Assembly: GCF_024168825.1 (NCBI RefSeq)
Contig: NZ_JALJWH010000001.1
Location: 62,001-126,000, forward strand
Origin: Paenarthrobacter sp. A20
GTDB taxonomy: Bacteria > Actinomycetota > Actinomycetes > Actinomycetales > Micrococcaceae
DNA length: 64,000 bases
Reading direction: 5' to 3'
The notes beneath the pieces were generated by a model. That model was not told the origin of the DNA. It ran no database searches and worked only from the letters and a program-made list of their open reading frames with translations. The first letter of the stretch is position 1, and the number at the start of each line of letters is the position of its first letter. This document shows, piece by piece, positions 1 to 64,000 of this stretch. A program made the translations under genes and the position numbers.

Positions 1-42
1 CCTCCAGCACCCTGATGGCCGTGACGACGCTCTGCGTACTCA
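1..42 (-). CDS. IclR-type transcriptional regulator, N-terminal fragment
   Basis: Reading leftwards from the ATG complementary to 40-42 gives 14 codons beginning MSTQSVVTAIRVLE, cut by the window edge. The serine-valine-x-(K/T)-A-(I/L)-x-V-L-E pattern is how IclR-family winged-helix domains usually begin. The divergent CoA-transferase operon starts 130 bp away and the gap holds overlapping palindromes, the usual layout for an IclR regulator and its target. The family call rests on very few residues plus context. Confidence 0.45.
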
Positions 43-101
43 TGCACCCTCCCGCTTGACCGACTACCCCCAGTGCCCTACATTACAGGCGACTTCCCAA
101 A

Positions 102-131
102 ATGAACCAACGGTTCATCTAGTGAACCGTT
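102..131. promoter_or_regulatory. Overlapping palindromic operator between IclR-type gene and CoA-transferase operon
   Basis: ATGAACC-AAC-GGTTCAT (102-118) is a perfect 7-bp-arm palindrome. Sharing its right half, AACGGTTCA (109-117) and TGAACCGTT (123-131) form a second perfect palindrome with 9-bp arms and a 5-bp spacer. Three half-sites in 30 bp between divergent genes suggest a cooperative operator for the regulator at the left edge. The binding protein is inferred. Confidence 0.6.
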
Positions 132-173
132 GCCGATTGCGCAAGTTTTTCCGTCGCACGAAAGGTGCCCTCC

Positions 174-1409
174 ATGCTCAAACCACTTCGCGGAATCACC
201 GTGATCGATCTCAGCCGAGCCCTCGCAGGCCCCTACTGCACAGCCCTGCTGGCCGATATGGGCGCCAGGATCATCAAAGTTGAAAGCGTCAACGGGGGTG
301 ATACCGCCCGGCAATGGCCTCCCTTCCAGGATGGCCACAGCCTCTATTTCGACTCCGTCAACCGCAACAAAGTGTCCGTGTGCATCGATTTCTATTCGGA
401 CGAGGGCCGCGACATCCTCTCCGGATTGATCGCCGACGCCGATGTCCTGGTGGAGAACTTCAAGCCCGGAACGCTGGACAAGATGGGGTTCACTGCCTCC
501 CGGCTGGAAGAGCTCAACCCAGGCCTCGTGCTTGGATCCGTCACAGGTTTCGGCAACACCGGCCCCCTCAAGGACGACGCCGGACTGGACCAGGTCATCC
601 AGGGCATGTCCGGGCTGATGTCGGTGACAGGTCCCGGGCCTGGCTCGGCCTACCGTGTTGGCGTGCCAATCGTGGACATCACCTCCGGAATGATCTGTGC
701 GTTCGGCATCGTTTCAGCGCTCCTGGGAGTCCGGAACGGCGAACGACCCAGCCGAGTGTCCACCTCCTTGCTGGAGACCGCCCTGAACCTCTCCGCTTTC
801 CAAGGGCAGAAAGCACTCAGCCTCGGCGAAGCACCCACGCCGCAGGGCAACAACCACCCCGTCATCGCGCCCTACGGAATGTTCGCTACGGCCACGGAAT
901 CCATCAACATCGCTGTAGGCAGCGACAAGCAATGGCGGGCCTTTTGTGGGCTCCTGGGCGCTGCCTCCGCCGTGGATGACCCCCGCTTCATCACTGGAGC
1001 GGACCGGTCGGCCAACAGGGACCAGCTGACGGAGCTTATTGAAACAGCGCTTTCTTCGAAGACCGCCGCCGAATGGGTTCCCCTGATCAGCCAGGCCGGC
1101 ATCCCCTGCGGCCCCATCTACGACTACACGCAGGCCCTGGCATCGGAGCAGGTTGCCGCATTGGGACTCGTGCAGCAACGCCAGCGGCGGGACGGATCCC
1201 GCCTCCCCCTTCTTCGTGGGCCACTCAGCCTGGATGGCGAGGCCAGCGAAATCCTCTCACCGCCGCCACTGCTGGGCGAGCACACCGCAGAGGTACTGCT
1301 GGAACGCGGAATGACGCACGACGACGTCACCCGGCTCGAGCGCGAGGGCCGCGTTGTGTGCCAACCGGCTTCAGCCCAGGTTCCGGAAACGATGGGAGCA
1401 CAGCAATGA
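174..1409 (+). CDS. CaiB/BaiF family CoA-transferase
   Basis: 411-aa class III (Frc/CaiB) CoA-transferase, moving CoA between carboxylic acids by an aspartyl-thioester mechanism. Visible are the N-terminal LxGxxVxDLSRALAGPxC segment (about residues 5-22), the ADMGARIIKVE strand, and the VDITSG motif with Asp168 at the position of the catalytic aspartate of formyl-CoA transferase. An in-frame GTG at 165 exists, but ATG 174 sits 8 nt after AAAGG, so I chose ATG. The stop overlaps the next start (ATGA), so the hydratase is translationally coupled. The pair suggests activation and hydration of an organic acid. The substrate, possibly a carnitine- or aromatic-like acid, cannot be read from the sequence. 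Confidence 0.85.
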   Translation: MLKPLRGITVIDLSRALAGPYCTALLADMGARIIKVESVNGGDTARQWPPFQDGHSLYFDSVNRNKVSVCIDFYSDEGRDILSGLIADADVLVENFKPGTLDKMGFTASRLEELNPGLVLGSVTGFGNTGPLKDDAGLDQVIQGMSGLMSVTGPGPGSAYRVGVPIVDITSGMICAFGIVSALLGVRNGERPSRVSTSLLETALNLSAFQGQKALSLGEAPTPQGNNHPVIAPYGMFATATESINIAVGSDKQWRAFCGLLGAASAVDDPRFITGADRSANRDQLTELIETALSSKTAAEWVPLISQAGIPCGPIYDYTQALASEQVAALGLVQQRQRRDGSRLPLLRGPLSLDGEASEILSPPPLLGEHTAEVLLERGMTHDDVTRLEREGRVVCQPASAQVPETMGAQQ

Positions 1410-2239
1410 CCGTCGTATCCCCGGCCAACACTGCCCGCACCGAGGCTTCCCGTGCGGGCCGCATCTCCGTTTCAATCGCTGACGGCGTGGCCACCGTGGA
1501 AATCTGCAACCTTGCACAGCGCAACGCCCTGACCCGGGCCATGTGCCTGGAATTCCAAGAATTGATGCCGCGCCTGGACGCCGACGCCGACGTTGCCGTC
1601 GTTGTGCTGCGAGGTGCCGGCGGCACGTTCTGCGCGGGGGCAGCCATCAGCGAGCTTGCTTCGGTATTGGTGGACCAGCAGCCCGACGGATCGTCCATCG
1701 ACCATCTCAGCCGCGCCGATGCCGCCATTTCCTCCCTTTCCAAGCCAACGGTGGCCTTGGTGGACGGCGCCTGCATGGGCGGCGGCTGGCAGATTGCAGC
1801 TGCCTGTGACTTCATCATCGCCAATGAGCGCGCCGTGATCGGACTGACTCCGGCCAAGATCGGAATCATCTACCCGCGTCCCGGCATGGAACGGCTTGTC
1901 AGGTTGGTGGGCCATGCCAATGCAAAGTACATCCTCCTCACCGGACAGACCTTCAGCGCAACCGAGGCCCGGGCACTTGGCCTGGTGGCCGACGTCGTAC
2001 CTTCCGGGTCCTTTGAGGAAAAGTCCGCAGCGCTTGTCAGTTCGTTACGGAGCCGATCGCAGTTCTCCATGCATTCGATGAAGCGGCTGATTGACGCAAC
2101 GGACACTGATCACTCAGACATCGATCACGAATGGGCCAACGCCTGGGGCGCCATGCCGGACAGCCCGGACATGGAGATCGGCATCAGCGCGTTCCTGAAT
2201 CGCGAACGGCCCCGGTTCACGTGGCGGCCTGTGGGCTGA
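1406..2239 (+). CDS. Enoyl-CoA hydratase/isomerase family protein
   Basis: 277-aa crotonase-fold protein, expected to hydrate or isomerise an enoyl-CoA made by the upstream CoA-transferase. The oxyanion-hole segments are present: GAGGTFCAGA (about residues 70-79) and the second glycine-rich DGACMGGGWQIA loop near 120-130. A Pro-Gly pair follows where family members carry catalytic acids, but the usual glutamate pair is not obvious, so the exact reaction (hydratase, isomerase or hydrolase) is open. The start ATG 1406 overlaps the previous stop. No further gene joins the operon; the next ORF has its own strong ribosome site. Confidence 0.8.
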   Translation: MTVVSPANTARTEASRAGRISVSIADGVATVEICNLAQRNALTRAMCLEFQELMPRLDADADVAVVVLRGAGGTFCAGAAISELASVLVDQQPDGSSIDHLSRADAAISSLSKPTVALVDGACMGGGWQIAAACDFIIANERAVIGLTPAKIGIIYPRPGMERLVRLVGHANAKYILLTGQTFSATEARALGLVADVVPSGSFEEKSAALVSSLRSRSQFSMHSMKRLIDATDTDHSDIDHEWANAWGAMPDSPDMEIGISAFLNRERPRFTWRPVG

Positions 2240-2304
2240 CTCACGCCGCATCACGGCACAAGTTGGCACCTCACTTCGTTGGAAAGGAAACGAGGGGAGG
2301 CCTC

Positions 2305-2901
2305 ATGCTCATTGTTCTGACTGGAATTGACGGTTCGGGAAAAACGACGGCGGCCCGCGCCTTGGTTGAATCGGCCCGCGCTGACGGGCGGAATGCCCTG
2401 CTGCTGGCCAACCACGCTGCCCGGCGGCGGCTGTCCCTGTTGTCCGAGCGGTTTGGGTGGACGTTGCCGCCACGGGTGGCCGACGTCATCGAGACCACAG
2501 TCCGGCTGTTCAACGTGCTGGTCAATCATGCGCGCGCCCACAGGTTCGACGGACTGGTGGTGATGGACCGGCACCTGCACTGCCAACTCGCGCTGCGCCA
2601 GGCCAACGGTTTACGCCGCGGCCGGCTGCTTCCGTGGCTGCTGGGAAAGCTCCCAGCGCCGGATCTCTCCCTCCATTTCGACGTCGACCCCCGACTCGCC
2701 CATCAACGGGTCACGGCACGCGGGACTGACAACGAAACCCTGGCTGACCTTAAGGCATTCCGCGCCGCATACCGTTCGCTGCCCGAGTTTGACGACTTTG
2801 TGGTGGTGGATGCTGGAGGGAGTCCGGAGCAGGTGTTTGCCCAGCTGAACCGGGTGGTCGCCGCCGGTGGACGCAAGGAACCCGCTGTCCCCTGTCCCTG
2901 A
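2305..2901 (+). CDS. Thymidylate-kinase-like P-loop nucleotide kinase
   Basis: 198-aa protein opening with a P-loop, TGIDGSGKTT (residues 6-15), of the form seen in thymidylate kinases, and containing a VMDRH motif near residue 90 that matches the tmk-type DR substrate motif. The C-terminal LxxLKxFRxAYRSL segment also resembles deoxynucleoside-monophosphate kinases. It is shorter and more divergent than housekeeping Tmk (about 210 aa), so it is probably an accessory paralogue. ATG 2305 follows GGGGAGG by 5 nt. It stands alone; the upstream crotonase gene ends 65 bp earlier. Confidence 0.7.
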   Translation: MLIVLTGIDGSGKTTAARALVESARADGRNALLLANHAARRRLSLLSERFGWTLPPRVADVIETTVRLFNVLVNHARAHRFDGLVVMDRHLHCQLALRQANGLRRGRLLPWLLGKLPAPDLSLHFDVDPRLAHQRVTARGTDNETLADLKAFRAAYRSLPEFDDFVVVDAGGSPEQVFAQLNRVVAAGGRKEPAVPCP

Positions 2902-2977
2902 ACCGGGCTTGACTTGCTCCCGCCCGCACGCCGGGTAGGCTCGCCACATGCCAACTACGGCGTTCTTGGGGGGATTC

Positions 2978-3196
2978 ATGAGTGCCAAAACCAGACGCAG
3001 TCTTCTGATGTTCGTGTTCGGATTCGGGACGTACGTTGCTTCTTTGTCGACGTTGGGTCCGCTCCCATCTTTGGCATTGGGTTGTGTTGTGGCCGCCCTC
3101 GCTGTTTTCGTTGACCGGTGGATTCGGACGCGGCGGGGAACCCCTGCGACTCAGTCACCCGATAACGCCTCCACTCCGGGTCAAGGGCATCCTTGA
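2978..3196 (+). CDS. Small two-helix membrane protein, paralogue of the gene at 25632
   Basis: 72-aa protein with two hydrophobic segments (about residues 7-25 and 28-45), the second ending in a D-x-x-I-x-(T/S)-R-R stretch, then a polar Pro/Thr/Ser-rich tail. ATG 2978 is preceded by a GGGGGG run at good distance; ATG 2948 in frame has no ribosome site. The core LP-(S/A)-L-(A/G)-(L/I)-G-x-VVAA-A matches the 60-aa protein at 25632-25814, so the two are paralogues. No named family is recognised. It could be a small integral membrane regulator or an immunity-type protein. Confidence 0.6.
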   Translation: MSAKTRRSLLMFVFGFGTYVASLSTLGPLPSLALGCVVAALAVFVDRWIRTRRGTPATQSPDNASTPGQGHP

Positions 3197-3546
3197 GTCA
3201 GTCCGTTGAAGGCACGACGACGGACATCGCCTTAGCGGTCGCCGCTCGCCGGGGTGCCGGTCCGGTGACGCTGGCAGGAGCCGGGACCGAGTTCCTCTTT
3301 TTTGAAGCCGCCGGTGGCTTAGCTCGTGAGGGCTACCGGATTCCCCGTTCACGTGAATTCAACACGGCGAACAACAGGGGTGTCTCGGCCGAAACCCTAC
3401 AACGTCAGGAAATGGCATTGGCACACTGGGCTTCGGGCCACGGCATCCCCAGCGCGGCCGCCATTGACCTTGTGATAGAGGCTGGAACCGCAGCCCTGAC
3501 CGCCATTGGAGCGATAACTGCCCCAGATCAGTGTCACCCGCTTTAG
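3193..3546 (+). pseudogene. Probable truncated phosphotransferase (APH-like) remnant
   Basis: A TTG start overlapping the previous stop (TTGA) opens 117 codons. The region up to about residue 95 resembles the N-lobe of aminoglycoside/choline-type phosphotransferases: GAGTEFLFF, an R-x-P-R-S pair, an N-x-x-NNRGVSAETLQRQE stretch, and ALAHWASGHGIP before a DLV segment. Such kinases are around 250-300 aa with an HGD catalytic loop, absent here. The last 20 residues fit nothing. I infer an internal or 3' deletion. It runs into the convergent Nudix gene by 4 bp. Family assignment is tentative. Confidence 0.4.
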
Positions 3547-4265
3547 TCCCTCGGTCGCATCAGCGGCGGGTTCAGTACCGCGCGGGTGGGTTGGCCCGGC
3601 GTCGGGCGTGCTTCGGGGGCGAGCCTGAACAGCGCAGCCGGCCTCCCGGCGTCGCCCGCTGACATTCGCCCGGTGTCCTCCAGAAAGCCTGGCGTTCCGG
3701 TCGCTTTTCTATGGAAGTTCCGCGGGTCCAGGCGGGTGCCCCACACCGCTTCGTAGACCGAGCGAAGCTGGGCAATAGTGAATTCGTCGCCGCAGAATGC
3801 AGCACCCAACGGCGAGTACTCGAGCTTCGACTTGGCCCGTTCCAGGGCGTCATCCAGAATTCGTGCGTGGTCGAAGGCCAACTCTGGAACCTCAGCAACC
3901 GGATACCAGGCAGCGTGCTCGGCATCGCTGCCAGCAGCCAACACCGGAAAATCCGGCGCGAGCAACAAATGCGCCACAGTAAGGACATCGCCACGGGGGT
4001 CGCGTCCCTTCGGGCCATAACTTCCCAATTGCTCCAAGTGGCCAGGAAGGCGCTCAACACCGGTCTCCTCCGCCAACTCCCTGGCAGCCGCTTCGAGCAG
4101 GTCCTCGCCCGCGAGGACGAAGCCGCCCGGGAGCGCGAGCTTGCCGCGGAAGGGCTCGATAAGTCTGGTGATGAGAAGGACGTTCAACTCGCCTTTACGC
4201 ACAGTCAAGGCGACGACGTCGACGGTCACCGGGAAGCGCTCTGGCGCCGGATGGGATTCAGGCAT
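3543..4265 (-). CDS. nrtR: NrtR-like Nudix-family transcriptional regulator
   Basis: 240-aa protein with an N-terminal Nudix domain (about 8-140) and a C-terminal winged-helix-like region (about 150-215), the layout of NrtR, a repressor of NAD metabolism genes that senses ADP-ribose. The Nudix box is complete (G-x5-E-x7-RE-x2-EE-x-G), so hydrolase activity may be retained, unlike in many NrtR proteins. It diverges from an SPFH plus NAD-kinase-like operon, and two palindromes lie in the 106-bp gap. This context supports a regulatory rather than purely catalytic role. A proline/arginine-rich tail after residue 215 is unexplained. Confidence 0.75.
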   Translation of the reverse strand: MPESHPAPERFPVTVDVVALTVRKGELNVLLITRLIEPFRGKLALPGGFVLAGEDLLEAAARELAEETGVERLPGHLEQLGSYGPKGRDPRGDVLTVAHLLLAPDFPVLAAGSDAEHAAWYPVAEVPELAFDHARILDDALERAKSKLEYSPLGAAFCGDEFTIAQLRSVYEAVWGTRLDPRNFHRKATGTPGFLEDTGRMSAGDAGRPAALFRLAPEARPTPGQPTRAVLNPPLMRPRD

Positions 4266-4282
4266 GCATCAATCGTAGGTAC

Positions 4283-4351
4283 TTATCGTCACGTTGACAA
4301 TAATGCTCCAATGCCCCTACTGTTTAGTTATCGTCAAGTTGACGACAACTA
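4283..4351. promoter_or_regulatory. Two palindromic operators framing the promoter of the SPFH/NAD-kinase operon
   Basis: Site 1, TTATCGTCACGTTGACAATAA (4283-4303), and site 2, AGTTATCGTCAAGTTGACG plus ACAACT (4327-4351), share a TCGTCA-x-GTTGAC core and are near-palindromic. TTGACA at 4294-4299 and TACTGT at 4318-4323 (18-bp spacing) make a plausible promoter for the rightward operon. Site 1 covers the -35 and site 2 lies just after the -10, an arrangement that would block transcription. NrtR as the ligand is inferred from position. Confidence 0.6.
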
Positions 4352-4371
4352 AACGAAAGAGAGCGATCATC

Positions 4372-5388
4372 ATGGCCACCATCAAGCGCTACCCCTGGAT
4401 CAGCCACTTCCTTGGCAGCCCCACTGGCTACGTCGTCCACCTACAAAAGGGCGCCGTCAAGCACCAAGGAGTGGGCCAGGCCTTCTTCTTCCGCCCCGCC
4501 AACTCCGTGTTGAGCGAGGTCCCGGTGGACGATCAGGAACTGCCCACGCTGTTCCACGCCATCACCCGGGACCACCAGGACGTCAGCGTTCAAGCAAACG
4601 TGACGTACCGCTTCATCGATCCCGTTGCGGTGTCCACCCGCCTCGACTTCGGCCTGCAAAACGCCGGTTCCGCACCAGCAACGGGCCGCGAACAGGTGTC
4701 CACCATCATCGGGCAGCTCTGCCAAAGCCACGCGATCGATCAGATCGCCACCACCACGCTCGCCGAGGCACTCGAACGCGGCGTCAGCCAGCTCCGGCTG
4801 GTCCTCACCGAGGCGCTGCGTGCAGATGCCCGGCTGCAGTCCACCGGCATCGAGATCCTGGCTGTGCAGGTCCTCGCGGTGCGGCCTGAATCAGACGTCG
4901 AACGTGCGCTGCAGACTCCCGTCCGTGAACAGCTCCAAGCCGAAGCGGACCGGGCTGTGTACGAGAGGCGGGCAGTCGCCGTCGAACGTGAACGCACTAT
5001 TTCCGAGAACGAGATGGCGAGCCAGATCGAACTGGCTGTACGCCGCGAAAACCTGGTGGCCCAGGAGGGCGCGAACGCCCGCCGCGCAGCCGAAGAGAAG
5101 GCAGCAGCAGGGCTCATCGAAGCACAAGGTTCAGCTGAGAGAAAGGGCATTGGCGCAGCGGCCGAGGCAAACCAGATTCGCCTTGTTGGTGAAGCAGCCG
5201 CCGCCCGCGAGGCCGCCACCATGGAGGTCTACCGCAATATGGAACAGGCCACGCTTTTGGCACTGGCCTTGAAGGACGCTGCCGGGAGCCTGCCGAACAT
5301 CGGGAACCTGACCATCACTCCGGATCTGCTCAGCGGCGCACTGGCCGGGCTGTTCAAGGAACCCGCCACAACTGAAGTCAGCAAGTAA
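4372..5388 (+). CDS. SPFH (band 7/slipin) domain protein
   Basis: 338-aa protein with an SPFH/band-7 fold across about residues 20-200 (DxxxVSVQANVTYRFIDP is characteristic), followed by a charged Ala/Glu/Arg-rich helical region (about 190-300) and a short C-terminal globular tail. SPFH proteins form membrane-associated rings or scaffolds. No hydrophobic N-terminal anchor is evident, so membrane attachment may be peripheral. ATG 4372 was chosen over an upstream TTG because it follows AGAGAG and lies outside the operator. The NAD-kinase-like gene starts 9 nt after its stop, so they form an operon facing the NrtR-like gene. Confidence 0.8.
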   Translation: MATIKRYPWISHFLGSPTGYVVHLQKGAVKHQGVGQAFFFRPANSVLSEVPVDDQELPTLFHAITRDHQDVSVQANVTYRFIDPVAVSTRLDFGLQNAGSAPATGREQVSTIIGQLCQSHAIDQIATTTLAEALERGVSQLRLVLTEALRADARLQSTGIEILAVQVLAVRPESDVERALQTPVREQLQAEADRAVYERRAVAVERERTISENEMASQIELAVRRENLVAQEGANARRAAEEKAAAGLIEAQGSAERKGIGAAAEANQIRLVGEAAAAREAATMEVYRNMEQATLLALALKDAAGSLPNIGNLTITPDLLSGALAGLFKEPATTEVSK

Positions 5389-5397
5389 GGTTCCGTC

Positions 5398-6300
5398 ATG
5401 GCAACCCCGCGCATCGTCATCGTCCACCGGCGGACCGAACTTCAGGAACTCCTGGACCGGCACGCCACCCGCGGTCAAGCGGAGTTCTTTCTCCGCACCC
5501 GCGGGCGCAGCATCCAAGACGTGCAGGACCGGCATGATCGGCTCACCGGCACCCTCGCAACCATTCGGGCGGCAGTGCCGGCCGAATGGCGCACAGCGGA
5601 AGTGGAACGCGCGGACCTCAGCCGCTTCCTGCTCACAACCGAGGACATCATCGCTGTTGTGGGACAGGACGGGCTGGTGGCAAACGTCGCGAAATACCTC
5701 AGTGGCCAGCCGGTTATTGGCATAGATCCGGAGCCTGGCGCGAACCCCGGCGTCCTGGTCCGACACACCCCGGCGGCGGTAGCTGCACTGCTTCGTGCAG
5801 GAGACGTGGGGCGGCTGCACTGCCAGGACCTCACCACAGTGACAGCAACGCTCGACGACGGTCAGCAGCTTTCGGCGCTCAACGAAGTTTTCGTCGGGCA
5901 CGCCTCGCACCAGTCGGCGAAGTACTCCATCACTGCGCCAAGTTTCACCCAGCCCGGCGGGCAGACGGAGCGGCAATCGTCGTCAGGCCTTATCGTTTCC
6001 ACCGGGACCGGAGCCACTGGATGGTGCGCTTCGATTGCCCTGGAACGCGGCGGACGCGCCTTGCCAGCACCCACTGATCCGCGGCTCGCTTGGTTCGTCC
6101 GCGAAGCCTGGCCTTCACCCATCACCGGCGCCTCGTTGACCGAAGGCGTTCTCGAAGCCGGCGAGGTGCTCCGGATCACCGTGGCGTCCGATCAGCTGGT
6201 GGTCTTCGGCGACGGCATGGAGGACGATCGGCTCACTGCCTCGTGGGGACAGGAGATCACAGTGCAGTTGGGGCAGAGGCCGCTGCGGCTGGTGGTTTAG
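5398..6300 (+). CDS. NAD kinase-like protein (diacylglycerol-kinase superfamily)
   Basis: 300-aa protein with the landmarks of ATP-NAD kinases in order: a GQDG-LVANVAKYL segment near residues 89-101, where NadK has GGDGT-x-L; NEVFVGH near 161-167, matching the NE motif; and a glycine-rich SSSGLIVSTGTGATGW region near 198-213, matching the TPTGSTAY loop. The first motif deviates (GQDGL for GGDGT), so phosphorylation of NAD is uncertain and another nucleotide or ligand-sensing role is possible. Being partnered with an SPFH protein under an NrtR-like regulator fits NAD(P) homeostasis or an NAD-linked stress response. Confidence 0.7.
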   Translation: MATPRIVIVHRRTELQELLDRHATRGQAEFFLRTRGRSIQDVQDRHDRLTGTLATIRAAVPAEWRTAEVERADLSRFLLTTEDIIAVVGQDGLVANVAKYLSGQPVIGIDPEPGANPGVLVRHTPAAVAALLRAGDVGRLHCQDLTTVTATLDDGQQLSALNEVFVGHASHQSAKYSITAPSFTQPGGQTERQSSSGLIVSTGTGATGWCASIALERGGRALPAPTDPRLAWFVREAWPSPITGASLTEGVLEAGEVLRITVASDQLVVFGDGMEDDRLTASWGQEITVQLGQRPLRLVV

Positions 6301-6306
6301 GTGGCA

Positions 6307-6411
6307 GCCGCGTACCGCCACCACCTACTTTGATCCTGGGGGCCGTCCGACACACCGTTTCGCCGCGCGTCGAGGTGCTTCAGCACTCAAAGTTGGTGGT
6401 GACGGTACGGC
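6307..6411. repeat. Long imperfect inverted repeat, about 25-bp arms
   Basis: The left arm (6307-6333) contains GTACCGCCACCACCTACTTT; the right arm (6387-6411) is its near-exact reverse complement, differing at a few positions. The 53-bp middle also holds a smaller GTGC-TTCA-GCAC hairpin. It lies between the NAD-kinase-like gene and the remnant starting near 6444. It could be a terminator-scale RNA structure, a miniature transposable element or a recombination end. No target-site duplication was seen. Confidence 0.6.
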
Positions 6412-6443
6412 GAAAGTCACCAAACGGCCGCGGCGCGTCCTAA

Positions 6444-7058
6444 TCTTCGAAACCTCCGCTATGCGCTGCTGGGGAACTGAAGTACATCGGAGAACTTAAG
6501 AGGACGCTGGCGGCACAGTTCCGTGAGCCCGAAGACGAATGGGTAAAGTTCCTCACTTCCCGCGTCTACACCGGCCCTTACACGCAACGCGTTCGAGAGC
6601 AATTCACCGCATTGGTCACCAAGGCGACCAAGCAATTCCTGAATGATCAGGTCAACGAAAGGCTAAAAAAGGCCTTGGGTGCGCAAGCGTATCTACCGAA
6701 TGATGACATCGCCGCGGTTGCCGTATCCAGCAAGCCCGTTGCCGAAGCTGACTTGGCAGACGCTGACGCATTAGAGACCACCCTGGAAGAAATCGAGGGG
6801 TACCAGATCGTCCGCGCAATTGTTTGCAGCGAAGTGAAGCCCAATCGTGTGGTTCAGCGGGATGCGAAGTCCTACTTTGCTGTCCTCTTGGATGACAACA
6901 ACCGGAAGCCTATCGCGCGCCTTCATTTCAATCGGACTCAAAAATACATTGGGCTGTTCGACGCGAACAAGGAAGAGACCCGCGTTCCAATTACCTCATT
7001 GGAAGAGATCTACGAACATACGGAGGCCCTGCGCGCCAGCGTAAAGAGCTACCTCTGA
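6444..7058 (+). pseudogene. N-terminally truncated type I restriction-like (HsdR N-domain) protein
   Basis: The coding frame is open from the stop at 6441-6443 through to TGA 7058. Before the first usable start (GTG 6612) it already encodes family-like sequence: A-G-ELKYIGELKRTL, then FREPEDEWVKFL, VYTGPYTQRVREQFTALV and the VNERLKKAL helix. Those elements are typical of the C-terminal half of stand-alone proteins related to the HsdR nuclease N-domain. The PD-(D/E)xK half is missing, so this is a 5'-deleted remnant. The deletion edge lies next to the inverted repeat at 6307-6411. A start at 6612 would give a 148-aa product. Confidence 0.6.
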
Positions 7059-7184
7059 AGTTGATCCCATGGGGTCGGTAGCCTCATAGATGCCGAGTTT
7101 ATCCATTCGGCGTATTATTCATGGATCGTCCCTCCGCTCCATGACCAGGGCGCCCCACCCCGTGACTCAACCCTAGGAGCTTCC

Positions 7185-8126
7185 GTGAGCCACTCAGAGC
7201 CCGTTATGGGACAAGCCACATCCAGCAAACCTCCGCGGGCCTCCGTCAGTGACGCCGCGCTGGGATGGTTGCTCGGCATTGTTGCTGGAGCACTTGGTTT
7301 GGCCCCCTGGTGGATCACCGGCGCGACGTTGCCTTTGCAGAACCTATGGGCCACCGAGGTCCTGCCGGATCAGATGCCTGTGGGGCTGCTGCCCCTTAAC
7401 CAGTATCAACTGACCAGCATCGTGGCACTCCTTGGCGTGGGCGGTGCTGCCGCCGGATTAACGGTGCGGATCTGGGCACCGGTGCGCCGGCGTTTGGTCA
7501 CGTGGTGCGCAGCTGGGGGCGTTCTCGCAGTTCAGTTCACGGCGACGGCGCAGTCCTTCGCGGTGCTCAATGAAGGCCTCGCTGTCGGATCAATGTCCAG
7601 CGTCTACCTCGCTGGGCTGCTGGCAGGCGTGATCGGATCCATCATTGCCGCACTGATAGCTCTTCTGTTGATGGCCTCACCTTCAACGGTGAAGACGACC
7701 ATCGGCGTGGGACTCATGGCTGTTCCCGTCACCTCTTGGGGAGTCGAATGGGTGGTCAGCGTTGCGGGATACACCAATCTCCCCACCGCTGTGCCCACCA
7801 TTGCGCGCTGGCTCCCTGCCGCACTGATTGGCTGTGCGCTGGCTTGGTGCGGCAACAAGCCCGCCCGCCGCACCGTGGCTTGGGTGGCCAACCTTGCCTT
7901 CTTGTGGTTTGTTCCCGCGCTCTTCACCTCCGTCCAATATGTCCTGGGGACACGCGTAGTGGCGGGGGACGTCCCGGAAATGCTCTTGATGAGCCGACAA
8001 ATACTGACAGCTACGCTTGGCCCCGATGGAGGCGCAGGACCTACCATCTTCCTGGCTTTGGCCATCGGATTGGCGGGGCTGGGCGTTCGAGCCATCCTTG
8101 CCCGCCGGGTTTCGAACCCTGCCTAG
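7185..8126 (+). CDS. Hypothetical polytopic membrane protein
   Basis: 313 aa with a short cytoplasmic N-terminus and about seven hydrophobic segments (near 27-48, 75-97, 107-125, 138-165, 170-190, 207-225, 232-252, and a last at 283-303), rich in Ala, Gly, Leu and Val. No transporter or enzyme motif is recognised. GTG 7185 follows CTAGGAGC at good spacing. It is flanked by the restriction-like remnant and by ggt, with no overlap, so it is probably monocistronic. Its function cannot be inferred. Confidence 0.7.
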   Translation: MSHSEPVMGQATSSKPPRASVSDAALGWLLGIVAGALGLAPWWITGATLPLQNLWATEVLPDQMPVGLLPLNQYQLTSIVALLGVGGAAAGLTVRIWAPVRRRLVTWCAAGGVLAVQFTATAQSFAVLNEGLAVGSMSSVYLAGLLAGVIGSIIAALIALLLMASPSTVKTTIGVGLMAVPVTSWGVEWVVSVAGYTNLPTAVPTIARWLPAALIGCALAWCGNKPARRTVAWVANLAFLWFVPALFTSVQYVLGTRVVAGDVPEMLLMSRQILTATLGPDGGAGPTIFLALAIGLAGLGVRAILARRVSNPA

Positions 8127-8233
8127 CACCCCATTCTGCTTCAACAATCAACCGTTGTTCCCCGCACAGCCCCGCGGTAGGGTAACCGGACCGTCCACCC
8201 ACATCACCGTCTGGACCAACTCTGGGAGACACC

Positions 8234-10069
8234 ATGACACATGTGAGACGTCAACTGGCTGCTGTCACGGCAGCCTTGGCACTAACCGTGACAAGCGGCG
8301 CGATGGCCAGTCCGGCCTTCGCAGATCCACGCGAAACTGAAAAGAAAGCCACGGCCACAGGCTACGGAGGCGCTGTCAGCACCGTGGATCCGGAAGCTTC
8401 CGCGGCCGCCATCGACGTATTGAAACGGGGTGGCAATGCCGCCGACGCAGCCGTCGCCGCCGCCGCAACCTTAGGCGTTACCGAACCCTACAGCGCAGGC
8501 ATCGGGGGCGGCGGATACTTCGTCTTTTACGACGCGAAGACCAAACAAGTCAGCACCATTGACGGCCGTGAAACCGCTCCGGCGGGCATGCCAACTGACG
8601 CATTCATTGACCCGGCCACCAAGAAGCCGTACAACTTCACGCCTGAGCTCGTCACCAGCGGCGTGTCCGTCGGAGTCCCAGGCACACCTGCGACGTGGGA
8701 GCGTGCACTGGAACGTTGGGGCACGTTGGACCTCGGCGAAGCCCTGAAACCGGCCATCAAGGTGGCTAACCGCGGTTTCGTAGTGGACGAGACCTTCCGG
8801 CAACAAACACTGGACAATAAGCTCCGCTTTGACGCATTTACCCCCACAAGGGATCTGTTCCTTCCCGGCGGTGACGCTCCCGCCGTCGGAAGTGTCTTCC
8901 AGAACCATGACCTCGCGGCGACGTACAGGTTGCTCGCAAAGGAGGGCACCGACGCCTTCTACGGCGGTCGGCTCGCGGAGGAGATTGCCAAGACCGTCCA
9001 GGCCCCGCCGAAAACCGCGGAAACCAAACTTCCCGTTCCTGTCGGCTTCATGACCACGCAGGACCTTGCCAACTACAAGGTGTTGGACCAGGACGCCACC
9101 AAGGTGGAATACCGGGGTTACGACGTCTACGGCATGGCCCCTTCCAGCAGCGGCGGCACCACGGTGGGTGAGTCCCTGAACATCCTGGAGAACTACGACC
9201 TCAAGGACATGAAGCCGGTCGACGCCCTGCACCACTACTTCGAGGCCAGCTCGCTCGCCTTCGCGGACCGGGGCGCCTATGTGGGCGATCCCGCTTTCGT
9301 GAATGTCCCCACCCAAGCCCTGCTCGACCCAGTTTTCGCCAAGGAACGCGCCTGCGAAATCGATCCCACGGCGGCCGCCCCCAAGCCTGTTGCTGCGGGA
9401 AACATACAAACGTTCGACGGCGCGTGCCCGGCTGCCGTGGCACCACTCGCCAATGAGACGGATACAGAGAACATCTCCACGACGAATCTGACGGTCGCCG
9501 ATAAGTGGGGCAACGTGGTGGAGTACACGCTGACGATCGAGCAGACCGGCGGTTCTGGAATTGTTGTTCCGGGCCGGGGCTTCCTGTTGAACAACGAGCT
9601 GACTGACTTCAGCACGGTCTATGACCCGAAGGATCCCAACCGGATCGAGCCGAACAAACGGCCGCGTTCCTCAATGTCGCCGACCATTATTTTGAAGGAC
9701 CAGAAGCCATTCCTGGCACTGGGGTCCCCCGGCGGATCAACCATTATCACTACCGTGCTGCAGACGATCCTCAATCGCGTCGATTTGGGCATGACGGTCT
9801 CCGAAGCGCTCGCTGCGCCACGTGCTGCACCGCGGAATGGAGCGACGGTCAGTTCCGAGCCTGCCTTCATTGACGCCTATGGTCCGGAGCTGACGGCGCT
9901 TGGCCACACACTGGTGCCGGCGGGTGATGCCTTCACATCGGCGGCGGAGATAGGTGCTGCGACGGCCATCGAATTCGGTAAAGACGGAAAGATGACCGCA
10001 GCCGCCGAGCCGGTTCGTCGAGGCGGCGGTTCAGCGCTGGTGGTGAAACCGGTAAAACCCGGTAGGTAG
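8234..10069 (+). CDS. ggt: Secreted gamma-glutamyltransferase
   Basis: 611-aa gamma-glutamyltranspeptidase, which transfers or hydrolyses the gamma-glutamyl group of glutathione and related peptides outside the cell. Residues 1-32 form a Sec signal peptide ending in AFA before an acidic mature start. The family landmarks follow: AxxGGNAADAAVAAAATLGVTEP, the GIGGGGYF loop, and the autocleavage site TTNLTVADKWG where Thr416 is the expected new N-terminal nucleophile. The GSPGGS oxyanion motif is near residue 500 and the C-terminus carries EPxxxRGGG. The nucleophile context has Asn where many homologues have His. ATG 8234 follows GGGAG. Confidence 0.9.
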   Translation: MTHVRRQLAAVTAALALTVTSGAMASPAFADPRETEKKATATGYGGAVSTVDPEASAAAIDVLKRGGNAADAAVAAAATLGVTEPYSAGIGGGGYFVFYDAKTKQVSTIDGRETAPAGMPTDAFIDPATKKPYNFTPELVTSGVSVGVPGTPATWERALERWGTLDLGEALKPAIKVANRGFVVDETFRQQTLDNKLRFDAFTPTRDLFLPGGDAPAVGSVFQNHDLAATYRLLAKEGTDAFYGGRLAEEIAKTVQAPPKTAETKLPVPVGFMTTQDLANYKVLDQDATKVEYRGYDVYGMAPSSSGGTTVGESLNILENYDLKDMKPVDALHHYFEASSLAFADRGAYVGDPAFVNVPTQALLDPVFAKERACEIDPTAAAPKPVAAGNIQTFDGACPAAVAPLANETDTENISTTNLTVADKWGNVVEYTLTIEQTGGSGIVVPGRGFLLNNELTDFSTVYDPKDPNRIEPNKRPRSSMSPTIILKDQKPFLALGSPGGSTIITTVLQTILNRVDLGMTVSEALAAPRAAPRNGATVSSEPAFIDAYGPELTALGHTLVPAGDAFTSAAEIGAATAIEFGKDGKMTAAAEPVRRGGGSALVVKPVKPGR

Positions 10070-10077
10070 CGGGCGCG

Positions 10078-10680
10078 TCAGTAACCTGACAGGAGGCTCC
10101 GGACCGTCACCTGAAGCTTCTCCAAGGCAGCGTCCTGCTGGGAGCTCAGAGCAAATTTCAACAAACCACGGCAAGCAAGTCCAGCGTCTGTCAGGTCACC
10201 GCTGAGAAGGAAATCGAGCAGTTCGTGGCTCGGGAGTAGCCGTACAAAGCCCGCCTCGGAGGCGTCCCACGATGGGTCTCCCCCGGGGCGGGCTTCTGCT
10301 GCAATAGCCACATGCTTTCGACTGGACGAGCGGGCGGACCTCCACTCGGATCCTGTGTAGTAGATCGCCGATGATTCGTAGCCGGTTTCCTCTGCCAACT
10401 CGCGTCTGGCAGCAGATTCCGGGGTCTCGCCCTGATTCACGTAGCCGCCGGGAAGTTCCAGTAGTGTCCGTCCCGGGCCCACGCGAAACTGTTCAAACAT
10501 CACCACCTCGGCGCCACCCTCGGTGAAGGCGAGCATGGCAGCCGAATCTGGGCCGGCAATAACGTCCCATTCGGAGACAGATCCGTCGGCCTCCAGATAC
10601 GTGTCCCTGTTGATGGTGACAAAGCCCTTGTAGGCCCGGGTGCTCCACAGTTTTCGCCACAGTTCATCCGGCTCGGTCAA
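10078..10680 (-). CDS. Nudix hydrolase, ADP-ribose pyrophosphatase-like
   Basis: About 200 aa with an intact Nudix box (GGYVNQGETPESAARRELAEETGY). The upstream EQFRVGPGRTLLELPGG stretch is typical of ADP-sugar/ADP-ribose pyrophosphatases. The frame is open to an ATG at 10791, but that ATG lacks a ribosome site and the extra 37 residues are unlike the family. The TTG at 10680 directly precedes a conserved-looking E-x-D-E-LWRKLWSTRAYKG start, so I prefer it; a GTG at 10719 is another option. It converges on ggt with 8 bp between stops. The substrate is inferred from family resemblance only. Confidence 0.7.
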   Translation of the reverse strand: MTEPDELWRKLWSTRAYKGFVTINRDTYLEADGSVSEWDVIAGPDSAAMLAFTEGGAEVVMFEQFRVGPGRTLLELPGGYVNQGETPESAARRELAEETGYESSAIYYTGSEWRSARSSSRKHVAIAAEARPGGDPSWDASEAGFVRLLPSHELLDFLLSGDLTDAGLACRGLLKFALSSQQDAALEKLQVTVRSLLSGY

Positions 10681-11019
10681 GATGGGCGGTTGTTCCTGAG
10701 CTCCCGGCTGTATCTCCACACCATGACCAACGATGCAATGGCGACGATGATTCCGGAAACAGTAGACCACCAGTTCTGAGCTCCATTTCATGGCGGAGTC
10801 CTGGCATCCCCGTTAGGACCGGCGCCACCTAGACGACCCCAACAAACACTCAAATTTGGCCTATAGAGCACCTAGACGCCCTCGATCACCACTCATTCCT
10901 GCTATCCCCAACACCTAGTGCCTTTTTCATGTTGCAGGCTGAATCCGACGCGGTTCTCGATCTTGCCCATGGGGGAATCCGTTACAAAGAAATCTGTTCC
11001 CCACTCTCTAGGAGAAGAA

Positions 11020-11178
11020 ATGAACTGGCAGCAAATTAGCTGTTTGGCTGGGTTTCTCGGGCATATCGTCGCTACAGGTTCACTGATTGCGGCGGCATTC
11101 ACGGGCGGTGCGACACTCATTATCGGCGGTATTGCGTATTCATTGAGTGCGCTTGCAACGATGCTCGGCTGCGGTTAG
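11020..11178 (+). CDS. Short hydrophobic Gly/Ala-rich peptide, candidate bacteriocin precursor
   Basis: 52 aa starting MNWQQISCLAG and ending MLGCG, almost entirely small and hydrophobic, with eleven or so glycines and two cysteines (8 and 51) that could form an end-to-end disulfide or a modified ring. AGGAG sits 5 nt before ATG 11020; the longer in-frame extension upstream has no such site. It has no Sec signal. A GG pair (29-30, 36-37) is in the middle, not in a normal double-glycine leader. A 49-aa membrane protein, an ABC ATPase and a permease follow in the same direction, the typical neighbourhood of leaderless or circular bacteriocins. A membrane-active signalling peptide or small toxin is also possible. 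Confidence 0.6.
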   Translation: MNWQQISCLAGFLGHIVATGSLIAAAFTGGATLIIGGIAYSLSALATMLGCG

Positions 11179-11185
11179 GCCCAAA

Positions 11186-11335
11186 ATGAAGTTACTGACG
11201 CTAACGGCAGCTTGCCTGTTCCTCATCACGGCTGTCATCGCGTTGTTCAGCAATCCCCCGATGGCCGCGCTCTCCTTCACGGCCTCAGTTGCGATGGTTG
11301 CAACTTGGGTCGTCTACAAGAAGCAGAGCAAGTAG
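11186..11335 (+). CDS. 49-aa two-helix membrane protein, possible immunity protein
   Basis: ATG 11186 lies 7 nt after the peptide stop, so translation is probably coupled; only a weak ribosome site is present. The product has two hydrophobic segments (about 3-18 and 22-42) and a basic tail ending YKKQSK, with the overall pattern of the tiny basic membrane proteins that often confer self-immunity next to bacteriocin genes. No family is recognised. It is too short for standard gene callers and may be unannotated. Confidence 0.55.
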   Translation: MKLLTLTAACLFLITAVIALFSNPPMAALSFTASVAMVATWVVYKKQSK

Positions 11336-11349
11336 TCGTTCATCACCGG

Positions 11350-11385
11350 AGCCGCGCCCGACGCTGAGTCAGGCCGGGCGCGGCT
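11350..11385 (+). terminator. Hairpin between peptide genes and ABC transporter
   Basis: AGCCGCGCCCG (11350-11360) and CGGGCGCGGCT (11375-11385) form a perfect 11-bp GC-rich stem with a 14-nt loop, 15 bp after the small membrane gene and 34 bp before the ATPase. No U-run follows, so it may be a partial terminator or an mRNA-stabilising element that gives more peptide transcript than transporter transcript. Confidence 0.55.
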
Positions 11386-11418
11386 TCTCCAACGCGAAGT
11401 GACCCCTATTGAGGACGC

Positions 11419-12336
11419 ATGAATTTCATCAACGTTGAGAACCTCTCCAAGAACTTCGGGCAATTCCAGGCCTTGAACGACGTCTCTTTCTCTGTGAAAG
11501 CCGGGGGATCGCTGGCGATCATAGGGCCGAATGGCTCGGGAAAGACCACACTGGTCCGCTGTCTCCTAGGACTGCTGAATGCCAGCGAAGGTACGGCAAA
11601 CATAGCCGGCCAACCCTACGACGCCGGCCATCCATGCACCGTCGGCTACCTGCCGGAGGAACGTGGCAACTTCCAACGCGATACTCCTCTGGACGTGCTG
11701 CGGTTATTCGGGAAACTTCGCGGCCTCACACATCATGACGCCAGTTCGCAGGCGTACGAGTACCTCGACGACGTCGGGTTGGCCCCGCATGCACGATCAC
11801 CAATCCAAACACTGTCCAACGGTCAGCAGCAGAAGATCCATCTGGGAATCACGTTCGTTGGCAACCCTGACCTCCTGGTCCTGGATGAGCCGACGCGCGG
11901 CTTCGACCCTGTAAACCAGGCCATCTTTAAAACCTACCTGGAACGGCATCTCCTCCGCGGTGCCACTCTTATTCTGGTGACAAACCAAATGCATGAAGTT
12001 GAAGAGCTCACAAACAATGTCCTCTTTCTCCGCAAGGGCAAGCAACACTTTGCAGGCGAAGTGGAGGAAGCCAAGCAGAAGCTCGGTGGGCGCCGTACCG
12101 CATTGAGCTACACAGGTGTTCTTCCGCCGCACGCCAGTGAGTGGAATGTAGAGATGCCAGAGAATGGCACCCTCCTGCTGGACTCACGGCACGGGATCGA
12201 TTCGGCGAACCAGCTGTTGGGTCGGCTGCTCAATTCCGGAGTTAAGGTGACAGACTTCAGCACGCGGTTGTCGAGCCTCGACGAGATATTCGTGGGCGTA
12301 TATGGCGATTCAGCACAGTTGGGATCCTTGAACTGA
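11419..12336 (+). CDS. ABC transporter ATP-binding protein (NatA/drug-export type)
   Basis: 305 aa. Walker A GPNGSGKTT (36-44), a degenerate signature LSNGQ (132-136), and Walker B LLVLDEP (152-158) are present. The D-loop region reads GFDP where GLDP is usual. At the H-loop the sequence is LVTNQMHEVEE, with Asn189 where the switch histidine normally sits. The C-terminal third (about 215-305) is the extension common in NatA/YhaQ-type exporters. It overlaps the permease start (TGATG). With the upstream peptide it would be the exporter or self-protection pump. The missing H-loop His suggests altered ATPase cycling. Confidence 0.85.
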   Translation: MNFINVENLSKNFGQFQALNDVSFSVKAGGSLAIIGPNGSGKTTLVRCLLGLLNASEGTANIAGQPYDAGHPCTVGYLPEERGNFQRDTPLDVLRLFGKLRGLTHHDASSQAYEYLDDVGLAPHARSPIQTLSNGQQQKIHLGITFVGNPDLLVLDEPTRGFDPVNQAIFKTYLERHLLRGATLILVTNQMHEVEELTNNVLFLRKGKQHFAGEVEEAKQKLGGRRTALSYTGVLPPHASEWNVEMPENGTLLLDSRHGIDSANQLLGRLLNSGVKVTDFSTRLSSLDEIFVGVYGDSAQLGSLN

Positions 12337-13547
12337 TGGTCATGCCAAACTGGACCCTTCTCACTTTCGAACTCAAACGCCACTTCAAAAGGAAAAGCTA
12401 CTGGGGAGCCACGTTAGCGGTTCCACTCGTTGTCATCGTTTTGGTGATTCTGGCACAGGTTGGCACTGCAGCCGCAGAAAAGAACGCCGCAAACAGCACG
12501 GTGGGCGTGATGGACTTCAACTACGTGGATCCCGGCTGCGTGATAGACGTAAAACTTGCCGAAGAGTCAGGTGGAACCCAGGTTTTTGATGTTGCTTCAG
12601 CCATCCATGACGTTGAGGAAGGAAGAACACAGACACTGCTGGTTTTCCCCGTCAATCCCGCAAATGGCCGCATTGACATCTACGAGAACAACAAAGGACT
12701 GGTAGGCGACCAACGGTCTACGCCCCTGGCCCGCCACCTGTTGCAAATTTCCACGATCAGAGGTGCCGCACTACCTGAGCTAGCCAAGCCTTTGACCGGC
12801 AGCATTGAGGTCAATCGTGTTGGCTACAGGAATGGCAGTGCCGATCCAGGGTTGTCTTCCGTGGTGCCTCCCCTGCTCTTCCTGCTCCTGTACTTCGTAG
12901 TGACCATTTTTCTTGGCAACCAGATCATGTCCAGCTTCGCTGAGGAGCGCGAACAGAAAATCCGTGAGGTGCTCTTTCTGGATACATCCCCGGCGAGTGT
13001 CTATGCAACCAAGATCCTGACCACCGCTGTCCTGGGACTGGTTCAGCTCCTGAGCATGTCTCTGCCGTTGGTAGTGGTCTATGTGGCCGTGGGCCGGGAC
13101 CTCGGATTGCCCCTACCGGCATTCCAAACCTGGGTGTTGGATGGCTCCAAAATGGTTGTAGGGCTGCTAATCCTTCTGCTCGGCGTAGTGTTCATGGTCT
13201 CCATTCACGCAGCTATCGGCGCACGGCTTCGAAGCGTCCGTGAAGGTTCGGCCTTCGCCACGCTATTCGTCATTCTGATGTTCGCCCCGGGTTACGCCTT
13301 GGGCCTGCTATCTGAGGAGCCTGGATCCCAGATTGTTCAGCTGTTCACGTTCTTTCCACCGACGGCCCCCAGCACCCTGCTCTTCAGGAACGCTTTCGGA
13401 AACGTCTCGGCGGCCGAGCTGATTGTCAGCTGCGCAGTCCTCCTAGTTGCCAGTTCCTTGGCCTTCTTCATTGGGCGCCGCGTGTACGCGGGGAAGGGAG
13501 CAAGACGCGGTGTAGTCGGAAGCCTGGGAAGTAGCGGCGGCCGGTGA
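12336..13547 (+). CDS. ABC-2 type permease (NatB-like)
   Basis: 403 aa with one N-terminal membrane helix (about 22-45), an extracellular loop of about 150 residues, and five to six C-terminal helices (about 170-395) in the ABC-2/NatB arrangement; the EEREQKIREVLFLDTSP segment between helices is the usual coupling motif. ATG 12336 overlaps the ATPase stop. Partner of the ATPase at 11419 in exporting or clearing a membrane-active substrate, most simply the peptide of this cluster. NatAB-like sodium or antibiotic export is the alternative. Confidence 0.85.
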   Translation: MVMPNWTLLTFELKRHFKRKSYWGATLAVPLVVIVLVILAQVGTAAAEKNAANSTVGVMDFNYVDPGCVIDVKLAEESGGTQVFDVASAIHDVEEGRTQTLLVFPVNPANGRIDIYENNKGLVGDQRSTPLARHLLQISTIRGAALPELAKPLTGSIEVNRVGYRNGSADPGLSSVVPPLLFLLLYFVVTIFLGNQIMSSFAEEREQKIREVLFLDTSPASVYATKILTTAVLGLVQLLSMSLPLVVVYVAVGRDLGLPLPAFQTWVLDGSKMVVGLLILLLGVVFMVSIHAAIGARLRSVREGSAFATLFVILMFAPGYALGLLSEEPGSQIVQLFTFFPPTAPSTLLFRNAFGNVSAAELIVSCAVLLVASSLAFFIGRRVYAGKGARRGVVGSLGSSGGR

Positions 13548-13623
13548 CAGCGAGCCTTGTGACTACTGGTGTGATTCATCAGTGGCTATGCGGGGCACCC
13601 GATGATGGGGGCGTCGTAACACT

Positions 13624-14022
13624 ATGAAGATCCATGGCAAGAGTGCCACCGGTTATTGGTTGATGTTGGCGGGTTGGTACGGACTGACAATCGGCATGGC
13701 GACGCTGGCCCCAATTCCCTGGCTCTTGGTGGCTGGCGGGGTCTGCATCGTTTTTCCCTTAGTTGTGGGCTTGCTCTATGGGCAGATCGGCCGGAAAGTT
13801 CAGTACAAGCCAGGTCCGGACAGCCCGGCGATTGTCATCATGGCTACCGTCTTCGCCGTGGTAGGCACACTTCTGCGCGGCTCCTCAATCGTTGGATGGG
13901 CGGGGCCGGTCCTGGGCTTTGTCACGTTCATCGGTATGTACCTTTGCCTACGCCGGTACGGTCACTTCCACGTAAGCGGCTATGAGGTTTCGCCCGACCA
14001 GCAAAGGGAAAACGCACGCTGA
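13624..14022 (+). CDS. Small four-helix membrane protein
   Basis: 132 aa with four hydrophobic segments (about 10-28, 32-52, 70-88 and 92-108) and a polar C-terminus. It lies 76 bp after the permease in the same direction and could be the last gene of the peptide/ABC cluster, perhaps an accessory immunity protein, or an independent gene. ATG 13624 lacks a strong ribosome site. No family is recognised. Confidence 0.55.
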   Translation: MKIHGKSATGYWLMLAGWYGLTIGMATLAPIPWLLVAGGVCIVFPLVVGLLYGQIGRKVQYKPGPDSPAIVIMATVFAVVGTLLRGSSIVGWAGPVLGFVTFIGMYLCLRRYGHFHVSGYEVSPDQQRENAR

Positions 14023-14044
14023 TCAGCGAGCGCCCCTGCACACG

Positions 14045-14530
14045 TCATCGATCGCCGCTTTTCCGCTCCAGTTCTGCACCTTGCGGTGTCTCGTATTCAG
14101 CAGAGAGACCCCTGGGAAGGAAGCTGAAGGAGACTATTGCACCGCCGTCGACGTTCCATAGCGCTGTTGTGGTCTCTTCGAAGTGCTCCAGCTTCGGCTT
14201 TCCCCACCGTGCTTCGCCCTCACGGACCATGAGCGTATGGGCGTCGCCGAGGAATGCGGTGGACTCCGGTGTCACCTCCCGGATGGTGTCCGACGTGTCG
14301 AGGCTCAAATCCATCATCACGTTTTTGTAATCGATGGTCATGACATCAGCGGTGGTGAAGTTGGAGACTGTGTTCATTAGATATGGCGTGTCGTTCTCCA
14401 CTTCGATGGTCCAACCGAACCGCTCCACAGCACGTTGCTGGGCCTCATCCTTCGACATCGGCCAAGGGGCTGCAATCCAAAAGTCCATGATGTCGCAGAG
14501 CTCAGCAGGGGGCATTGATTTCCATGTCAT
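14045..14530 (-). CDS. DUF6301-like protein (copy A)
   Basis: 161 aa, with the start at ATG 14530 overlapping the stop of the upstream gene (ATGA), although the frame is open to 14587. It is clearly paralogous to 16519-17013: both begin TWK-(S/A)-M-x-PAE-(L/V)-CD-(I/L)-MDFW and share an ERxGW-(T/S)-IEVE-(N/D)-D-x-PYLMNTVS-x-FT core, TPES-(T/A)-x-FLGD, and a TPQG-(A/V)-EL-(E/D)-R end. I recall this pattern as the actinobacterial DUF6301 family, whose function is unknown. No signal peptide or membrane segment. It could be an immunity or chaperone-like partner of the coupled upstream gene. Confidence 0.65.
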   Translation of the reverse strand: MTWKSMPPAELCDIMDFWIAAPWPMSKDEAQQRAVERFGWTIEVENDTPYLMNTVSNFTTADVMTIDYKNVMMDLSLDTSDTIREVTPESTAFLGDAHTLMVREGEARWGKPKLEHFEETTTALWNVDGGAIVSFSFLPRGLSAEYETPQGAELERKSGDR

Positions 14531-16074
14531 GTGTTTCGTCCTCTTCCGGGGGTCGCGTTCTTCGCTCGTTCGATCCAGACCCTCCACGCGGAATAGCTGA
14601 AAAAGTTGAAATCGTACCCGGCCGCGGCAGCGGCATCCTTCAACGTCTCACCCACGCGGAAAAGGGGTCTGCCGTCATCGGCCTCGATTGACTGGGCGAT
14701 CTCGGCGTCCGTGGCGTTGAGCAAGTGAATCAGAGGGTAGGCCGCACGGAAGGTCTCGAAGCCGCCGATGAAATCCACCCAATGACCGCGTCCCCAACGA
14801 ATCTCCGTACCATGGGGCCCGACTTTTACATCAACCCCAGGTGCATCCTCAAAGGTGGCTATCTGCTTCTCCGGCCAGAGCATCCCCTGCACCACGTCAA
14901 GGGCGAAGGGCCGCACAGAGTCAGCCCGGGCCACTACCTTTGTGCGGTTGAGGCCGGCATGGCGCAATTCCAGAGTGCCATCGTCGGTCACAGCGATGAC
15001 CTTCGTCGTCGACAGGTTTCTCCATTCCAGAACCGCGTCGGGGTGGGTGAGCAGGCTGAGCTTCACGCGAGGGTTGATCGCCTTCATGGGCAGAGTATTG
15101 AGAATTTGCTCGACCAGAGGGTGGTCCAGGGCGCTGACGAACACGGTGGGTCGGCGCTCTCGTTCCACAGTCCCCAGTGCGTCGACGTGGTTCGAGTCGA
15201 GCCCCAGACCGGGGAGGTCCAAGGAAGCGGAACCGGGGTCCATCCGGGCCACCCGTTCTGCGGACCAGGTCTGTCCTACTGGTATCTGCTCTGCCTCCCG
15301 CCAGGCCCGATAGCTGAGCTCATCAGGACTCTTTAAGCCGTAGGAACTCCGCAATGCGGCGACGCACCGCTCTGCGAGCTCACGGTACTCCGAGGTCAAC
15401 GCTGGAAGCGGCAGAACGGAGGACCAGTTCGGCTGCGCAAGGCCGGGTGCCTGCCAGCCGGCGTCCCTCAGCACGGACTCGTCGGCGTTAACCGCTACAT
15501 CCTTTCCTGGAGCCTCGGCGTCAAGACGGTCGCCCTGCCCCGCGAATTGCACATACCGGTTGGGGTACACGTCAGAGGCGATGATCAGATAGGCGCGATC
15601 CGATACGGATCGGAGGGTGGCTGCGAGTCGATCGCGGAAGTCGTTCCAGTCGAACGCAGCCTGCTCGTTTGGCGTCCGCTCAGTCCACGGCATCGGCACC
15701 CGTCTTCTGACAGTGCTGAAATGGAGGTCCGGGTCATCATGTGGGATATTTTTGACCCGATCCGGGTCACGGGGATCAAGTCGTTCAAACCCCTCGTCAC
15801 CAGCTGAGGGTTCCAGGGTGCTCACCATGAGTCCGTGTGGGCCACTCAGTCGGACTTCGACGATCAAGCCTCGATAAGTGCCACGACGAACGACTTCATG
15901 GCACTCCAACTGCTCCTCCCGACCGATCTCCCGGATGAATCCGCGCTTACCCAAAGGAGTGAATCCCGGCGTTGGCTGATCCGTCCACAGCACCCAAATA
16001 TCTCCTCGGGGCTGGAGCTGATACTCAACGCCGTCAAGAACGGCATAACGTCCCGGTCTTATGAGGTCTTTCAT
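14527..16074 (-). CDS. Unrecognised 515-aa two-part protein coupled to DUF6301-like gene
   Basis: Start ATG 16074 overlaps the stop of the broken copy upstream (ATGA), and its own stop overlaps the downstream DUF6301-like start. Residues 1-130 form a module that recurs, disrupted, at 16071-16517: PG-(R/T)-YAV-x-DGVE at the front, (R/H)-G-(T/I)-YRG-(L/I) in the middle, and GDPDL/DDPDL followed by PMPW at the end. Residues 130-515 are soluble mixed alpha/beta with no motif I know; an aspartate/arginine-rich C-terminal region holds a WVDFIGGFETF stretch. No signal peptide. It could be part of a polymorphic toxin/immunity locus. Confidence 0.6.
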   Translation of the reverse strand: MKDLIRPGRYAVLDGVEYQLQPRGDIWVLWTDQPTPGFTPLGKRGFIREIGREEQLECHEVVRRGTYRGLIVEVRLSGPHGLMVSTLEPSAGDEGFERLDPRDPDRVKNIPHDDPDLHFSTVRRRVPMPWTERTPNEQAAFDWNDFRDRLAATLRSVSDRAYLIIASDVYPNRYVQFAGQGDRLDAEAPGKDVAVNADESVLRDAGWQAPGLAQPNWSSVLPLPALTSEYRELAERCVAALRSSYGLKSPDELSYRAWREAEQIPVGQTWSAERVARMDPGSASLDLPGLGLDSNHVDALGTVERERRPTVFVSALDHPLVEQILNTLPMKAINPRVKLSLLTHPDAVLEWRNLSTTKVIAVTDDGTLELRHAGLNRTKVVARADSVRPFALDVVQGMLWPEKQIATFEDAPGVDVKVGPHGTEIRWGRGHWVDFIGGFETFRAAYPLIHLLNATDAEIAQSIEADDGRPLFRVGETLKDAAAAAGYDFNFFSYSAWRVWIERAKNATPGRGRNT

Positions 16075-16517
16075 GTGGTCTTCCTCCATGGCATGGGAAA
16101 GGGAGTTCGCGGGGTGGTGATACGGAGGTCGGGGTCGCCCAAGGGGATGGACTTCCTGTATTCACCACGATCGACCTGCCGAAACCCCTCAGCAACTGAC
16201 GTCGAATCGTTCGTCCAGGCCATCACCGGCCCTTCAGGCGATTGGACCGCAATGGTGATGCCACGGTAGATGCCGTGATACTCGAGTCTGAAGCACTCCA
16301 ACTCCAGCGGGTCCCCCACGGTGACTCGCCGCACATACCGGCCATACTCGTCTCTGGTGAAGCCCGCAGTTCGCTCGTTGCTCCAGAGCTCCCAGCCCTG
16401 GCCCTTTGTAGACAGTCGGATCTCGACGCCGTCCTACACGGCATAAGTGCCTGGGGCCAGAAACTTCGACGGCGGAGGTTCAGGAGAGCGGCGTTGGAGC
16501 CTTTTGGCGCGAGCCAC
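16071..16517 (-). pseudogene. Stand-alone copy of the 515-aa protein's N-module, with in-frame stop
   Basis: Starting at GTG 16517, one base after the DUF6301-like stop, the frame encodes the same module as residues 1-130 of the next gene but is broken by TAG at 16434-16436: PGTYAV-stop-DGVE against PGRYAVLDGVE. Sequence on both sides of the stop stays in frame and recognisably similar, so this is a recent nonsense mutation (or a sequencing error). The copy ends with TGA overlapping the ATG of the full gene and lacks the 385-residue C-terminal part. Confidence 0.65.
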
Positions 16518-16518
16518 C

Positions 16519-17013
16519 TCAGTTCCCCGACGTCCGGTCGAGCTCGACGCCCTGCGGCGTCTGGAACATTGCGCTGAGGCTCTTCGGATGGCAATTCAAT
16601 GAGATGCGCGCACCGGAGGACAAGCACCAGCTCGCCGACTCCGAGCCCGCAGACGCTCGCATCAGCTGCTTTCCCCAGCGCTCCGTTCCTTCACGCACCA
16701 TGAGCGCAAAGTTGTCCCCGAGGAATTCAGTTGATTCCGGCGTGATCCTACGGATTACGTCAGAGATCCGCAGGCTGATGTAGCTGAGAGCTCCCTCGCT
16801 ACCAATCGTCGAAACGTCCGGGATAGTGAAGCCCGATACCGTGTTCATAAGGTAGGGAACGTCGTCTTCCACCTCGATGCTCCAGCCATAACGCTCGACG
16901 GCGAGGCGCTGCATTTCGTCCCGCGTCAGCGGCCACGCGGCGGCAGCCCAGAAGTCCATGAGGTCACAGACCTCGGCCGGGCTCATGGCTTTCCACGTCA
17001 CGATTTCTGTCAT
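16519..17013 (-). CDS. DUF6301-like protein (copy B)
   Basis: 164 aa, first gene of the leftward group, starting at ATG 17013 behind GGGGAGG. It shares about half its residues with copy A (14045-14530), especially the first 65 residues and the TPESTEFLGD block. The order DUF6301-B, N-module (broken), full 515-aa gene, DUF6301-A shows that a two-gene unit was tandemly duplicated and one half then decayed. Its biochemical role is unknown. Confidence 0.65.
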   Translation of the reverse strand: MTEIVTWKAMSPAEVCDLMDFWAAAAWPLTRDEMQRLAVERYGWSIEVEDDVPYLMNTVSGFTIPDVSTIGSEGALSYISLRISDVIRRITPESTEFLGDNFALMVREGTERWGKQLMRASAGSESASWCLSSGARISLNCHPKSLSAMFQTPQGVELDRTSGN

Positions 17014-17092
17014 TTGTCCTCCCCAGGGCCCAGGCCTCAGGACGCCATCGTCTGGGCATTTTCCCTAGTGTAGAAGACGTCTCGGACTGCTA

Positions 17093-17548
17093 ATGACACG
17101 TAACTATCAATTCTTTTGCCCTTCCGGGGGCACTCGCCCGCGCCAAGAAGCATGCCTCGTGGAATCCTTCACCTGGGCAAGAAGCCTCCACGGCCGTCCG
17201 GGAAAAACCAAAATCGTCGCCATGTCGTTCAGTACTTTGTCTATCCTTTGGGCGGAGGAGACCCGTACCCCTGGAATCTGGCTGACCCCGCTGCTCACTG
17301 ATGAGCGGCTCAGAAGCACCATCTGCGCATCGTCGAAGGACGACCTCTTTATCGGAGGTTCTCTGGACAAGCTCTGGGATGGAGGACGTGAATCTGAGAG
17401 TGCAGGAACGTTCTTTGAGGTGCCTGGGGCAGACCACTCTTTGCAGATCCCTGACGATTGGCGGGCCTCCCAGCAGGCCCAAGCCGAGGTATTCGCCAGG
17501 GTTGAAGAGTTCGTTGTGAGGCTGGGCGGTACACCTAGCTCTGCCTGA
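17093..17548 (+). pseudogene. Truncated alpha/beta hydrolase (TEX30/KANL3-like) remnant
   Basis: The last 110 residues look like the C-terminal half of small alpha/beta hydrolases: a nucleophile-elbow-like strand (VAMSFSTLS, where S-x-S-x-x would be expected), G-IWLTPLLTD, then IGG-SLDKLWDGG and the EVPGADHSL catalytic-histidine motif. The first 40 residues do not match the family and the N-terminal half of the fold is gone, so the 151-aa product is probably inactive. It diverges from the DUF6301-like operon at 17013. Confidence 0.5.
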
Positions 17549-17632
17549 GATCCATCCGCCTGAGTTCGACCATGCGACCAACAACCGCGCATAAATCGCC
17601 GGGCGGGTACGCACTTTTTTCGTGCACCAGAA

Positions 17633-17674
17633 AGAGGTCGGGTGGGGCGCTGACGTGCGCCCGACCCGACCTCT
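17633..17674. terminator. Strong hairpin after the MHS transporter operon
   Basis: An 18-bp stem with one mismatch, arms 17633-17650 and 17657-17674 (AGAGGTCGGGTGGGGCGC and its near-complement), and a 6-nt loop. It lies 16 bp beyond the transporter stop at 17691 and probably terminates the leftward operon. There is no U-run on that strand. Confidence 0.6.
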
Positions 17675-17690
17675 CTCACAGGTGCAAGAA

Positions 17691-19013
17691 CTACAGGACC
17701 GTGGTCCGCGACAGCGAGAGGTCCTTGGTCTCCCGGAAGAATAGGACAACCACCACAGCGGATACCAGCGCCATGCCCATCAGGTAGAAGGCCGGGGCCA
17801 GCGGGGTTCCGAAGCCGGCCACCAAGCCGGTGGCCACGAAGGGAGCGGTTCCACCGAACAGCACGTAGGCCAGGGTGTACCCGATCGCTGAGCCGGATGC
17901 ACGGACGGATGACGGGAACATCTCCACCAAAGCAGGCACGTTTGATGTTCCGATCACGGCCACCAATGCACCCAGGACGCTGGTCCCCAGGATCGCGAAA
18001 CCGAGACCCAGCGGCATGATGGAGAACGCCGGAATGGTCATCACCACGAAGCCCACACAGGCCACCAGCAGCATCCGCTTTCGGCCGTACCGGTCACTGG
18101 CACGAGCTGCCAACGGGCAAACCGCGGTGTAGACAAGCATGGTGATCACACTAGTGATCATGGATTCTGCCGAGGAATAGCCCAGGCTCGAGGTCATGTA
18201 GGCGATCATGTAGCTGCTCATCAGGTAGTACGCGATGGCGTTGGTGATGCTGTAGCCAAAGAGCGTGAAGATCTGGCGCGAGCACATCCGGATAGCGTCG
18301 CCCAGAGGCCGCTTGGCAACTTCGCCCGTCTTCTCCAGACCGCGGAACACCGGAGTGTCATCCACACGGGACCGGATATACAGGCCGATCAGACCCAGCG
18401 GTGCCGCGAGCAGGAACGGAATTCGCCAGCCCCACGCCTGCAAATCAGCAGGGCTCAACGTGGAAGTGATCGCGACACCCAGCAAAGCCCCCGCAACCGA
18501 AGCCAGCCCGACAGTGGCCGGGATAATGCTGGCGTACGTCGCCCGCTTACCTTCCGGGGCGTATTCAACGATGAACGCCGACGATCCCGTGTACTCACCG
18601 CCGGTGGTGAAGCCCTGCACGGCGCGGAACACGAACAATAGAATCGGAGCCCACACGCCGATCACCGCAAACGTCGGCAGGATTCCGATGCAGAACGTCG
18701 CCGCGCTCATGATCAGCACACACAGGCCCAGCATCTTGTTGCGGCCAATCCGGTCACCGTAGCGTCCGAAGAAAGCCGCCCCGAGCGGCCTGGCGATGAA
18801 ACCGCCTGCGAAGATCGCCCACACGGCCAGGAGTGACGCCGTCGTGGAGTAATCCGGGAAGAAGAGTTTCGCGATGGTGACGGACATGACCGCATAAGCC
18901 GCGGAGTCGAACCATTCCACGAAATTCCCGACGGCGGCTGCCGCGGCGACGCGCTTCAGGCTGCGCCGGGGGGAAGACTCAGTGTCTGCAACTTTCTCGG
19001 TCATCGTATTCAT
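17691..19013 (-). CDS. MHS-family MFS transporter
   Basis: 440-aa major facilitator of the metabolite:H+ symporter type, with twelve hydrophobic segments. Key marks are the N-terminal GNFVEWFDSAAYAVMSV helix 1 pattern, the RPLGAAFFGRYGDRIGRNKML loop 2-3 motif, and FRAVQGFTTGGEYTGSSAFIVEYAP in helix 4-5, shared with ProP, ShiA and similar organic-acid or betaine carriers. ATG 19013 overlaps the stop of the acyl-CoA synthetase (ATGA); the longer frame to 19226 lies inside that gene. Likely imports the acid that the synthetase activates. Confidence 0.85.
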   Translation of the reverse strand: MNTMTEKVADTESSPRRSLKRVAAAAAVGNFVEWFDSAAYAVMSVTIAKLFFPDYSTTASLLAVWAIFAGGFIARPLGAAFFGRYGDRIGRNKMLGLCVLIMSAATFCIGILPTFAVIGVWAPILLFVFRAVQGFTTGGEYTGSSAFIVEYAPEGKRATYASIIPATVGLASVAGALLGVAITSTLSPADLQAWGWRIPFLLAAPLGLIGLYIRSRVDDTPVFRGLEKTGEVAKRPLGDAIRMCSRQIFTLFGYSITNAIAYYLMSSYMIAYMTSSLGYSSAESMITSVITMLVYTAVCPLAARASDRYGRKRMLLVACVGFVVMTIPAFSIMPLGLGFAILGTSVLGALVAVIGTSNVPALVEMFPSSVRASGSAIGYTLAYVLFGGTAPFVATGLVAGFGTPLAPAFYLMGMALVSAVVVVLFFRETKDLSLSRTTVL

Positions 19014-20602
19014 GATTGTTGTCCTTCGAGGCGGGGAGAGGCTACAACGTGTGGGAGTTCGCGGAGCTGGGCCCGCTGGACTTTTCCAGTGGCGGACTTC
19101 GGCAGCGCGGTGACGTATTCGATGAATCGTGGGTAGGCGAAGCGGGAGAAGTTCTCCTTCACGTGCGCCACGATGGTTTCGCTCAGGTCCGCTCCCCCAG
19201 CGTGACCGGGCATCAGTTCGATCCATGCCTTGATGGACTGGCCGCGGAGCTCGTCGGGCACTCCGGTGACCGACACGTCCCTGACGGGATCGAGTTCGCG
19301 AATGACTGCCTCCAGCTCATAGGGCCCCACACGGTATCCGGACGTTTTAATGACGTCGTCGGTCCTCCCCAGGAACCAGAAGTAGCCGTCATCGTCCGTA
19401 TAGGCCTGGTCCTTGGTGTGGTACCAACCGCCTCCGAATGCGGTGGCGGACGCCTCCGGCATGTTCCAGTATCCCAAGGGAAATTGCGGGTTGGATCGCG
19501 CGCGGAGGCAGATCTCGCCGGTCTCGCCCGTGGCTACTTCCTGCTCGTTGTCGTCCAGCAGGCGGACTTCCCATCCAGGAAGTGGACGCCCCATGGACCC
19601 GGGTTTCACGGGAACATCCGGATAGTTGCCCAGCAGCGGGTAGGACTCGGTGGAACCGTAGTAGTCCAGCAGCGTCACGCCGTATTGCGCTTCGAACCAG
19701 GTGATCAGGTCCGGCGTTAGCGGCTCATTGGACGAGCAAACTGTCCGCAGGTGCAGCGGGAAGCGGGTACCGGCGTCGGGCACGTCTTCGCGCATCTTCC
19801 GCAGGAAGGTCGGGTTCACCAGCGCGCTGGTGACGCGGTGGCGGCTCATGCTGTCTAGAAGGGCTGCCGGGTCGAAGCCGCCGTTGGGCCGGAAGACCAG
19901 GTGCGTTGCGCCGAGCCGGAGCGGGCCCATGAGCTTGGCCAGCGACCATGCCCAGTCCCCCGCACCGTAGAACACATCGCCGTCGCAGATCTGGTGGCAG
20001 TACTCGAACTCGTTGTGGCCAAGGAGGGTCCGATGCGCGTGGACGATTCCTTTCGCACGGCCGGTGGTGCCCGAAGTGTAGAAGATGAGGGCGGGATCTT
20101 CAGCTTTGGTTTCGACATCCTGGAATTCGGTGGTTGCCTCTTTGATGGCCGGGCTGTCGATGTCGATGAACGTACCCTCGAAGTCCTTGAACAAGGGCCG
20201 CGCTGACTCCTCGGCGATGATCACCGACGCGCCACTGTCCTCCAACCGGAACCGGATCGGTTCCGCTGCCCAGAGCAGGGACATCGTGACCAGGATGGCG
20301 CCGGTCCGCAGAACGCCCAAGTAGGCGGCCGGGGTGTCGGAACGCTGCGGCAGCAGGACGGCGACGCGGTCGCCCTTCTTGATGCCGGCCTTTTGGAGGG
20401 TGGCGGCGATCTGGCGGGACCGGTCCTGGATCTCGCCCCAGCTCACCTCACGTTGACCTTCGACGGCGGACTCCAGGATGAGTGCGCGTTTGTCCCTTGG
20501 GTGCCGGTCGGCGACGTCGACGGCCATGTTGTAGAGCTCAGGCACCTCCCAGCGGTGGCTGTTCCGCAGTTCGGTATAGCGGTCTTGGGTTGCGGTTTTC
20601 AT
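19010..20602 (-). CDS. AMP-forming acyl-CoA synthetase
   Basis: 530-aa ANL-superfamily ligase that activates a carboxylic acid via its adenylate and loads it on CoA. Landmarks are the P-loop-like IFYTSGTTGRAKGIVH (about 172-187), YYGSTE (about 318-323), the GRTDDVIKTSGYRVGPYELE hinge (about 428-447) and the C-terminal PKSATGKVQR with the catalytic lysine. The FYGAGDWAW stretch is typical of medium-chain or acetyl/benzoate-type ligases. It sits between an enoyl-CoA hydratase and an MHS transporter in one leftward operon, so the set probably takes up and degrades one acid. Confidence 0.85.
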   Translation of the reverse strand: MKTATQDRYTELRNSHRWEVPELYNMAVDVADRHPRDKRALILESAVEGQREVSWGEIQDRSRQIAATLQKAGIKKGDRVAVLLPQRSDTPAAYLGVLRTGAILVTMSLLWAAEPIRFRLEDSGASVIIAEESARPLFKDFEGTFIDIDSPAIKEATTEFQDVETKAEDPALIFYTSGTTGRAKGIVHAHRTLLGHNEFEYCHQICDGDVFYGAGDWAWSLAKLMGPLRLGATHLVFRPNGGFDPAALLDSMSRHRVTSALVNPTFLRKMREDVPDAGTRFPLHLRTVCSSNEPLTPDLITWFEAQYGVTLLDYYGSTESYPLLGNYPDVPVKPGSMGRPLPGWEVRLLDDNEQEVATGETGEICLRARSNPQFPLGYWNMPEASATAFGGGWYHTKDQAYTDDDGYFWFLGRTDDVIKTSGYRVGPYELEAVIRELDPVRDVSVTGVPDELRGQSIKAWIELMPGHAGGADLSETIVAHVKENFSRFAYPRFIEYVTALPKSATGKVQRAQLRELPHVVASPRLEGQQS

Positions 20603-20619
20603 GGTGTGATCCCGTCCGT

Positions 20620-21384
20620 TCAGCGGCGGCCAGCGAGGAAGCGGGCCATTTCGCGCTGCGGCTCGCCGGTGCCGTAGGCCTCGCGGTGCACGCGCTTGGC
20701 TTCTGCCATGGCGTCGCTGAGGTCGTCGTCTTCCAGGCTGCGCAGGCGGTTCTTGGTCAGGCGGACTGCGCCCGGGGGAAGGAGGCTCAAGCGGGCTGCG
20801 AGGTCCTTGGCGTAAGCCAGCACGCCGCCGTCGTCCGCCAGGTAGTTAAGGAGGCCGAGCCGCTGAGCCTCGGCAGCATCCACCAGCTCGCCGGTGAGGA
20901 CGAACTGGGAGGTCTTGGACTTGCCCAGGATGCTCCACATGGCCCAGATGCCGGTGATGCTGGGGATGCCGGAGAGGACTTCGGGCTGGCCCATGCGGAC
21001 TTTCGAGTCGCCAACGCGGAGGTCCGCGAGCAGCGAGTACTGGAAACCGGAGCCAGCGGCGACGCCGTTGACGGCAGCGATGGTGATCTGGTCGAGGTTG
21101 CGGACGGCGCGGTAGAGGCGGTCGAAACCGTCGATCCAAGCTTCCGCGGACTCGTGATCCTCAGGATTCATGGACGCGGTCTCTGCCAGGTCCTGCCCGG
21201 CGCAGAACGCCCGGCCGCTGCCGGTGAGGATGACCGTGCGGATCTCGTCGTTGCCTTTGAGGCCTTCGAGGTAGTCGATGAGTTCGCTGCGCATTGCCTC
21301 GGTCCATGCGTTGAGTTTGTCCGGGCGGTTGAGGGTGATGATGGCGGTGGGGCCGGTCTGTTCGAAGAGGACGTCCTGGGACAT
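20620..21384 (-). CDS. Enoyl-CoA hydratase/isomerase
   Basis: 254-aa crotonase with canonical motifs: LNRPDKLNAWT, GSGRAFCAGQDL (oxyanion hole 1, about 56-67) and NGVAAGSGFQY (oxyanion hole 2, about 105-115). The position that in hydratases carries the second glutamate has QPEVLSGIPS, which supports hydratase-type chemistry. ATG 21384 has AAAGGA upstream; an in-frame extension to 21483 runs through the promoter region and was rejected. First gene of the operon with the acyl-CoA synthetase (17 bp downstream) and the transporter. Confidence 0.85.
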   Translation of the reverse strand: MSQDVLFEQTGPTAIITLNRPDKLNAWTEAMRSELIDYLEGLKGNDEIRTVILTGSGRAFCAGQDLAETASMNPEDHESAEAWIDGFDRLYRAVRNLDQITIAAVNGVAAGSGFQYSLLADLRVGDSKVRMGQPEVLSGIPSITGIWAMWSILGKSKTSQFVLTGELVDAAEAQRLGLLNYLADDGGVLAYAKDLAARLSLLPPGAVRLTKNRLRSLEDDDLSDAMAEAKRVHREAYGTGEPQREMARFLAGRR

Positions 21385-21456
21385 TGGGGAGTTTCCTTTG
21401 GTTCGTTGGGGTTTCTTGAGTCCCATCTGACCATCGGTGAATGTGACCCGTCTAAC

Positions 21457-21483
21457 ATCAATATCTACTCGGCTTGATATCAA
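21457..21483. promoter_or_regulatory. Probable LysR-type operator
   Basis: ATCAA (21457-21461) and TTGAT (21474-21478) are mirror half-sites 12 bp apart, and TTGATATCAA (21474-21483) is a perfect 10-bp palindrome. They lie in the 116-bp gap between the divergent crotonase and LysR genes, where LysR-type proteins usually bind. Confidence 0.45.
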
Positions 21484-21500
21484 ACTGATATGGTGCGGCG

Positions 21501-22394
21501 ATGGACCTCCACCATCTCAAGTACTTTGTGGTGCTCTCCGAGGAGCTTCATTTCGGCCGTGCGGCGCAGCGTTTGCACATGGCCCAGCCGCCGCTGTCGC
21601 AGCGGATCAAGGACTTGGAGAAAGAGCTCGGGGTGCTGCTTTTTCATCGGCGGCGCACTGGTGTGGAACTGTCCGAAGCCGGGGCTTTGCTGCTGGAGCA
21701 TGCGCGTGGGGTGCTGGATCACGTGGCCATGGCGCAGGAATCGATGCGGCGGATCCGGCCTGGCGCGTCGGGCATCCTGCAGGTGGCCGTGCCGCCGGAC
21801 ACGAACCCTGTTGCCCTGTCCACCATGGTTTCTTCTTTTGCTGCGTCTGCGCCTGACGTTCTGCTGAATTTGCATGAGCTCACCACCGTTGAGCAGGTTG
21901 AGCGACTGCGCGACGGCGAACTGGACGTTGCGGTGGTCCGTCACCCTTTGAGCAGCGTGGGTTTTGAGTCGGGGCCGGTGTTCTCGCGGGCGCTGGGCGT
22001 GGTGATGAATGCTTCGCACCCGCTCGCTTCTGCTTCTTCCGTGCGGCTTGGCGATCTTGCCGGGAGCCCGTTGATCATCTTCCCGCGGCACATGGCGCCC
22101 ACCCTGTACGACTCGTTCCTGCACACGTGCCGGGACGCCGGGTATCTTCCTGCCGCGATCGTGCACGCACGCAACCAGCACTTCACGCACGGGCTGATCA
22201 TGGCTGGCCGCGGGGTGCATTTCAATGAGGAGCCGTGGACGCCGCTGCCTGCAGGGATTGTGTGGCGGCCATTGGTTGGTGATCCGTTGGCATGGCGGAC
22301 CTCGGCGCTGTGGCTGAAGAGCAGGAGGTCAGCTGAGACGGATGCGTTTGTGGCGGCTGTTGGCGCGGGGCTGGAGGCGGGTGGACACGGGTGA
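21501..22394 (+). CDS. LysR-family transcriptional regulator
   Basis: 297 aa. Residues 1-60 form the LysR winged helix (MDLHHLKYFVVL, FGRAAQRLHMAQPPLSQRIKDLEKELGVLLF), followed by a long linker helix and a two-lobe ligand-binding domain from about 90. It is transcribed away from the crotonase/acyl-CoA synthetase/MHS operon and is expected to control it, probably with a CoA-ester or free acid as co-inducer. The start ATG lacks a good ribosome site, as is common for low-level regulators. Confidence 0.9.
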   Translation: MDLHHLKYFVVLSEELHFGRAAQRLHMAQPPLSQRIKDLEKELGVLLFHRRRTGVELSEAGALLLEHARGVLDHVAMAQESMRRIRPGASGILQVAVPPDTNPVALSTMVSSFAASAPDVLLNLHELTTVEQVERLRDGELDVAVVRHPLSSVGFESGPVFSRALGVVMNASHPLASASSVRLGDLAGSPLIIFPRHMAPTLYDSFLHTCRDAGYLPAAIVHARNQHFTHGLIMAGRGVHFNEEPWTPLPAGIVWRPLVGDPLAWRTSALWLKSRRSAETDAFVAAVGAGLEAGGHG

Positions 22395-22438
22395 TTTCCT
22401 TGCCGGGGCTGACTTTGGCTTAGTCGGCGACCAGCTAT

Positions 22439-22933
22439 TCAGTTGGAACGGCGACCTTCAAAAGTTGCGCTCCGGTCGGCGTGTAGGACACCGATTTGGA
22501 CCGATGGCGTAGGGGCAACGAAGAAATACATCTCCACGGCCGTTTGCCCGACCCTCCACATGGCGGAGGTCATTCCGGGTTTCGCATTCGTCTCATCCAC
22601 TGGGGGACCATATTTGGCCCTAAGAAAGGCAAAGATCAGGTCGTAGCCCAGTCTGGACGTGGCAGATCGGCCGGAAGACTCCTCGTATAAGGAGAGGTTT
22701 ATGCAAAACAAGTCACCTCTATACGACATCCAAGAGCCTGCTGCAGGGGCTAAATAGGGACTCAACAGTTCGCCACTAAGGACTAATGGAGAGTCGGCAT
22801 TCATTGCATGCTGCTGAAATCCGAGCCTTTGGAAGTACTCGGCCTGCTCCTGTTCCCCGTGAGGCCATTCTGAGGTCACGATCAGTTCGATGAGGGCAGC
22901 AATGGACTCTGCACTTGGCACAAGACCAGGCAA
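22439..22933 (-). CDS. DUF6301-like protein (divergent third copy)
   Basis: 164 aa from a TTG start that follows GGAGG within the end of the upstream small gene. It shares the general plan of the proteins at 14045 and 16519 (an SEWP-x-x-xxEQ helix, YF-RLGF, a central strand-rich part, then a KYGPP helix and a MWRVG strand) but is much more divergent, so membership of the same family is inferred. The upstream 52-aa membrane protein is in the same transcript. Function unknown. Confidence 0.5.
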   Translation of the reverse strand: MPGLVPSAESIAALIELIVTSEWPHGEQEQAEYFQRLGFQQHAMNADSPLVLSGELLSPYLAPAAGSWMSYRGDLFCINLSLYEESSGRSATSRLGYDLIFAFLRAKYGPPVDETNAKPGMTSAMWRVGQTAVEMYFFVAPTPSVQIGVLHADRSATFEGRRSN

Positions 22934-22937
22934 TGGT

Positions 22938-23096
22938 TTAACCCTCCTCGGAGCGTGCCGCCCTCTTCAACTCAGCGATTCGCAGCCGTAAGAAGATAAT
23001 GGTCAAGACCAAGGCATACACCGCCAGGACGGCAATCGCGATCACAAAGATAACGTATAGAATCCCGATGATTCCAAAGGCCGGACCTAAATTCAT
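22938..23096 (-). CDS. 52-aa single-helix membrane protein
   Basis: Starting at ATG 23096 behind GGGGGAG, it encodes a short N-terminus (MNLGPAFG), one long hydrophobic helix of about 30 residues rich in Ile, Val and Ala, and a basic RLRIAELKRAARSEEG tail. The stop lies just before the TTG of the next gene, whose ribosome site (GAGGAGG) is within this ORF, so translation is coupled. No family is recognised. Confidence 0.6.
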   Translation of the reverse strand: MNLGPAFGIIGILYVIFVIAIAVLAVYALVLTIIFLRLRIAELKRAARSEEG

Positions 23097-23271
23097 TGCT
23101 CCCCCAAAGAGTTGTTGGGCCCAATGCTACGCAGACCATCGGCAATTCTCGTGGACGTTGGGAGGTGTGCCAGATTCGCAACCGTGGCCGGGAATGTCCA
23201 TGACATAGAATCGCGGTGAGGCGAATCTCAAGGCCGAAATTCCGGCACCGCTGTTGGGGGGAGAGGTCAGA

Positions 23272-23709
23272 ATGTTCGGTTCGAAGAAGAAGCTCAACGA
23301 CCTGATGGAGCAGCTCAGGCCGGACTTGAGTCGGGAGTCGCTCGGCGTCGGACCCAGCTTCCCGGGCGTCGCCCCAAATCCGCTCCTCAGCAGTGAAGGG
23401 CGGAAACGCAATGCGGAGCTGCGAAATGGGACGCTTGCGCTCGGTGTTCTCGTCGACTGGCGGGAGGTCAACAGCAACCCGCGCGTTGTCCTGATGCTCG
23501 ACGTAGAAACCGCCGACGGTATCTCCTTTCGTGGCATCGCAGACGAAAGCCTAACGATCACCGCTCTCACCCGACTCGCCCCAGGACAGACTTTGCCAGT
23601 GCGCTACCGGCCAGCCGTCATGGACCACTACGTTGCACTGGCCACGGACGCGAACCTCGCCGATGTGCAGCACCTCTCTGACTTGATCGCGAGCCGCAAG
23701 CGAACCTGA
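23272..23709 (+). CDS. Hypothetical cytoplasmic protein
   Basis: 145 aa starting at ATG 23272 after GAGAGG. A charged N-terminus (FGSKKKLNDLMEQL) is followed by a beta-rich region with GTLALGVLVDWREV and a LAPGQTLPVRYRPAVMDHYVALA segment, which resembles the small SHOCT/OB-like domains that often accompany short secreted or membrane proteins. I do not recognise a defined family. It stands alone between opposite-strand genes. Confidence 0.55.
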   Translation: MFGSKKKLNDLMEQLRPDLSRESLGVGPSFPGVAPNPLLSSEGRKRNAELRNGTLALGVLVDWREVNSNPRVVLMLDVETADGISFRGIADESLTITALTRLAPGQTLPVRYRPAVMDHYVALATDANLADVQHLSDLIASRKRT

Positions 23710-23856
23710 CTCAAAGCCGCAAAGGGACGCGGAGGCACGTTGGATGGCGAACTTCCCCCGTCTCAAGCCAGCGGCGCCCACACGTTGATGACCGATAGCG
23801 TTATCTCAACTGGGGACCACCCCGGCCGTAAAAGTAGACCCAATGGGAGAAATAGA

Positions 23857-24579
23857 GTGAAGAAGTTTGCGCTGCAGAGCGTCGGTATGTCGGCGTTGGT
23901 AGTGATGGCACTGACAGGATGTGGTGGGTCGGCCGGCTCCACTGGTAGCGCTTCGCAAGAGGCTACGGCGTCGCCCACGCCCACCACCGCCAAGCAGTAC
24001 ACCAACGACGAGCTCGTTGAACTGGTCAAGCAGATCAAGCCGAAGTCTGGCAAGGAATTGACCGTTGCTTCAAGTGAGGAACTCGCCCAGGAGAATCCCA
24101 TGAAGGCGCTCATGAGCATGTTCACCATCGAACCGGCTGAGTGCAAGGACCTTGCAACGCTGGGTGGCAGTGAGACCCTCGCCGGTTCAACCACGGCGGC
24201 CGGCGCAGATCTGGACTCTGAATCGGGGGTCATGACGATGGTGACCCTGACCTCCGGGCTCGATAAGCAGAAGCTCCAGGACAGCATCGATAAGAGCGGC
24301 GCGCAGGCCGAGAAGTGCGCGAAAATGACGCTGTCCATGTCCGGCCAATCGATGAACGTCTCCACTGAAAAGTTCGACGGCATCAGCACGGTCCCCGGAA
24401 CTGTGGCCTACAAGACCGAAATGTCCACAGCCAGCGGCTCGGCACAAACCACCTACATGGCCTACGCCATCAAGGATGGGGTGCTGATTTCCGCTACGGC
24501 ATCCGGCAAGGGCGCTGACGCCAACGGCGTGGCCACGGCCAGCGACCTCATGGAGCAGGCAGCAGCACTGATCAAGTAG
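23857..24579 (+). CDS. Secreted lipoprotein, unknown function
   Basis: 240 aa. GTG 23857 follows GGGAGA; residues 1-24 form a lipoprotein signal ending LTGC, so Cys is lipidated and the protein faces outside. A Ser/Thr/Ala-rich linker leads to a soluble domain of about 190 residues with one further cysteine pair. The longer frame to 23740 would bury the signal and was rejected. A 14-bp hairpin terminator follows 15 bp after the stop. Substrate-binding or cell-wall roles are possible but not indicated. Confidence 0.7.
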   Translation: MKKFALQSVGMSALVVMALTGCGGSAGSTGSASQEATASPTPTTAKQYTNDELVELVKQIKPKSGKELTVASSEELAQENPMKALMSMFTIEPAECKDLATLGGSETLAGSTTAAGADLDSESGVMTMVTLTSGLDKQKLQDSIDKSGAQAEKCAKMTLSMSGQSMNVSTEKFDGISTVPGTVAYKTEMSTASGSAQTTYMAYAIKDGVLISATASGKGADANGVATASDLMEQAAALIK

Positions 24580-24594
24580 CAGCCCCGCCCGATC

Positions 24595-24624
24595 AGGGCC
24601 GCGACCCTCAAGGGTCGCGGCCCT
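24595..24624 (+). terminator. Intrinsic terminator-like hairpin after the lipoprotein gene
   Basis: Perfect 14-bp stem AGGGCCGCGACCCT (24595-24608) / AGGGTCGCGGCCCT (24611-24624), two-base loop, 15 bp after the stop codon. Confidence 0.75.
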
Positions 24625-24718
24625 CGCGGTCTGTACAGGTGCTGTTATTCGCAGCGCCACCGGACCAAAGGGGACCACGACGCCGGCACGCGCCTCTCGG
24701 ACTATCCCGCCAAACGCT

Positions 24719-25045
24719 TTAGAGAAGTTCCGCAACCTTCTGGGAAGTCGCTTTGGCCGATCCAGGATTCTGGCCCGTGACGAGGTTACCGTCAGCAATG
24801 GCGTAGGAGACGAACGGGAGCAGGGCTTTCTCATAGAGTGCTCCGCGTTCTTTCATCTCTTCCTCCGCGTTGTACGGCACGAGCTTGTCGACCCGAGCCA
24901 GCACTTCTTCCTGCCACGCGAAGCCGGTTACTTTCCGGCCCTCCTGGTAGGAGGCTGCCGTCCGAAAGCCTGGTGTTGAGCAATCCGAGGTATCCGTGGC
25001 AGACCGAGGACACGATGGCGTCCTGTTCGGAGACGTGTCACCTCC
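24719..25045 (-). pseudogene. Frameshifted, 5'-truncated DJ-1/PfpI-family gene
   Basis: The leftward sequence carries VCHGYLGLLNTRLSDGS, with the Cys-His nucleophile elbow of DJ-1/PfpI/Hsp31 proteins, then after a one-base shift near 24950 continues GRKVTGFAWQEEVLARV, PYNAEEEMKERGA and a NLVTGQNPGSA end that are diagnostic for the family. The N-terminal half is missing because a stop lies just upstream of the elbow. Family members are 190-230 aa protein/glyoxal deglycases or chaperones; this copy cannot be functional. Confidence 0.65.
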
Positions 25046-25359
25046 CGTCAATGCCGAGCGGCTGACCTACCTACAAAACACCACAATCGATTCAGCGCCG
25101 CGAAACTCACCTCGCGATTCCCGGACTTCGCCTGAACTTCACATCGGCACAGCCTGGCAATCATTCGCCGCGAAGCGGACTCAACGCGACCGGGTTCACA
25201 CTAGGGGTCTCAAGCATCTGCTAAACCCGCCATCGTGGTCGAGGAAGGCGTCGGCGAGCCAGCGAGCAGCTTTCAGGCCGCACGGCTGCGGCTGGTTCAT
25301 GGTTTCAGTATGCCGAGAACTTACCCTAATCAGACTTCCGTTGCTGGAATGGGGATTTA
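25046..25359. other. Gene-free stretch
   Basis: No ORF here has convincing start, codon use or motif. It separates the DJ-1 remnant from the short peptide gene at 25360 and probably contains decayed DNA plus the promoter of that gene. Confidence 0.4.
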
Positions 25360-25578
25360 GTGCTGGCAGGCGAATCCACTTCCAATAAGTCGAGCAGCGC
25401 AGCCCTCAATTCTTTCCAAGTTGGCTCCGTCAATATGGTGCAGCTGGTCGCTGACCAACCCCCGCGAACTGAGCTTGACCTCAACCAGTGGTGCAGCGAC
25501 AACTCCTTCTACTGCGCGATGGCGGTAGGCGGGTTCTGGGCGTTCGTCAGCGGCGTCTGGGGCGCGGCCACTAGCTGA
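25360..25578 (+). CDS. 72-aa peptide with polar leader and hydrophobic Cys-containing C-terminus
   Basis: GTG 25360 lies 5 nt after GGGG. The first 45 residues are polar (Ser/Asn-rich, then QLVADQPPRTELDLN), and the last 30 are hydrophobic and aromatic with two cysteines (WCSDNSFYC) and glycine-tryptophan-rich FWAFVSGVWG. Third codon positions in the second half are GC-rich, which supports real coding. The split into a leader with an acidic/leucine motif and a core with Cys and Ser looks like a RiPP or bacteriocin precursor, yet no modification enzyme is adjacent. A small membrane protein follows after a hairpin. Confidence 0.5.
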   Translation: MLAGESTSNKSSSAALNSFQVGSVNMVQLVADQPPRTELDLNQWCSDNSFYCAMAVGGFWAFVSGVWGAATS

Positions 25579-25594
25579 AATTGAACCGATATGG

Positions 25595-25624
25595 CGCTAC
25601 CACGACAAAACTGCCGTGGTAGCG
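25595..25624 (+). terminator. Hairpin between peptide and small membrane protein genes
   Basis: Perfect 10-bp stem CGCTACCACG (25595-25604) / CGTGGTAGCG (25615-25624) with a 10-nt loop, between the peptide stop (25578) and ATG 25632. It may attenuate transcription or hide the downstream ribosome site, since the second arm lies just before the start. Confidence 0.5.
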
Positions 25625-25631
25625 TCATCCC

Positions 25632-25814
25632 ATGAAAGTGACTCCTCGAATGCGTCGCACTATCATCATCTTCCTGGCCGGATTCATCTCTTTCGCTGTA
25701 TTCTGGCCGATCTACGGCGTATTGCCTGCACTCGGTATCGGTTTCGTTGTAGCGGCAGCCGCTATGGCTATCGATGCTGGAATAACTTCTCGCCGCAATT
25801 CCCGACGGGCTTAG
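25632..25814 (+). CDS. 60-aa two-helix membrane protein, paralogue of 2978-3196
   Basis: A basic N-terminus (MKVTPRMRR) is followed by two hydrophobic helices (about 10-28 and 32-50) and a SRRNSRR tail. The second helix, LPALGIGFVVAAAAMAIDAG, aligns with the protein at 2978. No ribosome site is obvious before ATG 25632. Its place after a candidate peptide gene would suit an immunity role, but the paralogue at 2978 has no such peptide neighbour. Confidence 0.5.
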   Translation: MKVTPRMRRTIIIFLAGFISFAVFWPIYGVLPALGIGFVVAAAAMAIDAGITSRRNSRRA

Positions 25815-25853
25815 ATACTGTCCGGGCTCCCCTTAATACTCCAACGCGGGTCC

Positions 25854-27083
25854 CTAGCCTGAGACCTCTAGACAACCCTGTTTCTCTAAATAACTCTGGT
25901 TACGAGGGCATCTGGGGTCGCTGATCTCGCCCGTAGATCGAACCTCCGTCACGGTGCTCCTGTTCCGTGCCGACTCTTCGACGGCAGCCAACACCCGCTG
26001 GATCTGCAGCCCGTCATCGAACGACGGCGACGGCTCGCTGCCGTCGCGAACGGCAAGCAGGAAGTCCCGGATCTGGTGCGTGAACGTGTGCTCCCAACCG
26101 ATGACGTGGCCCTGTGGCCACCACGCATCGACGTACGGGTGTTCGGGCTCGTTGACCAGGATCCGCCGGAAGCCCTGCTCCCGCACGGGAAGCGTCGCGT
26201 CCAGGAAACCGAGCTCGTTCAGGTTCTCCAGATCAAACGTCAACGAACCCAAAGACCCGTAGATCTCAATCTTCAAAGAGTTCTTCTGCCCGGTAGCCAC
26301 TCGTGACGCTTCTACCGACGCGCTGAGGCCGCCGGTCAGACCCAAGGTGGCCCACGCGGCGTCGTCGACTGTCACTTTCTCCAGCCCAGCGGCACCGGGG
26401 CGTTCGGTCACAAAGGTCCGCAGCGTCCCCGTCACTTCAGTGACGGTCTGCCCGGTGAGGTGCTGGACCTGGTCGATGGCGTGGGAGGCGATATCGCCCA
26501 GCGCTCCGGAGCCGGCCGTCTCCTTGCGGAGCCGCCAGCTCATGGGGGTTTCGACGTCGGAAAGCCAGTCCTGCAGGTAGGCGGCACGGACGTGCCGCAC
26601 AGTTCCGAGACGTCCTTCGGCAATCAGTTCGCGGGCCAATGCGAGTGCAGGGACGCGGCGGTAGTTGAAGCCGATCATCGATTGCACACCACGGTCCCGC
26701 GCCGACACTGCGGCGGTAGCCATCAACTCGGCCTCTTCCAGAGTGTTGGCGAGCGGCTTCTCCACGAGCACATGCTTCCCGGCAGCCAGAGCTTCCAGAG
26801 CGATCTCCGCGTGCATCCAGCCCGGTGCGCAGATGTCCACAATGTCGATGTCGTCCCGCGCAATCACGGAACGCCAGTCCGTGGCTGACTCGGCCCAACC
26901 GTACTTGGCAGCGGCCTCGGCCACCGCCAAGGCGTCCCGGCCAACCAGCACTTTCTGTTCGACGGCCGGGACGTCGAAGAAGCTGGCCACGTTCCGCCAC
27001 GCGTTCGAGTGGGCCTTCCCCATGAAGGCGTAACCGATGGCAGCCACGCCCAACGGACGTCCACTAGGAAGAGGAGTGTTCAT
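25854..27083 (-). CDS. Gfo/Idh/MocA-family oxidoreductase (ThuB-like)
   Basis: 409 aa. N-terminal Rossmann fold with a G-x-A-F-M-G dinucleotide loop (about 17-22, GYAFMGKAHSNAW), the conserved EKPLAN motif (about 106-111, catalytic lysine), and the GALGDIASHAIDQ region with the H of the family active site. The pattern is that of inositol/sugar dehydrogenases and of ThuB, which partners ThuA in disaccharide oxidation. ATG 27083 was chosen; the 468-codon frame extends into thuA. Last gene of the leftward sugar operon, 4 bp after thuA. Confidence 0.8.
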   Translation of the reverse strand: MNTPLPSGRPLGVAAIGYAFMGKAHSNAWRNVASFFDVPAVEQKVLVGRDALAVAEAAAKYGWAESATDWRSVIARDDIDIVDICAPGWMHAEIALEALAAGKHVLVEKPLANTLEEAELMATAAVSARDRGVQSMIGFNYRRVPALALARELIAEGRLGTVRHVRAAYLQDWLSDVETPMSWRLRKETAGSGALGDIASHAIDQVQHLTGQTVTEVTGTLRTFVTERPGAAGLEKVTVDDAAWATLGLTGGLSASVEASRVATGQKNSLKIEIYGSLGSLTFDLENLNELGFLDATLPVREQGFRRILVNEPEHPYVDAWWPQGHVIGWEHTFTHQIRDFLLAVRDGSEPSPSFDDGLQIQRVLAAVEESARNRSTVTEVRSTGEISDPRCPRNQSYLEKQGCLEVSG

Positions 27084-27087
27084 CGTC

Positions 27088-27834
27088 TTAGGCCTCGAAC
27101 CAGCCCCGCGAAGGGTTCGACACCTCGGGAGCCTCCCGGAACACACCAGGCTGCGCCACCCAACCAACACCGTTGGCGATGACCTTCTGGATCTGCGGCT
27201 GGTGGTACACGGGGTATTCCTGGTCGCCGGGGCTGAAGTAGAAAATCCGGCCCTTGCCACGGGAGAACGTCACGCCTGAGCGGAACACCTCTCCCCCGGT
27301 GAACGAGCTGATGAAGATCAGGTCATCGGGTTCCGGAATGTCGAACAGTTCGCCGTACATTTCCTGCTGCGGAATCACGATGGGGCTTTCAATTCCAGCG
27401 GCGATCGGGTGCGAAGGCTTGACCGTCCATACGAGCTCGCGTTCGCCCTCGTTGCGCCACTTCAGCGAGCAGGTGGTCCCTAGCAATCGGGTGAAGATCT
27501 TGGCGAAGTGCCCCGAGTGCAGGACCACCAGGCCCATGCCGCCGAGGACGTGGCGCTGCACGCGCTCCACCACTTCATCACTGACTTCCTGATGCGCGAT
27601 ATGCCCCCACCACAGCAGCACGTCGGCCTGCTCCAGGACTTCCTCGGAGAGTCCGTGCTCGGGATCGGCCAGCGTTGCTGTCGAGATTTCGGAGTCCGGG
27701 TAGTACCCCCGGAGCCCGGCCGCAATAGCGCCGTGAATCCCTGCCGGGTACATCTCGCCGATGGTCGCAGGCTCGTTGCGGGCCTCGTGGACGGCTTCGT
27801 TCCAGACGACGACCTTCAGTTTTGAATCAGACAT
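27088..27834 (-). CDS. thuA: ThuA-domain protein (trehalose utilisation family)
   Basis: 248-aa ThuA protein of the class-I glutamine amidotransferase-like fold. Marks are [10 protein letters not shown] near the N-terminus, [14 protein letters not shown] (about 90-103), LVVLHSGHF (about 124-132) and the conserved [12 protein letters not shown] end. ThuA with ThuB makes a 3-keto-disaccharide from trehalose or related sugars in rhizobia. Here it lies between two Gfo/Idh genes, so the locus is probably for oxidation of an imported disaccharide. The gene symbol is by family resemblance. Confidence 0.8.
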
Positions 27835-27835
27835 T

Positions 27836-28939
27836 TCAGAGCACCACTTCACGTTGTTCGAGGGCGGATTTGTAGCAGGCATCGAGCACGAGCGCGCGGC
27901 TAAGGGCAAGCGAACCGTCGTGGCTTCCCCACACGGTCTCGCCACCGCGGACGGCGGCAATGAAATCATCGACGACGGCCTGGTGGGCTCGCCCGGGTTC
28001 GGCCACCACTTCAAAGTCGGCGTTTTCGCCGTCCTTCTCGGTAAAGACATGGACGTCCGCAACCGGATTCTCGGAGGCGCCGACCGAGCGCAAGTCCGCG
28101 CCGCCGTCGGTCCCGTAAACCGTGAAGTCCATCAGGTCCCGCTCGTCGCGGTAGGTGGCCCATCCCGCTTCCAGGATCAAGGTACCGCCGCCTTCCAGCC
28201 GGATGAACGCGGATGCGAAGTCTTCCACTTCAAACTTGTGGCTGGAGTTCGACGCCGTGTAGCGGGCGTTGCCGCCGAGGCCGCGCGGGCCGAGTTCGGA
28301 GTGGGTCGACGCCGAAACGGCCAGCACCTTGGGCTCGCCCAACAGGTGCAGCGAGTAGTCCAGCACGTGCACGCCGATGTCAGCCAGCGGACCGCCACCG
28401 GCGAGTTCCGGGTTGGTGAACCAGCTGCCGAGCATCGGAATGCCCTGCCTGCGGAGCCACGACGCCTTGGCGTAATAAGGGCGACCCAGCGTGCCGGCGT
28501 CGATCACTTCCTTCAGTGCCTGAATGTCGCCGCGGCGGCGGTGGTTGAACGCGACGTCCAGGACGCGGCCGGCTTTGCGGGCGGCGTCCACCATCTGTTG
28601 ACCTTCGACGGCGTTGCGCGCCAACGGCTTTTCGCTCAGCACATGCAGTCCCCGCTCGAGCGACGCAATCGCGATGGGCGCGTGCAGGAACGTCGGCACG
28701 GCGACGCTGACGGCGTCGAGACCTTCGAGCTCGATCATGTCTTCCCAACGGGCGAAGGCGTGGGGAATGCTGTATTCCTCCTTCAGCTGGGCGAGAAGGT
28801 CAGCTTCCATGCCCGCGACGGCGACAATCTCGACGCCGGGAATGGTGCTGTACGCCTTGAGGTGCTGCTGGCCGGCCCAACCGATGCCCACAACTCCCAC
28901 CTTGAGGGTTGTGGACGGGGCCTGCTGCTGAATGCTCAC
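27836..28939 (-). CDS. Gfo/Idh/MocA-family oxidoreductase
   Basis: 367 aa from GTG 28939 behind AGGAAC. Rossmann loop GIGWAGQQH (about 18-26), EKPLARN (about 103-109) and the [15 protein letters not shown] motif with the catalytic Asp-His pair. It is a distant paralogue of the 25854 gene; two such dehydrogenases around thuA suggest successive oxidation and isomerisation steps. Only 1 bp separates it from thuA. Confidence 0.8.
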
Positions 28940-28998
28940 GTTGTTCCTGTTCTTTCTGTGTTCTGAATGAGTGGTCTGAATGGGTGATCTGGAAAGGA

Positions 28999-29898
28999 TT
29001 AGCCCTTGACGGCGCCGGCCGTCATGCCCGAAACAATGCGCTTCTGGCACAGCAACACGAGAATGACCAACGGAATGGTGATGATCACCGACGCGGCGCT
29101 GATGGTGCCCAATGGTTGCTCGAACTCGCTGGTTCCGCTGAAGAACGCAATAGCCACCGGGACTGGGCGGGCTTCGGGTGAGGTGGTCAGCGTGACGGCC
29201 AGGAGGAATTCGTTCCAGACCGAGATGAACACCAGGATCGCCGTCGTCGCCAAGCCCGGGACCGCCAGCGGCAGGATCACTTTGCGGAAGGCGACAAACG
29301 GTGTGGCGCCGTCCATGTATGCGGATTCCTCCAGCTCGCGGGGGATCTCCTTGAAGAACGACGTCAGTGTGTAGATAGCCAGCGGCAACGCGAACGTCAG
29401 CTTCGGGATGATGAGGCCGAGCAGTGTGTCGTACAGGCCGATTTCGCGCCAGATGGAGAACATCGGGGCTGCGATGGCGATGGCCGGGAACGTGGTGACC
29501 GAGAGGATCAGCGTCAGGATCATCGCCTTGCGGCGCATCTTCAACCGGGCCAGCGCGTACGCGGCGAAGGACGCGAACACCAGCGCGACTGTTGTAGTCA
29601 CGACGGCGATAATCACCGAGTTGCGCAAGGCCAGGAGGAACTCGGGGTTCTGGAAAACAACCAGATAGTTCTCGAGGGTCGGCTGACTCGGGAAGAGCTC
29701 GCCCTGGGACAGGCTCGCACCCTTCTTAAGGGAGGTGTTCACCAGCCAGTAGAACGGGATGAGCGAGAAGCCCATCACGGCAATGACGAACACCCACACC
29801 AGGGGATGCAGTTTCGATTCCCCACGCAAGCGACGCTTCGGCGCCTTGGGGCGCGTGGCGAGTTCCGCCGTCGGGCGTTCTGCAGTCAACGTGCTCAT
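28999..29898 (-). CDS. Sugar ABC transporter permease, MalG type
   Basis: 299 aa with a polar N-terminus and six hydrophobic segments. The EAA loop reads EESAYMDGATPFVAFRKVILPLAVPGL, the docking motif for the ATPase. ATG 29898 has a perfect GGAGG at 6 nt and overlaps the stop of the partner permease (ATGA). Together with the next two genes it forms a CUT1-type importer. Confidence 0.9.
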   Translation of the reverse strand: MSTLTAERPTAELATRPKAPKRRLRGESKLHPLVWVFVIAVMGFSLIPFYWLVNTSLKKGASLSQGELFPSQPTLENYLVVFQNPEFLLALRNSVIIAVVTTTVALVFASFAAYALARLKMRRKAMILTLILSVTTFPAIAIAAPMFSIWREIGLYDTLLGLIIPKLTFALPLAIYTLTSFFKEIPRELEESAYMDGATPFVAFRKVILPLAVPGLATTAILVFISVWNEFLLAVTLTTSPEARPVPVAIAFFSGTSEFEQPLGTISAASVIITIPLVILVLLCQKRIVSGMTAGAVKG

Positions 29899-30824
29899 TG
29901 TTCCTCCTTCGCGACGTCGCGGATGTTGCCGCCGGCGAAGCGGACGTAGATGACCGAGACCACCATGACGGTGAGGAAGGTCAGGATGGACAGCGCCGAT
30001 CCTTCGCCCACCAGCCGGTTTTCGCGCAGCTGGGTGTAGGCGAGCATGGACATGGATTCGGTGCCGTTGGCGCCGCGGGTGAGGACGAACGGCAGGTCGA
30101 AGACGCGGAGGGCGTCCATGGTGCGGAAGATCGCGGCGAGGACGATTGCCGGGCGCAGGAGCGGCAGGGTGATGTTGACGAAGGTCTGCCATTTGCTGGC
30201 GCCGTCGAGTTCCGCGGCCTCGTATGTTTCGGCGGAGATGACCTGCAGGCCGGCCAGGATGATGAGTGCCGCGAAAGGCGTGGTTTTCCAGACGTCGGCC
30301 ATGACGATCACGGCCATCGCATAGCCGTGCTCACCGAGCCACACGACGTCGCCGCCCGGCAGCCCCAGCGTGGAGAGGACGTTGGTGACCAGGCCCATGT
30401 TGGGCTGGAACATCGTTTGCCAGGTGATGGCGCTGACCACGGTGATGATCGCGTACGGCAACAGCACCACGGTGCGCAGGACGGAGCGGCCCTTGAACGC
30501 GAGATTGAGCAGGAGCGCCATGGCCGTGCCGAGGATGAGTTCCAGGCTCACGGAGAGACCCGCGAAGAGGAAGGTCTGGCCGAAAGCCGCCCACCATTCG
30601 TTGCTGGTGAGCGCGGCGATGTAGTTGTCCAGCCCGACGAAGCGTGAGAGTCCGGCGGTGCGGACGCTGTACTGGTTCAGCGAGAGCCAGATCGCGTACC
30701 CGATGGGGACCGCCGCCACCAGCGCCATGATGACCAGCGACGGCGCGGTCATGCGGAACGCGAGCTTGCGCTCGGCGCGGTCGCGTCCGCTTGTGCGGCT
30801 TGGCGGGATTGTTTTGATGGCCAT
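29895..30824 (-). CDS. Sugar ABC transporter permease, MalF type
   Basis: 309 aa with six membrane segments and the EAA motif YEAAELDGASKWQTFVNITLPLLRP. It pairs with the downstream MalG-type protein. It starts 2 bp after the binding-protein gene. No ATPase gene occurs in this operon, so a shared MsiK-like ATPase elsewhere must energise the importer, as is known for actinobacterial CUT1 systems. Confidence 0.9.
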   Translation of the reverse strand: MAIKTIPPSRTSGRDRAERKLAFRMTAPSLVIMALVAAVPIGYAIWLSLNQYSVRTAGLSRFVGLDNYIAALTSNEWWAAFGQTFLFAGLSVSLELILGTAMALLLNLAFKGRSVLRTVVLLPYAIITVVSAITWQTMFQPNMGLVTNVLSTLGLPGGDVVWLGEHGYAMAVIVMADVWKTTPFAALIILAGLQVISAETYEAAELDGASKWQTFVNITLPLLRPAIVLAAIFRTMDALRVFDLPFVLTRGANGTESMSMLAYTQLRENRLVGEGSALSILTFLTVMVVSVIYVRFAGGNIRDVAKEEQ

Positions 30825-30826
30825 AG

Positions 30827-32155
30827 CTAGAAGCTCGCCTTAGCGGTGGTGATTTCCTCGGCCATCTTCTGCACGGCTTCTTCCATGGAGGCGGTACCGG
30901 AGAGGACGGCGTAGACGTTCTTGTAGATCGCCTGCGAGATCTGCGGGTAGACCGGGGAGATCGGGCGCGGCTTGGCACCCTTTACCGAGGCGAGGAGTTC
31001 CGTGGCGAACGGCATCTTCTGGAGTACCGCCGGATCAGAGTAGGCAGCTTCGTTCACCGGGGCCTGTGAGTAGTCCATGGCCACGTGCTTCTGCCAGTCC
31101 GGGGTGGTGGCGAAGTCGATGAATGCGACGGCTCCGGCCTGGTTGGTGGAGTGGGCCGAGATCGCCAGGTTCCAGCCGCCCAGCACGCCGGAGGCCTTGC
31201 CGCCTTCCCATGCGGGCAGCGGCGCGACCGCGAAGCTGGACGCCAGCGGTGTCGCGTTCAACAGCCGATACACGTGCGGCCAGTTGCGCTGGTATCCGAA
31301 GTCGCCGGACTCGTAGGCGAGGCGGGCCGGGTCTTCGTTGTAAGTCAGGACGGCGCGGTCGGCGGAACCGCTCTTGAGTCCGTCGCTCATGAAGTTGAGG
31401 ACGTCGCGGGTTTCCTTGGAGTCGATTTTGACGTCGCCCTGTTCGTTGAGGACTTCGCCGCCTGCGCTGTAGAGCATTTCGAGGAAGTTCACCGTGAGGC
31501 CCTCGTACTGCTTGCCCTGGTAGACGTAGCCGTTGCCCGGAGCTTTGGCGGCTTCCGCGTAGAGCTGCTGCCAGGACTCGGGCTTGGCTACCTTGTCCTT
31601 CTGGTAGTAGATCAAGCCGGCGTTAGTGAAGAACGGCGAGCCCCAGTACTTGTCCTGATACTTGGTGGTTTCCACAGTGGAGGGAATGAGCCGGTCCTTG
31701 TTCGCTTCGACCAGCTTGGTCTGGTCCAGCAGCCAGCCTTGGGAGGCGAACTCGGAGGTCCAGATAACGTCTGTGACGAAGAGGTCGCACTCGGTGGACT
31801 TGCCCTCGAGTCGCTGCACGATCTGCGTGCGGGCCTCGTCCGTAGTGGCGCCGATCTCGGTGTACTTGGCCGTGACCTTGCCGTTCGCCTTCGTGAATGC
31901 CTCTGCCGTGCCCTTGTAGATGCCGCTCGCGTCCTTGACGCCGCAGATGTTGACGGCACCGCTGGCATTAGCGCCCGACGCCGGATCGGCAGCTGCCGCT
32001 TGCTCGGCACCTTGGGGTGCGGCTCCCCCGCCGCACGCGCTGAGGATGAGGGCTGCGGCTGCGATTGCGGTCGCCGCTGCGAGGCCCTTGCGGTTTCGGG
32101 GTGTTGCGGCGTTGTTCTGGCTCTGGAGCGGGGAAGCAGGTCGGTTCAAGTCCAC
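30827..32155 (-). CDS. Extracellular sugar-binding lipoprotein
   Basis: 442-aa family-1 solute-binding protein. GTG 32155 follows AAGGAG; a 48-residue basic/hydrophobic leader ends LSAC, giving a lipidated Cys, then an Ala-rich linker and the two-lobe domain with LEGKSTECDLFVTDVIW and the ALNATPLAS/VAPLPAWEGGKASGVLGGWNLAI regions typical of trehalose/maltose binders. The 502-codon frame reaching 32335 crosses the operators and was rejected. First gene of the operon under the LacI regulator. Confidence 0.85.
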   Translation of the reverse strand: MDLNRPASPLQSQNNAATPRNRKGLAAATAIAAAALILSACGGGAAPQGAEQAAAADPASGANASGAVNICGVKDASGIYKGTAEAFTKANGKVTAKYTEIGATTDEARTQIVQRLEGKSTECDLFVTDVIWTSEFASQGWLLDQTKLVEANKDRLIPSTVETTKYQDKYWGSPFFTNAGLIYYQKDKVAKPESWQQLYAEAAKAPGNGYVYQGKQYEGLTVNFLEMLYSAGGEVLNEQGDVKIDSKETRDVLNFMSDGLKSGSADRAVLTYNEDPARLAYESGDFGYQRNWPHVYRLLNATPLASSFAVAPLPAWEGGKASGVLGGWNLAISAHSTNQAGAVAFIDFATTPDWQKHVAMDYSQAPVNEAAYSDPAVLQKMPFATELLASVKGAKPRPISPVYPQISQAIYKNVYAVLSGTASMEEAVQKMAEEITTAKASF

Positions 32156-32256
32156 AAGTGGCTCCTTTGGTGTCTGTGGGCGGTGGGGTTCAGCCCGCGT
32201 TCTGGCTGTCCCGCGTGCTGAGGGTGGCTTCTTTGCCATGGTTCTTTTTTGGTCTG

Positions 32257-32314
32257 TGGAATCGATTCCAAATACGCTCAAAGAATCGGCCTTGCGGCCA
32301 TGGAATCGATTCCA
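32257..32314. promoter_or_regulatory. Twin LacI-type operators upstream of the sugar operon
   Basis: The perfect palindrome TGGAATCGATTCCA occurs at 32257-32270 and again at 32301-32314, centres 44 bp apart (about four helical turns). They lie between the LacI-family gene at 32355 and the binding-protein start at 32155. CG at the dyad centre flanked by TGGAAT/ATTCCA is the standard LacI/GalR-family operator pattern, so looping or side-by-side repression of the operon is likely. Confidence 0.8.
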
Positions 32315-32354
32315 AAATAGTGTGACAGGGACCACTCGGGAATGTCAACCCTTC

Positions 32355-33350
32355 TTATTTGGTGGAGTCCCGGATGACGAGTTCGTGCGGGAGGAAGGTT
32401 CTTCCCTTGCGGTGTGAGCCCTCGACGGTCATCCGCTCCAGAAGCTCCGCGAAGGCTACACGGCCCATTTCATAGGCTGGCTGGCGGACCGTGGTCAGCT
32501 CCGGGACGCACATTTCTGCCTGAGCTGAGTCATCGAAACCGGCTACGGCGATGTCATCTGGTACCCGTAGCCCTGCATCGGTGAGTTCGCGGACGCACCC
32601 GGCCGCGACGATGTCGGTGCCGCAGAAGACAGCGTCAGGAAGGTGTTTTGCTTTGAGGAGCTGCCTTGCGAGGGTGCGCCCGGAGTGGAAGCCGAAGTTG
32701 CCTTCGCCGAGCAGGATCTGGTCTGATTCCAAGCCCGACTCAGTGAGCGCCTGACGGAAGCCTTCTTCGCGGAGCCGTCCCGAGCGGGCACCCCTGTGGG
32801 CGAGCATGGCCAGCTTCTTGGCCCCCGTGTCGATTAGGTGTTTGGTGATGTCGTAGGCGGCCTGACGGTCATCGATGGACACTCCGAACGCGGCCTCGGC
32901 GTCGACGATTTCACAAACCTGGATCACGCTGAGTTGCTCGGCGACTGTGTTGACGTCGTCGTCCGGCATCGTGGGCGAAAAGATCACCAGTCCGTCCACG
33001 GAGCCATTGCGCAGCATGTCCACGAGTTGCTGTTCGCGATCCAGATCCCCGTCGGTCGCTGCGATGAGGCTGACGTATCCTGAGTCCGCTGCAGCGTCGC
33101 CGACACCCCGGAAGACTTCGCTGATCACGAGCGAGTCCAGGTTCTTGGCGAGAGCGAGGACGCGCATCGTCCGGTCGCGACGAAGGTCCCTCGCTGAGGC
33201 GAGAGGCCGGTAGCTGAGCGTCCTGATGGCGGCGTTGACCTTCTCCTTGGCCGCCTCGCTGACGGCCGGGCTCCCGTTTAGGACGCGCGACACCGTCCCA
33301 ACGGACACACCAGCAGTCCTGGCGACGTCCTGAACTGTCGGCCGAGCCAT
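32355..33350 (-). CDS. LacI-family transcriptional repressor
   Basis: 331 aa. Residues 1-48 are the LacI helix-turn-helix and hinge (TVQDVARTAGVSVGTVSRVLNGSPAVS), followed by a periplasmic-binding-protein-like effector domain with VFCGTDIVAAGCVRE and IAVAGFDDS. It sits immediately upstream of, and in the same direction as, the sugar operon it presumably represses through the two palindromes in between. Effector probably a product of the imported sugar. Confidence 0.9.
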   Translation of the reverse strand: MARPTVQDVARTAGVSVGTVSRVLNGSPAVSEAAKEKVNAAIRTLSYRPLASARDLRRDRTMRVLALAKNLDSLVISEVFRGVGDAAADSGYVSLIAATDGDLDREQQLVDMLRNGSVDGLVIFSPTMPDDDVNTVAEQLSVIQVCEIVDAEAAFGVSIDDRQAAYDITKHLIDTGAKKLAMLAHRGARSGRLREEGFRQALTESGLESDQILLGEGNFGFHSGRTLARQLLKAKHLPDAVFCGTDIVAAGCVRELTDAGLRVPDDIAVAGFDDSAQAEMCVPELTTVRQPAYEMGRVAFAELLERMTVEGSHRKGRTFLPHELVIRDSTK

Positions 33351-34136
33351 TAGATTGTCCTTCCGCGAGCAGTGACGACGGTCCTTGCCGCCACGCCCGT
33401 ACCGTGCCCACCGGCGGTTCCCAGCTTAGCTCGCTAGTCAACGGCAGTACTGATGACGCACAGGTATCGGCGACTAAAGGCGACAGCTCGCGGCTGCTCA
33501 TGTGAACTGGCATATAGGTCACGTGGTTCCACGACCGACGCAGCAGTGTGTAAAGCGTTCAACGCCGGCTCCTCACCACTCCCGCACAAACGCCGGATCC
33601 TGGACCATGTGGCAATGGCAGAGGAGCTGAGGAGGCTGAAGCAACCGAGGGGCTGTGGCCAATACCATTTCCGTCAGAGACAAGTTGGATATCTTGTTGC
33701 GGCACCCTATATATCGACGTCCCGAACACTGGACAAGTAGTGACAACGAACGATGCTGGCGCAGATGGCGATCAATACTTTGCGACTGCGGGCACGACGA
33801 TGGGCTGATAAGCCACACCTGCAGCGTCAGGGTTCGAATAACAGTAAGTGGCCTCGCCTGTCCTTGGCGCGTCAAGCCCGAATCGAATGCGCTTCCCCTC
33901 TCAGCCAGCCGAGCTGCCACTCCGTTCTCCACGCCTTCGACCCTCGAACACCGTTAGACTGAAAAGCAGCTGCCTTGCACGTGACAAATCATAAGAGCAC
34001 AAATGATAGGGCATGAAATTCGGGTATGTAGCTTCAATCAGATATCATCAACATCAAGCCCACTGGAACATAGATCTATCTGATCCCGGGTTATAGAATT
34101 CTGCAAAGACGACAATGACGGTGAAATGAGGACTGC
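33351..34136. other. Gene-free stretch at the left border of the AT-richer island
   Basis: No convincing gene on either strand. The first 80 bp are the lacI promoter. After about 33970 the base composition turns AT-richer, marking the start of the island. A GGTTCGAAT motif at about 33832 recalls a tRNA T-loop, but no acceptor stem, anticodon arm or intact cloverleaf could be built, so I do not call a tRNA or attachment site. The promoter of the DUF262 gene must lie in the last 150 bp. Confidence 0.4.
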
Positions 34137-35156
34137 ATGAGCGGACGATTTGCTACAACTACCAAAGACATCGGTCTATTAAAGCAATTATATGATGATG
34201 GCCAGTTACAGATAAGTGCCGAGTTCCAGCGCAATGCTATATGGCCGCGACCAGCAAAGTCTTTTCTAATCGACACAATTCTAACTGATAATCCCATTCC
34301 AGTTCTCTATTTCCAAAAAGGGATCAGCGCCCAGACAAAGCGCGTTGAATACACGGTAGTAGACGGGCAACAACGTCTTAATGCCGTTTTTCAGTTCCTA
34401 GAAAATAGGTTTGCGCTCACTGAATCCGATCCGAGCAGTCCGTGGTACCGCCAGCGGTGGAAGAGTCTTGATGAAGAACATCGCTTACAAATTCTTTCTT
34501 ACGACTTTGTAATTCAGGAGCTAGTGGGATACAGCTCTAACCATATCCGCGATATGTTCAAGCGAATGAATCGATACGTCGTAGCACTCAACCCCCAGGA
34601 ACTTCGACATGCAACCGAAGACGGAGCATTCAAACGACTAGTTGAGTCCATAGGAAAATGGCCCTTCTGGACCGAAAACGGCGTTGTGACGCGACAAGCG
34701 GCCAATCGCATGAAAAATGATGAACTCGTTGCTGAGCTTCTAATTCTTCTTAGCGAAGGCCCACAAGATAAGAAGGAGTCCGTGGACCTCTACTACGACT
34801 CGTTCCGTCAGGATTTCCCTCAAGGTCCGGAACTGCAAACTCAGCTAGCCTCCGTCCTGGAAGAGATTCAAGCTGCTCTACCAAATCTTAAAAAATCACT
34901 TCTTCGTCGCCCCGCGAATATATATGCCTTGATAGGTGCCATGAACGAACTGCAAGCAGAAGAGGAACAGTTACCTCCGACGGCAATTCTTGGTCAGCGC
35001 ATTTCGGATTTCAATGAAGAGCTGGCCGCGTCCGAGGATGAACGAACACCTCGCGCGTCGCGGTACTTCGTCGCGCAGAGTCGGCAAACGGACAATATTA
35101 GGCCTCGGCGTGCAAGAATCGACGAGCTTAAGCGCGTCATACTAAATAGAGGGTGA
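34137..35156 (+). CDS. DUF262 (GmrS/ParB-like nuclease-fold) protein
   Basis: 339 aa. The N-terminal half is a DUF262 domain: QRNAIWP, KSFLIDTIL-x-NPIP, and the diagnostic VDGQQRL at residues 75-81. DUF262 is the GmrS-type domain of type IV restriction enzymes, a ParB/Srx-like NTPase or nuclease. The DUF1524 HNH domain that usually accompanies it (GmrD) is absent; the C-terminal half is helical with a basic tail (RPRRARIDELKR). The stop is 1 bp before the RelA/SpoT-domain gene, so they are co-translated. GC content and codon use differ from the surrounding chromosome, which points to recent transfer and a defence role. Confidence 0.75.
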   Translation: MSGRFATTTKDIGLLKQLYDDGQLQISAEFQRNAIWPRPAKSFLIDTILTDNPIPVLYFQKGISAQTKRVEYTVVDGQQRLNAVFQFLENRFALTESDPSSPWYRQRWKSLDEEHRLQILSYDFVIQELVGYSSNHIRDMFKRMNRYVVALNPQELRHATEDGAFKRLVESIGKWPFWTENGVVTRQAANRMKNDELVAELLILLSEGPQDKKESVDLYYDSFRQDFPQGPELQTQLASVLEEIQAALPNLKKSLLRRPANIYALIGAMNELQAEEEQLPPTAILGQRISDFNEELAASEDERTPRASRYFVAQSRQTDNIRPRRARIDELKRVILNRG

Positions 35157-35157
35157 T

Positions 35158-36168
35158 ATGGGTACGCTTTCCGAGCGCTGGCTTGCCGCCTACCGGACGA
35201 ACTTCAGCGACTACGAACTGGCCGCATCGGAAGTCAAATCGCAGATCGAGGACGCACTACGAGGATCGGCCCTAAATATTCATCTTATTGAAGCTCGGGC
35301 AAAGGAACCCGATTCAGTGGCTGAAAAAGTTGAACGGAGAGGTTACGGACGCCCTGGTCAACAATTTGATGATCTTATTGGTATTCGAATCATCACACTG
35401 TTTGATCACTCGGTGGATGAGGTTGCCAAAAAAATTCGAAATAGATTTAGTGTCGACGAGGAACGATCCTCTGATAAGACTTCTAAGTTGATTCTGCGTC
35501 AAGTTGGTTACAGAAGCAATCACCTTGTTATAAAGGCTTCGTCTTCCGGCCTAGAACCCGTCTCAACAGTACTGAGAAAAACTTTTGTAGAAATCCAAAT
35601 ACGAAGTGTCATTGCGCACGCATGGGCAGAGATCGAGCACTCTCTACGGTATAAAATTGGCGAGGGAATTCCCCCCGGCTTAGCACGACGCTTTGATGCT
35701 TTAGCTGGCACACTTGAACTCGTTGATCGTGAGTTCTCCGGAATCGAGCAGGCGACCGTTCAACTAGTTCTTGACAAGTCATTAAGGTATCTGTCGGGGC
35801 AAGACCTGGACGATTCACTGAGCACGATTCAGGTATTGGCCGCTCTTATCGCAAGACGTCCTGAGATGGAGGCACTGGGACCAGATGGCCTGCCACTACC
35901 CATTGAGGACGGCTTCAAGTTTGCCAAGATCCTAGTCAAATGCGGGCTTATGACCGTTCAGGATCTACTGAATGCTCTCATCAACAACGATATCCTGGCT
36001 GTAATTCGTCGGTTTGCAAACACCCAGAACTACCCGCTGGAGCCTGAGAAAGCTTCGGGAATCGTCGTGATCGGTTCCATCGTGGGCACTTGGAACAAAT
36101 CCGAGTTCCAAAAAGTCGCAGTTTTTCAGGACCCGAAACTAGTGGCTGCGTTCGAGAAGGGAGTTTGA
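35158..36168 (+). CDS. RelA/SpoT-domain nucleotide pyrophosphokinase-like protein
   Basis: 336 aa. Residues about 25-165 match the RelA/SpoT synthetase fold: R47-x-K-x2-S53-x3-K57 substrate residues, DDLIGIRII (71-79), VGYRSNHLV (116-124) and EIQIRSVIAHAWAEIEH (145-161). There is no HD hydrolase and no TGS/ACT domain, so this is a small synthetase-type protein; such enzymes can make (p)ppGpp/(p)ppApp or pyrophosphorylate tRNA as toxins. The C-terminal 170 residues are helical and unrecognised, perhaps a regulatory or phage-sensing part. ATG 35158 is coupled to the DUF262 gene. Confidence 0.75.
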   Translation: MGTLSERWLAAYRTNFSDYELAASEVKSQIEDALRGSALNIHLIEARAKEPDSVAEKVERRGYGRPGQQFDDLIGIRIITLFDHSVDEVAKKIRNRFSVDEERSSDKTSKLILRQVGYRSNHLVIKASSSGLEPVSTVLRKTFVEIQIRSVIAHAWAEIEHSLRYKIGEGIPPGLARRFDALAGTLELVDREFSGIEQATVQLVLDKSLRYLSGQDLDDSLSTIQVLAALIARRPEMEALGPDGLPLPIEDGFKFAKILVKCGLMTVQDLLNALINNDILAVIRRFANTQNYPLEPEKASGIVVIGSIVGTWNKSEFQKVAVFQDPKLVAAFEKGV

Positions 36169-36221
36169 GTCCGAGAGCTGAGGGGTGAACGGACTGGCAT
36201 TCAGGGGGTACGGCTGGGACT

Positions 36222-37118
36222 CTAGTTATAAGATCTAGGTCCCCCACTGGTCAGAATCCAAGCAGCTAGACTCTTGAATAATGGGAGCCGGACGAATGAA
36301 CCTTCCAGAAGAATTGACATGCGTATGCAGTTCTCCAAGGCCTTCTCATCTCGGATTCCACACTGATTTTTTATTTGATTTCCATAAATGCTTAGCAGCA
36401 AGAGGGCCAAATCATGGCCGTAGACGACTTCACGAGCATCGGAGTATGTAGGCGGCGTGTAGTCATCAATTCTTCCGGCGACGTCGGGAGACACAGCTTT
36501 CCTAACATCGTATCCAGCATAGTCTTGGCCGGTTTTGAGCACGCCCTTGTTGACGGATGGACTTGTCATATGTGGGTTCTGCATACGAACCACGTAAAGA
36601 TCGGCGAAGGCATCTTTCAACATCTCAACGAGCACAGTTCCCGATGGGAGCTTGTCGGACAAGATGTTGCGATTAAGAACATCGAGAACGCTGGGACTGA
36701 ACCCGTAGCTCTCAAGTGCAGGGAAATCTGTCCATAGAAGGATCCTGGAAGCGAACTGCTCGCGATACTCGCCGCAATCGAGATCCGCAACGCAACGAAC
36801 GCGCTCGGGAAAGTCGCTCAGCGTTTCGGATAGATGAAGAACACGGCTGCGATGTCCAACTGCTACATTCTGAGACAGTAGTACTTCGTCTGGGACGTCA
36901 ATGTCACTGACGGCCAGAATATAGGGTTCTTGATAAGATTCCTCCCAGCGGACATCGATCGTGCGAATCCATTCCCTATAGAAGCGTCGATCCGAGTGGC
37001 CCTCGACTATGAGGTATTTACTGCGAGTGAGTGTCACCTCCCTCGCAAGCTCTGACACCGCTAGCCTCGGTTTTCCGCTGTTGCTGCTAATAGATGGCAC
37101 GCGGACTAACGACCTCAT
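36222..37118 (-). CDS. ariB: DUF4435/TOPRIM protein, PARIS effector AriB-like
   Basis: 298 aa. KYLIVEGHSDRRFY (34-47) with Glu39 and VADLDCGEY (109-117) with Asp111/Asp113 form the TOPRIM metal site of DUF4435 proteins. AriB of PARIS is a TOPRIM nuclease of this size that is held by the ATPase AriA and released on sensing a phage anti-restriction protein, then cleaves host tRNA. The gene overlaps the ATPase by 32 bp (or 14 bp if GTG 37100 is the start), as expected for the pair. It converges on the RelA/SpoT gene with 53 bp between stops. Confidence 0.7.
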   Translation of the reverse strand: MRSLVRVPSISSNSGKPRLAVSELAREVTLTRSKYLIVEGHSDRRFYREWIRTIDVRWEESYQEPYILAVSDIDVPDEVLLSQNVAVGHRSRVLHLSETLSDFPERVRCVADLDCGEYREQFASRILLWTDFPALESYGFSPSVLDVLNRNILSDKLPSGTVLVEMLKDAFADLYVVRMQNPHMTSPSVNKGVLKTGQDYAGYDVRKAVSPDVAGRIDDYTPPTYSDAREVVYGHDLALLLLSIYGNQIKNQCGIRDEKALENCIRMSILLEGSFVRLPLFKSLAAWILTSGGPRSYN

Positions 37119-38478
37119 TAATATCCGTCATAATCTGCACGGAGTGCGATGCAATTAGAAATTGCACCGAACTCCCAGCTGAACACCGGAGTAGTTCACC
37201 TATAAGCTTTCTCTGCCATTCAATTCCCAATGACAACTCCGGTTCATCAATGATGAATAAACATCCGATTCTACTCGCGATAACTGCATTACTCAACAGC
37301 AGAAGTAAATGCTTCTCACCACTGGAAAGCTTTTCAGGACTAAGAATCTCGTTCTTCTTATTCCGCAAAGTAATTCCCGATAGCGTTTGGAACGATACGC
37401 TTTTTCGGTCGAGAAAGCTATTGACCGACGTCACAAACGTATCAATAATGCCTTTTGTCTTTTCAAGAGCATCCATTTGATCAAGTAGATTTGTAAGGTA
37501 AGGGTCAATGACTGCATGAAGGCTCTTCAGTTTAGTATTGTTCGACCGTGTGTCATTAATCTCTAGGCGAATCCTCTTCACCTGTTTCAGATTAATCAGG
37601 CCATACTTTTCAAAGCTCAGTCCCCGCAGAAGAATGTGATTAATCTTTCTAAGAAGCAGAGCCCTTGCTTCCGCCGCTAGCGGCCCCTGCTTCTTACCAT
37701 GAAGAACGTGGCGCGTGATCTCCGCATAGGCCCCACCCCCTTGACCTGCATCCGTTGAGATATCCGCAAATGCCATTCGACTGAAGATCTCTTCAATTCG
37801 TTTGAGTGATTCTTGCACTTCTAAAGTGTGGGCACTGGCTATTACCGCAGAGCGCGTGGCTATTCGGTCATACTCTCTAAATGACTTTACAAAAGACTCT
37901 TGTTGCTCAAATATTGGCACAGCGGACTGCACGGAGCGGTCGTCCCCCACAAAGATTGTGTGACTCTGCACGAGCTGCAGGTTATTGAGATAGTCTTCGT
38001 AGTCGGCCCTCTTTGCCAAGACGCGCTTGTACATTCTAGAGCCGAAGTCACCGGGATCCACGGCCAGCCTGCACGGCCGTGCCATCCCCTCGTAACCTTC
38101 CGGAGGGACTGTGACTTCCAGGCCAAGTGACCCATCCCGCCAATCAGACCGGTCCATGCGGATACAAACGCCAGATCGAAATGTGACCTGAAGCGACTTC
38201 ATCGGGATGTCGATAAGTGACTGCAAGCTGTCGACTTCCGGCGTCAGTATGTGGTAAACAGCGCGGAGCAGATTTGTCTTCCCGCTTCCGTTTTGCGCGT
38301 AGATGACTCGAACGCGCTCGGATATGACGTCGTCTTCGGCTCCCCTGAATTCGAACGAGTAGTCATATTCACCCAGTACTTCAGTTGCTTCGATCTTCTC
38401 GATCTGTGGGAATCTGACTGTGCTCACATCGGCTTGCAGCAAATCAACGTCGATCCCGTCAGGTGCCACATCACTCAT
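37087..38478 (-). CDS. ariA: AAA/ABC-type ATPase, PARIS sensor AriA-like
   Basis: 463 aa, SMC/ABC-like ATPase of the AAA_15/AAA_21 group: Walker A YAQNGSGKTN (60-69), a signature LSSGEKHLLLLL (384-395), Walker B FIIDEPELSL (408-417, Glu412 catalytic) and H-loop IASHS with His445. The helical insertion between about 150 and 370 has no zinc hook. Size, motifs and the overlapping DUF4435 partner fit AriA of PARIS. An OLD-type or Gabija-like ATPase was considered, but there is no TOPRIM domain fused to it. Confidence 0.7.
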   Translation of the reverse strand: MSDVAPDGIDVDLLQADVSTVRFPQIEKIEATEVLGEYDYSFEFRGAEDDVISERVRVIYAQNGSGKTNLLRAVYHILTPEVDSLQSLIDIPMKSLQVTFRSGVCIRMDRSDWRDGSLGLEVTVPPEGYEGMARPCRLAVDPGDFGSRMYKRVLAKRADYEDYLNNLQLVQSHTIFVGDDRSVQSAVPIFEQQESFVKSFREYDRIATRSAVIASAHTLEVQESLKRIEEIFSRMAFADISTDAGQGGGAYAEITRHVLHGKKQGPLAAEARALLLRKINHILLRGLSFEKYGLINLKQVKRIRLEINDTRSNNTKLKSLHAVIDPYLTNLLDQMDALEKTKGIIDTFVTSVNSFLDRKSVSFQTLSGITLRNKKNEILSPEKLSSGEKHLLLLLSNAVIASRIGCLFIIDEPELSLGIEWQRKLIGELLRCSAGSSVQFLIASHSVQIMTDINEVVSPRAIY

Positions 38479-38729
38479 ACTGCTGAGCGTATCAGCGTGG
38501 ACCCCTCCTACGTGTGGGGCTAACTATTACCCAACCTGTGGTACGCGCTTGAGCGGAACGTGTATCGAGGCTCACCGCGGGGTCCTGTTCTTTTCCAGAC
38601 TGGCATCCCGCCCCGTTTCCCCCCAGATGACTCATGTCAAGATGCTCGCGTTGAGCGTTGTGGGCCCCTCAGTTCTTGCTGCTCCCGTGGTTGAGGCTTC
38701 CCTAGCTTGTGCATATGCGGCTGCGAGGC

Positions 38730-39700
38730 CTATGAACTGGATTTTGATTCGGGTGATGCTGCGCGTGAGTTCAGCTGGGTCACGGCCCCAATGAGGTCGG
38801 CGAGTTCGGTCGCTTTGGCCTCGGTGAGGATTCCGGAGTCGATACCGCGGTGGTAAGGGATCCGTGGCTTGTCATAGATCCAGGTCTTTTTGCCGTGTTT
38901 GTTTGAACGCCAGCCGATGGCTTTGGTGGTCGCGGTGAAGAGGTTTAGCCGGACCCGGATGAGGGCGTAGAAGGCGTTGAGGAGCTTCAGTTCAGCGGTG
39001 GTGTAGCACCGGTAGTGGAAGGCATGGCGACGCACGACGTCACCGTTTTTCTGTTCGACGTGGGCGTTGTCGTTGGACTTATAGGGCCGTGCATGGGTGA
39101 AGTAAATATCTTTGTCACCTGCTAGGCGATGACGGCGTAGTTGATGAACTCCCCGGCGTTGTGCGATTCGGACCATTACGTTCTCAGTCCAGCCAGGGTG
39201 GGACCGCAATGGACGACCGGTCCGTTTCGATGAAGCCGGGGACCTGTTCGTGTTCGTCGCCGGCGTTTCGGACCGTAATCGAATTACGCAGCAGCGGCCT
39301 GCCTGCCTTCGTCGCGGAGAGACCTTTGGGCTTCCCCGAGTCCCTGGTGGGCTCGAGGAGCCGGTTGATCGTGGCCCCGGAGATCTGCAGCAACTGTGCC
39401 CTGACCGCTACACACCGATCAGGATCTTGAGCGTGTCATGACCATAAGTTCGTCCCCGAGGCTTCCGAACCGCCGCTCGCGGGGCCTTTGTGCTTGCGCG
39501 CTGCGGAAAGCGCCCGGCGTGCGTTGGGCCCTGGACCAGCCCGTGACGGCGACCAGTCCGTCCAGAACCAACCCCTTGGCGTTCTTCGATGACTTCCCGT
39601 AATCGGCTGCGTACTTCTTCGTGATTTCCCTACGCGTTTGCCATCGACAGGTCCATCCCTCATCGTCACCGCCGTGCCCACGGCGTCCCGTGATTTCGCG
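38730..39700 (-). mobile_element. Decayed integrase-type transposase remnant
   Basis: Reading leftwards in three frames, pieces of one DDE/integrase-core transposase can be found: REITKKYAADYGKSSK and VAVTGWSRA (about 39700-39530), then in another frame ARRALSAARK, then LLQISGATINRLLEPTR (about 39390), then FTHARPYKSNDNAHVEQKNGDVVR and a C-terminal YALIRVRLNLFTATTKAIGWR segment (39100-38900). The catalytic core between them is largely deleted. Such ISNCY/IS-integrase elements are about 1.3-1.5 kb. No terminal inverted repeats or target duplication could be defined. It marks the right border of the defence island. Confidence 0.65.
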
Positions 39701-39901
39701 AGCATTTCCCAAATGAGGCACGCACCCCGTTCCGCGAGCACTATTCATGAGTCTCGTCGCCCCTTGACTCCCACCCCCACCTTCCCTAAACTTTTCATAA
39801 AGCAGAATCTAAATTCCACAAAGCGGAAACTGAGGCCAAGCATCAAGGCCCAGCCGAAGCAAGCGAAGATAGATCCAAGCCCCTCCTCGGAAGGACCTAC
39901 G

Positions 39902-40705
39902 ATGACGTACACAGTGAACTGCTCCATCCTCCTGACGGAGCTGCCCTTGCTCGAGCGCCCCGCCGCCGCGAAGGCAGCCGGTTTTGACGCCGTCGAGTTC
40001 TGGTGGCCCTTCGCCACTTCGGTTCCCACCGACAAAGAGACCACAGAGTTTGAAACAGCCATCAAGGACGCCGGCGTTCAGCTCACAGGCCTGAACTTCA
40101 ACGCCGGCAACATGCCCGGCGGCGACCGCGGCCTTGTTTCCTGGAAGGGACGTTGCTCCGAGTTCAAGGACAACATCGACGTCGTAGCCGGCATCGGTGA
40201 GCGCCTCGGCTGCAAGGCGTTCAACGCCCTCTACGGCAACCGCCAGGACGAGTTCACCCCTGAAGAGCAGGACGAACTCGCGGCAAAGAACCTCGCCGCA
40301 GCAGCCGAAGGCGTCGCCCGCATCGGCGGCACCGTCCTCCTCGAACCGGTCAGCGGCGCACCCAAGTACCCGCTCCTCACCGCCGAAGACGCACTCAAGG
40401 TCATCGCCCGCGTCAAGGCAGAATCCGGCGCACAGAACATCAAGCTTCTCGCCGACTTCTACCACCTGGCAGTCAACGGCGACGACGTCGAATCTGTCAT
40501 CGAGAACCACGCCAAGGACTTCGGCCACATCCAGATCGCCGACAACCCCGGCCGCGGCGCTCCCGGAACCGGCACCCTCCCCCTCGGCGAATGGATCGCC
40601 CGCAGCCGCGAACTCGGCTACGACGGCTACATCGGCCTCGAGTACAAGGAACCGCAGGAATCGGCTTTCAGCTGGGCCATCCGCCAGCGCGCCAACGCCA
40701 ACTAA
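39902..40705 (+). CDS. hyi: Hydroxypyruvate isomerase
   Basis: 267-aa TIM-barrel isomerase that interconverts hydroxypyruvate and tartronate semialdehyde. Family marks are NCSILLTELPLLERPAAAKAAGFDAVEFWWPF at the start, FNAGNMPGGDRG (about 60-71), LLEPVSGAPKYPL and the metal-site glutamates in LLADFYHLAVNGDD and IGLEYKEP. ATG 39902 follows GGAAGGA. First gene of the rightward glyoxylate cluster hyi-glxR-gcl-glxK-allB. Confidence 0.85.
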   Translation: MTYTVNCSILLTELPLLERPAAAKAAGFDAVEFWWPFATSVPTDKETTEFETAIKDAGVQLTGLNFNAGNMPGGDRGLVSWKGRCSEFKDNIDVVAGIGERLGCKAFNALYGNRQDEFTPEEQDELAAKNLAAAAEGVARIGGTVLLEPVSGAPKYPLLTAEDALKVIARVKAESGAQNIKLLADFYHLAVNGDDVESVIENHAKDFGHIQIADNPGRGAPGTGTLPLGEWIARSRELGYDGYIGLEYKEPQESAFSWAIRQRANAN

Positions 40706-40713
40706 GCACCGCG

Positions 40714-40785
40714 TAACCCAAGTAGGTAGCAGATCAGGGCGCTACGAGCGCTGAGAACGACGCGAACTGCGACCTAGTTGGGTAA
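40714..40785 (+). repeat. Long hairpin in the hyi-glxR gap
   Basis: TAACCCAAGTAGGT (40714-40727) and ACCTAGTTGGGTAA (40772-40785) are complementary at 12 of 14 positions, and GCGCT-ACG-AGCGC lies inside. This could be a processing or attenuation structure between the two genes. Confidence 0.45.
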
Positions 40786-40834
40786 GCACACCCGGGTTAA
40801 AACACACACACAGACTTTCAGAAAGAGAACCACA

Positions 40835-41713
40835 ATGAGCAACGTTGCAGTCATCGGACTCGGAATCATGGGCCTCCCCATGGCCATCAACCTCGTCAAG
40901 GCCGGCCACACGGTCACCGGTTTCAACCGCAGCCAGGACAAGATCGACAAGCTCGTCTCAGAAGGCGGCCAGGGTGCCACCAGCATCGCGGACGCAGTCA
41001 AGGACGCCGACGTCGTTATCACCATGGTCCCGGACTCCCCCGATGTTGAGGGTGTAGTCAGCGGCAAGGACGGCGTCTTCGCCAACGCGAAGAAGGGCAC
41101 CCTCTGGATCGACGCATCCAGCATCCGCCCGGACGTCGCCAAGCGCCTCTCGGACGACGCAGTAGCAGCAGGCATCCGCCCGCTCGACGCTCCCGTATCC
41201 GGTGGCGAACAGGGCGCAATCGACGCCGTCCTGTCCATCATGGTCGGCGGCGAAGCTGCAGACTTCGAGGCAGCACAGGATGTCCTCAACGCAGTGGGCA
41301 AGACCATCGTCCATGTCGGCCCGTCCGGCTCCGGCCAGACCGTCAAGGCAGCCAACCAGCTGATCGTAGCCGTCAACATCCAGGTCCTCGGCGAGGCCAT
41401 CGCCTTCCTTGAGGCCTATGGCGTAGACACCGACGCAGCACTGAAGGTCCTGGGCGGCGGCTTGGCCGGCTCCAAGGTCCTCGACCAGAAGGGTCAGAAG
41501 ATGCTGGACCGCAACTTCGACCCCGGCTTCCGCCTGGCCCTCCACCACAAGGACCTGGGCATCGTCACCTCCGCAGCCCGCGAAGCCAACGTCGCTGTCC
41601 CGCTCGGCGCAGTCGTCGCCCAGCTCGTCGCCGCAACCGTCAACCAGGGCGACGGCGGCCTCGACCACTCGGGCCTCTTCAAGCAGGTCCTTCAGCTCAG
41701 CGGCCGGAAGTAA
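40835..41713 (+). CDS. glxR: 2-hydroxy-3-oxopropionate (tartronate semialdehyde) reductase
   Basis: 292-aa beta-hydroxyacid dehydrogenase. N-terminal dinucleotide loop GLGIMGLPMA (8-17), the LDAPVSGGEQGA substrate motif (about 117-128), and the catalytic lysine in GQTVKAANQL (about 170). It reduces tartronate semialdehyde, the Gcl product, to D-glycerate. ATG 40835 is preceded by GAAAGAGAA. The frame extends upstream but without a start with a ribosome site. Confidence 0.9.
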   Translation: MSNVAVIGLGIMGLPMAINLVKAGHTVTGFNRSQDKIDKLVSEGGQGATSIADAVKDADVVITMVPDSPDVEGVVSGKDGVFANAKKGTLWIDASSIRPDVAKRLSDDAVAAGIRPLDAPVSGGEQGAIDAVLSIMVGGEAADFEAAQDVLNAVGKTIVHVGPSGSGQTVKAANQLIVAVNIQVLGEAIAFLEAYGVDTDAALKVLGGGLAGSKVLDQKGQKMLDRNFDPGFRLALHHKDLGIVTSAAREANVAVPLGAVVAQLVAATVNQGDGGLDHSGLFKQVLQLSGRK

Positions 41714-41755
41714 GCACCCCCGGCAAAAGCCGGACAGCAACACAAGGAGGGAACC

Positions 41756-41779
41756 CGCCGTCGTACTTAAACGACGGCG
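41756..41779 (+). repeat. Hairpin in the glxR-gcl gap
   Basis: CGCCGTCGT (41756-41764) / ACGACGGCG (41771-41779) make a perfect 9-bp stem with a 6-nt loop, flanked by GGGA/TCCC that extend it imperfectly. Two smaller hairpins (CCGGC-AAAA-GCCGG at 41720-41733 and GCCC-GAAA-GGGC near 41817-41828) lie on either side. Together they suggest mRNA processing or attenuation ahead of gcl. Confidence 0.5.
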
Positions 41780-41845
41780 GCTCCCTCACCACACCCAAAA
41801 ACACCACAGACTTCGCCCGAAAGGGCAAAAAACAAGGAGTACACC

Positions 41846-43621
<1,776 letters not shown>

Positions 43622-43645
43622 AGAAAACAGTAAGGAGGCACCGGA

Positions 43646-44815
43646 ATGCGTGTTGTCATCGCCCCGGACAAATTCAAGGGCTCGCTGTCCGCACCCGACG
43701 TCGCCGAGCACCTGGCAACAGGACTCCTGGCGGGGTACGGACAGACGAACTTTGAAGTAACACGCATTCCGGTGGCCGACGGCGGCGAAGGAACCATCGA
43801 CGCCGCCATCGGCTCCGGCTTCACCCGCCGGACCACCACCGTCACCGGCCCGCTCGGCGAGCCAGTGCAGGCCGACTTCGCGGTGCGGGACCAGGAAGCT
43901 GTCATCGAAATGGCGGCAGCTTCCGGTCTCGCCCTCCTGCCGGACGGCCCCACGTCCCAGACGGCCAAAACCGCAACCAGCATCGGCACGGGCGAACTCA
44001 TCCGCGCCGCGCTGGACCTCGGCTGCCGCAAGATCATCCTGGGTGTCGGCGGCAGCGCCAACACCGACGCCGGCGCGGGAGTCCTGCAGGGCCTCGGCGC
44101 CGTCTTCCTGGACGAGAACGGCAACGAGCTCCCCGGCGGCGGTGCCGCCTTGGCACAGCTGAATAGCATCGACTTCTCCAACTTCGACGTCCGCGTTGAG
44201 GCAACGGAGTTCGTGTTGGCGTCCGACGTCGACAATCCCCTTTTGGGGGCCAGCGGAGCCCCAGCCATCTTCGGTCCGCAGAAGGGCGCGACGCCGGACG
44301 ACGTCACCGAACTGGACGCCGCAGCAAGCCACTTCGTCGACGTCCTCGCGGCAACAACCGGGCAGCATGCCAAGTACGCCGCCAAGGCAGAAGGTGCTGG
44401 AGCGGCAGGCGGCGTTGGCTACATTGCCATCGCGGCACTGAAGGCAGAGCGGCGGCCGGGTATCGACGTCGTGCTTGAGTTCACTGAACTGGAGCGCAGG
44501 CTCAAGGGCGCCGATCTGGTGATTACCGGAGAAGGCAGCCTGGACGAGCAAAGCCTGCTCGGCAAGACCCCCATGGGAGTCTCGCGGGCGGCACAGAGGA
44601 ACGGGGTTCCCGTGATCGCAGTCTGCGGCCGGAGTACCCTGAGCCGTGAACAACTCACGGACGCCGGCTTCCACACGGTCCATGCACTGACCGATCTGGA
44701 AAAAGATGTCCAAAAATGTATCGCTGAAGCAGGTCCGTTGCTTGAACAATTAGGTAAGCACATAGGCGTGTACCTGGCGGAACGGACCGAAAACAAGGAG
44801 TACCTCAATGTCTGA
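43646..44815 (+). CDS. glxK: Glycerate kinase
   Basis: 389-aa GarK/GlxK-family glycerate kinase, phosphorylating the D-glycerate made by GlxR to 2- or 3-phosphoglycerate. Family landmarks are [15 protein letters not shown] (5-19), [12 protein letters not shown] (about 44-55), the [22 protein letters not shown] region (about 132-153) and [21 protein letters not shown] (about 293-313). AAGGAGG precedes the ATG; the stop overlaps allB by 8 bp. Confidence 0.9.
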
Positions 44816-46157
44816 AGCAATCGGCGCCTATGACCTCGTTATCCGGGGCCAGCGCATCCTGACCACCGCCGGCCTCGCAGCCCGCGAAGTTGGCATCCGC
44901 GACGGCGTCATCGTCGCCATCGAACCCCTGGGCAACGGCCTCACGGGCAACGAGGTCATCGAACTCGCAGACGACGAAACCCTCATCCCCGGCCTGGTGG
45001 ACACCCACGTCCACGTCAACGAGCCCGGCCGCACCGAGTGGGAAGGCTTCGCCTCCGCCACCCGTGCCGCAGCAGCCGGTGGCGTGACCACCATCATCGA
45101 TATGCCGCTGAACAGCATCCCGCCCACCACCAGCGTGGACGGCCTGGAGCAGAAGCGCGTGGTCGCCAAGGACCAGGCGTTCGTGGACGTCGGATTCTGG
45201 GGCGGTGCCATCCCGGGCAACAAGAGCGACCTCCGCCCGCTGCACGACGAAGGCGTGTTCGGCTTCAAGTGCTTCCTCCTGCACTCCGGCGTGGACGAGT
45301 TCCCGCACCTGGACGCGGACGAGATGGAAGAGGACATGGCTGAGCTCAAGTCCTTCGACTCGCTCATGATCGTGCACGCCGAGGACTCCCACGCTATTGA
45401 CCGCGCCCCGCACCCCGGCGGCGACCACTACGAAACCTTCCTCGCTTCCCGCCCCCGCGGTGCTGAGAACAAGGCCATCGCCGAGGTCATCGAACGAGCC
45501 CGCTGGACCGGCGCCCGCGCCCACATCCTGCACCTCTCCTCCTCAGACGCGCTGCCCATGATCGCCTCAGCAAAGCGCGACGGCGTCAACCTCACCGTTG
45601 AGACGTGCCCGCACTACCTGACACTCATGGCCGAAGAAATCCCCGACGGCGCCACGGCTTACAAGTGCTGCCCGCCCATCCGTGAGGCCTCCAACCGCGA
45701 GCTCCTCTGGAAGGGCCTGCAGGACGGCACCATCGACTGCATCGTCTCGGACCACTCCCCCTCCACACTGGATTTGAAGGACCTGGAAAACGGCGACTTC
45801 GCCGTGGCCTGGGGCGGAGTTTCCTCGCTCCAACTGGGCCTGTCCCTGATCTGGACCGAAGCCCGCCACCGCGGCATCCCGCTGGAACAGGTCGTGTCCT
45901 GGATGGCCGAGAAGCCTGCCGCCCTGGCCCGCCTGCACAACAAGGGCCAGCTCGCCCTGGGCTACGACGCCGACTTCTCCATCTTCGCCCCGGACGAAGC
46001 CTTCGTTGTGGACGTCACCAAGCTCAAGCACAAGAACCCGATCACGCCATACGACGGCCGCCCCTTGGCCGGCGTCGTCCGCAAGACCTACCTGCGCGGC
46101 ACCGCGATCGACGGCCAGAACCCCGGCGGCAAGCTGCTCCGCCGCGGCAACGTTTAG
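44808..46157 (+). CDS. allB: Allantoinase
   Basis: 449-aa cyclic amidohydrolase that opens allantoin to allantoate. The binuclear metal ligands are visible: [16 protein letters not shown] (about 64-79), FGFKCFLL with the carbamylated lysine (about 153), the HAED and HILHLSS histidines, and DHSPS with the last aspartate (about 316). The FKCF and PGRTEWEGF features separate allantoinase from dihydropyrimidinase. Its presence in the gcl cluster links ureide breakdown, which yields glyoxylate, to glyoxylate assimilation. Confidence 0.9.
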
Positions 46158-46167
46158 GCCTACCGCC

Positions 46168-46938
46168 ATGGCAGTCAATGCCTACGGGCCGCCGCCGTCG
46201 CGAGGACCCGCAGCACGCGGAGCTTCCTCGGGACGACGGAACGGCCTGACCACACCTGGCCTGACCGCGCACGGGTTGGCTCTCTGGGTCAACCCGGCCG
46301 AGGGTGACGAGATCGATCCTGAGGTCTGGGAACGGGCAGCACGCCTTGTGCTGGCCCGTGCCATGAAACTTGCCCCGGAGGCGGAAGTCCGCATCTGGCC
46401 CGCCACCGGGGCAGAGCACTCCGGCGTCGGCGATTCATCCTGGGGCGGCACTCCGCAGGACATCGCCGACGCCGGTACCAACGGCACACTTTCGCTCGCC
46501 GATGCCCTCGCGGAGGCGCGTTCGGTGTCCCGTTCTGAAGCCGTTTCCGACGGCGGCGACCGCACCGAAGCGGGCGGCAGCACCGCCGTCGAGCCCGTAA
46601 CGTTGGCGAGCCGCCGCAGCCAACTTGCGGTGGACCTCGCTGCTGAAGTAGTGCTGTTGGACGGCGAGCCGGTTTCCTTTACTGGCATGGAATACAAGCT
46701 GCTGCGCTACCTCGTGGTCAACTGCTCACGGGCCATCAGTCGTGAAGAATTGCAACGTTTTTTGGAGTCATTTGACCTCCCCGGCGCGGCATTTCGCTCG
46801 ATCGACGTTTATGTTGGAAGGGTGCGGCGGAAGCTAGGCTCCGCCCGACACACCGTCGCCACCGTCCGTGGTGGCGGCTACCAGTTCGTGCCAGGGCCCT
46901 ATGCCACAGTGCGCGGACCTGCGGAATACAGCATCTAA
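46168..46938 (+). CDS. Winged-helix DNA-binding protein (PhoB-type effector domain without receiver)
   Basis: 256 aa. Residues about 155-248 are an OmpR/PhoB winged helix (FTGMEYKLLRYLVVNCSRAISREELQRFLES, IDVYVGRVRRKLG, TVRGGGYQF). The N-terminal 150 residues have no phospho-acceptor receiver and look low-complexity in part. ATG 46168 follows the allB stop by 10 bp, so it may be in the operon and act as a local regulator, or as a housekeeping regulator present in many Arthrobacter. The upstream frame to 46006 lies in allB. Confidence 0.7.
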   Translation: MAVNAYGPPPSRGPAARGASSGRRNGLTTPGLTAHGLALWVNPAEGDEIDPEVWERAARLVLARAMKLAPEAEVRIWPATGAEHSGVGDSSWGGTPQDIADAGTNGTLSLADALAEARSVSRSEAVSDGGDRTEAGGSTAVEPVTLASRRSQLAVDLAAEVVLLDGEPVSFTGMEYKLLRYLVVNCSRAISREELQRFLESFDLPGAAFRSIDVYVGRVRRKLGSARHTVATVRGGGYQFVPGPYATVRGPAEYSI

Positions 46939-47034
46939 GTTCGCTGTTGTAAAAGATCAACGCCCGCAATTTGTATGACCGCTGTTGTTTGAAATGAAGG
47001 CCGGCTTTTTGCCGGTGAAACGTAAAGGATCGCC

Positions 47035-47502
47035 ATGACCCAGAAACTCCTCGTCGGAACGCAAGCACCTGACTTCGCGCTTCTCGACGCCGACGGCACC
47101 AAGGTCTCGCTGTCCGATTACCGCGGACGCAACGTCATTGTGTACTTCTACCCGAAGGCAGCCACCCCCGGCTGCACCACCGAGGCCTGCGACTTCCGCG
47201 ACAACCTCGCCAGCCTGCAGGGCAAGGGTTACGACGTCATCGGGATCTCCCCGGACGCCCCGGAAGCCCTCTCCAAGTTCACTGGTGAATTTGCCCTGAC
47301 CTTCCCTCTGCTCTCCGACGAAGACCACGCTGTGGCCCTCTCCTACGGCGCATGGGGCGAGAAGCTGGTTGACGGCGAAATCGTCGAAGGCCTGGTCCGC
47401 TCCACGGTGGTCCTCGACGGCGAAGGCACCGTCAAGCTCACCCAGTACCAGGTTGCTGCGCAGGGCCACGTCCAGGCGCTCAAGGAAGAGCTGGGCGTCT
47501 AA
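47035..47502 (+). CDS. bcp: Thioredoxin-dependent thiol peroxidase (Bcp/PrxQ)
   Basis: 155-aa peroxiredoxin. The active-site motif TPGCTTEACDFRD places the peroxidatic Cys at 47 and the resolving Cys at 52, the E. coli Bcp/PrxQ arrangement. It removes H2O2 and organic hydroperoxides in the cytoplasm. AAAGGA precedes ATG 47035. It is monocistronic, followed by the 32-bp-spaced repeat and a strong terminator. Confidence 0.95.
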   Translation: MTQKLLVGTQAPDFALLDADGTKVSLSDYRGRNVIVYFYPKAATPGCTTEACDFRDNLASLQGKGYDVIGISPDAPEALSKFTGEFALTFPLLSDEDHAVALSYGAWGEKLVDGEIVEGLVRSTVVLDGEGTVKLTQYQVAAQGHVQALKEELGV

Positions 47503-47506
47503 CCCA

Positions 47507-47546
47507 CTCTCACCTCCAGCGTGTTTGAGCGGATCGCTCTCTCACC
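47507..47546. repeat. 32-bp-spaced GGTGAGAG repeat, locus A
   Basis: CTCTCACC occurs at 47507-47514 and 47539-47546, exactly 32 bp apart; the second copy continues as GATCGCTCTCTCACC, matching the core of loci B (51510) and C (53694). It lies just after the bcp stop. Confidence 0.6.
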
Positions 47547-47564
47547 TAACTGCACAATTCTTGT

Positions 47565-47595
47565 AACGCCCGCTCACTCTTGTGAGCGGGCGTTT
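47565..47595 (+). terminator. Intrinsic terminator after bcp
   Basis: AACGCCCGCTCAC (47565-47577) and GTGAGCGGGCGTT (47582-47594) form a perfect 13-bp stem with a TCTT loop, followed by T. It separates bcp from the rsbU-like gene. Confidence 0.85.
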
Positions 47596-47648
47596 CATAT
47601 GCCTTGACTAAACGTGACAAATCTTCAGCAGCAGTAGTTAATGGAGCC

Positions 47649-48767
47649 ATGGTCTCTTCCACCCCCGTACGCCACGCTGTCGTCGTCGAAGATGACGCCG
47701 ACATCCGCGGACTCCTCGTCCTCGTCCTCGAGCAGCTCGACTTTGTGGTGACCGAAGCACCTGACGGCCTGTCCGGCGTCGAAGCAGTCCGCAGTACGAA
47801 CGCAGAACTTGTGACCCTCGATGTGAACCTCCCAGACATCGACGGCATGGAAGTTTGCAAGCGACTTCGCGAATTTTCGGACGCCTACATCCTCATGCTG
47901 ACGGCGCGGGCCGACGAGATCGACCGACTCAACGGCCTGGACATCGGCGCCGACGACTACATCAACAAGCCCTTCAGCCCCAAGGAACTCCAAGCCCGCA
48001 TCCGCGCACTGTTCCGCCGGGCCCGCACGCCGGCCGCGGCAGCCGAAGACACCGGCCAAACGGACGAGCTGGCCCGTGCAGCAGTGGTGCAGCAAAGCCT
48101 GCTCCCGCGGGAAACAGTCCGCCTCGAGGGATACGACGTCGCCGGCGCCTTCCGCCCGACCCGCAGCGTTGGCGGGGACTTCTACGACTGGTACCAGACC
48201 CGCGACGGCATGCACCTGACGTTCGCGGACGCCATGGGCAAAGGCATGGGCGCGGCCCTGATCGCGGCCACCGTCCGCGCGGTAATGCGGTCGGTGGCGG
48301 ACACCCCGGCCATCGATGCCGCCTTCGCCTCAGCCAGCGCCACTATCGCGTCGGACCTGGACCAGTCCGGCTCATTCGCAACCATGTTCCACGCGCGGCT
48401 GGACGCTCTGTCCGGAAAGCTCAGCTATATCGACGCCGGTCACGGCCTCGCGCTGCACATCCCGGCCGAGGGGGCGGCGCAGAGGCTTGTGTCCGCCGGA
48501 CCTCCCGTGGGCATCCTCGACGGACAGCACTGGGCCGCCGCCGAGCTTCAGCTGGAGCCCGGCGACTCGCTGGTTATTGTCAGCGACGGCGTACTGGACG
48601 CCCATGCTTCACTGGAGGATTTCATCCGGAACGTGGAAAAGGCCGCGCGGAGCGAGGGCACGTCGGACGGAGTGTGCGCCGCCCTTCTTGAGTTGGCACC
48701 TGCTGCAACAGCGGAAGACGACGTGACCGCCGTCGTGGTTCACCGCAAACCGGACATCGGGCGCTAA
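47649..48767 (+). CDS. Response-regulator/PP2C phosphatase (RsbU-like)
   Basis: 372 aa. Residues about 8-125 are a receiver domain (EDD at 14-16, phospho-acceptor Asp58, Lys107); residues about 140-370 are a SpoIIE/RsbU-type PP2C phosphatase with SVGGDFYDWY, the AMGKGMGAAL metal loop and VIVSDGVLDA. It would dephosphorylate a STAS-domain antagonist after receiver phosphorylation. The antagonist (50767) and RsbW-like kinase (51092) are two genes downstream, with a glycosyltransferase between. Start ATG 47649 has GGAG; TTG 47604 is possible. Confidence 0.85.
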   Translation: MVSSTPVRHAVVVEDDADIRGLLVLVLEQLDFVVTEAPDGLSGVEAVRSTNAELVTLDVNLPDIDGMEVCKRLREFSDAYILMLTARADEIDRLNGLDIGADDYINKPFSPKELQARIRALFRRARTPAAAAEDTGQTDELARAAVVQQSLLPRETVRLEGYDVAGAFRPTRSVGGDFYDWYQTRDGMHLTFADAMGKGMGAALIAATVRAVMRSVADTPAIDAAFASASATIASDLDQSGSFATMFHARLDALSGKLSYIDAGHGLALHIPAEGAAQRLVSAGPPVGILDGQHWAAAELQLEPGDSLVIVSDGVLDAHASLEDFIRNVEKAARSEGTSDGVCAALLELAPAATAEDDVTAVVVHRKPDIGR

Positions 48768-48785
48768 TTACACAAGAGGGGGATT

Positions 48786-50777
48786 GTGACACGTTTCTGG
48801 ACCCGGCTGCTGGTTCTCCTGACAGTCATTCTGGGCGTCAACTATGTGGCGTGGCGTTGGATGGCGTCCCTGAACTGGGATGCGTGGTGGATCGCGGTTC
48901 CGTTGGTGATCGCTGAAACGTACAGCCTCATCGACGTGATGCTGTTCGGGCTGACGGTGTGGAACCTCAAAATCCGGAAGCCGCCGCCCGCGCCCCCGGA
49001 GACGGCCACTGTGGACGTCTTCATCACCACCTATAACGAGCCCTTGGACCTGGTCATGACCACGGCCCTGGCGGCCAAGGACATCCGCTGGCCGCACAGC
49101 ACCTGGATACTCGACGACGGCGATCGGCCCGAGATGCGCCAACTCGCCGAGTCGAACGGGATTGGCTACGTCACCCGCGGCGCTGATTGGACGCCGGACA
49201 TGCCGCGGCACGCCAAAGCAGGCAACCTGAACAACGCCCTGATGGTGACCGCGGGCGAGTACCTGTTGATTCTCGACGCCGATCAGATCCCCGAGCCGGA
49301 CATCCTGGACAAGACGCTGGGCTACTTCAACGACGACCGTGTGGCGCTGGTCCAGACTCCGCAGTACTTCATCAACGTCCCCGCCGACGATCCCCTGGGC
49401 AGCCAGGCACCCCTGTTCTACGGCCCCATCCAGCAAGGGAAGGACGGCTGGAACGCAGCGTTCTTCTGCGGCTCCAACGCGATCCTGCGCCGGGAAGCCC
49501 TCATGCAGTTGGGCCTGGTGGGCTACGTCAAAGCCACGGAGAAGAGCGTCCGCCGCGCGCTGGCTGCGTCCCGCTCGGCCATCAAGAAGGCACGGCGCTC
49601 GGAAGAGGCCCGCAACCCGCTGGTGGAGCAGATGCTGAACCAGGTTGAAGCGGCCACGGAAACCGCCCAGACCGAACTGGATGCCGGCGCATCCCTCAGC
49701 GAGATCACGTACCGGGTGCGCCGCAAAGTGGACGAAGCCGTCCGCACCCTGGTGGCCGCCGATTTCTCCGCGCTGCAGGCCGACCTCGAAGAGATCGCTG
49801 CGATGGAACTCGCCCACGTCGGTGAGTCCGGCGTGACCACGGTGGCGAGTGACGCCGTCGACCGTATGTCCGGACGCGATTGGTCCCCCCTGGGTGCGCT
49901 CGAGTCGGTCCACGCTGTCCTGGACGCCATCTCCGTGGAACGCACCGACGAAGCCCAACCGATCATGCCCCTGGCCACCATCTCGGTCACCGAGGACATG
50001 GCCACGGCCATGCGTATTCACTCCCTCGGCTGGAAGAGCGTCTACCACCACGAAATCCTCGCCAACGGCTTGGCACCCGAAGACCTCAAAACCATGCTCA
50101 CCCAGCGCCTCCGCTGGGCCCAGGGCACCATGCAGGTCCTCCTTCGCGAAAATCCACTGGTCCAGCCTCGGCTCTCCTGGGGCCAGCGGCTCATGTACTT
50201 CTCCACCATGTGGAGCTACCTGAGCGGCTTCGCGGCCGTGGTGTACTTCGCGGCTCCCATCATTTACCTGACGCTCGGTATCCTGCCGGTGAGCAGCCTC
50301 AGTTGGGACTTCTTCATCCGCTTCATCCCGTTCATGGTGGTGAACCAACTGCTGTTTGTGGTGGCCGGGCACGGTATCCCCACCTGGCGCGGACAGCAGT
50401 ACAGCCTTGCGCTGTTCCCCACCTGGATCAAGGCATGTACGACGGCGGCGCGGAACGTTTGGTTCGGACGTCCCCTCGGGTTCGCCGTCACCCCCAAGGC
50501 CAGGCAGAGCGGCGGCCCGAGCTGGAGCCTGATCCGGCCGCAGATCATCGTGGCAGTGTTGTTGGCTATTGCGCTGGTTGTGGGGATCGCCCGGCTTTTG
50601 ACTGGTCTTTCGGAGCCTCTCGGCACGCTGGTGAACGTTGCCTGGGTGGCCTTCGACCTGGTGGTCCTGAGCGTGCTGGTCAAGGCAGTTTTGTACAAGG
50701 GATTCGTACCTGAAGGTGCTGGCCCTGAGGATGTTGGGCCGGAGCGCCCCGAAGAGAGGAATGCAGATGCAGTTTAG
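48786..50777 (+). CDS. BcsA-like family 2 glycosyltransferase with central insertion
   Basis: 663-aa membrane processive glycosyltransferase. Helices at about 8-25 and 34-58 precede a GT-A domain with D110-D111-G112, DAD (164-166), TED (402-404) and QRLRWAQG (440-447), the D-D-D-QxxRW set of cellulose and PNAG-type synthases, then four or five C-terminal helices. Between GSNAILRREAL and the TED strand is an extra, mostly helical, charged insertion (about 245-395) not usual in BcsA; no PilZ domain is seen. GTG 48786 has GGGGA. Probably makes an exported polysaccharide under the surrounding partner-switching genes. Confidence 0.85.
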   Translation: MTRFWTRLLVLLTVILGVNYVAWRWMASLNWDAWWIAVPLVIAETYSLIDVMLFGLTVWNLKIRKPPPAPPETATVDVFITTYNEPLDLVMTTALAAKDIRWPHSTWILDDGDRPEMRQLAESNGIGYVTRGADWTPDMPRHAKAGNLNNALMVTAGEYLLILDADQIPEPDILDKTLGYFNDDRVALVQTPQYFINVPADDPLGSQAPLFYGPIQQGKDGWNAAFFCGSNAILRREALMQLGLVGYVKATEKSVRRALAASRSAIKKARRSEEARNPLVEQMLNQVEAATETAQTELDAGASLSEITYRVRRKVDEAVRTLVAADFSALQADLEEIAAMELAHVGESGVTTVASDAVDRMSGRDWSPLGALESVHAVLDAISVERTDEAQPIMPLATISVTEDMATAMRIHSLGWKSVYHHEILANGLAPEDLKTMLTQRLRWAQGTMQVLLRENPLVQPRLSWGQRLMYFSTMWSYLSGFAAVVYFAAPIIYLTLGILPVSSLSWDFFIRFIPFMVVNQLLFVVAGHGIPTWRGQQYSLALFPTWIKACTTAARNVWFGRPLGFAVTPKARQSGGPSWSLIRPQIIVAVLLAIALVVGIARLLTGLSEPLGTLVNVAWVAFDLVVLSVLVKAVLYKGFVPEGAGPEDVGPERPEERNADAV

Positions 50778-51099
50778 CTATGAGGTCAAGGACTCCTACG
50801 CGGAAGTGAAGAGCGTAGGACGCTTGAACATGGTGGCGGCACCCAAGCTCCGCGAAGTAGTGAACGAAGTTGTGGCCGGCGGGTCCAGCCGGGTTGTGGT
50901 CAACCTGGCCGAAACCGACTTCATGGACTCCTCAGGCCTCGGAGCGCTCATCGGTTGCCTCAAAGCAACCCGGCAGGCAGGCGGCGACCTCCGCATCTCC
51001 GGTGTTCAGCCACAGGTCAAGATGGTGCTGGAACTGACCAACATGGATCGGGTGCTCACGGCGTATCCGTCGGCCGAGGAGGCGTTCGGAGATGACTGA
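50767..51099 (+). CDS. STAS-domain anti-sigma factor antagonist (RsbV-like)
   Basis: 110-aa STAS protein; FMDSSGLGALIG (about 57-68) holds the serine that the partner kinase phosphorylates. ATG 50767 has AGAGAGG at 8 nt and lies inside the end of the glycosyltransferase gene; ATG 50761 is an alternative. With the RsbU-like and RsbW-like proteins it makes a complete partner switch. Confidence 0.85.
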   Translation: MQFSYEVKDSYAEVKSVGRLNMVAAPKLREVVNEVVAGGSSRVVVNLAETDFMDSSGLGALIGCLKATRQAGGDLRISGVQPQVKMVLELTNMDRVLTAYPSAEEAFGDD

Positions 51100-51511
51100 G
51101 GTGATTGCACGCCGGGGTTTCCACGGGCCATCGAATGAGGAAGCGATCGAGGCCATCCACAATGAGCTGGACGCCCTGTGGGACGACGCTGCCTTTGTGC
51201 CGGACATGGACCGGATGACGTTCGCAACCGCGGTGATCGAGGCAGCGGCGAACATCGTCCAGCATGCCCTCCCAGTGGCAGAGAAGCCCGTGGAGATCGA
51301 CGTGGACATCAGCGTCCGCCCCACCCGGTTGGTGGCACAGGTCAGCGCGTACAACGCCCGGGAGCCGTTCGCCGGTGACATGCAGGCTTCGATGCCCGAC
51401 TCCGACGCCGAATCCGGCCGCGGGTTGGCACTCATCGAGGCGCTGGTGACCACGGTGACCTTCGAGCGCCAGGACGGCACCAACACCTGGATCCTCACCC
51501 GCGACACCTGA
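51092..51511 (+). CDS. ATP-binding serine kinase/anti-sigma factor (RsbW-like)
   Basis: 139-aa GHKL ATPase of the RsbW/SpoIIAB kind: an AVIEAAANIVQHA N-box (about 50-62) and a SGRGLALIEALV G-box (about 108-119). The start overlaps the STAS gene by 8 bp. It would phosphorylate the STAS protein and release or hold a target, which may be a sigma factor elsewhere or, since the gene order encloses it, the glycosyltransferase. Confidence 0.85.
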   Translation: MTEVIARRGFHGPSNEEAIEAIHNELDALWDDAAFVPDMDRMTFATAVIEAAANIVQHALPVAEKPVEIDVDISVRPTRLVAQVSAYNAREPFAGDMQASMPDSDAESGRGLALIEALVTTVTFERQDGTNTWILTRDT

Positions 51512-51651
51512 TCCTCTCTCACCCCTGACGCCCTTCCGACCGATCCTCTCTCACCCCTGACGCCCATCCGACCGATCCGCTCTCACCCCTGACGCCCATC
51601 CGACCGATCCGCTCTCACCCCTGACGCCCATCCGACCGATCCGCTCTCACC
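51510..51651. repeat. 32-bp tandem repeat, 4.4 copies (GGTGAGAG family, locus B)
   Basis: Units at 51510-51541, 51542-51573, 51574-51605 and 51606-51637, plus a partial at 51638-51651, differ at only two or three positions. The core is GATCCGCTCTCACC followed by CCTGACGCCCATCCGACC. No unique spacers separate the units, so it is not a CRISPR. It begins at the stop codon of the RsbW-like gene. Confidence 0.85.
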
Positions 51652-51745
51652 TTCACGGGTTGTTCTACCCATCGCTAAGCGCAACGCAACCGTGAAAGCA
51701 TTCGGTGAGATCCGCCGTCGGACATTAACTGAACCTGGGGACGAT

Positions 51746-52303
51746 ATGAACCGCCGCATGCACCGTAAACTTTGGGCGCTGGCCGCTGCCCTGACGGTGG
51801 TGACTCTTGCTGCAGGATGCAGCAGTACCCCCGACGGACCCACCCGCGAACCCAGCAGCGCGCCAGCAGTCACCGCCAGCCCGGCTCCACTGGCCGAGAG
51901 CACCGCCAAGTACGACTCCCTGCGTGCCGAGCTGATTGCGGCCTTGGAAAAACAAATGCCCGACATCACTTGGGCTGCGGACGATCCTGCCTCGGTGACC
52001 CAAAGCAAAGATGGTAAGTGCGTCTTCCATCCACAAACCATGAAAAGCAGCGCGGACATCGTTGAGCCGTCCAAGAACTTTGAAGAGGTCTTCGCCGCTG
52101 CCGACCCCGTCCTCAAGCAGCACGGATTCCCTGCCTTCGACGGCACGGACCCAGTCCCGGGCGGCTGGGTGGTCACGCGCAGTACTGATGGCGTAGGCGC
52201 CACGGTCACCATCGAATCAAAGAGCCCGGCGTACCTGCGGATGACAGTCCCAGTGCAGTCCGAGAGCTGCGACACCGACGAGCTATCTCAGGGGGCCAAG
52301 TAA
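51746..52303 (+). CDS. Secreted lipoprotein upstream of calpain-like gene
   Basis: 185 aa. ATG 51746 follows GGGGA; the signal ends LAAGC, giving a lipidated Cys24. A Ser/Thr/Pro-rich linker is followed by a domain with two further cysteines. It resembles small actinobacterial lipoproteins found next to secreted effectors (a DUF3558-like look, not certain). The stop overlaps the ATG of the protease gene (TAATG), so they are co-expressed; it may act as inhibitor, immunity protein or cell-surface partner of the protease. Confidence 0.7.
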   Translation: MNRRMHRKLWALAAALTVVTLAAGCSSTPDGPTREPSSAPAVTASPAPLAESTAKYDSLRAELIAALEKQMPDITWAADDPASVTQSKDGKCVFHPQTMKSSADIVEPSKNFEEVFAAADPVLKQHGFPAFDGTDPVPGGWVVTRSTDGVGATVTIESKSPAYLRMTVPVQSESCDTDELSQGAK

Positions 52304-53397
52304 TGCCGGGATTTTACGGTGCTGACATTGAACAGTTGCGTGCACTCGCCAAGACGATGTCCCGGCACTCGGAGCGAATGACGTCGCTGTCTACGGAGCT
52401 GGGTCACCTCATCAGCAATGCGCGGTGGGATGGCCGGGACGCCGCGATATTCCGGGCCTCTTGGGACTCCGAACACCGGCCCATGCTGAAGAAGATCTCC
52501 AGCGAGCTGCAGAATCAGGCCAAGGAACTGACCCGCAACGCTGACGAGCAGGACAAGTCCAGTTCGGGAGCGTCGGGGTCCTCGGGCTCCGATCTTTCGG
52601 GACGAGGAGATTCGAACCCGCCCGGCGACCCTGGCCCCCTGGACCCGGACGCTCCCGACGTCGATGTTCCCGGCGATGTTCGCGACGATCCCAACGCTGG
52701 CGACCCCAGCGACATCAACCAAGGACAGATCGGCGACTGCTGGCTGCTGGCCGGAATCGGCTCGGTGGCCCAGGTGCTGGAGCGCGAAGGCAAGCTGGAC
52801 GAGTTCCTTGAGGAGCACATGCGTCCCGTCGGCGACCCACCGACGCATTGGGTGGTCACGCTCTACGAAGACGGCGAACCCGTGGAAGTCACAGTGGAGG
52901 CCAAGTCCACTGAAGGCGGCGTCCGCGGCGCCGACGGCGAACCCAACTGGCTGTCCATCTACGAGCGAGCGGCAGCTGAGCACCGCGGTGGGTCCTATGA
53001 CGACATCGACGGCGGGTTCAGCAACGAGGCCATGGAACTGATGACCGGCCAGTCTGCCGATAAGGACGGCGAGCTGAACTTTGATGACATCGAGGACAAA
53101 CTCTCCGACGGCCAAGCCATTTCCGTGGGCACCGAAGACGTCAAGGACGACGACTTCGACTGGGTGTGGGAGTCTGACGAAGTCAACCGCACTGACGTTG
53201 TCCCCAACCATGCGTACGTGGTCGTGGACGTGAAAACCAACGACGACGGCGAGCGCGTTGTGGTGCTGGCCAACCCGTGGGGACCGTCGGGCGGCTACTT
53301 GGAAGACGACGACGACCACAAGTCCGGCACGCTGGAACTGACCGAAGATGAGTACAAGGAAAACTTCGACTCCGTGTACTCCGTGGACGTGAAGTAA
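52303..53397 (+). CDS. Calpain-like cysteine protease with WXG100-like N-terminus
   Basis: 364 aa. Residues 1-85 form a helical hairpin with W42-D-G44 at the turn and the periodic pattern of WXG100/ESAT-6-like type VII secretion substrates. A Ser/Gly/Asp/Pro-rich linker (85-135) follows. Residues 136-364 are a calpain (C2) domain: QGQIGDCWLLAGIGS with catalytic Cys146, PNHAYVVVD with His303 and LANPWG with Asn324. The triad is complete, so protease activity is expected. No Sec signal is present. This suits a secreted effector or toxin with the neighbouring lipoprotein or downstream protein as partner. Confidence 0.8.
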   Translation: MPGFYGADIEQLRALAKTMSRHSERMTSLSTELGHLISNARWDGRDAAIFRASWDSEHRPMLKKISSELQNQAKELTRNADEQDKSSSGASGSSGSDLSGRGDSNPPGDPGPLDPDAPDVDVPGDVRDDPNAGDPSDINQGQIGDCWLLAGIGSVAQVLEREGKLDEFLEEHMRPVGDPPTHWVVTLYEDGEPVEVTVEAKSTEGGVRGADGEPNWLSIYERAAAEHRGGSYDDIDGGFSNEAMELMTGQSADKDGELNFDDIEDKLSDGQAISVGTEDVKDDDFDWVWESDEVNRTDVVPNHAYVVVDVKTNDDGERVVVLANPWGPSGGYLEDDDDHKSGTLELTEDEYKENFDSVYSVDVK

Positions 53398-53399
53398 GG

Positions 53400-53678
53400 A
53401 TGGCCGTGGAACAGCTCGTAACAGTGAAGCAAGGGATGCAGCCCACCTTCGATGGCGTCAAAGTGGGCGTGGTCAAAATCGGCATCGCCGACGGCGCCCC
53501 CGCAATCCAGTTCTGGATCCGGACCTCAGAGCAGCAGCGGAAGCAGGCCTTCCGCGAAGGCCAGTCGGTCACGCTGCCTGGCGCGGGTTTGCTGACCATC
53601 ACTTCGATCCAGCCCGCGGACGGCAGTACCGCCGCCTCCGCGACGTTGACGTACGACGCCGGTCACGTCACCGATTGA
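53400..53678 (+). CDS. Small beta-rich protein following the calpain-like gene
   Basis: 92 aa, ATG 53400 directly after the protease stop (TAAGGATGG, where AAGG doubles as ribosome site). It is rich in beta-forming residues with no membrane segment; I recall similar short actinobacterial proteins as DUF6406, without known function. Its tight coupling suggests a cytoplasmic inhibitor (immunity) or chaperone for the protease. Three copies of the 32-bp repeat follow. Confidence 0.65.
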   Translation: MAVEQLVTVKQGMQPTFDGVKVGVVKIGIADGAPAIQFWIRTSEQQRKQAFREGQSVTLPGAGLLTITSIQPADGSTAASATLTYDAGHVTD

Positions 53679-53693
53679 CGGTCGGCGCGGAAC

Positions 53694-53769
53694 GGTGAGA
53701 GAGCGACACCAAAAACCCGACGTTAGGTGAGAGAGCGACACCAAAAACCCGACGTTAGGTGAGAGGGCG
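53694..53769. repeat. 32-bp tandem repeat, 2.4 copies (GGTGAGAG family, locus C)
   Basis: Units 53694-53725 and 53726-53757 are identical, followed by a partial copy (53758-53769). Each begins GGTGAGAGAGCG, the reverse complement of the core in loci A and B, but the other 20 bp differ from those loci. Confidence 0.85.
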
Positions 53770-53777
53770 TCCAGGGG

Positions 53778-54872
53778 TTAGGCCTTCGCGATGGCCTCTT
53801 TCAGCGCGCCCAGCACCAGGGTGACCGAGGCACTGTTGGCGTTCGGGCCCATCATGCCGATACGCCACACGGTGTCCGCGAACTCCCCTACGCCCGAGCC
53901 AATCTCCATACTGAAGTTCTCCAGAAGGTAAGCCCGGACGGCGGCCGAGTTGACGCCGTCGGGCACTCTCACCGTGGTGAGGCTCGGCAACCGGGCGCCT
54001 TCGGCAGCTAAGAGTTCCAGGCCCATCTCCTGCAGGCCATCTTGCAAGGACGTGCCCGCTGCCCGGTGCCGGGCCTGCACAACGTCCAGGCCCTCGGCGA
54101 GAATACGGTCGAGGGCTGCTTCGAGGCCGGCGATCATGGTGACGGGCGCGGTGTGGTGGTAGGTCCGGGCGCCGCTGGCCGCGCCAACGTACCCGCCGAG
54201 CAGGCCGATATCGAGATACCAGGACCGGGGATCCCTCACGCGGCGCTCGAACGCCCGGTCTGACACCGTGAACGGCGATAATCCCGGCGGGACACCCAGG
54301 CACTTCTGCGTTCCGGCATACCCGACGTCGATCCCCCAGTCGTCCGCCAACAGCTCGAGTCCACCGATGGATGTGACGGCATCGGTGATAAGGAGGGCAT
54401 CGCCCTTGCCGGCGCCAAGGGCAGCGATGTCGGAGATGACGCCTACGGAGGTCTCAGCGTGGACCGCCGCGATGACCTTGGGATGGGGGTGCGCGGACAG
54501 AACCCGGTCGGCGTCGACGGGCTGGCCCCACTCGTGGTCGACGCGAACGACAGTCGCCCCGCACCTCCTGGCCACCTCACACATCCGGGCTCCAAAGAGT
54601 CCATTGACAGCAATGACTGCCACGTCGCCGTCGGACACGGTGTTCACGAAAGCCGCTTCCATCCCGCCGGAACCGGTGGCACTCAGCGGGAGTGTTCGCG
54701 CGTTGGAGGTACCCCAGACGGTCCGGAGTCCTTCGCACGTGTGATCAAGGCGTTCGATGAACACAGGATCAAGATGCCCCAGCACGGGGTAGGCGAGGGC
54801 GGCCATGGCCTCGGGGTAGCAATTGCTGGGGCCGGGACCGAACAGGAACCTGGACGTCAGAATCTCTGGCAT
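53778..54872 (-). CDS. Class V aminotransferase (alanine/ureidoglycine-glyoxylate type)
   Basis: 364-aa PLP enzyme of the serine-pyruvate/alanine-glyoxylate group: FGPGPSNCYP at the start, SATGSGGMEAAFVN (about 65-78), ITDAVTSIGG (about 150-159, PLP aspartate) and GTQKCLGVPPGLS with the Schiff-base lysine (about 181). PucG, the (S)-ureidoglycine-glyoxylate aminotransferase of purine breakdown, belongs here, and the nearby gcl, allB, uraD and hiuH genes favour that over alanine-glyoxylate transfer. ATG 54872 chosen; the longer frame overlaps the MFS gene. Confidence 0.75.
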   Translation of the reverse strand: MPEILTSRFLFGPGPSNCYPEAMAALAYPVLGHLDPVFIERLDHTCEGLRTVWGTSNARTLPLSATGSGGMEAAFVNTVSDGDVAVIAVNGLFGARMCEVARRCGATVVRVDHEWGQPVDADRVLSAHPHPKVIAAVHAETSVGVISDIAALGAGKGDALLITDAVTSIGGLELLADDWGIDVGYAGTQKCLGVPPGLSPFTVSDRAFERRVRDPRSWYLDIGLLGGYVGAASGARTYHHTAPVTMIAGLEAALDRILAEGLDVVQARHRAAGTSLQDGLQEMGLELLAAEGARLPSLTTVRVPDGVNSAAVRAYLLENFSMEIGSGVGEFADTVWRIGMMGPNANSASVTLVLGALKEAIAKA

Positions 54873-54897
54873 GTGCGAACTCCTTAGCTGGTTGAGG

Positions 54898-56145
54898 TCA
54901 TTCTGCCCCAGCATGCTGTGCGGTGCGAGCCAAGCGTGCTCCAGCAGGCTTCTTGGGGCGTCGGAGCCGGTCCGTCCCCCAGATGGCCAACGCGCCGAGT
55001 GCGAAAAATGCCCCCAGAGCACTGGCCCCGGTCCAGCCCCATACGTCGTACACAGGCGCGACCGTAGCGGCACCTGCAGCACTTCCCACGGAATAGAACA
55101 CCATGTAGCTGCCAATGATGCTGCTGGCCGACTCCTCGGCTCCCGCCACGATCAGTGTTTGGCTGCTGACGTGGACAGCCTGTACAGCTGCGTCCAGCAT
55201 GATGATGCCTGCGATGAGCCAGAGCAATGACCAATCCCCTAAGGACAACGCGAACCACGAGCCCAGCAGCAAGGCAAGGCTGAGGCCTGTGACCCGTTCG
55301 CCCCATCCCCTGTCTGCCGCCGCTCCCGCCTTGGACGCGGCCAGTATCCCCACCAGGCCAGCCAGCCCGAAGAAGCCAATCAGGCTTGGCGGAAGGTTCC
55401 AAGCCGGCCCACTCAGCACTAGGGACATACCGCTCCACAGCACACCGAAAGACCCGAAAAGCAGCATGGTGATGAGCGCCCGCGTGCGGAACACGGGATT
55501 GCTCCGGGTCAGGACCACCACAGACCCAACGGTCCGCCAGTAACGAACCTCCCCCCGGACCTGGCGGTCTGACGGCAGGGCCCGAAAAACTGCGACGGCG
55601 AGGACGGCACCGGCCGCCGCTGCGAGCACGTAAACAGAGCGCCACCCCCACAGCTCCGTCATCCCACCGGCCACGGTCCGCGCAAGGATGATGCCGCTGA
55701 CGACGCCGGCCGTAACGGTACCGATGCTTCGACCCCTTTCCGCCGGGGTACTGGATGCGGCGGTGTACGCCACGATGGTCTGCACGACGGACGAGGCCAC
55801 ACCCAGGAGCACGAAGCCCATGAGCAGAGCCGCCTGCGATGACGCGAAGCTCACGACGGACGCTCCCACGGCCGTAGCACCAACTTGGAGGGCGATCAGT
55901 GCGCGACGGTCAACCACGTCTCCCAATGGCACCAAAAGAACCAGCCCCAGGAGATACCCGGCCTGCGCTGATGCCACCACCGAACCGACGCCCGCCACAG
56001 GGATTCCCAGGTCAGTCCCGATCCGGTCGAGGAGTGGCTGCCCGTAATAGAGGTTCGAGACCATGAAACCCGCCACGACGGCGAGCAACAGCAGGAGGCG
56101 TCGGCGTACTCCCTGTCCGGATCTTGTCAGCTCGGTAATGCCCAT
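54898..56145 (-). CDS. MFS efflux transporter
   Basis: 415 aa with about twelve helices; GDVVDRRALI is the loop 2-3 motif and the N-terminal YYGQPLLDRIGTDLG is typical of small-molecule exporters of the DHA1 kind. ATG 56145 has GAGGA upstream; the TTG at 56172 lies in an operator. It is divergent from an HxlR-family regulator with shared operators, so induction by an electrophile or drug is likely. Confidence 0.85.
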   Translation of the reverse strand: MGITELTRSGQGVRRRLLLLLAVVAGFMVSNLYYGQPLLDRIGTDLGIPVAGVGSVVASAQAGYLLGLVLLVPLGDVVDRRALIALQVGATAVGASVVSFASSQAALLMGFVLLGVASSVVQTIVAYTAASSTPAERGRSIGTVTAGVVSGIILARTVAGGMTELWGWRSVYVLAAAAGAVLAVAVFRALPSDRQVRGEVRYWRTVGSVVVLTRSNPVFRTRALITMLLFGSFGVLWSGMSLVLSGPAWNLPPSLIGFFGLAGLVGILAASKAGAAADRGWGERVTGLSLALLLGSWFALSLGDWSLLWLIAGIIMLDAAVQAVHVSSQTLIVAGAEESASSIIGSYMVFYSVGSAAGAATVAPVYDVWGWTGASALGAFFALGALAIWGTDRLRRPKKPAGARLARTAQHAGAE

Positions 56146-56163
56146 GGCACGGTTTCCTCTGCT

Positions 56164-56219
56164 TGGTTTCAATATGCAACCAAATCAGCCTATGACAGAA
56201 TGGTTTCATGTTGCAACCA
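56164..56219. promoter_or_regulatory. Two HxlR-type operators between MFS and hxlR genes
   Basis: TGGTTTCAATATGCAACCA (56164-56182) and TGGTTTCATGTTGCAACCA (56201-56219) are two copies of one near-palindrome (TGGTTTCA / TGCAACCA), centres 37 bp apart. The second covers the start codon of the regulator gene, which suggests autorepression; the first lies 18 bp upstream of the MFS start. Confidence 0.7.
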
Positions 56220-56669
56220 ACCGAGATGGACTGGACAGATCCCGAATGCCCCGTCGCGAGGGCGGCCGATCTTGTCGGAGACAAATGGACGCTGCTGATC
56301 ATCAGGGATTCGTTGGACGGAAAACGTCGCTTCTCGGAATTTGAGAAGTCCCTGGGCGTAGCCAAGAACATCCTGTCGGACCGGCTGCGACTACTGGTGG
56401 AAAGGGGTGTCCTGACCCGGATTCCCAATGACCGCGGCACCCGCAGCGAGTACGAACTCACGGGCGCCGGACGCGACCTCTTCACCCTGATCCTCAGCCT
56501 CCGGCAGTGGGGCGAGCGCAACGCCTTCGCCACCGACGAAAAGCACTCCATCCTGGTCACCAAGGCAACGGGACAGCCGCTTGCACAGCTTCAACCCTTC
56601 GCCACTGATGGCAAGGAACTCGACCCGGAGGACACCCTGCTGGTCAAAGTGGGCCAGCCCCTCCCCTGA
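56208..56669 (+). CDS. HxlR-family transcriptional regulator
   Basis: 153 aa. CPVARAADLVGDKWTLLIIRDSL (about 14-36) with its single cysteine, FSEFEKSLGVAKNILSDRLRLLVERGVL and YELTGAGRDL are the HxlR winged-helix signature. Cys14 may sense thiol-reactive compounds, as in some family members. It diverges from the MFS exporter and overlaps one operator at its start. A C-terminal extension (about 115-153) is longer than in the shortest members. Confidence 0.9.
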   Translation: MLQPTEMDWTDPECPVARAADLVGDKWTLLIIRDSLDGKRRFSEFEKSLGVAKNILSDRLRLLVERGVLTRIPNDRGTRSEYELTGAGRDLFTLILSLRQWGERNAFATDEKHSILVTKATGQPLAQLQPFATDGKELDPEDTLLVKVGQPLP

Positions 56670-56755
56670 AGGAACAGCGCCTCTTCAGGATCACCCAAGC
56701 CCAAACTGCTAAGGTTACTCACCAACGCGGAGGCCGCCACGGATAGGGGACAAGA

Positions 56756-57586
56756 GTGACGACTGAAGGAAAAGAGGCGCCGGAGCAAGGCGTCCGTGGC
56801 GAAGTAAGCCAGGACAGATTCGTTGCCGGGCAGGATCTGACCCACTGGAAATCACCGGTTGGCCGAACAATGGCGCGGGGCGCGGAATGGGTGACCAAAC
56901 TCCTTGGCCCATACGCAGCGCTGATCATCACCCTCGTCGTCGGGCTTGCCGCAGCACTCTCCCTGGCTTTGGTCTTCGGCGAAGTCTACGAGTCCGTGAC
57001 GGAAGCCGACGGCGTAGCGGGCTTGGACGATCCCGTCCTGGCCGCTGCGAAAAGCGTCCGCTCCCCGGCATTGGATGTTGCGGTCACCGCCTACACGAAT
57101 ATTGGCGGCACCGTGGGCATGCCCATCATTGCCGTCGGCATCATGATTTTCCTTGCCGCCAAACGGCGGTCATGGACACCTGTCATCCTGATGCTTGCCG
57201 CCGGGCTGGGTTCACTGCTCATCACCATCCTGGGTAAGCCGATCTTCGGCCGTTCACGTCCGGACCTTGCGGACGCCATTCCTCCCTACGAGCATTCCGC
57301 GTCGTTTCCCAGCGGCCATTCCCTGAACTCCATAGTGATCGCCGGCATCGTGGCCTACCTGATCATCCTGCGGCTCAAGACCATGCGGGCACGGATCATT
57401 ACCGTGCTGGTGGCAGGGGTCTTCGCTTTCACCATGGGCCTGAGCCGCGTCTACCTCGGCCACCATTGGCTGACTGACGTGTTGGCGGCGTGGGCCATCG
57501 GCGTCGCCTGGTTGGCGCTGGTCATCACCGCGCACCGCCTGTACCTCACCTCGCGAACGAGGCGTCGGAGCGCGGTAGTCTCTTGA
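56756..57586 (+). CDS. PAP2-family membrane phosphatase
   Basis: 276 aa with six hydrophobic segments after a 50-residue polar N-terminus. The three PAP2 motifs are intact: KPIFGRSRP (about 161-169), PSGHS (about 184-188, catalytic His) and SRVYLGHHWLTDVL (about 226-239). It would hydrolyse undecaprenyl-diphosphate or a phosphatidate on the outer face of the membrane. GTG 56756 follows GGGGACA. Confidence 0.85.
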   Translation: MTTEGKEAPEQGVRGEVSQDRFVAGQDLTHWKSPVGRTMARGAEWVTKLLGPYAALIITLVVGLAAALSLALVFGEVYESVTEADGVAGLDDPVLAAAKSVRSPALDVAVTAYTNIGGTVGMPIIAVGIMIFLAAKRRSWTPVILMLAAGLGSLLITILGKPIFGRSRPDLADAIPPYEHSASFPSGHSLNSIVIAGIVAYLIILRLKTMRARIITVLVAGVFAFTMGLSRVYLGHHWLTDVLAAWAIGVAWLALVITAHRLYLTSRTRRRSAVVS

Positions 57587-57740
57587 CACCGGGGCAATGA
57601 CTCGGCTTAACTGAATTACGTATGCTGAAATAACAGTTCCATGATGCGGAAGCTTGAAGCAAAGGCTTCCTCTTGCAAGAGCAGGAGTTCCGCATAGCCC
57701 ACACCATGGATGCCAGCATTTGCACGAGGATGTCACAAGC

Positions 57741-58246
57741 ATGGAGCTTGCAGAATTCAACAGTGTTGACCGGGACGAGGCCATCAGGATCCTGACCCCC
57801 TGCCTGGATATCAGCCGCTGGGTAGAGGCCGTCGTAGACGCGCGGCCCTTCACCAACGTCGACGAATTGCTGGGCCAGGCCCAGCGCGCCGCCGATCCGT
57901 TCACTCCCGCGGAGGTGGAGTCTGCCATGGCGCACCATCCCCGGATCGGCGAACGCCCCAAGGCCCAAACCACCGAGGCCGCGATGTCGCGGTCGGAACA
58001 GGCTGGAGTGGACCCGGGAGACAACCAGACCACGGCCGCCCTGGCTGAGGGAAACCTGGCCTACGAGGAGAAGTTCGGCAGGGTATTCCTGATCCGCGCC
58101 GCAGGCCGCAGCGCGCAGGAAATGCTCAGCGCCCTCCAGGAACGCATCACCCACACACCCGAAGAAGAAGACACGATCGTGGCTGGCCAATTGCGGGAGA
58201 TCGCACTGTTGCGCCTCTCCGGATTGATCAGCGAAGGAGTCAACGC

Positions 58247-58250
<4 letters not shown>
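57741..58250 (+). CDS. uraD: OHCU decarboxylase
   Basis: 169-aa 2-oxo-4-hydroxy-4-carboxy-5-ureidoimidazoline decarboxylase, the last step from uric acid to (S)-allantoin. AHHPRIGE (64-71) holds the catalytic histidine, and S-x-x-EQAGV with the FGRVFLIRAAGRS segment completes the family pattern. ATG 57741 was chosen over an upstream frame that lacks a ribosome site. It overlaps hiuH (ATGA). No urate oxidase gene is in this window. Confidence 0.9.
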
Positions 58251-58588
<338 letters not shown>

Positions 58589-58601
58589 CTCAACGCCGAC
58601 C

Positions 58602-58648
58602 TGACAGTTAATGCCAATGTTCTTGAAGGACATTGGCATTAACTGTCA
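58602..58648. terminator. Perfect 19-bp inverted repeat after hiuH
   Basis: TGACAGTTAATGCCAATGT (58602-58620) and its exact complement ACATTGGCATTAACTGTCA (58630-58648), 9-nt loop. It is more AT-rich than the surroundings and lies between hiuH and the next gene; a bidirectional terminator is most likely, though no U-run follows. Confidence 0.7.
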
Positions 58649-58677
58649 CTTGGGCGGGGAACGGTAGGCTTTAACGC

Positions 58678-59010
58678 ATGGCTTCAGAGGACACCACCCC
58701 CAACTCCGCCCGCCGCGAAATCACGGTTCGCAGGGCACCCAAGTTCGTACCCTTCATGATTCTGGGCGCGGTGGTGGGCGCAATCGTGGCCGCGATCATT
58801 GCGTACGGCCGCCAGGCCGACCCCGCCTTCGACGCCGGCACAGTCTTCGGTTTCTTCCTGATCGTCTGCGCCGGCGGCGGCGTGATCCTCTTCTCGATCC
58901 TCGCCCTGGTCCTCGACCGCATCAGCATCAAACGCTCGCAGCGGGCCGTGGTGGAAGCCGTGCCGGATTCGGTTCCGGACGAGGGGCCAGAGCACGACGA
59001 CGTCCGCTAA
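58678..59010 (+). CDS. Small membrane protein upstream of purF
   Basis: 110 aa with two hydrophobic helices (about 22-40 and 53-78) between a charged N-terminus and an acidic C-terminal tail. This kind of gene often lies upstream of purF in Micrococcaceae, with unknown function. It has its own start (ATG 58678) after the 19-bp inverted repeat. Confidence 0.65.
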   Translation: MASEDTTPNSARREITVRRAPKFVPFMILGAVVGAIVAAIIAYGRQADPAFDAGTVFGFFLIVCAGGGVILFSILALVLDRISIKRSQRAVVEAVPDSVPDEGPEHDDVR

Positions 59011-59145
59011 GCCGGGCGCCCGGCCCACCTCTTTTGAGGGGGGCCAGTGTGATACACGCCGCATTTTTGCAGGAACACGCCCAATACCGGGGTCACATAG
59101 GCCGCGAGGGAACTTACCACGGCCACAACATGAGACAATCGACCA

Positions 59146-60777
59146 GTGGCACGTGGCGACGGAAAACTTTCTCATGATCTTCTCCCCGGCGAAAAAGGCC
59201 CCCAGGACGCTTGTGGCGTCTTCGGGGTTTGGGCTCCCGGTGAAGAAGTAGCAAAACTCACCTATTACGGGCTGTATGCGCTGCAGCACCGCGGACAAGA
59301 ATCGGCTGGTATTGCTACCAGTGACGGCAAGCGCATCAATGTCTATAAGGACATGGGCCTTGTGTCCCAAGTCTTCGATGAGACAACCCTGAATACCCTT
59401 ACCGGGCACCTGGCCGTTGGCCACTGCCGGTATTCCACCACCGGTGCAAGCCACTGGGCCAACGCGCAGCCAACCCTGGGTGCGACAGCAACCGGCACGG
59501 TTGCCTTGGCCCACAACGGCAACCTGACCAACACCGCTGAGCTCCGGGAAATGATCCTTGAGCGCAACGATGGCCAGCTGACCGGTGAAATGAAGCAGGG
59601 CAACACCTCTGACACCGCATTGGTGACCGCACTCCTTGAGGGCGAAGAGGGCAAGACCCTGGAGCAGACCGCACTGGAGCTGCTGCCCAAGATCAAGGGT
59701 GGCTTCTGCTTCGTCTTCATGGATGAGGGAACCCTCTACGCAGCCCGCGACACCTACGGCATCCGTCCGTTGTGCCTTGGCCGCCTGGACCGCGGTTGGG
59801 TGGTAGCGTCCGAGCAAGCCGGCCTGGCCACCGTTGGTGCGAGCTTCATCCGCGAAATCGAGCCCGGCGAGTTCATCGCCATCGACGAGGACGGCGTCCG
59901 TTCGCAGCGCTTCGCCGAGGCAACACCGGCTGGCTGTGTCTTCGAATACGTTTACCTCGCCCGCCCGGACGCTGCCATTGCCGGCCGCTCCGTGTACGAG
60001 GCCCGCGTTGAGATGGGCCGCCAGTTGGCCCGCGAAAACACGCATGAGGCAGACCTGGTCATTCCCGTTCCCGAGTCCGGTACCCCAGCGGCTGTTGGTT
60101 ACGCCGAACAGTCGGGTATCCCGTTCGCACACGGCTTCGTCAAGAACGCCTACGTGGGCCGTACCTTCATCCAGCCGTCGCAGACCCTGCGCCAGCTGGG
60201 TATCCGGCTCAAGCTCAACGCCTTGGAATCCGTCATCCGCGGCAAGCGCATCGTTGTGGTGGATGACTCGATCGTCCGTGGCAACACGCAGCGCGCCATC
60301 GTGCGAATGCTCCGCGAAGCCGGTGCCGCTGCGGTGCACGTGAAGATCTCCTCTCCCCCGGTTCAGTGGCCCTGCTTCTACGGCATCGATTTCGCGTCCC
60401 GTGCGGAACTCATCGCCAACGGCGCCACCATCGAGGAGATCTCCCAGGCAATCGGTGCTGACTCGCTGGCCTACATCTCCGAAGACGGCATGATCGGCGC
60501 TACCCAGCAGCCGCGCGAACGTCTCTGCACTGCCTGCTTCACCGGCAAGTACCCCATCGAGCTCCCGCACGCGGACAAGCTGGGCAAGAACCTGCTGGAG
60601 CGCACCGACCTTGGCGGCCTGGAACCGGCCGCAGAGTCCGACTCAGTGGACGATTCCGAGGACCCCGCCGAGAAGCCGGGCGCCACGGGCTGCGATCCCG
60701 GACCCGACGCCGAATTCGAAAACCTGCTTACCGACGCTGATCGTTTGACCGACGCCGACAAGAAAGAGTCTGTATGA
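59146..60777 (+). CDS. purF: Amidophosphoribosyltransferase
   Basis: 543 aa, first enzyme of de novo purine synthesis (PRPP + glutamine to phosphoribosylamine). Catalytic Cys23 lies in DACGVFGVWAP after a 22-residue N-terminus that includes the propeptide; YGLYALQHRGQESAGI follows, and VVVDDSIVRGNTQ (about 368-380) is the PRPP site. The FeS-type CxxC end (LCTACFTGKYP) is present. An acidic tail of about 60 residues is longer than usual. GTG 59146 has no strong ribosome site. The stop overlaps purM (ATGA). Confidence 0.95.
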   Translation: MARGDGKLSHDLLPGEKGPQDACGVFGVWAPGEEVAKLTYYGLYALQHRGQESAGIATSDGKRINVYKDMGLVSQVFDETTLNTLTGHLAVGHCRYSTTGASHWANAQPTLGATATGTVALAHNGNLTNTAELREMILERNDGQLTGEMKQGNTSDTALVTALLEGEEGKTLEQTALELLPKIKGGFCFVFMDEGTLYAARDTYGIRPLCLGRLDRGWVVASEQAGLATVGASFIREIEPGEFIAIDEDGVRSQRFAEATPAGCVFEYVYLARPDAAIAGRSVYEARVEMGRQLARENTHEADLVIPVPESGTPAAVGYAEQSGIPFAHGFVKNAYVGRTFIQPSQTLRQLGIRLKLNALESVIRGKRIVVVDDSIVRGNTQRAIVRMLREAGAAAVHVKISSPPVQWPCFYGIDFASRAELIANGATIEEISQAIGADSLAYISEDGMIGATQQPRERLCTACFTGKYPIELPHADKLGKNLLERTDLGGLEPAAESDSVDDSEDPAEKPGATGCDPGPDAEFENLLTDADRLTDADKKESV

Positions 60778-61922
60778 GCTCCGCTACCCCCGCCGCTGAG
60801 AACAACTCCGGCATCACCTACGCTTCTGCCGGCGTCGACGTTGAAGCGGGCGACCGCGCAGTCGAACTCATGAAGGGCGCCATCAAGGCGACGCACAACT
60901 CTTCGGTGATTGGCGGCGTCGGCGGTTTCGCTGGCCTGTACGACGTCTCGAAGCTCCTGACCTACAAGAAGCCGCTACTCGCCACCTCCACTGATGGCGT
61001 GGGCACCAAGGTTGCCATCGCGCAGGCCATGGACATCCACGACACCATCGGTTTCGACCTGGTGGGCATGGTGGTGGACGACATCGTTGTGGTGGGTGCT
61101 GAGCCGCTCTACATGACCGACTACATCGCTTGCGGCAAGGTCGTGCCGGAGCGCATCGCAGACATCGTCCGCGGTATCGCTGCTGCCTGCTCCGTTGCCG
61201 GTACTGCCCTTGTGGGTGGCGAAACTGCTGAGCACCCGGGCCTTCTGGGTGAGCACGAGTACGACGTCGCAGGTGCCGCCACAGGCATCGTCGAGGCCGA
61301 CGCCCTGCTCGGCCCGGACCGCGTCCGTGCCGGCGATGTCGTCATCGGCATGGCTTCCTCCGGCCTGCACTCCAACGGTTACTCCTTGGTCCGCCGCGTC
61401 ATCAACCACGCCGGCTGGGCACTGGACCGCCAGGTTTCCGAGCTCGGCCGCACGCTGGGCGAAGAGCTCCTGGAGCCCACCCGCGTTTACGCAGCCGACT
61501 GCCTGGACCTCGCCCGCGCCTTCCCCGTCACCGGCGGCGCAGCGGTTCATGGCTTCAGCCACGTCACCGGTGGTGGCCTGGCCGCCAACCTGGCACGTGT
61601 CCTTCCGCAGGGCCTCGTGGCCACGGTTGACCGCAATACCTGGGAACTGCCCGCGATCTTCAAGCTGGTCTCCGAGCTCGGCAACGTTCCGCTGGCCGAC
61701 CTGGAGCGCACGCTGAACCTCGGCGTGGGCATGGTGGCCATCGTTTCCGCGGAAGCAGCCGACGCCGCTGTTGCCCGCCTCAACGACCGCGGACTTCCGT
61801 CCTGGGTCATGGGTACCGTGTCGGCTGACAGCGACTCGATCGACAAGACCGGGCCGGACTACGTCCAGGGCGCCAAGGGCGTCGACGGCGGCGCTGTCCG
61901 TTTGGTGAACGCCTACGCCTAA
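60774..61922 (+). CDS. purM: Phosphoribosylformylglycinamidine cyclo-ligase
   Basis: 382-aa AIR synthetase. GITYASAGVDVEAGDRAVE at the start, LLATSTDGVGTKVAIAQ (about 62-78), the VVDDIVVVGAEPLYMTDYIACG region and GLHSNGYSLVRRV (about 198-210) are conserved. It closes the imidazole ring in purine synthesis. Coupled to purF; a terminator follows 22 bp after the stop. Confidence 0.95.
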   Translation: MSSATPAAENNSGITYASAGVDVEAGDRAVELMKGAIKATHNSSVIGGVGGFAGLYDVSKLLTYKKPLLATSTDGVGTKVAIAQAMDIHDTIGFDLVGMVVDDIVVVGAEPLYMTDYIACGKVVPERIADIVRGIAAACSVAGTALVGGETAEHPGLLGEHEYDVAGAATGIVEADALLGPDRVRAGDVVIGMASSGLHSNGYSLVRRVINHAGWALDRQVSELGRTLGEELLEPTRVYAADCLDLARAFPVTGGAAVHGFSHVTGGGLAANLARVLPQGLVATVDRNTWELPAIFKLVSELGNVPLADLERTLNLGVGMVAIVSAEAADAAVARLNDRGLPSWVMGTVSADSDSIDKTGPDYVQGAKGVDGGAVRLVNAYA

Positions 61923-61943
61923 GCGGTTTATCGCCTCTTAAAG

Positions 61944-61982
61944 AGAGCGGCCGGACAGTTTCGACTGCCCGGCCGCTCTTTT
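61944..61982 (+). terminator. Intrinsic terminator after purM
   Basis: AGAGCGGCCGG (61944-61954) and CCGGCCGCTCT (61969-61979) form a perfect 11-bp stem, followed by TTTT. Confidence 0.85.
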
Positions 61983-61989
61983 GCTCTTC

Positions 61990-62760
61990 CTAGACCTGGA
62001 TCAGGCTCAGGACTCCGCCTTGTGGGTCCTGGATGGTAGCGAGGGAGCCCGTCTCGGGATGGTCTTCCGCTTCCACCAGGACCTCTCCCCCGGCAGCTGC
62101 CGCGGCTTCCACCGCCTTGCGCAGGTCCGCGACAGCAAAGTAGATCTGCCAGCCGGGCTCGTCCCCTTCGCCGGCAGGAACGACGCCGGCCACCTCGTCA
62201 CCGTTGACCATCAGCGTGCTGTAGCTGCCGCCGTCGTCCTGGGGATATTCAGTGACCTCGTGCGCGAAGAGCTCTTGGAAAAAGCCGACGGCGGCCTGTG
62301 GCTCAGGCGTCAACAGTTCAGCCCACGCCAACGCACCGGGCTCGTTGAACAAGTGGCTCCCTCTATGCGTTCCAGCCTGCCAGATTCCAGTGGTTCCGCC
62401 GCCAGGTGGTTCGATGAACGCCAGGACCCCAGTGTCCGCGACAGCCTCGGGGCCGAACTGGAGCTTCCCTCCAGCATGGACCGCGTCGTCAGCAATCTCT
62501 TCAGTATCCGTAGCCGCGATGTACACGTTCCACTGGCCGTGCGTTCCGGCAGCTTCCTGCATGGGGTTCTGCGGGGCGATCACGGCCACCAGCTGATCCT
62601 TTACGAAGGCCTGCGCGTAGCTTCGGCCATCCGGCGTGGGCAGGTCCTGGTAGCTCCAGCCGAACACGTGCTGATAGAAATCCTTGGCCGCAGCAACATC
62701 CCTTGTCTGCAGGTCCGCCCAGCATGGCTCACCGCTGGCGTACCGCTTCCGTGACGTCAT
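61990..62760 (-). CDS. Two-domain VOC (glyoxalase-like) protein
   Basis: 256 aa made of two VOC domains (about 8-125 and 135-255). Repeated marks are C-WADL, AAKDFYQHVFGW and GTTGIWQAGTHRG; the domains are alike to those of the next gene, which ends 4 bp inside this start (ATGA). The metal residues of classic glyoxalase I are only partly kept. Similar paired genes are annotated as glyoxalase/bleomycin-resistance or hydroxylase-like proteins; the substrate is unknown. Confidence 0.8.
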   Translation of the reverse strand: MTSRKRYASGEPCWADLQTRDVAAAKDFYQHVFGWSYQDLPTPDGRSYAQAFVKDQLVAVIAPQNPMQEAAGTHGQWNVYIAATDTEEIADDAVHAGGKLQFGPEAVADTGVLAFIEPPGGGTTGIWQAGTHRGSHLFNEPGALAWAELLTPEPQAAVGFFQELFAHEVTEYPQDDGGSYSTLMVNGDEVAGVVPAGEGDEPGWQIYFAVADLRKAVEAAAAAGGEVLVEAEDHPETGSLATIQDPQGGVLSLIQV

Positions 62761-63539
62761 GCTGCGAGGCCAGACATGATGCTGAAGGCTGCACCCGCCG
62801 GGTCCATGAGGACTGCCATGCGCCCCACCCCCGGAACGTCAAAAGCCGGTGCAATGACATGGCTGCCCAACTCAACTGCCTGCGCAACCGTGGCATCGAT
62901 GTCCACCACGTTGAAATATGTCATCCAGAACGGCGACAACCCCTCGATGGGAAGCTTCAGCGCGCCCGCCACAGCCCTCCCGTCCACCAGCAGATTCGTG
63001 TATTCTTGCAGGTCCCCCGCAGGCGCCGTGTTGCTGGTGCAGCCAGTGACGGCCTCATAGAAAGCCACTGCCTTGGGGACGTCATTGGTCTGGAGTTCAT
63101 TCCAAACCATGGTGCCGGGCTCGTTGAACAGGCCCGATCCGGGGTGGTTGCCGGCCTCCCAGAACCCGATCTGGGCTCCGGTGGGATCTGTGGCGAAGAA
63201 CATACGCCCTGAGCCGTTGGGGACGGAGTCAGGAGGGAACACAAGGGCACCGCCCGCGGCCTCCACACGCCGGGCGGCCTCGTCAGCCGAATCAACTGCA
63301 AGGTAGTTTGCCCAGTACGAAGGCATTCCTTCTGGAGCATCTGGCAGCTGTTGCATCATGCCGGCGACGTATCGGCCCTTGAGCTTGGCCATGTAATAGG
63401 TCATGCCGTTCCCGGCGTCCATGGCGTCCAGCTCCCATCCGAAGAGGTCGCTGTAGAACTTCCTGGAAACGTCAATGTCGGTGGAGGAAAGGTCCACCCA
63501 ACATGGTGTCCCTTGCTTGTAGCTGTCGGCCTCCGGCAT
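62757..63539 (-). CDS. Two-domain VOC (glyoxalase-like) protein
   Basis: 260 aa, paralogue of the gene at 61990 and first of the pair. Both domains show the VOC pattern: TPCWVDLSSTDIDVSRKFYSDLFGW at the N-terminus and MVWNELQTNDVPKAVAFYEAVTG in the second half. ATG 63539 follows GGAAC. The pair probably arose by tandem duplication of a two-domain gene. Confidence 0.8.
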   Translation of the reverse strand: MPEADSYKQGTPCWVDLSSTDIDVSRKFYSDLFGWELDAMDAGNGMTYYMAKLKGRYVAGMMQQLPDAPEGMPSYWANYLAVDSADEAARRVEAAGGALVFPPDSVPNGSGRMFFATDPTGAQIGFWEAGNHPGSGLFNEPGTMVWNELQTNDVPKAVAFYEAVTGCTSNTAPAGDLQEYTNLLVDGRAVAGALKLPIEGLSPFWMTYFNVVDIDATVAQAVELGSHVIAPAFDVPGVGRMAVLMDPAGAAFSIMSGLAA

Positions 63540-63579
63540 GGTGTTCCTTTCGATGCGCTCGAAACTCCAGCCTACGCAA

Positions 63580-63630
63580 AAAAGGGCCCTCAGGGTACGC
63601 CAATGAATGACGTGCCCTGAGGTCCCTTTT
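63580..63630. terminator. Bidirectional terminator between VOC genes and DUF3073 gene
   Basis: AAAAGGGCCCTCAGGGTAC (63580-63598) pairs with GTGCCCTGAGGTCCCTTTT (63612-63630) at 17 of 19 positions; an A-run on the left and T-run on the right make it work in both directions. It lies upstream of the VOC pair start and downstream of the DUF3073 stop, so it serves mainly the latter. Confidence 0.65.
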
Positions 63631-63723
63631 TCAAAGATATACGGCATCCGAAAATGCGCGATGACCTTGAAGTACGATGGCGGTCCGCAACTCAGTGCCT
63701 ACGGCACCTGTTGGTTGCGACAG

Positions 63724-63948
63724 CTATCCGATTCGGCGGGTGTCAACCTCGTCGTCATCGTCTTCCGCGTACTTGTCCTCATAAGCCGAATAGTCCGGCT
63801 CCGGGGGATCTTCGGGGAAGTGGCTCTTTACACGACTGGACGGACCCGTGAGCTCCCGCTCAAGTGCCGAATAGTCAGTGTTCGGGGAGTAGTACTTAAT
63901 GTCCCGAGCCTGCTTGGTAGCTTTTGCCTTTTGACGGCCGCGCCCCAT
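63724..63948 (-). CDS. DUF3073 family protein
   Basis: 74-aa small basic-then-acidic protein: MGRGRQKAKATKQARDIKY and SPNTDYSALERELTG are the family signature, and the C-terminus is Asp/Glu-rich. It is widespread beside purM in actinobacteria, function unknown. ATG 63948 is the usual start; the 87-codon frame upstream was not used. Confidence 0.9.
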   Translation of the reverse strand: MGRGRQKAKATKQARDIKYYSPNTDYSALERELTGPSSRVKSHFPEDPPEPDYSAYEDKYAEDDDDEVDTRRIG

Positions 63949-64000
63949 GGCGTGACCCCCTTTTGTACTTGGACCGGAGGTGGTCACCTTGGCTATCGGT
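63949..64000. other. Right edge of the window
   Basis: 52 bp upstream of the DUF3073 gene with no visible gene. Its promoter is expected here. Confidence 0.3.

Follow-up and report, generated by a model that had tools for sequence, protein, structure and literature searches.

The window analysed here is a stretch of 64,000 nucleotides from Paenarthrobacter sp. A20, and the features listed next lie on its forward strand. A 52-codon gene, pep52 (11020..11178; ATG at 11020, stop codon at 11176-11178), is followed by mp49 (11186..11335), encoding a 49-amino-acid basic membrane protein, then by a GC-rich hairpin (11348..11387), an ABC ATPase gene (11419..12336), an ABC-2 permease gene (12336..13547) and a gene for a 132-amino-acid membrane protein (13624..14022), and it is preceded by an array of heptamers (10826..10918). 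The genes and the hairpin had been listed in a preliminary description of the locus, and all of them were recovered in our analysis.

Genes of the pep52 operon

Pep52 is a hydrophobic peptide rich in glycine and alanine, with cysteines at positions 8 and 51, and is uncharged, with lysine, arginine, aspartate and glutamate all absent. Both cysteines and the start codon are conserved, and the comparison with P. aurescens (19 synonymous and two non-synonymous changes; dN/dS 0.02) indicates strong purifying selection. Immediately upstream of the ATG, the purine stretch AGGAGAAGAA (11007..11019), read from the sequence as the ribosome-binding region, is identical, together with the start codon, in the other three loci of a four-locus alignment. 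The in-frame 5' extensions at six loci (48, 26, 4, 4, 5 and 25 open codons) are not common to them, so that pep52, with its conserved start and ribosome-binding site, resembles the leaderless bacteriocins in having no shared leader or signal peptide. The ATG, whose conservation the preliminary description had treated as critical, is retained in every leaderless homologue seen. The probable exception is the L015 homologue, which probably starts further upstream and whose N-terminus, judged without a signal predictor, resembles a signal peptide. The peptide ends in Gly/Ser, with other residues in L013 and L015, and its structure model is a low-confidence two-helix hairpin (pLDDT 69, pTM 0.37).

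The earlier impression that the peptide resembles no known family was borne out. None of nine family members matched a Pfam or NCBIfam family at cut-off, and the window peptide matched no PDB sequence at E<=10; as judged by these sequence comparisons, the family is uncatalogued. Sub-threshold matches to Ssp4 in all nine members (about 18 bits at most for the window peptide, cut-off 300) and to a type III translocator model lay far below cut-off and were ascribed to hydrophobic composition. A search of plasmids with pep52 gave nothing at E<=1, and weak genome matches in G054 and G333, together with 10 of the 12 genomes from a further search (best E 8.3e-4), were judged to be chance and excluded from the counts. 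A family of 149-residue Sec-type preproteins encoded behind arrays at L109, L110 and L118 also carries a C-terminal glycine-rich C...GC stretch; these proteins were rejected as pep52 homologues at a profile-comparison probability of 2.8%.

Mp49 contains four lysine or arginine residues and no aspartate or glutamate, and matches no Pfam family at cut-off. The hairpin that follows it lacks a U-run (-37.3 kcal/mol, z -2.3; 3 of 200 shuffles were as stable). A strong hairpin occurs at the equivalent place in all three relatives folded, formed in L012 by a different sequence, and it may act as a partial terminator or as an mRNA-stabilising element. The ATPase is of the DrrA/NatA type (PF00005, 94.9 bits; TIGR01188, 160 bits, below its cut-off of 312) and the permease matches PF12698 (97 bits); together they form the proposed exporter. 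The 132-residue protein, without a Pfam family at cut-off, is present as the preliminary description had it, but its membership of the module is doubtful, since at L012 it does not adjoin the module (only a 27% match lies about 3.2 kb upstream) and G801, G808 and G829 have it but lack the module.

Pep52 is rare, occurring in 3 of 150 genus genomes, and the co-occurrence of peptide, mp49 and transporter, suggested as a check in the preliminary description, holds in each of the five genomes of the genus in which the peptide was detected. A permease of more than 50% identity was found in exactly these five among 390 family genomes, and the flanks of the module differ in L012/G365. Homologues without the ABC genes, which the preliminary description had named as grounds for refutation, do occur to some extent: two loci from other genera, L013 and L015, pair the peptide with a small membrane protein but have no counterpart of this ABC pair. 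Their small proteins share only 29% and 22% identity with mp49 and were not recovered by an mp49 search at E 0.01, and the regulator described below is absent from both genomes.

The heptamer array and its candidate regulator

Upstream of pep52, CACCTAG (10826, 10869 and 10912) alternates with CACTCAA (10847) and CACTCAT (10890) at spacings of 21, 22, 21 and 22, so that a CACCTAG or CACTCA[AT] heptamer recurs every 21-22 bp. This alternation places the array outside the N14-15 pattern used in our survey, and it was found by alignment and with a wider pattern (eight matches, against three for the reversed control). The array is conserved 5' of pep52 in L010, L011 and L014, and CACCTAG copies lie 20-60 bases apart at four further places in the same genome.

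The candidate regulator is an 865-amino-acid protein encoded 2.2 Mb from the operon, outside the window. Its size, N-terminal ATPase region and C-terminal LuxR-type helix-turn-helix (GerE, 41.3 bits against a cut-off of 23.5, at residues 804-856) are those of a LAL-type LuxR regulator, the AAA-type matches falling below their cut-offs (24.2 against 32.6). It was found in all five same-genus pep52 genomes. Across 150 genus genomes, arrays or a CAC[TG]GAG variant occurred in all 32 with a regulator of at least 53% identity, as against one of the 118 others, where the match (G760) is no more than a 7-bp repeat in tandem. Because the reversed N14-15 pattern itself gives between 0 and 5 hits per strand, with many genomes affected, and is no clean control, we relied instead on the absence of a forward match from 117 of the 118 genomes without such a regulator; in a further scan the control gave 0 in all 150 genomes. 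Regulator homologues of 40-46% identity in G289 and G828 are accompanied by no array. CACCTAG and CAC[TG]GAG arrays are paired with asparagine and serine, respectively, at one position of the regulator's recognition helix. This computed co-occurrence and co-divergence suggests that the array is the operator of the LAL regulator, and the regulon linked to it appears to be undescribed in the literature searched.

Mp49 follows the same distribution. Its family was found in 14 of the 150 genus genomes, every one of them among the 32 with the regulator (Fisher 2.6e-11, a value that ignores phylogeny). Thirteen of 16 mp49 copies lack pep52, and nine of these lie directly 3' of an array; one more of the 13, at L157, follows an array and a pep52 truncated to 19 codons.

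Arrays also precede genes of other kinds. In G769 an array precedes a complete daptide cluster, with every component above its curated cut-off (RRE 207.8/150, aminotransferase 555.7/450, dehydrogenase 346/300, methyltransferase 262/175), and daptide RRE genes follow arrays in G804 (187/150) and G382 (162.7/150). Circular-bacteriocin genes matching PF09221 lie behind arrays in G819 (24.3) and G768 (26.2; cut-off 23.6), and a WXG100/nuclease-toxin operon, with a 728-residue nuclease-domain protein, in G814 (54.8/27). At one chromosomal position, the GGT-MFS site, pep52 is present in some genomes and daptide genes in others. Daptides are not themselves proven weapons, as PMC10036551 reports haemolysis but no growth inhibition by its daptides.

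A proposed bacteriocin module and its alternatives

We consider it likely that pep52, mp49 and the ABC pair form a bacteriocin-type module under LAL control, and pep52 itself probably represents a bacteriocin of a new kind, given its partner membrane protein, the likely exporter and an array of the type that in relatives precedes genes for known bacteriocins, toxins and modified peptides. The bacteriocin character proposed in the preliminary description gains its support mainly from the shared array, the mp49 copies without a peptide and the interchange of pep52 and daptide genes at a single site. In this model, the LAL-type regulator would bind the phased array and switch on the operon, along with other competition genes; pep52 would be made without a leader, exported through the adjoining ABC-2 transporter and inserted into the membranes of related bacteria, where it would form a helical hairpin that a Cys8-Cys51 disulfide could close by linking its two ends, while mp49 in the producer's own membrane would shield it. 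The lack of charge on pep52 counts against this reading, as many bacteriocins are cationic.

The comparison with AS-48 and lacticin Q made in the preliminary description did not hold as family membership. Like the leaderless class II peptides of the aureocin A53/lacticin Q type, the leaderless pep52 homologues are about 50 residues long and the cluster includes an ABC transporter of its own but encodes no modifying enzyme. However, pep52 matches no Pfam or NCBIfam family at cut-off and no PDB sequence, carries two conserved cysteines and no charged residues, and is modelled, at low confidence, as two helices rather than a saposin bundle. A PH-domain or Yip1-type accessory protein, common but not universal among leaderless bacteriocins according to PMC11580447, was not found among the genes scanned, where neither mp49 nor the 132-residue protein reaches the cut-off of any Pfam family. 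The circular bacteriocins (PF09221, AS-48/uberolysin type) likewise have ABC genes and a small basic membrane protein adjoining the peptide, and similar arrays precede their genes in G819 and G768, but pep52 has no leader and no PF09221 or TIGR03651 match, and a Pfam scan of all five cluster genes detected no SpoIIM (DUF95) protein, described as a feature of such clusters in PMC8659200. Daptides (PMC10036551) share the array in relatives, the chromosomal site and nearby ABC genes, whereas the Pfam scan of the window cluster revealed no daptide RRE protein, aminotransferase, dehydrogenase or methyltransferase, in keeping with the earlier remark that a modification enzyme is lacking, and pep52 does not end in the modified threonine described in that report. 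Finally, the Streptomyces SARP-LAL operators (PimR, PMC5930380) are also heptameric direct repeats 5' of antibiotic-pathway genes tied to a large ATP-binding regulator; however, PimR is reported there to bind through its SARP domain to repeats 11 nt apart, as opposed to a LuxR/GerE domain and elements 21-22 bp apart here.

Four alternatives deserve consideration. The ABC pair may instead protect the producer by LanFEG-like extrusion, pep52 being a bacteriocin that exits by another route. We regard this as unlikely, although the peptide pairs of L013 and L015 manage without this transporter, the ATPase is weakly similar to lantibiotic-protection ATPases (TIGR03740, 102.9 bits; cut-off 309.75) and a leaderless enterocin transporter with dual export and immunity roles is described in PMC10598978; the cluster has no other export system, pep52 has no leader or signal, and mp49 already suits the immunity role. 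It is improbable that the operon is an ordinary stress or envelope operon of small membrane proteins whose promoter type is shared with weapon genes by chance. Such a reading would accommodate the 22 of 73 surveyed arrays with none of our query genes behind them, and the several others followed by small membrane proteins of unknown function, but not the recognised genes for RiPPs, circular bacteriocins and nuclease toxins that follow arrays in several genomes, nor the site shared with daptides. Slightly smaller still is the probability we give to an intracellular toxin-antitoxin or self-poisoning pair, in which pep52 would harm the producer's own membrane, mp49 would neutralise it and the ABC proteins would be passengers or detoxifiers: two tiny adjoining genes, a hydrophobic product and the L013 and L015 pairs fit, but the restriction of the close permease to the five pep52 genomes among the 390, the array's link to secreted-peptide and toxin loci, the signal-like N-terminus of L015 and the solitary mp49 copies behind arrays in several genomes, which would not be expected of an addiction module, argue against it. 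A signalling role, in which the LAL regulator would respond to exported pep52 as a pheromone or membrane cue and mp49 would take part in sensing, is very improbable. The regulator's own promoter does carry the array in several genomes, as in autoinducing circuits, but a search of the 32 regulator genomes found pep52 in only three, so that it cannot be a general input, and its length and hydrophobicity are atypical of pheromones.

Returning to the bacteriocin module, we tentatively propose a broader picture, which taken as a whole falls somewhat short of probable. One LAL regulator in Arthrobacter/Paenarthrobacter would run, through the phased array, a whole armoury of competition peptides and toxins that are unrelated to one another, regulator and operator having co-diverged; pep52 would found a new class, an uncharged helical hairpin in which a disulfide, rather than a peptide bond, makes the head-to-tail closure; and weapon modules would be swapped at a hotspot while immunity genes remain. 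If this is true, an uncatalogued bacteriocin family would be added, and the operator array would offer a handle on competition-peptide loci too small and too divergent for family models. The coordination of chemically unrelated peptides by one regulator would become open to testing, and its two natural operator specificities could be compared; the same would hold for a single chromosomal site that exists in producer, immune and remnant states.

Gene content and relatives of the peptide module

The elements listed in the preliminary description, namely two tiny genes, a hairpin, the ABC genes and a further membrane protein, are all present in the window. The peptide gene (pep52, 11020..11178, + strand) encodes 52 residues including Cys8, Cys51 and a single histidine, with no lysine, arginine, aspartate or glutamate. 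It is followed by mp49 (11186..11335, + strand), a 49-aa membrane protein with four K/R residues, and by an ABC pair comprising a DrrA/NatA-type ATPase (11419..12336; TIGR01188 160 bits, below the cut-off of 312) and an ABC-2 permease (12336..13547). Between the window and P. aurescens, pep52 shows 19 synonymous and 2 non-synonymous substitutions (dN/dS 0.023), with dN/dS around 0.1 for the comparison with G341 and G152. Cys8, Gly50 and Cys51 are invariant in the nine-member alignment used for structure modeling, from which the metagenome peptide P0004, with a divergent C-terminus and no Cys51, was excluded. The AlphaFold2 model, of low confidence (pLDDT 69, pTM 0.37), pairs helices 3-28 and 31-50 in a hairpin with both cysteines at the same open end, where a Cys8-Cys51 disulfide would close the molecule.

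The 132-aa membrane protein (13624..14022) had also been counted as a cluster member. It adjoins the ABC genes in the window, but does not adjoin the module in locus L012 and occurs module-free in G801, G808 and G829; we regard it as a neighbor of the ABC pair whose module membership is doubtful. Also adjoining the module, window positions 14045-17013 carry genes for DUF6301 (84.4 bits), TY-Chap3 (94.1 bits) and a second DUF6301-like protein, a trio also found next to the daptide (RiPP) genes of G769 and G801.

Among approximately 5.8 billion proteins, four relatives of pep52 were found by search and two further with an alignment; one of the latter, P0009, resembles the L015 peptide, which was itself in that alignment. 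Nine of 395 family genomes matched at E ≤ 0.01: five from the genus (G000, G152, G341, G363 and G365), G109 outside it (69% identity), G153 (41-42% identity, E 4e-5), and two judged to be chance. The order-level search gave matches in 12 of 396 genomes, strong in two, each found already. An aureocin A53-like, thucin-like core peptide is reported from Paenarthrobacter in PMC11580447, the relevant report among the matches listed; going by its description there, it belongs to a different family from pep52.

The proposed link between peptide and ABC genes holds within the genus: peptide, mp49, ATPase and permease are adjacent in all five genus genomes with pep52, including G365, where the module has flanks unlike those of the other genus loci. 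Permease homologues at E ≤ 1e-40 occur in 66 of 390 genomes, with identity above 33% only in these five (52-100%). The contigs of the metagenome peptides P0008 and P0004 match those of the mp49 relatives P0016 and P0035 in length (35,689 and 4,411 bases) and are presumably identical to them, in line with the co-occurrence in the genus. However, the ABC pair was not found in the DNA examined around the homologues of G109 (L013) and G153 (L015). In L013 a basic hydrophobic ORF of 52 aa comes after a leaderless 54-aa pep52 homologue, and in L015 the homologue is followed by one of 63 aa; these small proteins align to mp49 with a mere 29% and 22% identity, respectively, and were missed by the mp49 search at E 0.01. 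The L015 frame is open from a GTG at 7863 and includes an Ala-X-Ala stretch, while its internal ATG at the homologous position has no ribosome-binding site; read from this frame, the L015 peptide probably bears a signal peptide.

Phased promoter arrays and a LAL-type regulator

Upstream of pep52 lie the heptamers CACCTAG, CACTCAA, CACCTAG, CACTCAT and CACCTAG, at steps of 21, 22, 21 and 22 bp, an array kept in three relatives. The genome from which the window comes holds four further places with CACCTAG copies 20-60 bases apart (8 pattern matches in total, against 3 for the reversed-pattern control). One of these is the promoter, 2.2 Mb away, of an 865-aa protein with an ATPase-like N-terminal region and a C-terminal LuxR HTH (GerE 41.3 bits, residues 804-856), a LAL-type regulator on the basis of this domain content.

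Of 150 genus genomes, 32 encode the regulator at ≥53% identity; in two others, G289 and G828, homologues reach only 40-46%. CACCTAG-N14/15-CACCTAG occurs at 95 sites in 24 genomes, comprising 23 of the 32 regulator genomes and G760, whose match is a bare tandem repeat (Fisher 8.6e-19, kinship ignored); with sites ≤6 kb from the regulator excluded, arrays are seen in 22/32 versus 1/118 (Fisher 1.0e-17, kinship ignored). The variant CAC[TG]GAG, of the same period and derived from the mp49 loci of G827, G842 and G791, occurs in 9/150 genomes, and these are precisely the nine that have the regulator but no CACCTAG arrays; six of them had no part in deriving the pattern, and the control gave 0/150. 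Together, the two array types therefore accompany the regulator in 32/32 genomes versus 1/118, and neither was found in G289 or G828.

An alignment of 23 regulators contained all nine with variant arrays and 14 of the 24 known CACCTAG-array regulators (the 23 of the sample and that of G152). Of 846 gap-free columns, three have one residue in 14/14 CACCTAG regulators and another in 9/9 variant ones. Among them, residue 837 (Asn/Ser) lies inside the HTH, in a TVExH stretch that we take to be the DNA-recognition helix of LuxR/NarL proteins. As 17 columns have disjoint residue sets between the two groups (kinship ignored), a tie between residue 837 and array type is suggestive only. The whole word CACCTAG was absent from the open-licence literature searched, and that on LuxR/LAL, bacteriocin, direct repeats and Arthrobacter held nothing on such a regulon, judging by the listing; with no matching report there, the array regulon is apparently new to this literature.

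Orphan mp49 copies and a possible exchange site

Sixteen copies of the mp49 family are spread over 14 of the 150 genus genomes, and pep52 is found in three; all 14 mp49-bearing genomes have the regulator (Fisher 2.6e-11, kinship ignored). Thirteen copies lack pep52, and nine of these lie directly behind an array (G829, G780, G365, G808, G842, G809, two in G791, and G799). The G827 copy (L157) has an array and then a 19-codon truncated pep52 upstream, that of G391 lies about 670 bases downstream of an array with other ORFs intervening, that of G768 has no array, and the remaining copy, in G782, was not located. Orphan immunity genes are described in PMC10598978, and losing the peptide while retaining mp49 is how immunity genes behave; by this analogy, mp49 is a putative immunity gene. 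The variant arrays of L159, L161, L162, L164 and L166 end 36-37 bases before mp49 begins, no ribosome-binding site stands out there, and these mp49 transcripts are possibly leaderless.

Different contents occupy one site, between the gamma-glutamyltranspeptidase (GGT) and MFS genes: pep52 in the window and G363, daptide genes in G769, G801 and G777, and a single daptide-type methyltransferase with an orphan mp49 in G829. Adjoining GGT, with MFS outside the fetched DNA, are pep52 in G341 and G152, daptide genes with an orphan mp49 in G808, and a 45% methyltransferase homologue with an orphan mp49 in G780. The daptide genes of G365, G382, G768 and G804 have no GGT/MFS nearby in the stretches examined.

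Genes behind the arrays and a proposed mechanism

Forty stretches were picked from the 95 array sites, and 48 sequences, including the window and loci of its own genome, were examined. A regular-expression rule called 73 arrays, behind which same-strand genes were counted up to a distance of 1.3 kb, using query classes drawn from the same loci as were surveyed. Daptide RRE homologues were behind nine arrays (one gene, in L130, counted twice), the regulator behind seven, WXG100-like genes and pep52 behind five each, mp49 without pep52 behind four, a 64-aa basic membrane protein family behind 11 (in three cases together with a secreted-type preprotein of 149 aa), daptide-methyltransferase-like or 60-aa genes behind four, a 156-aa membrane protein behind four (one a 23% match) and a 92-aa circular-bacteriocin gene behind two; 22 arrays had no query gene within this range.

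The arrays associate with recognized peptide and toxin loci. G769 holds a full daptide set, over all four curated cut-offs, and the daptide RRE exceeds its cut-off in G804 and G382. PF09221 exceeds its gathering score in G819 and G768; the G819 circular-bacteriocin gene is below the NCBIfam TIGR03651 cut-off (21.4 vs 30.7), and the SpoIIM match of the gene next to the circular-bacteriocin gene is below its own (20.2, cut-off 26.9). In G814 (L118, 6380-9584), an array precedes WXG100-like genes and the gene of a 728-aa protein whose C-terminal part is a nuclease domain; the WXG100 match falls slightly under its cut-off (26.6 vs 27.3), the nuclease domain farther downstream is over its own (54.8, cut-off 27), and the locus is a polymorphic-toxin operon of the same regulon. 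We treat daptides as putative competition peptides; the founding daptide paper (PMC10036551) reports haemolysis and no growth inhibition.

L117 (5620-6360, G829), L138 and L014 each carry an array, a daptide-type methyltransferase (185.5 bits in G829, cut-off 175) and a 60-aa basic membrane protein. Preproteins of 149 aa with a signal-peptide-like start and arrays upstream occur in L109 (4777-5226), L110 (4544-4993) and L118 (1345-1794), with a basic membrane protein of about 64 aa on their 3' side, itself found without the preprotein in L143, L146, L148 and L122; the two form a second peptide-plus-immunity-like pair. L071 (5442-8429; own genome, C1, ~2,265,400) has an array and a 42-aa ORF upstream of genes for a PG-binding protein, an ABC ATPase and an FtsX permease. 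Similarity of this ORF to the 149-aa family is confined to the signal peptide (70% across 23 aa), and L071 may be what is left of a peptide locus together with its exporter.

The gene set of the pep52 module is conserved and co-inherited, and the arrays are tied to one regulator. The hairpin that separates mp49 from the ABC genes is conserved in position and could keep transporter expression below that of pep52 and mp49; L012 has a different one there (8310-8425), 20-bp, perfect-looking, with a z of -6.3. In the mechanism we propose, the regulator would bind the array, pep52 would be exported through the ABC pair and act on the membrane, and mp49 would confer immunity.
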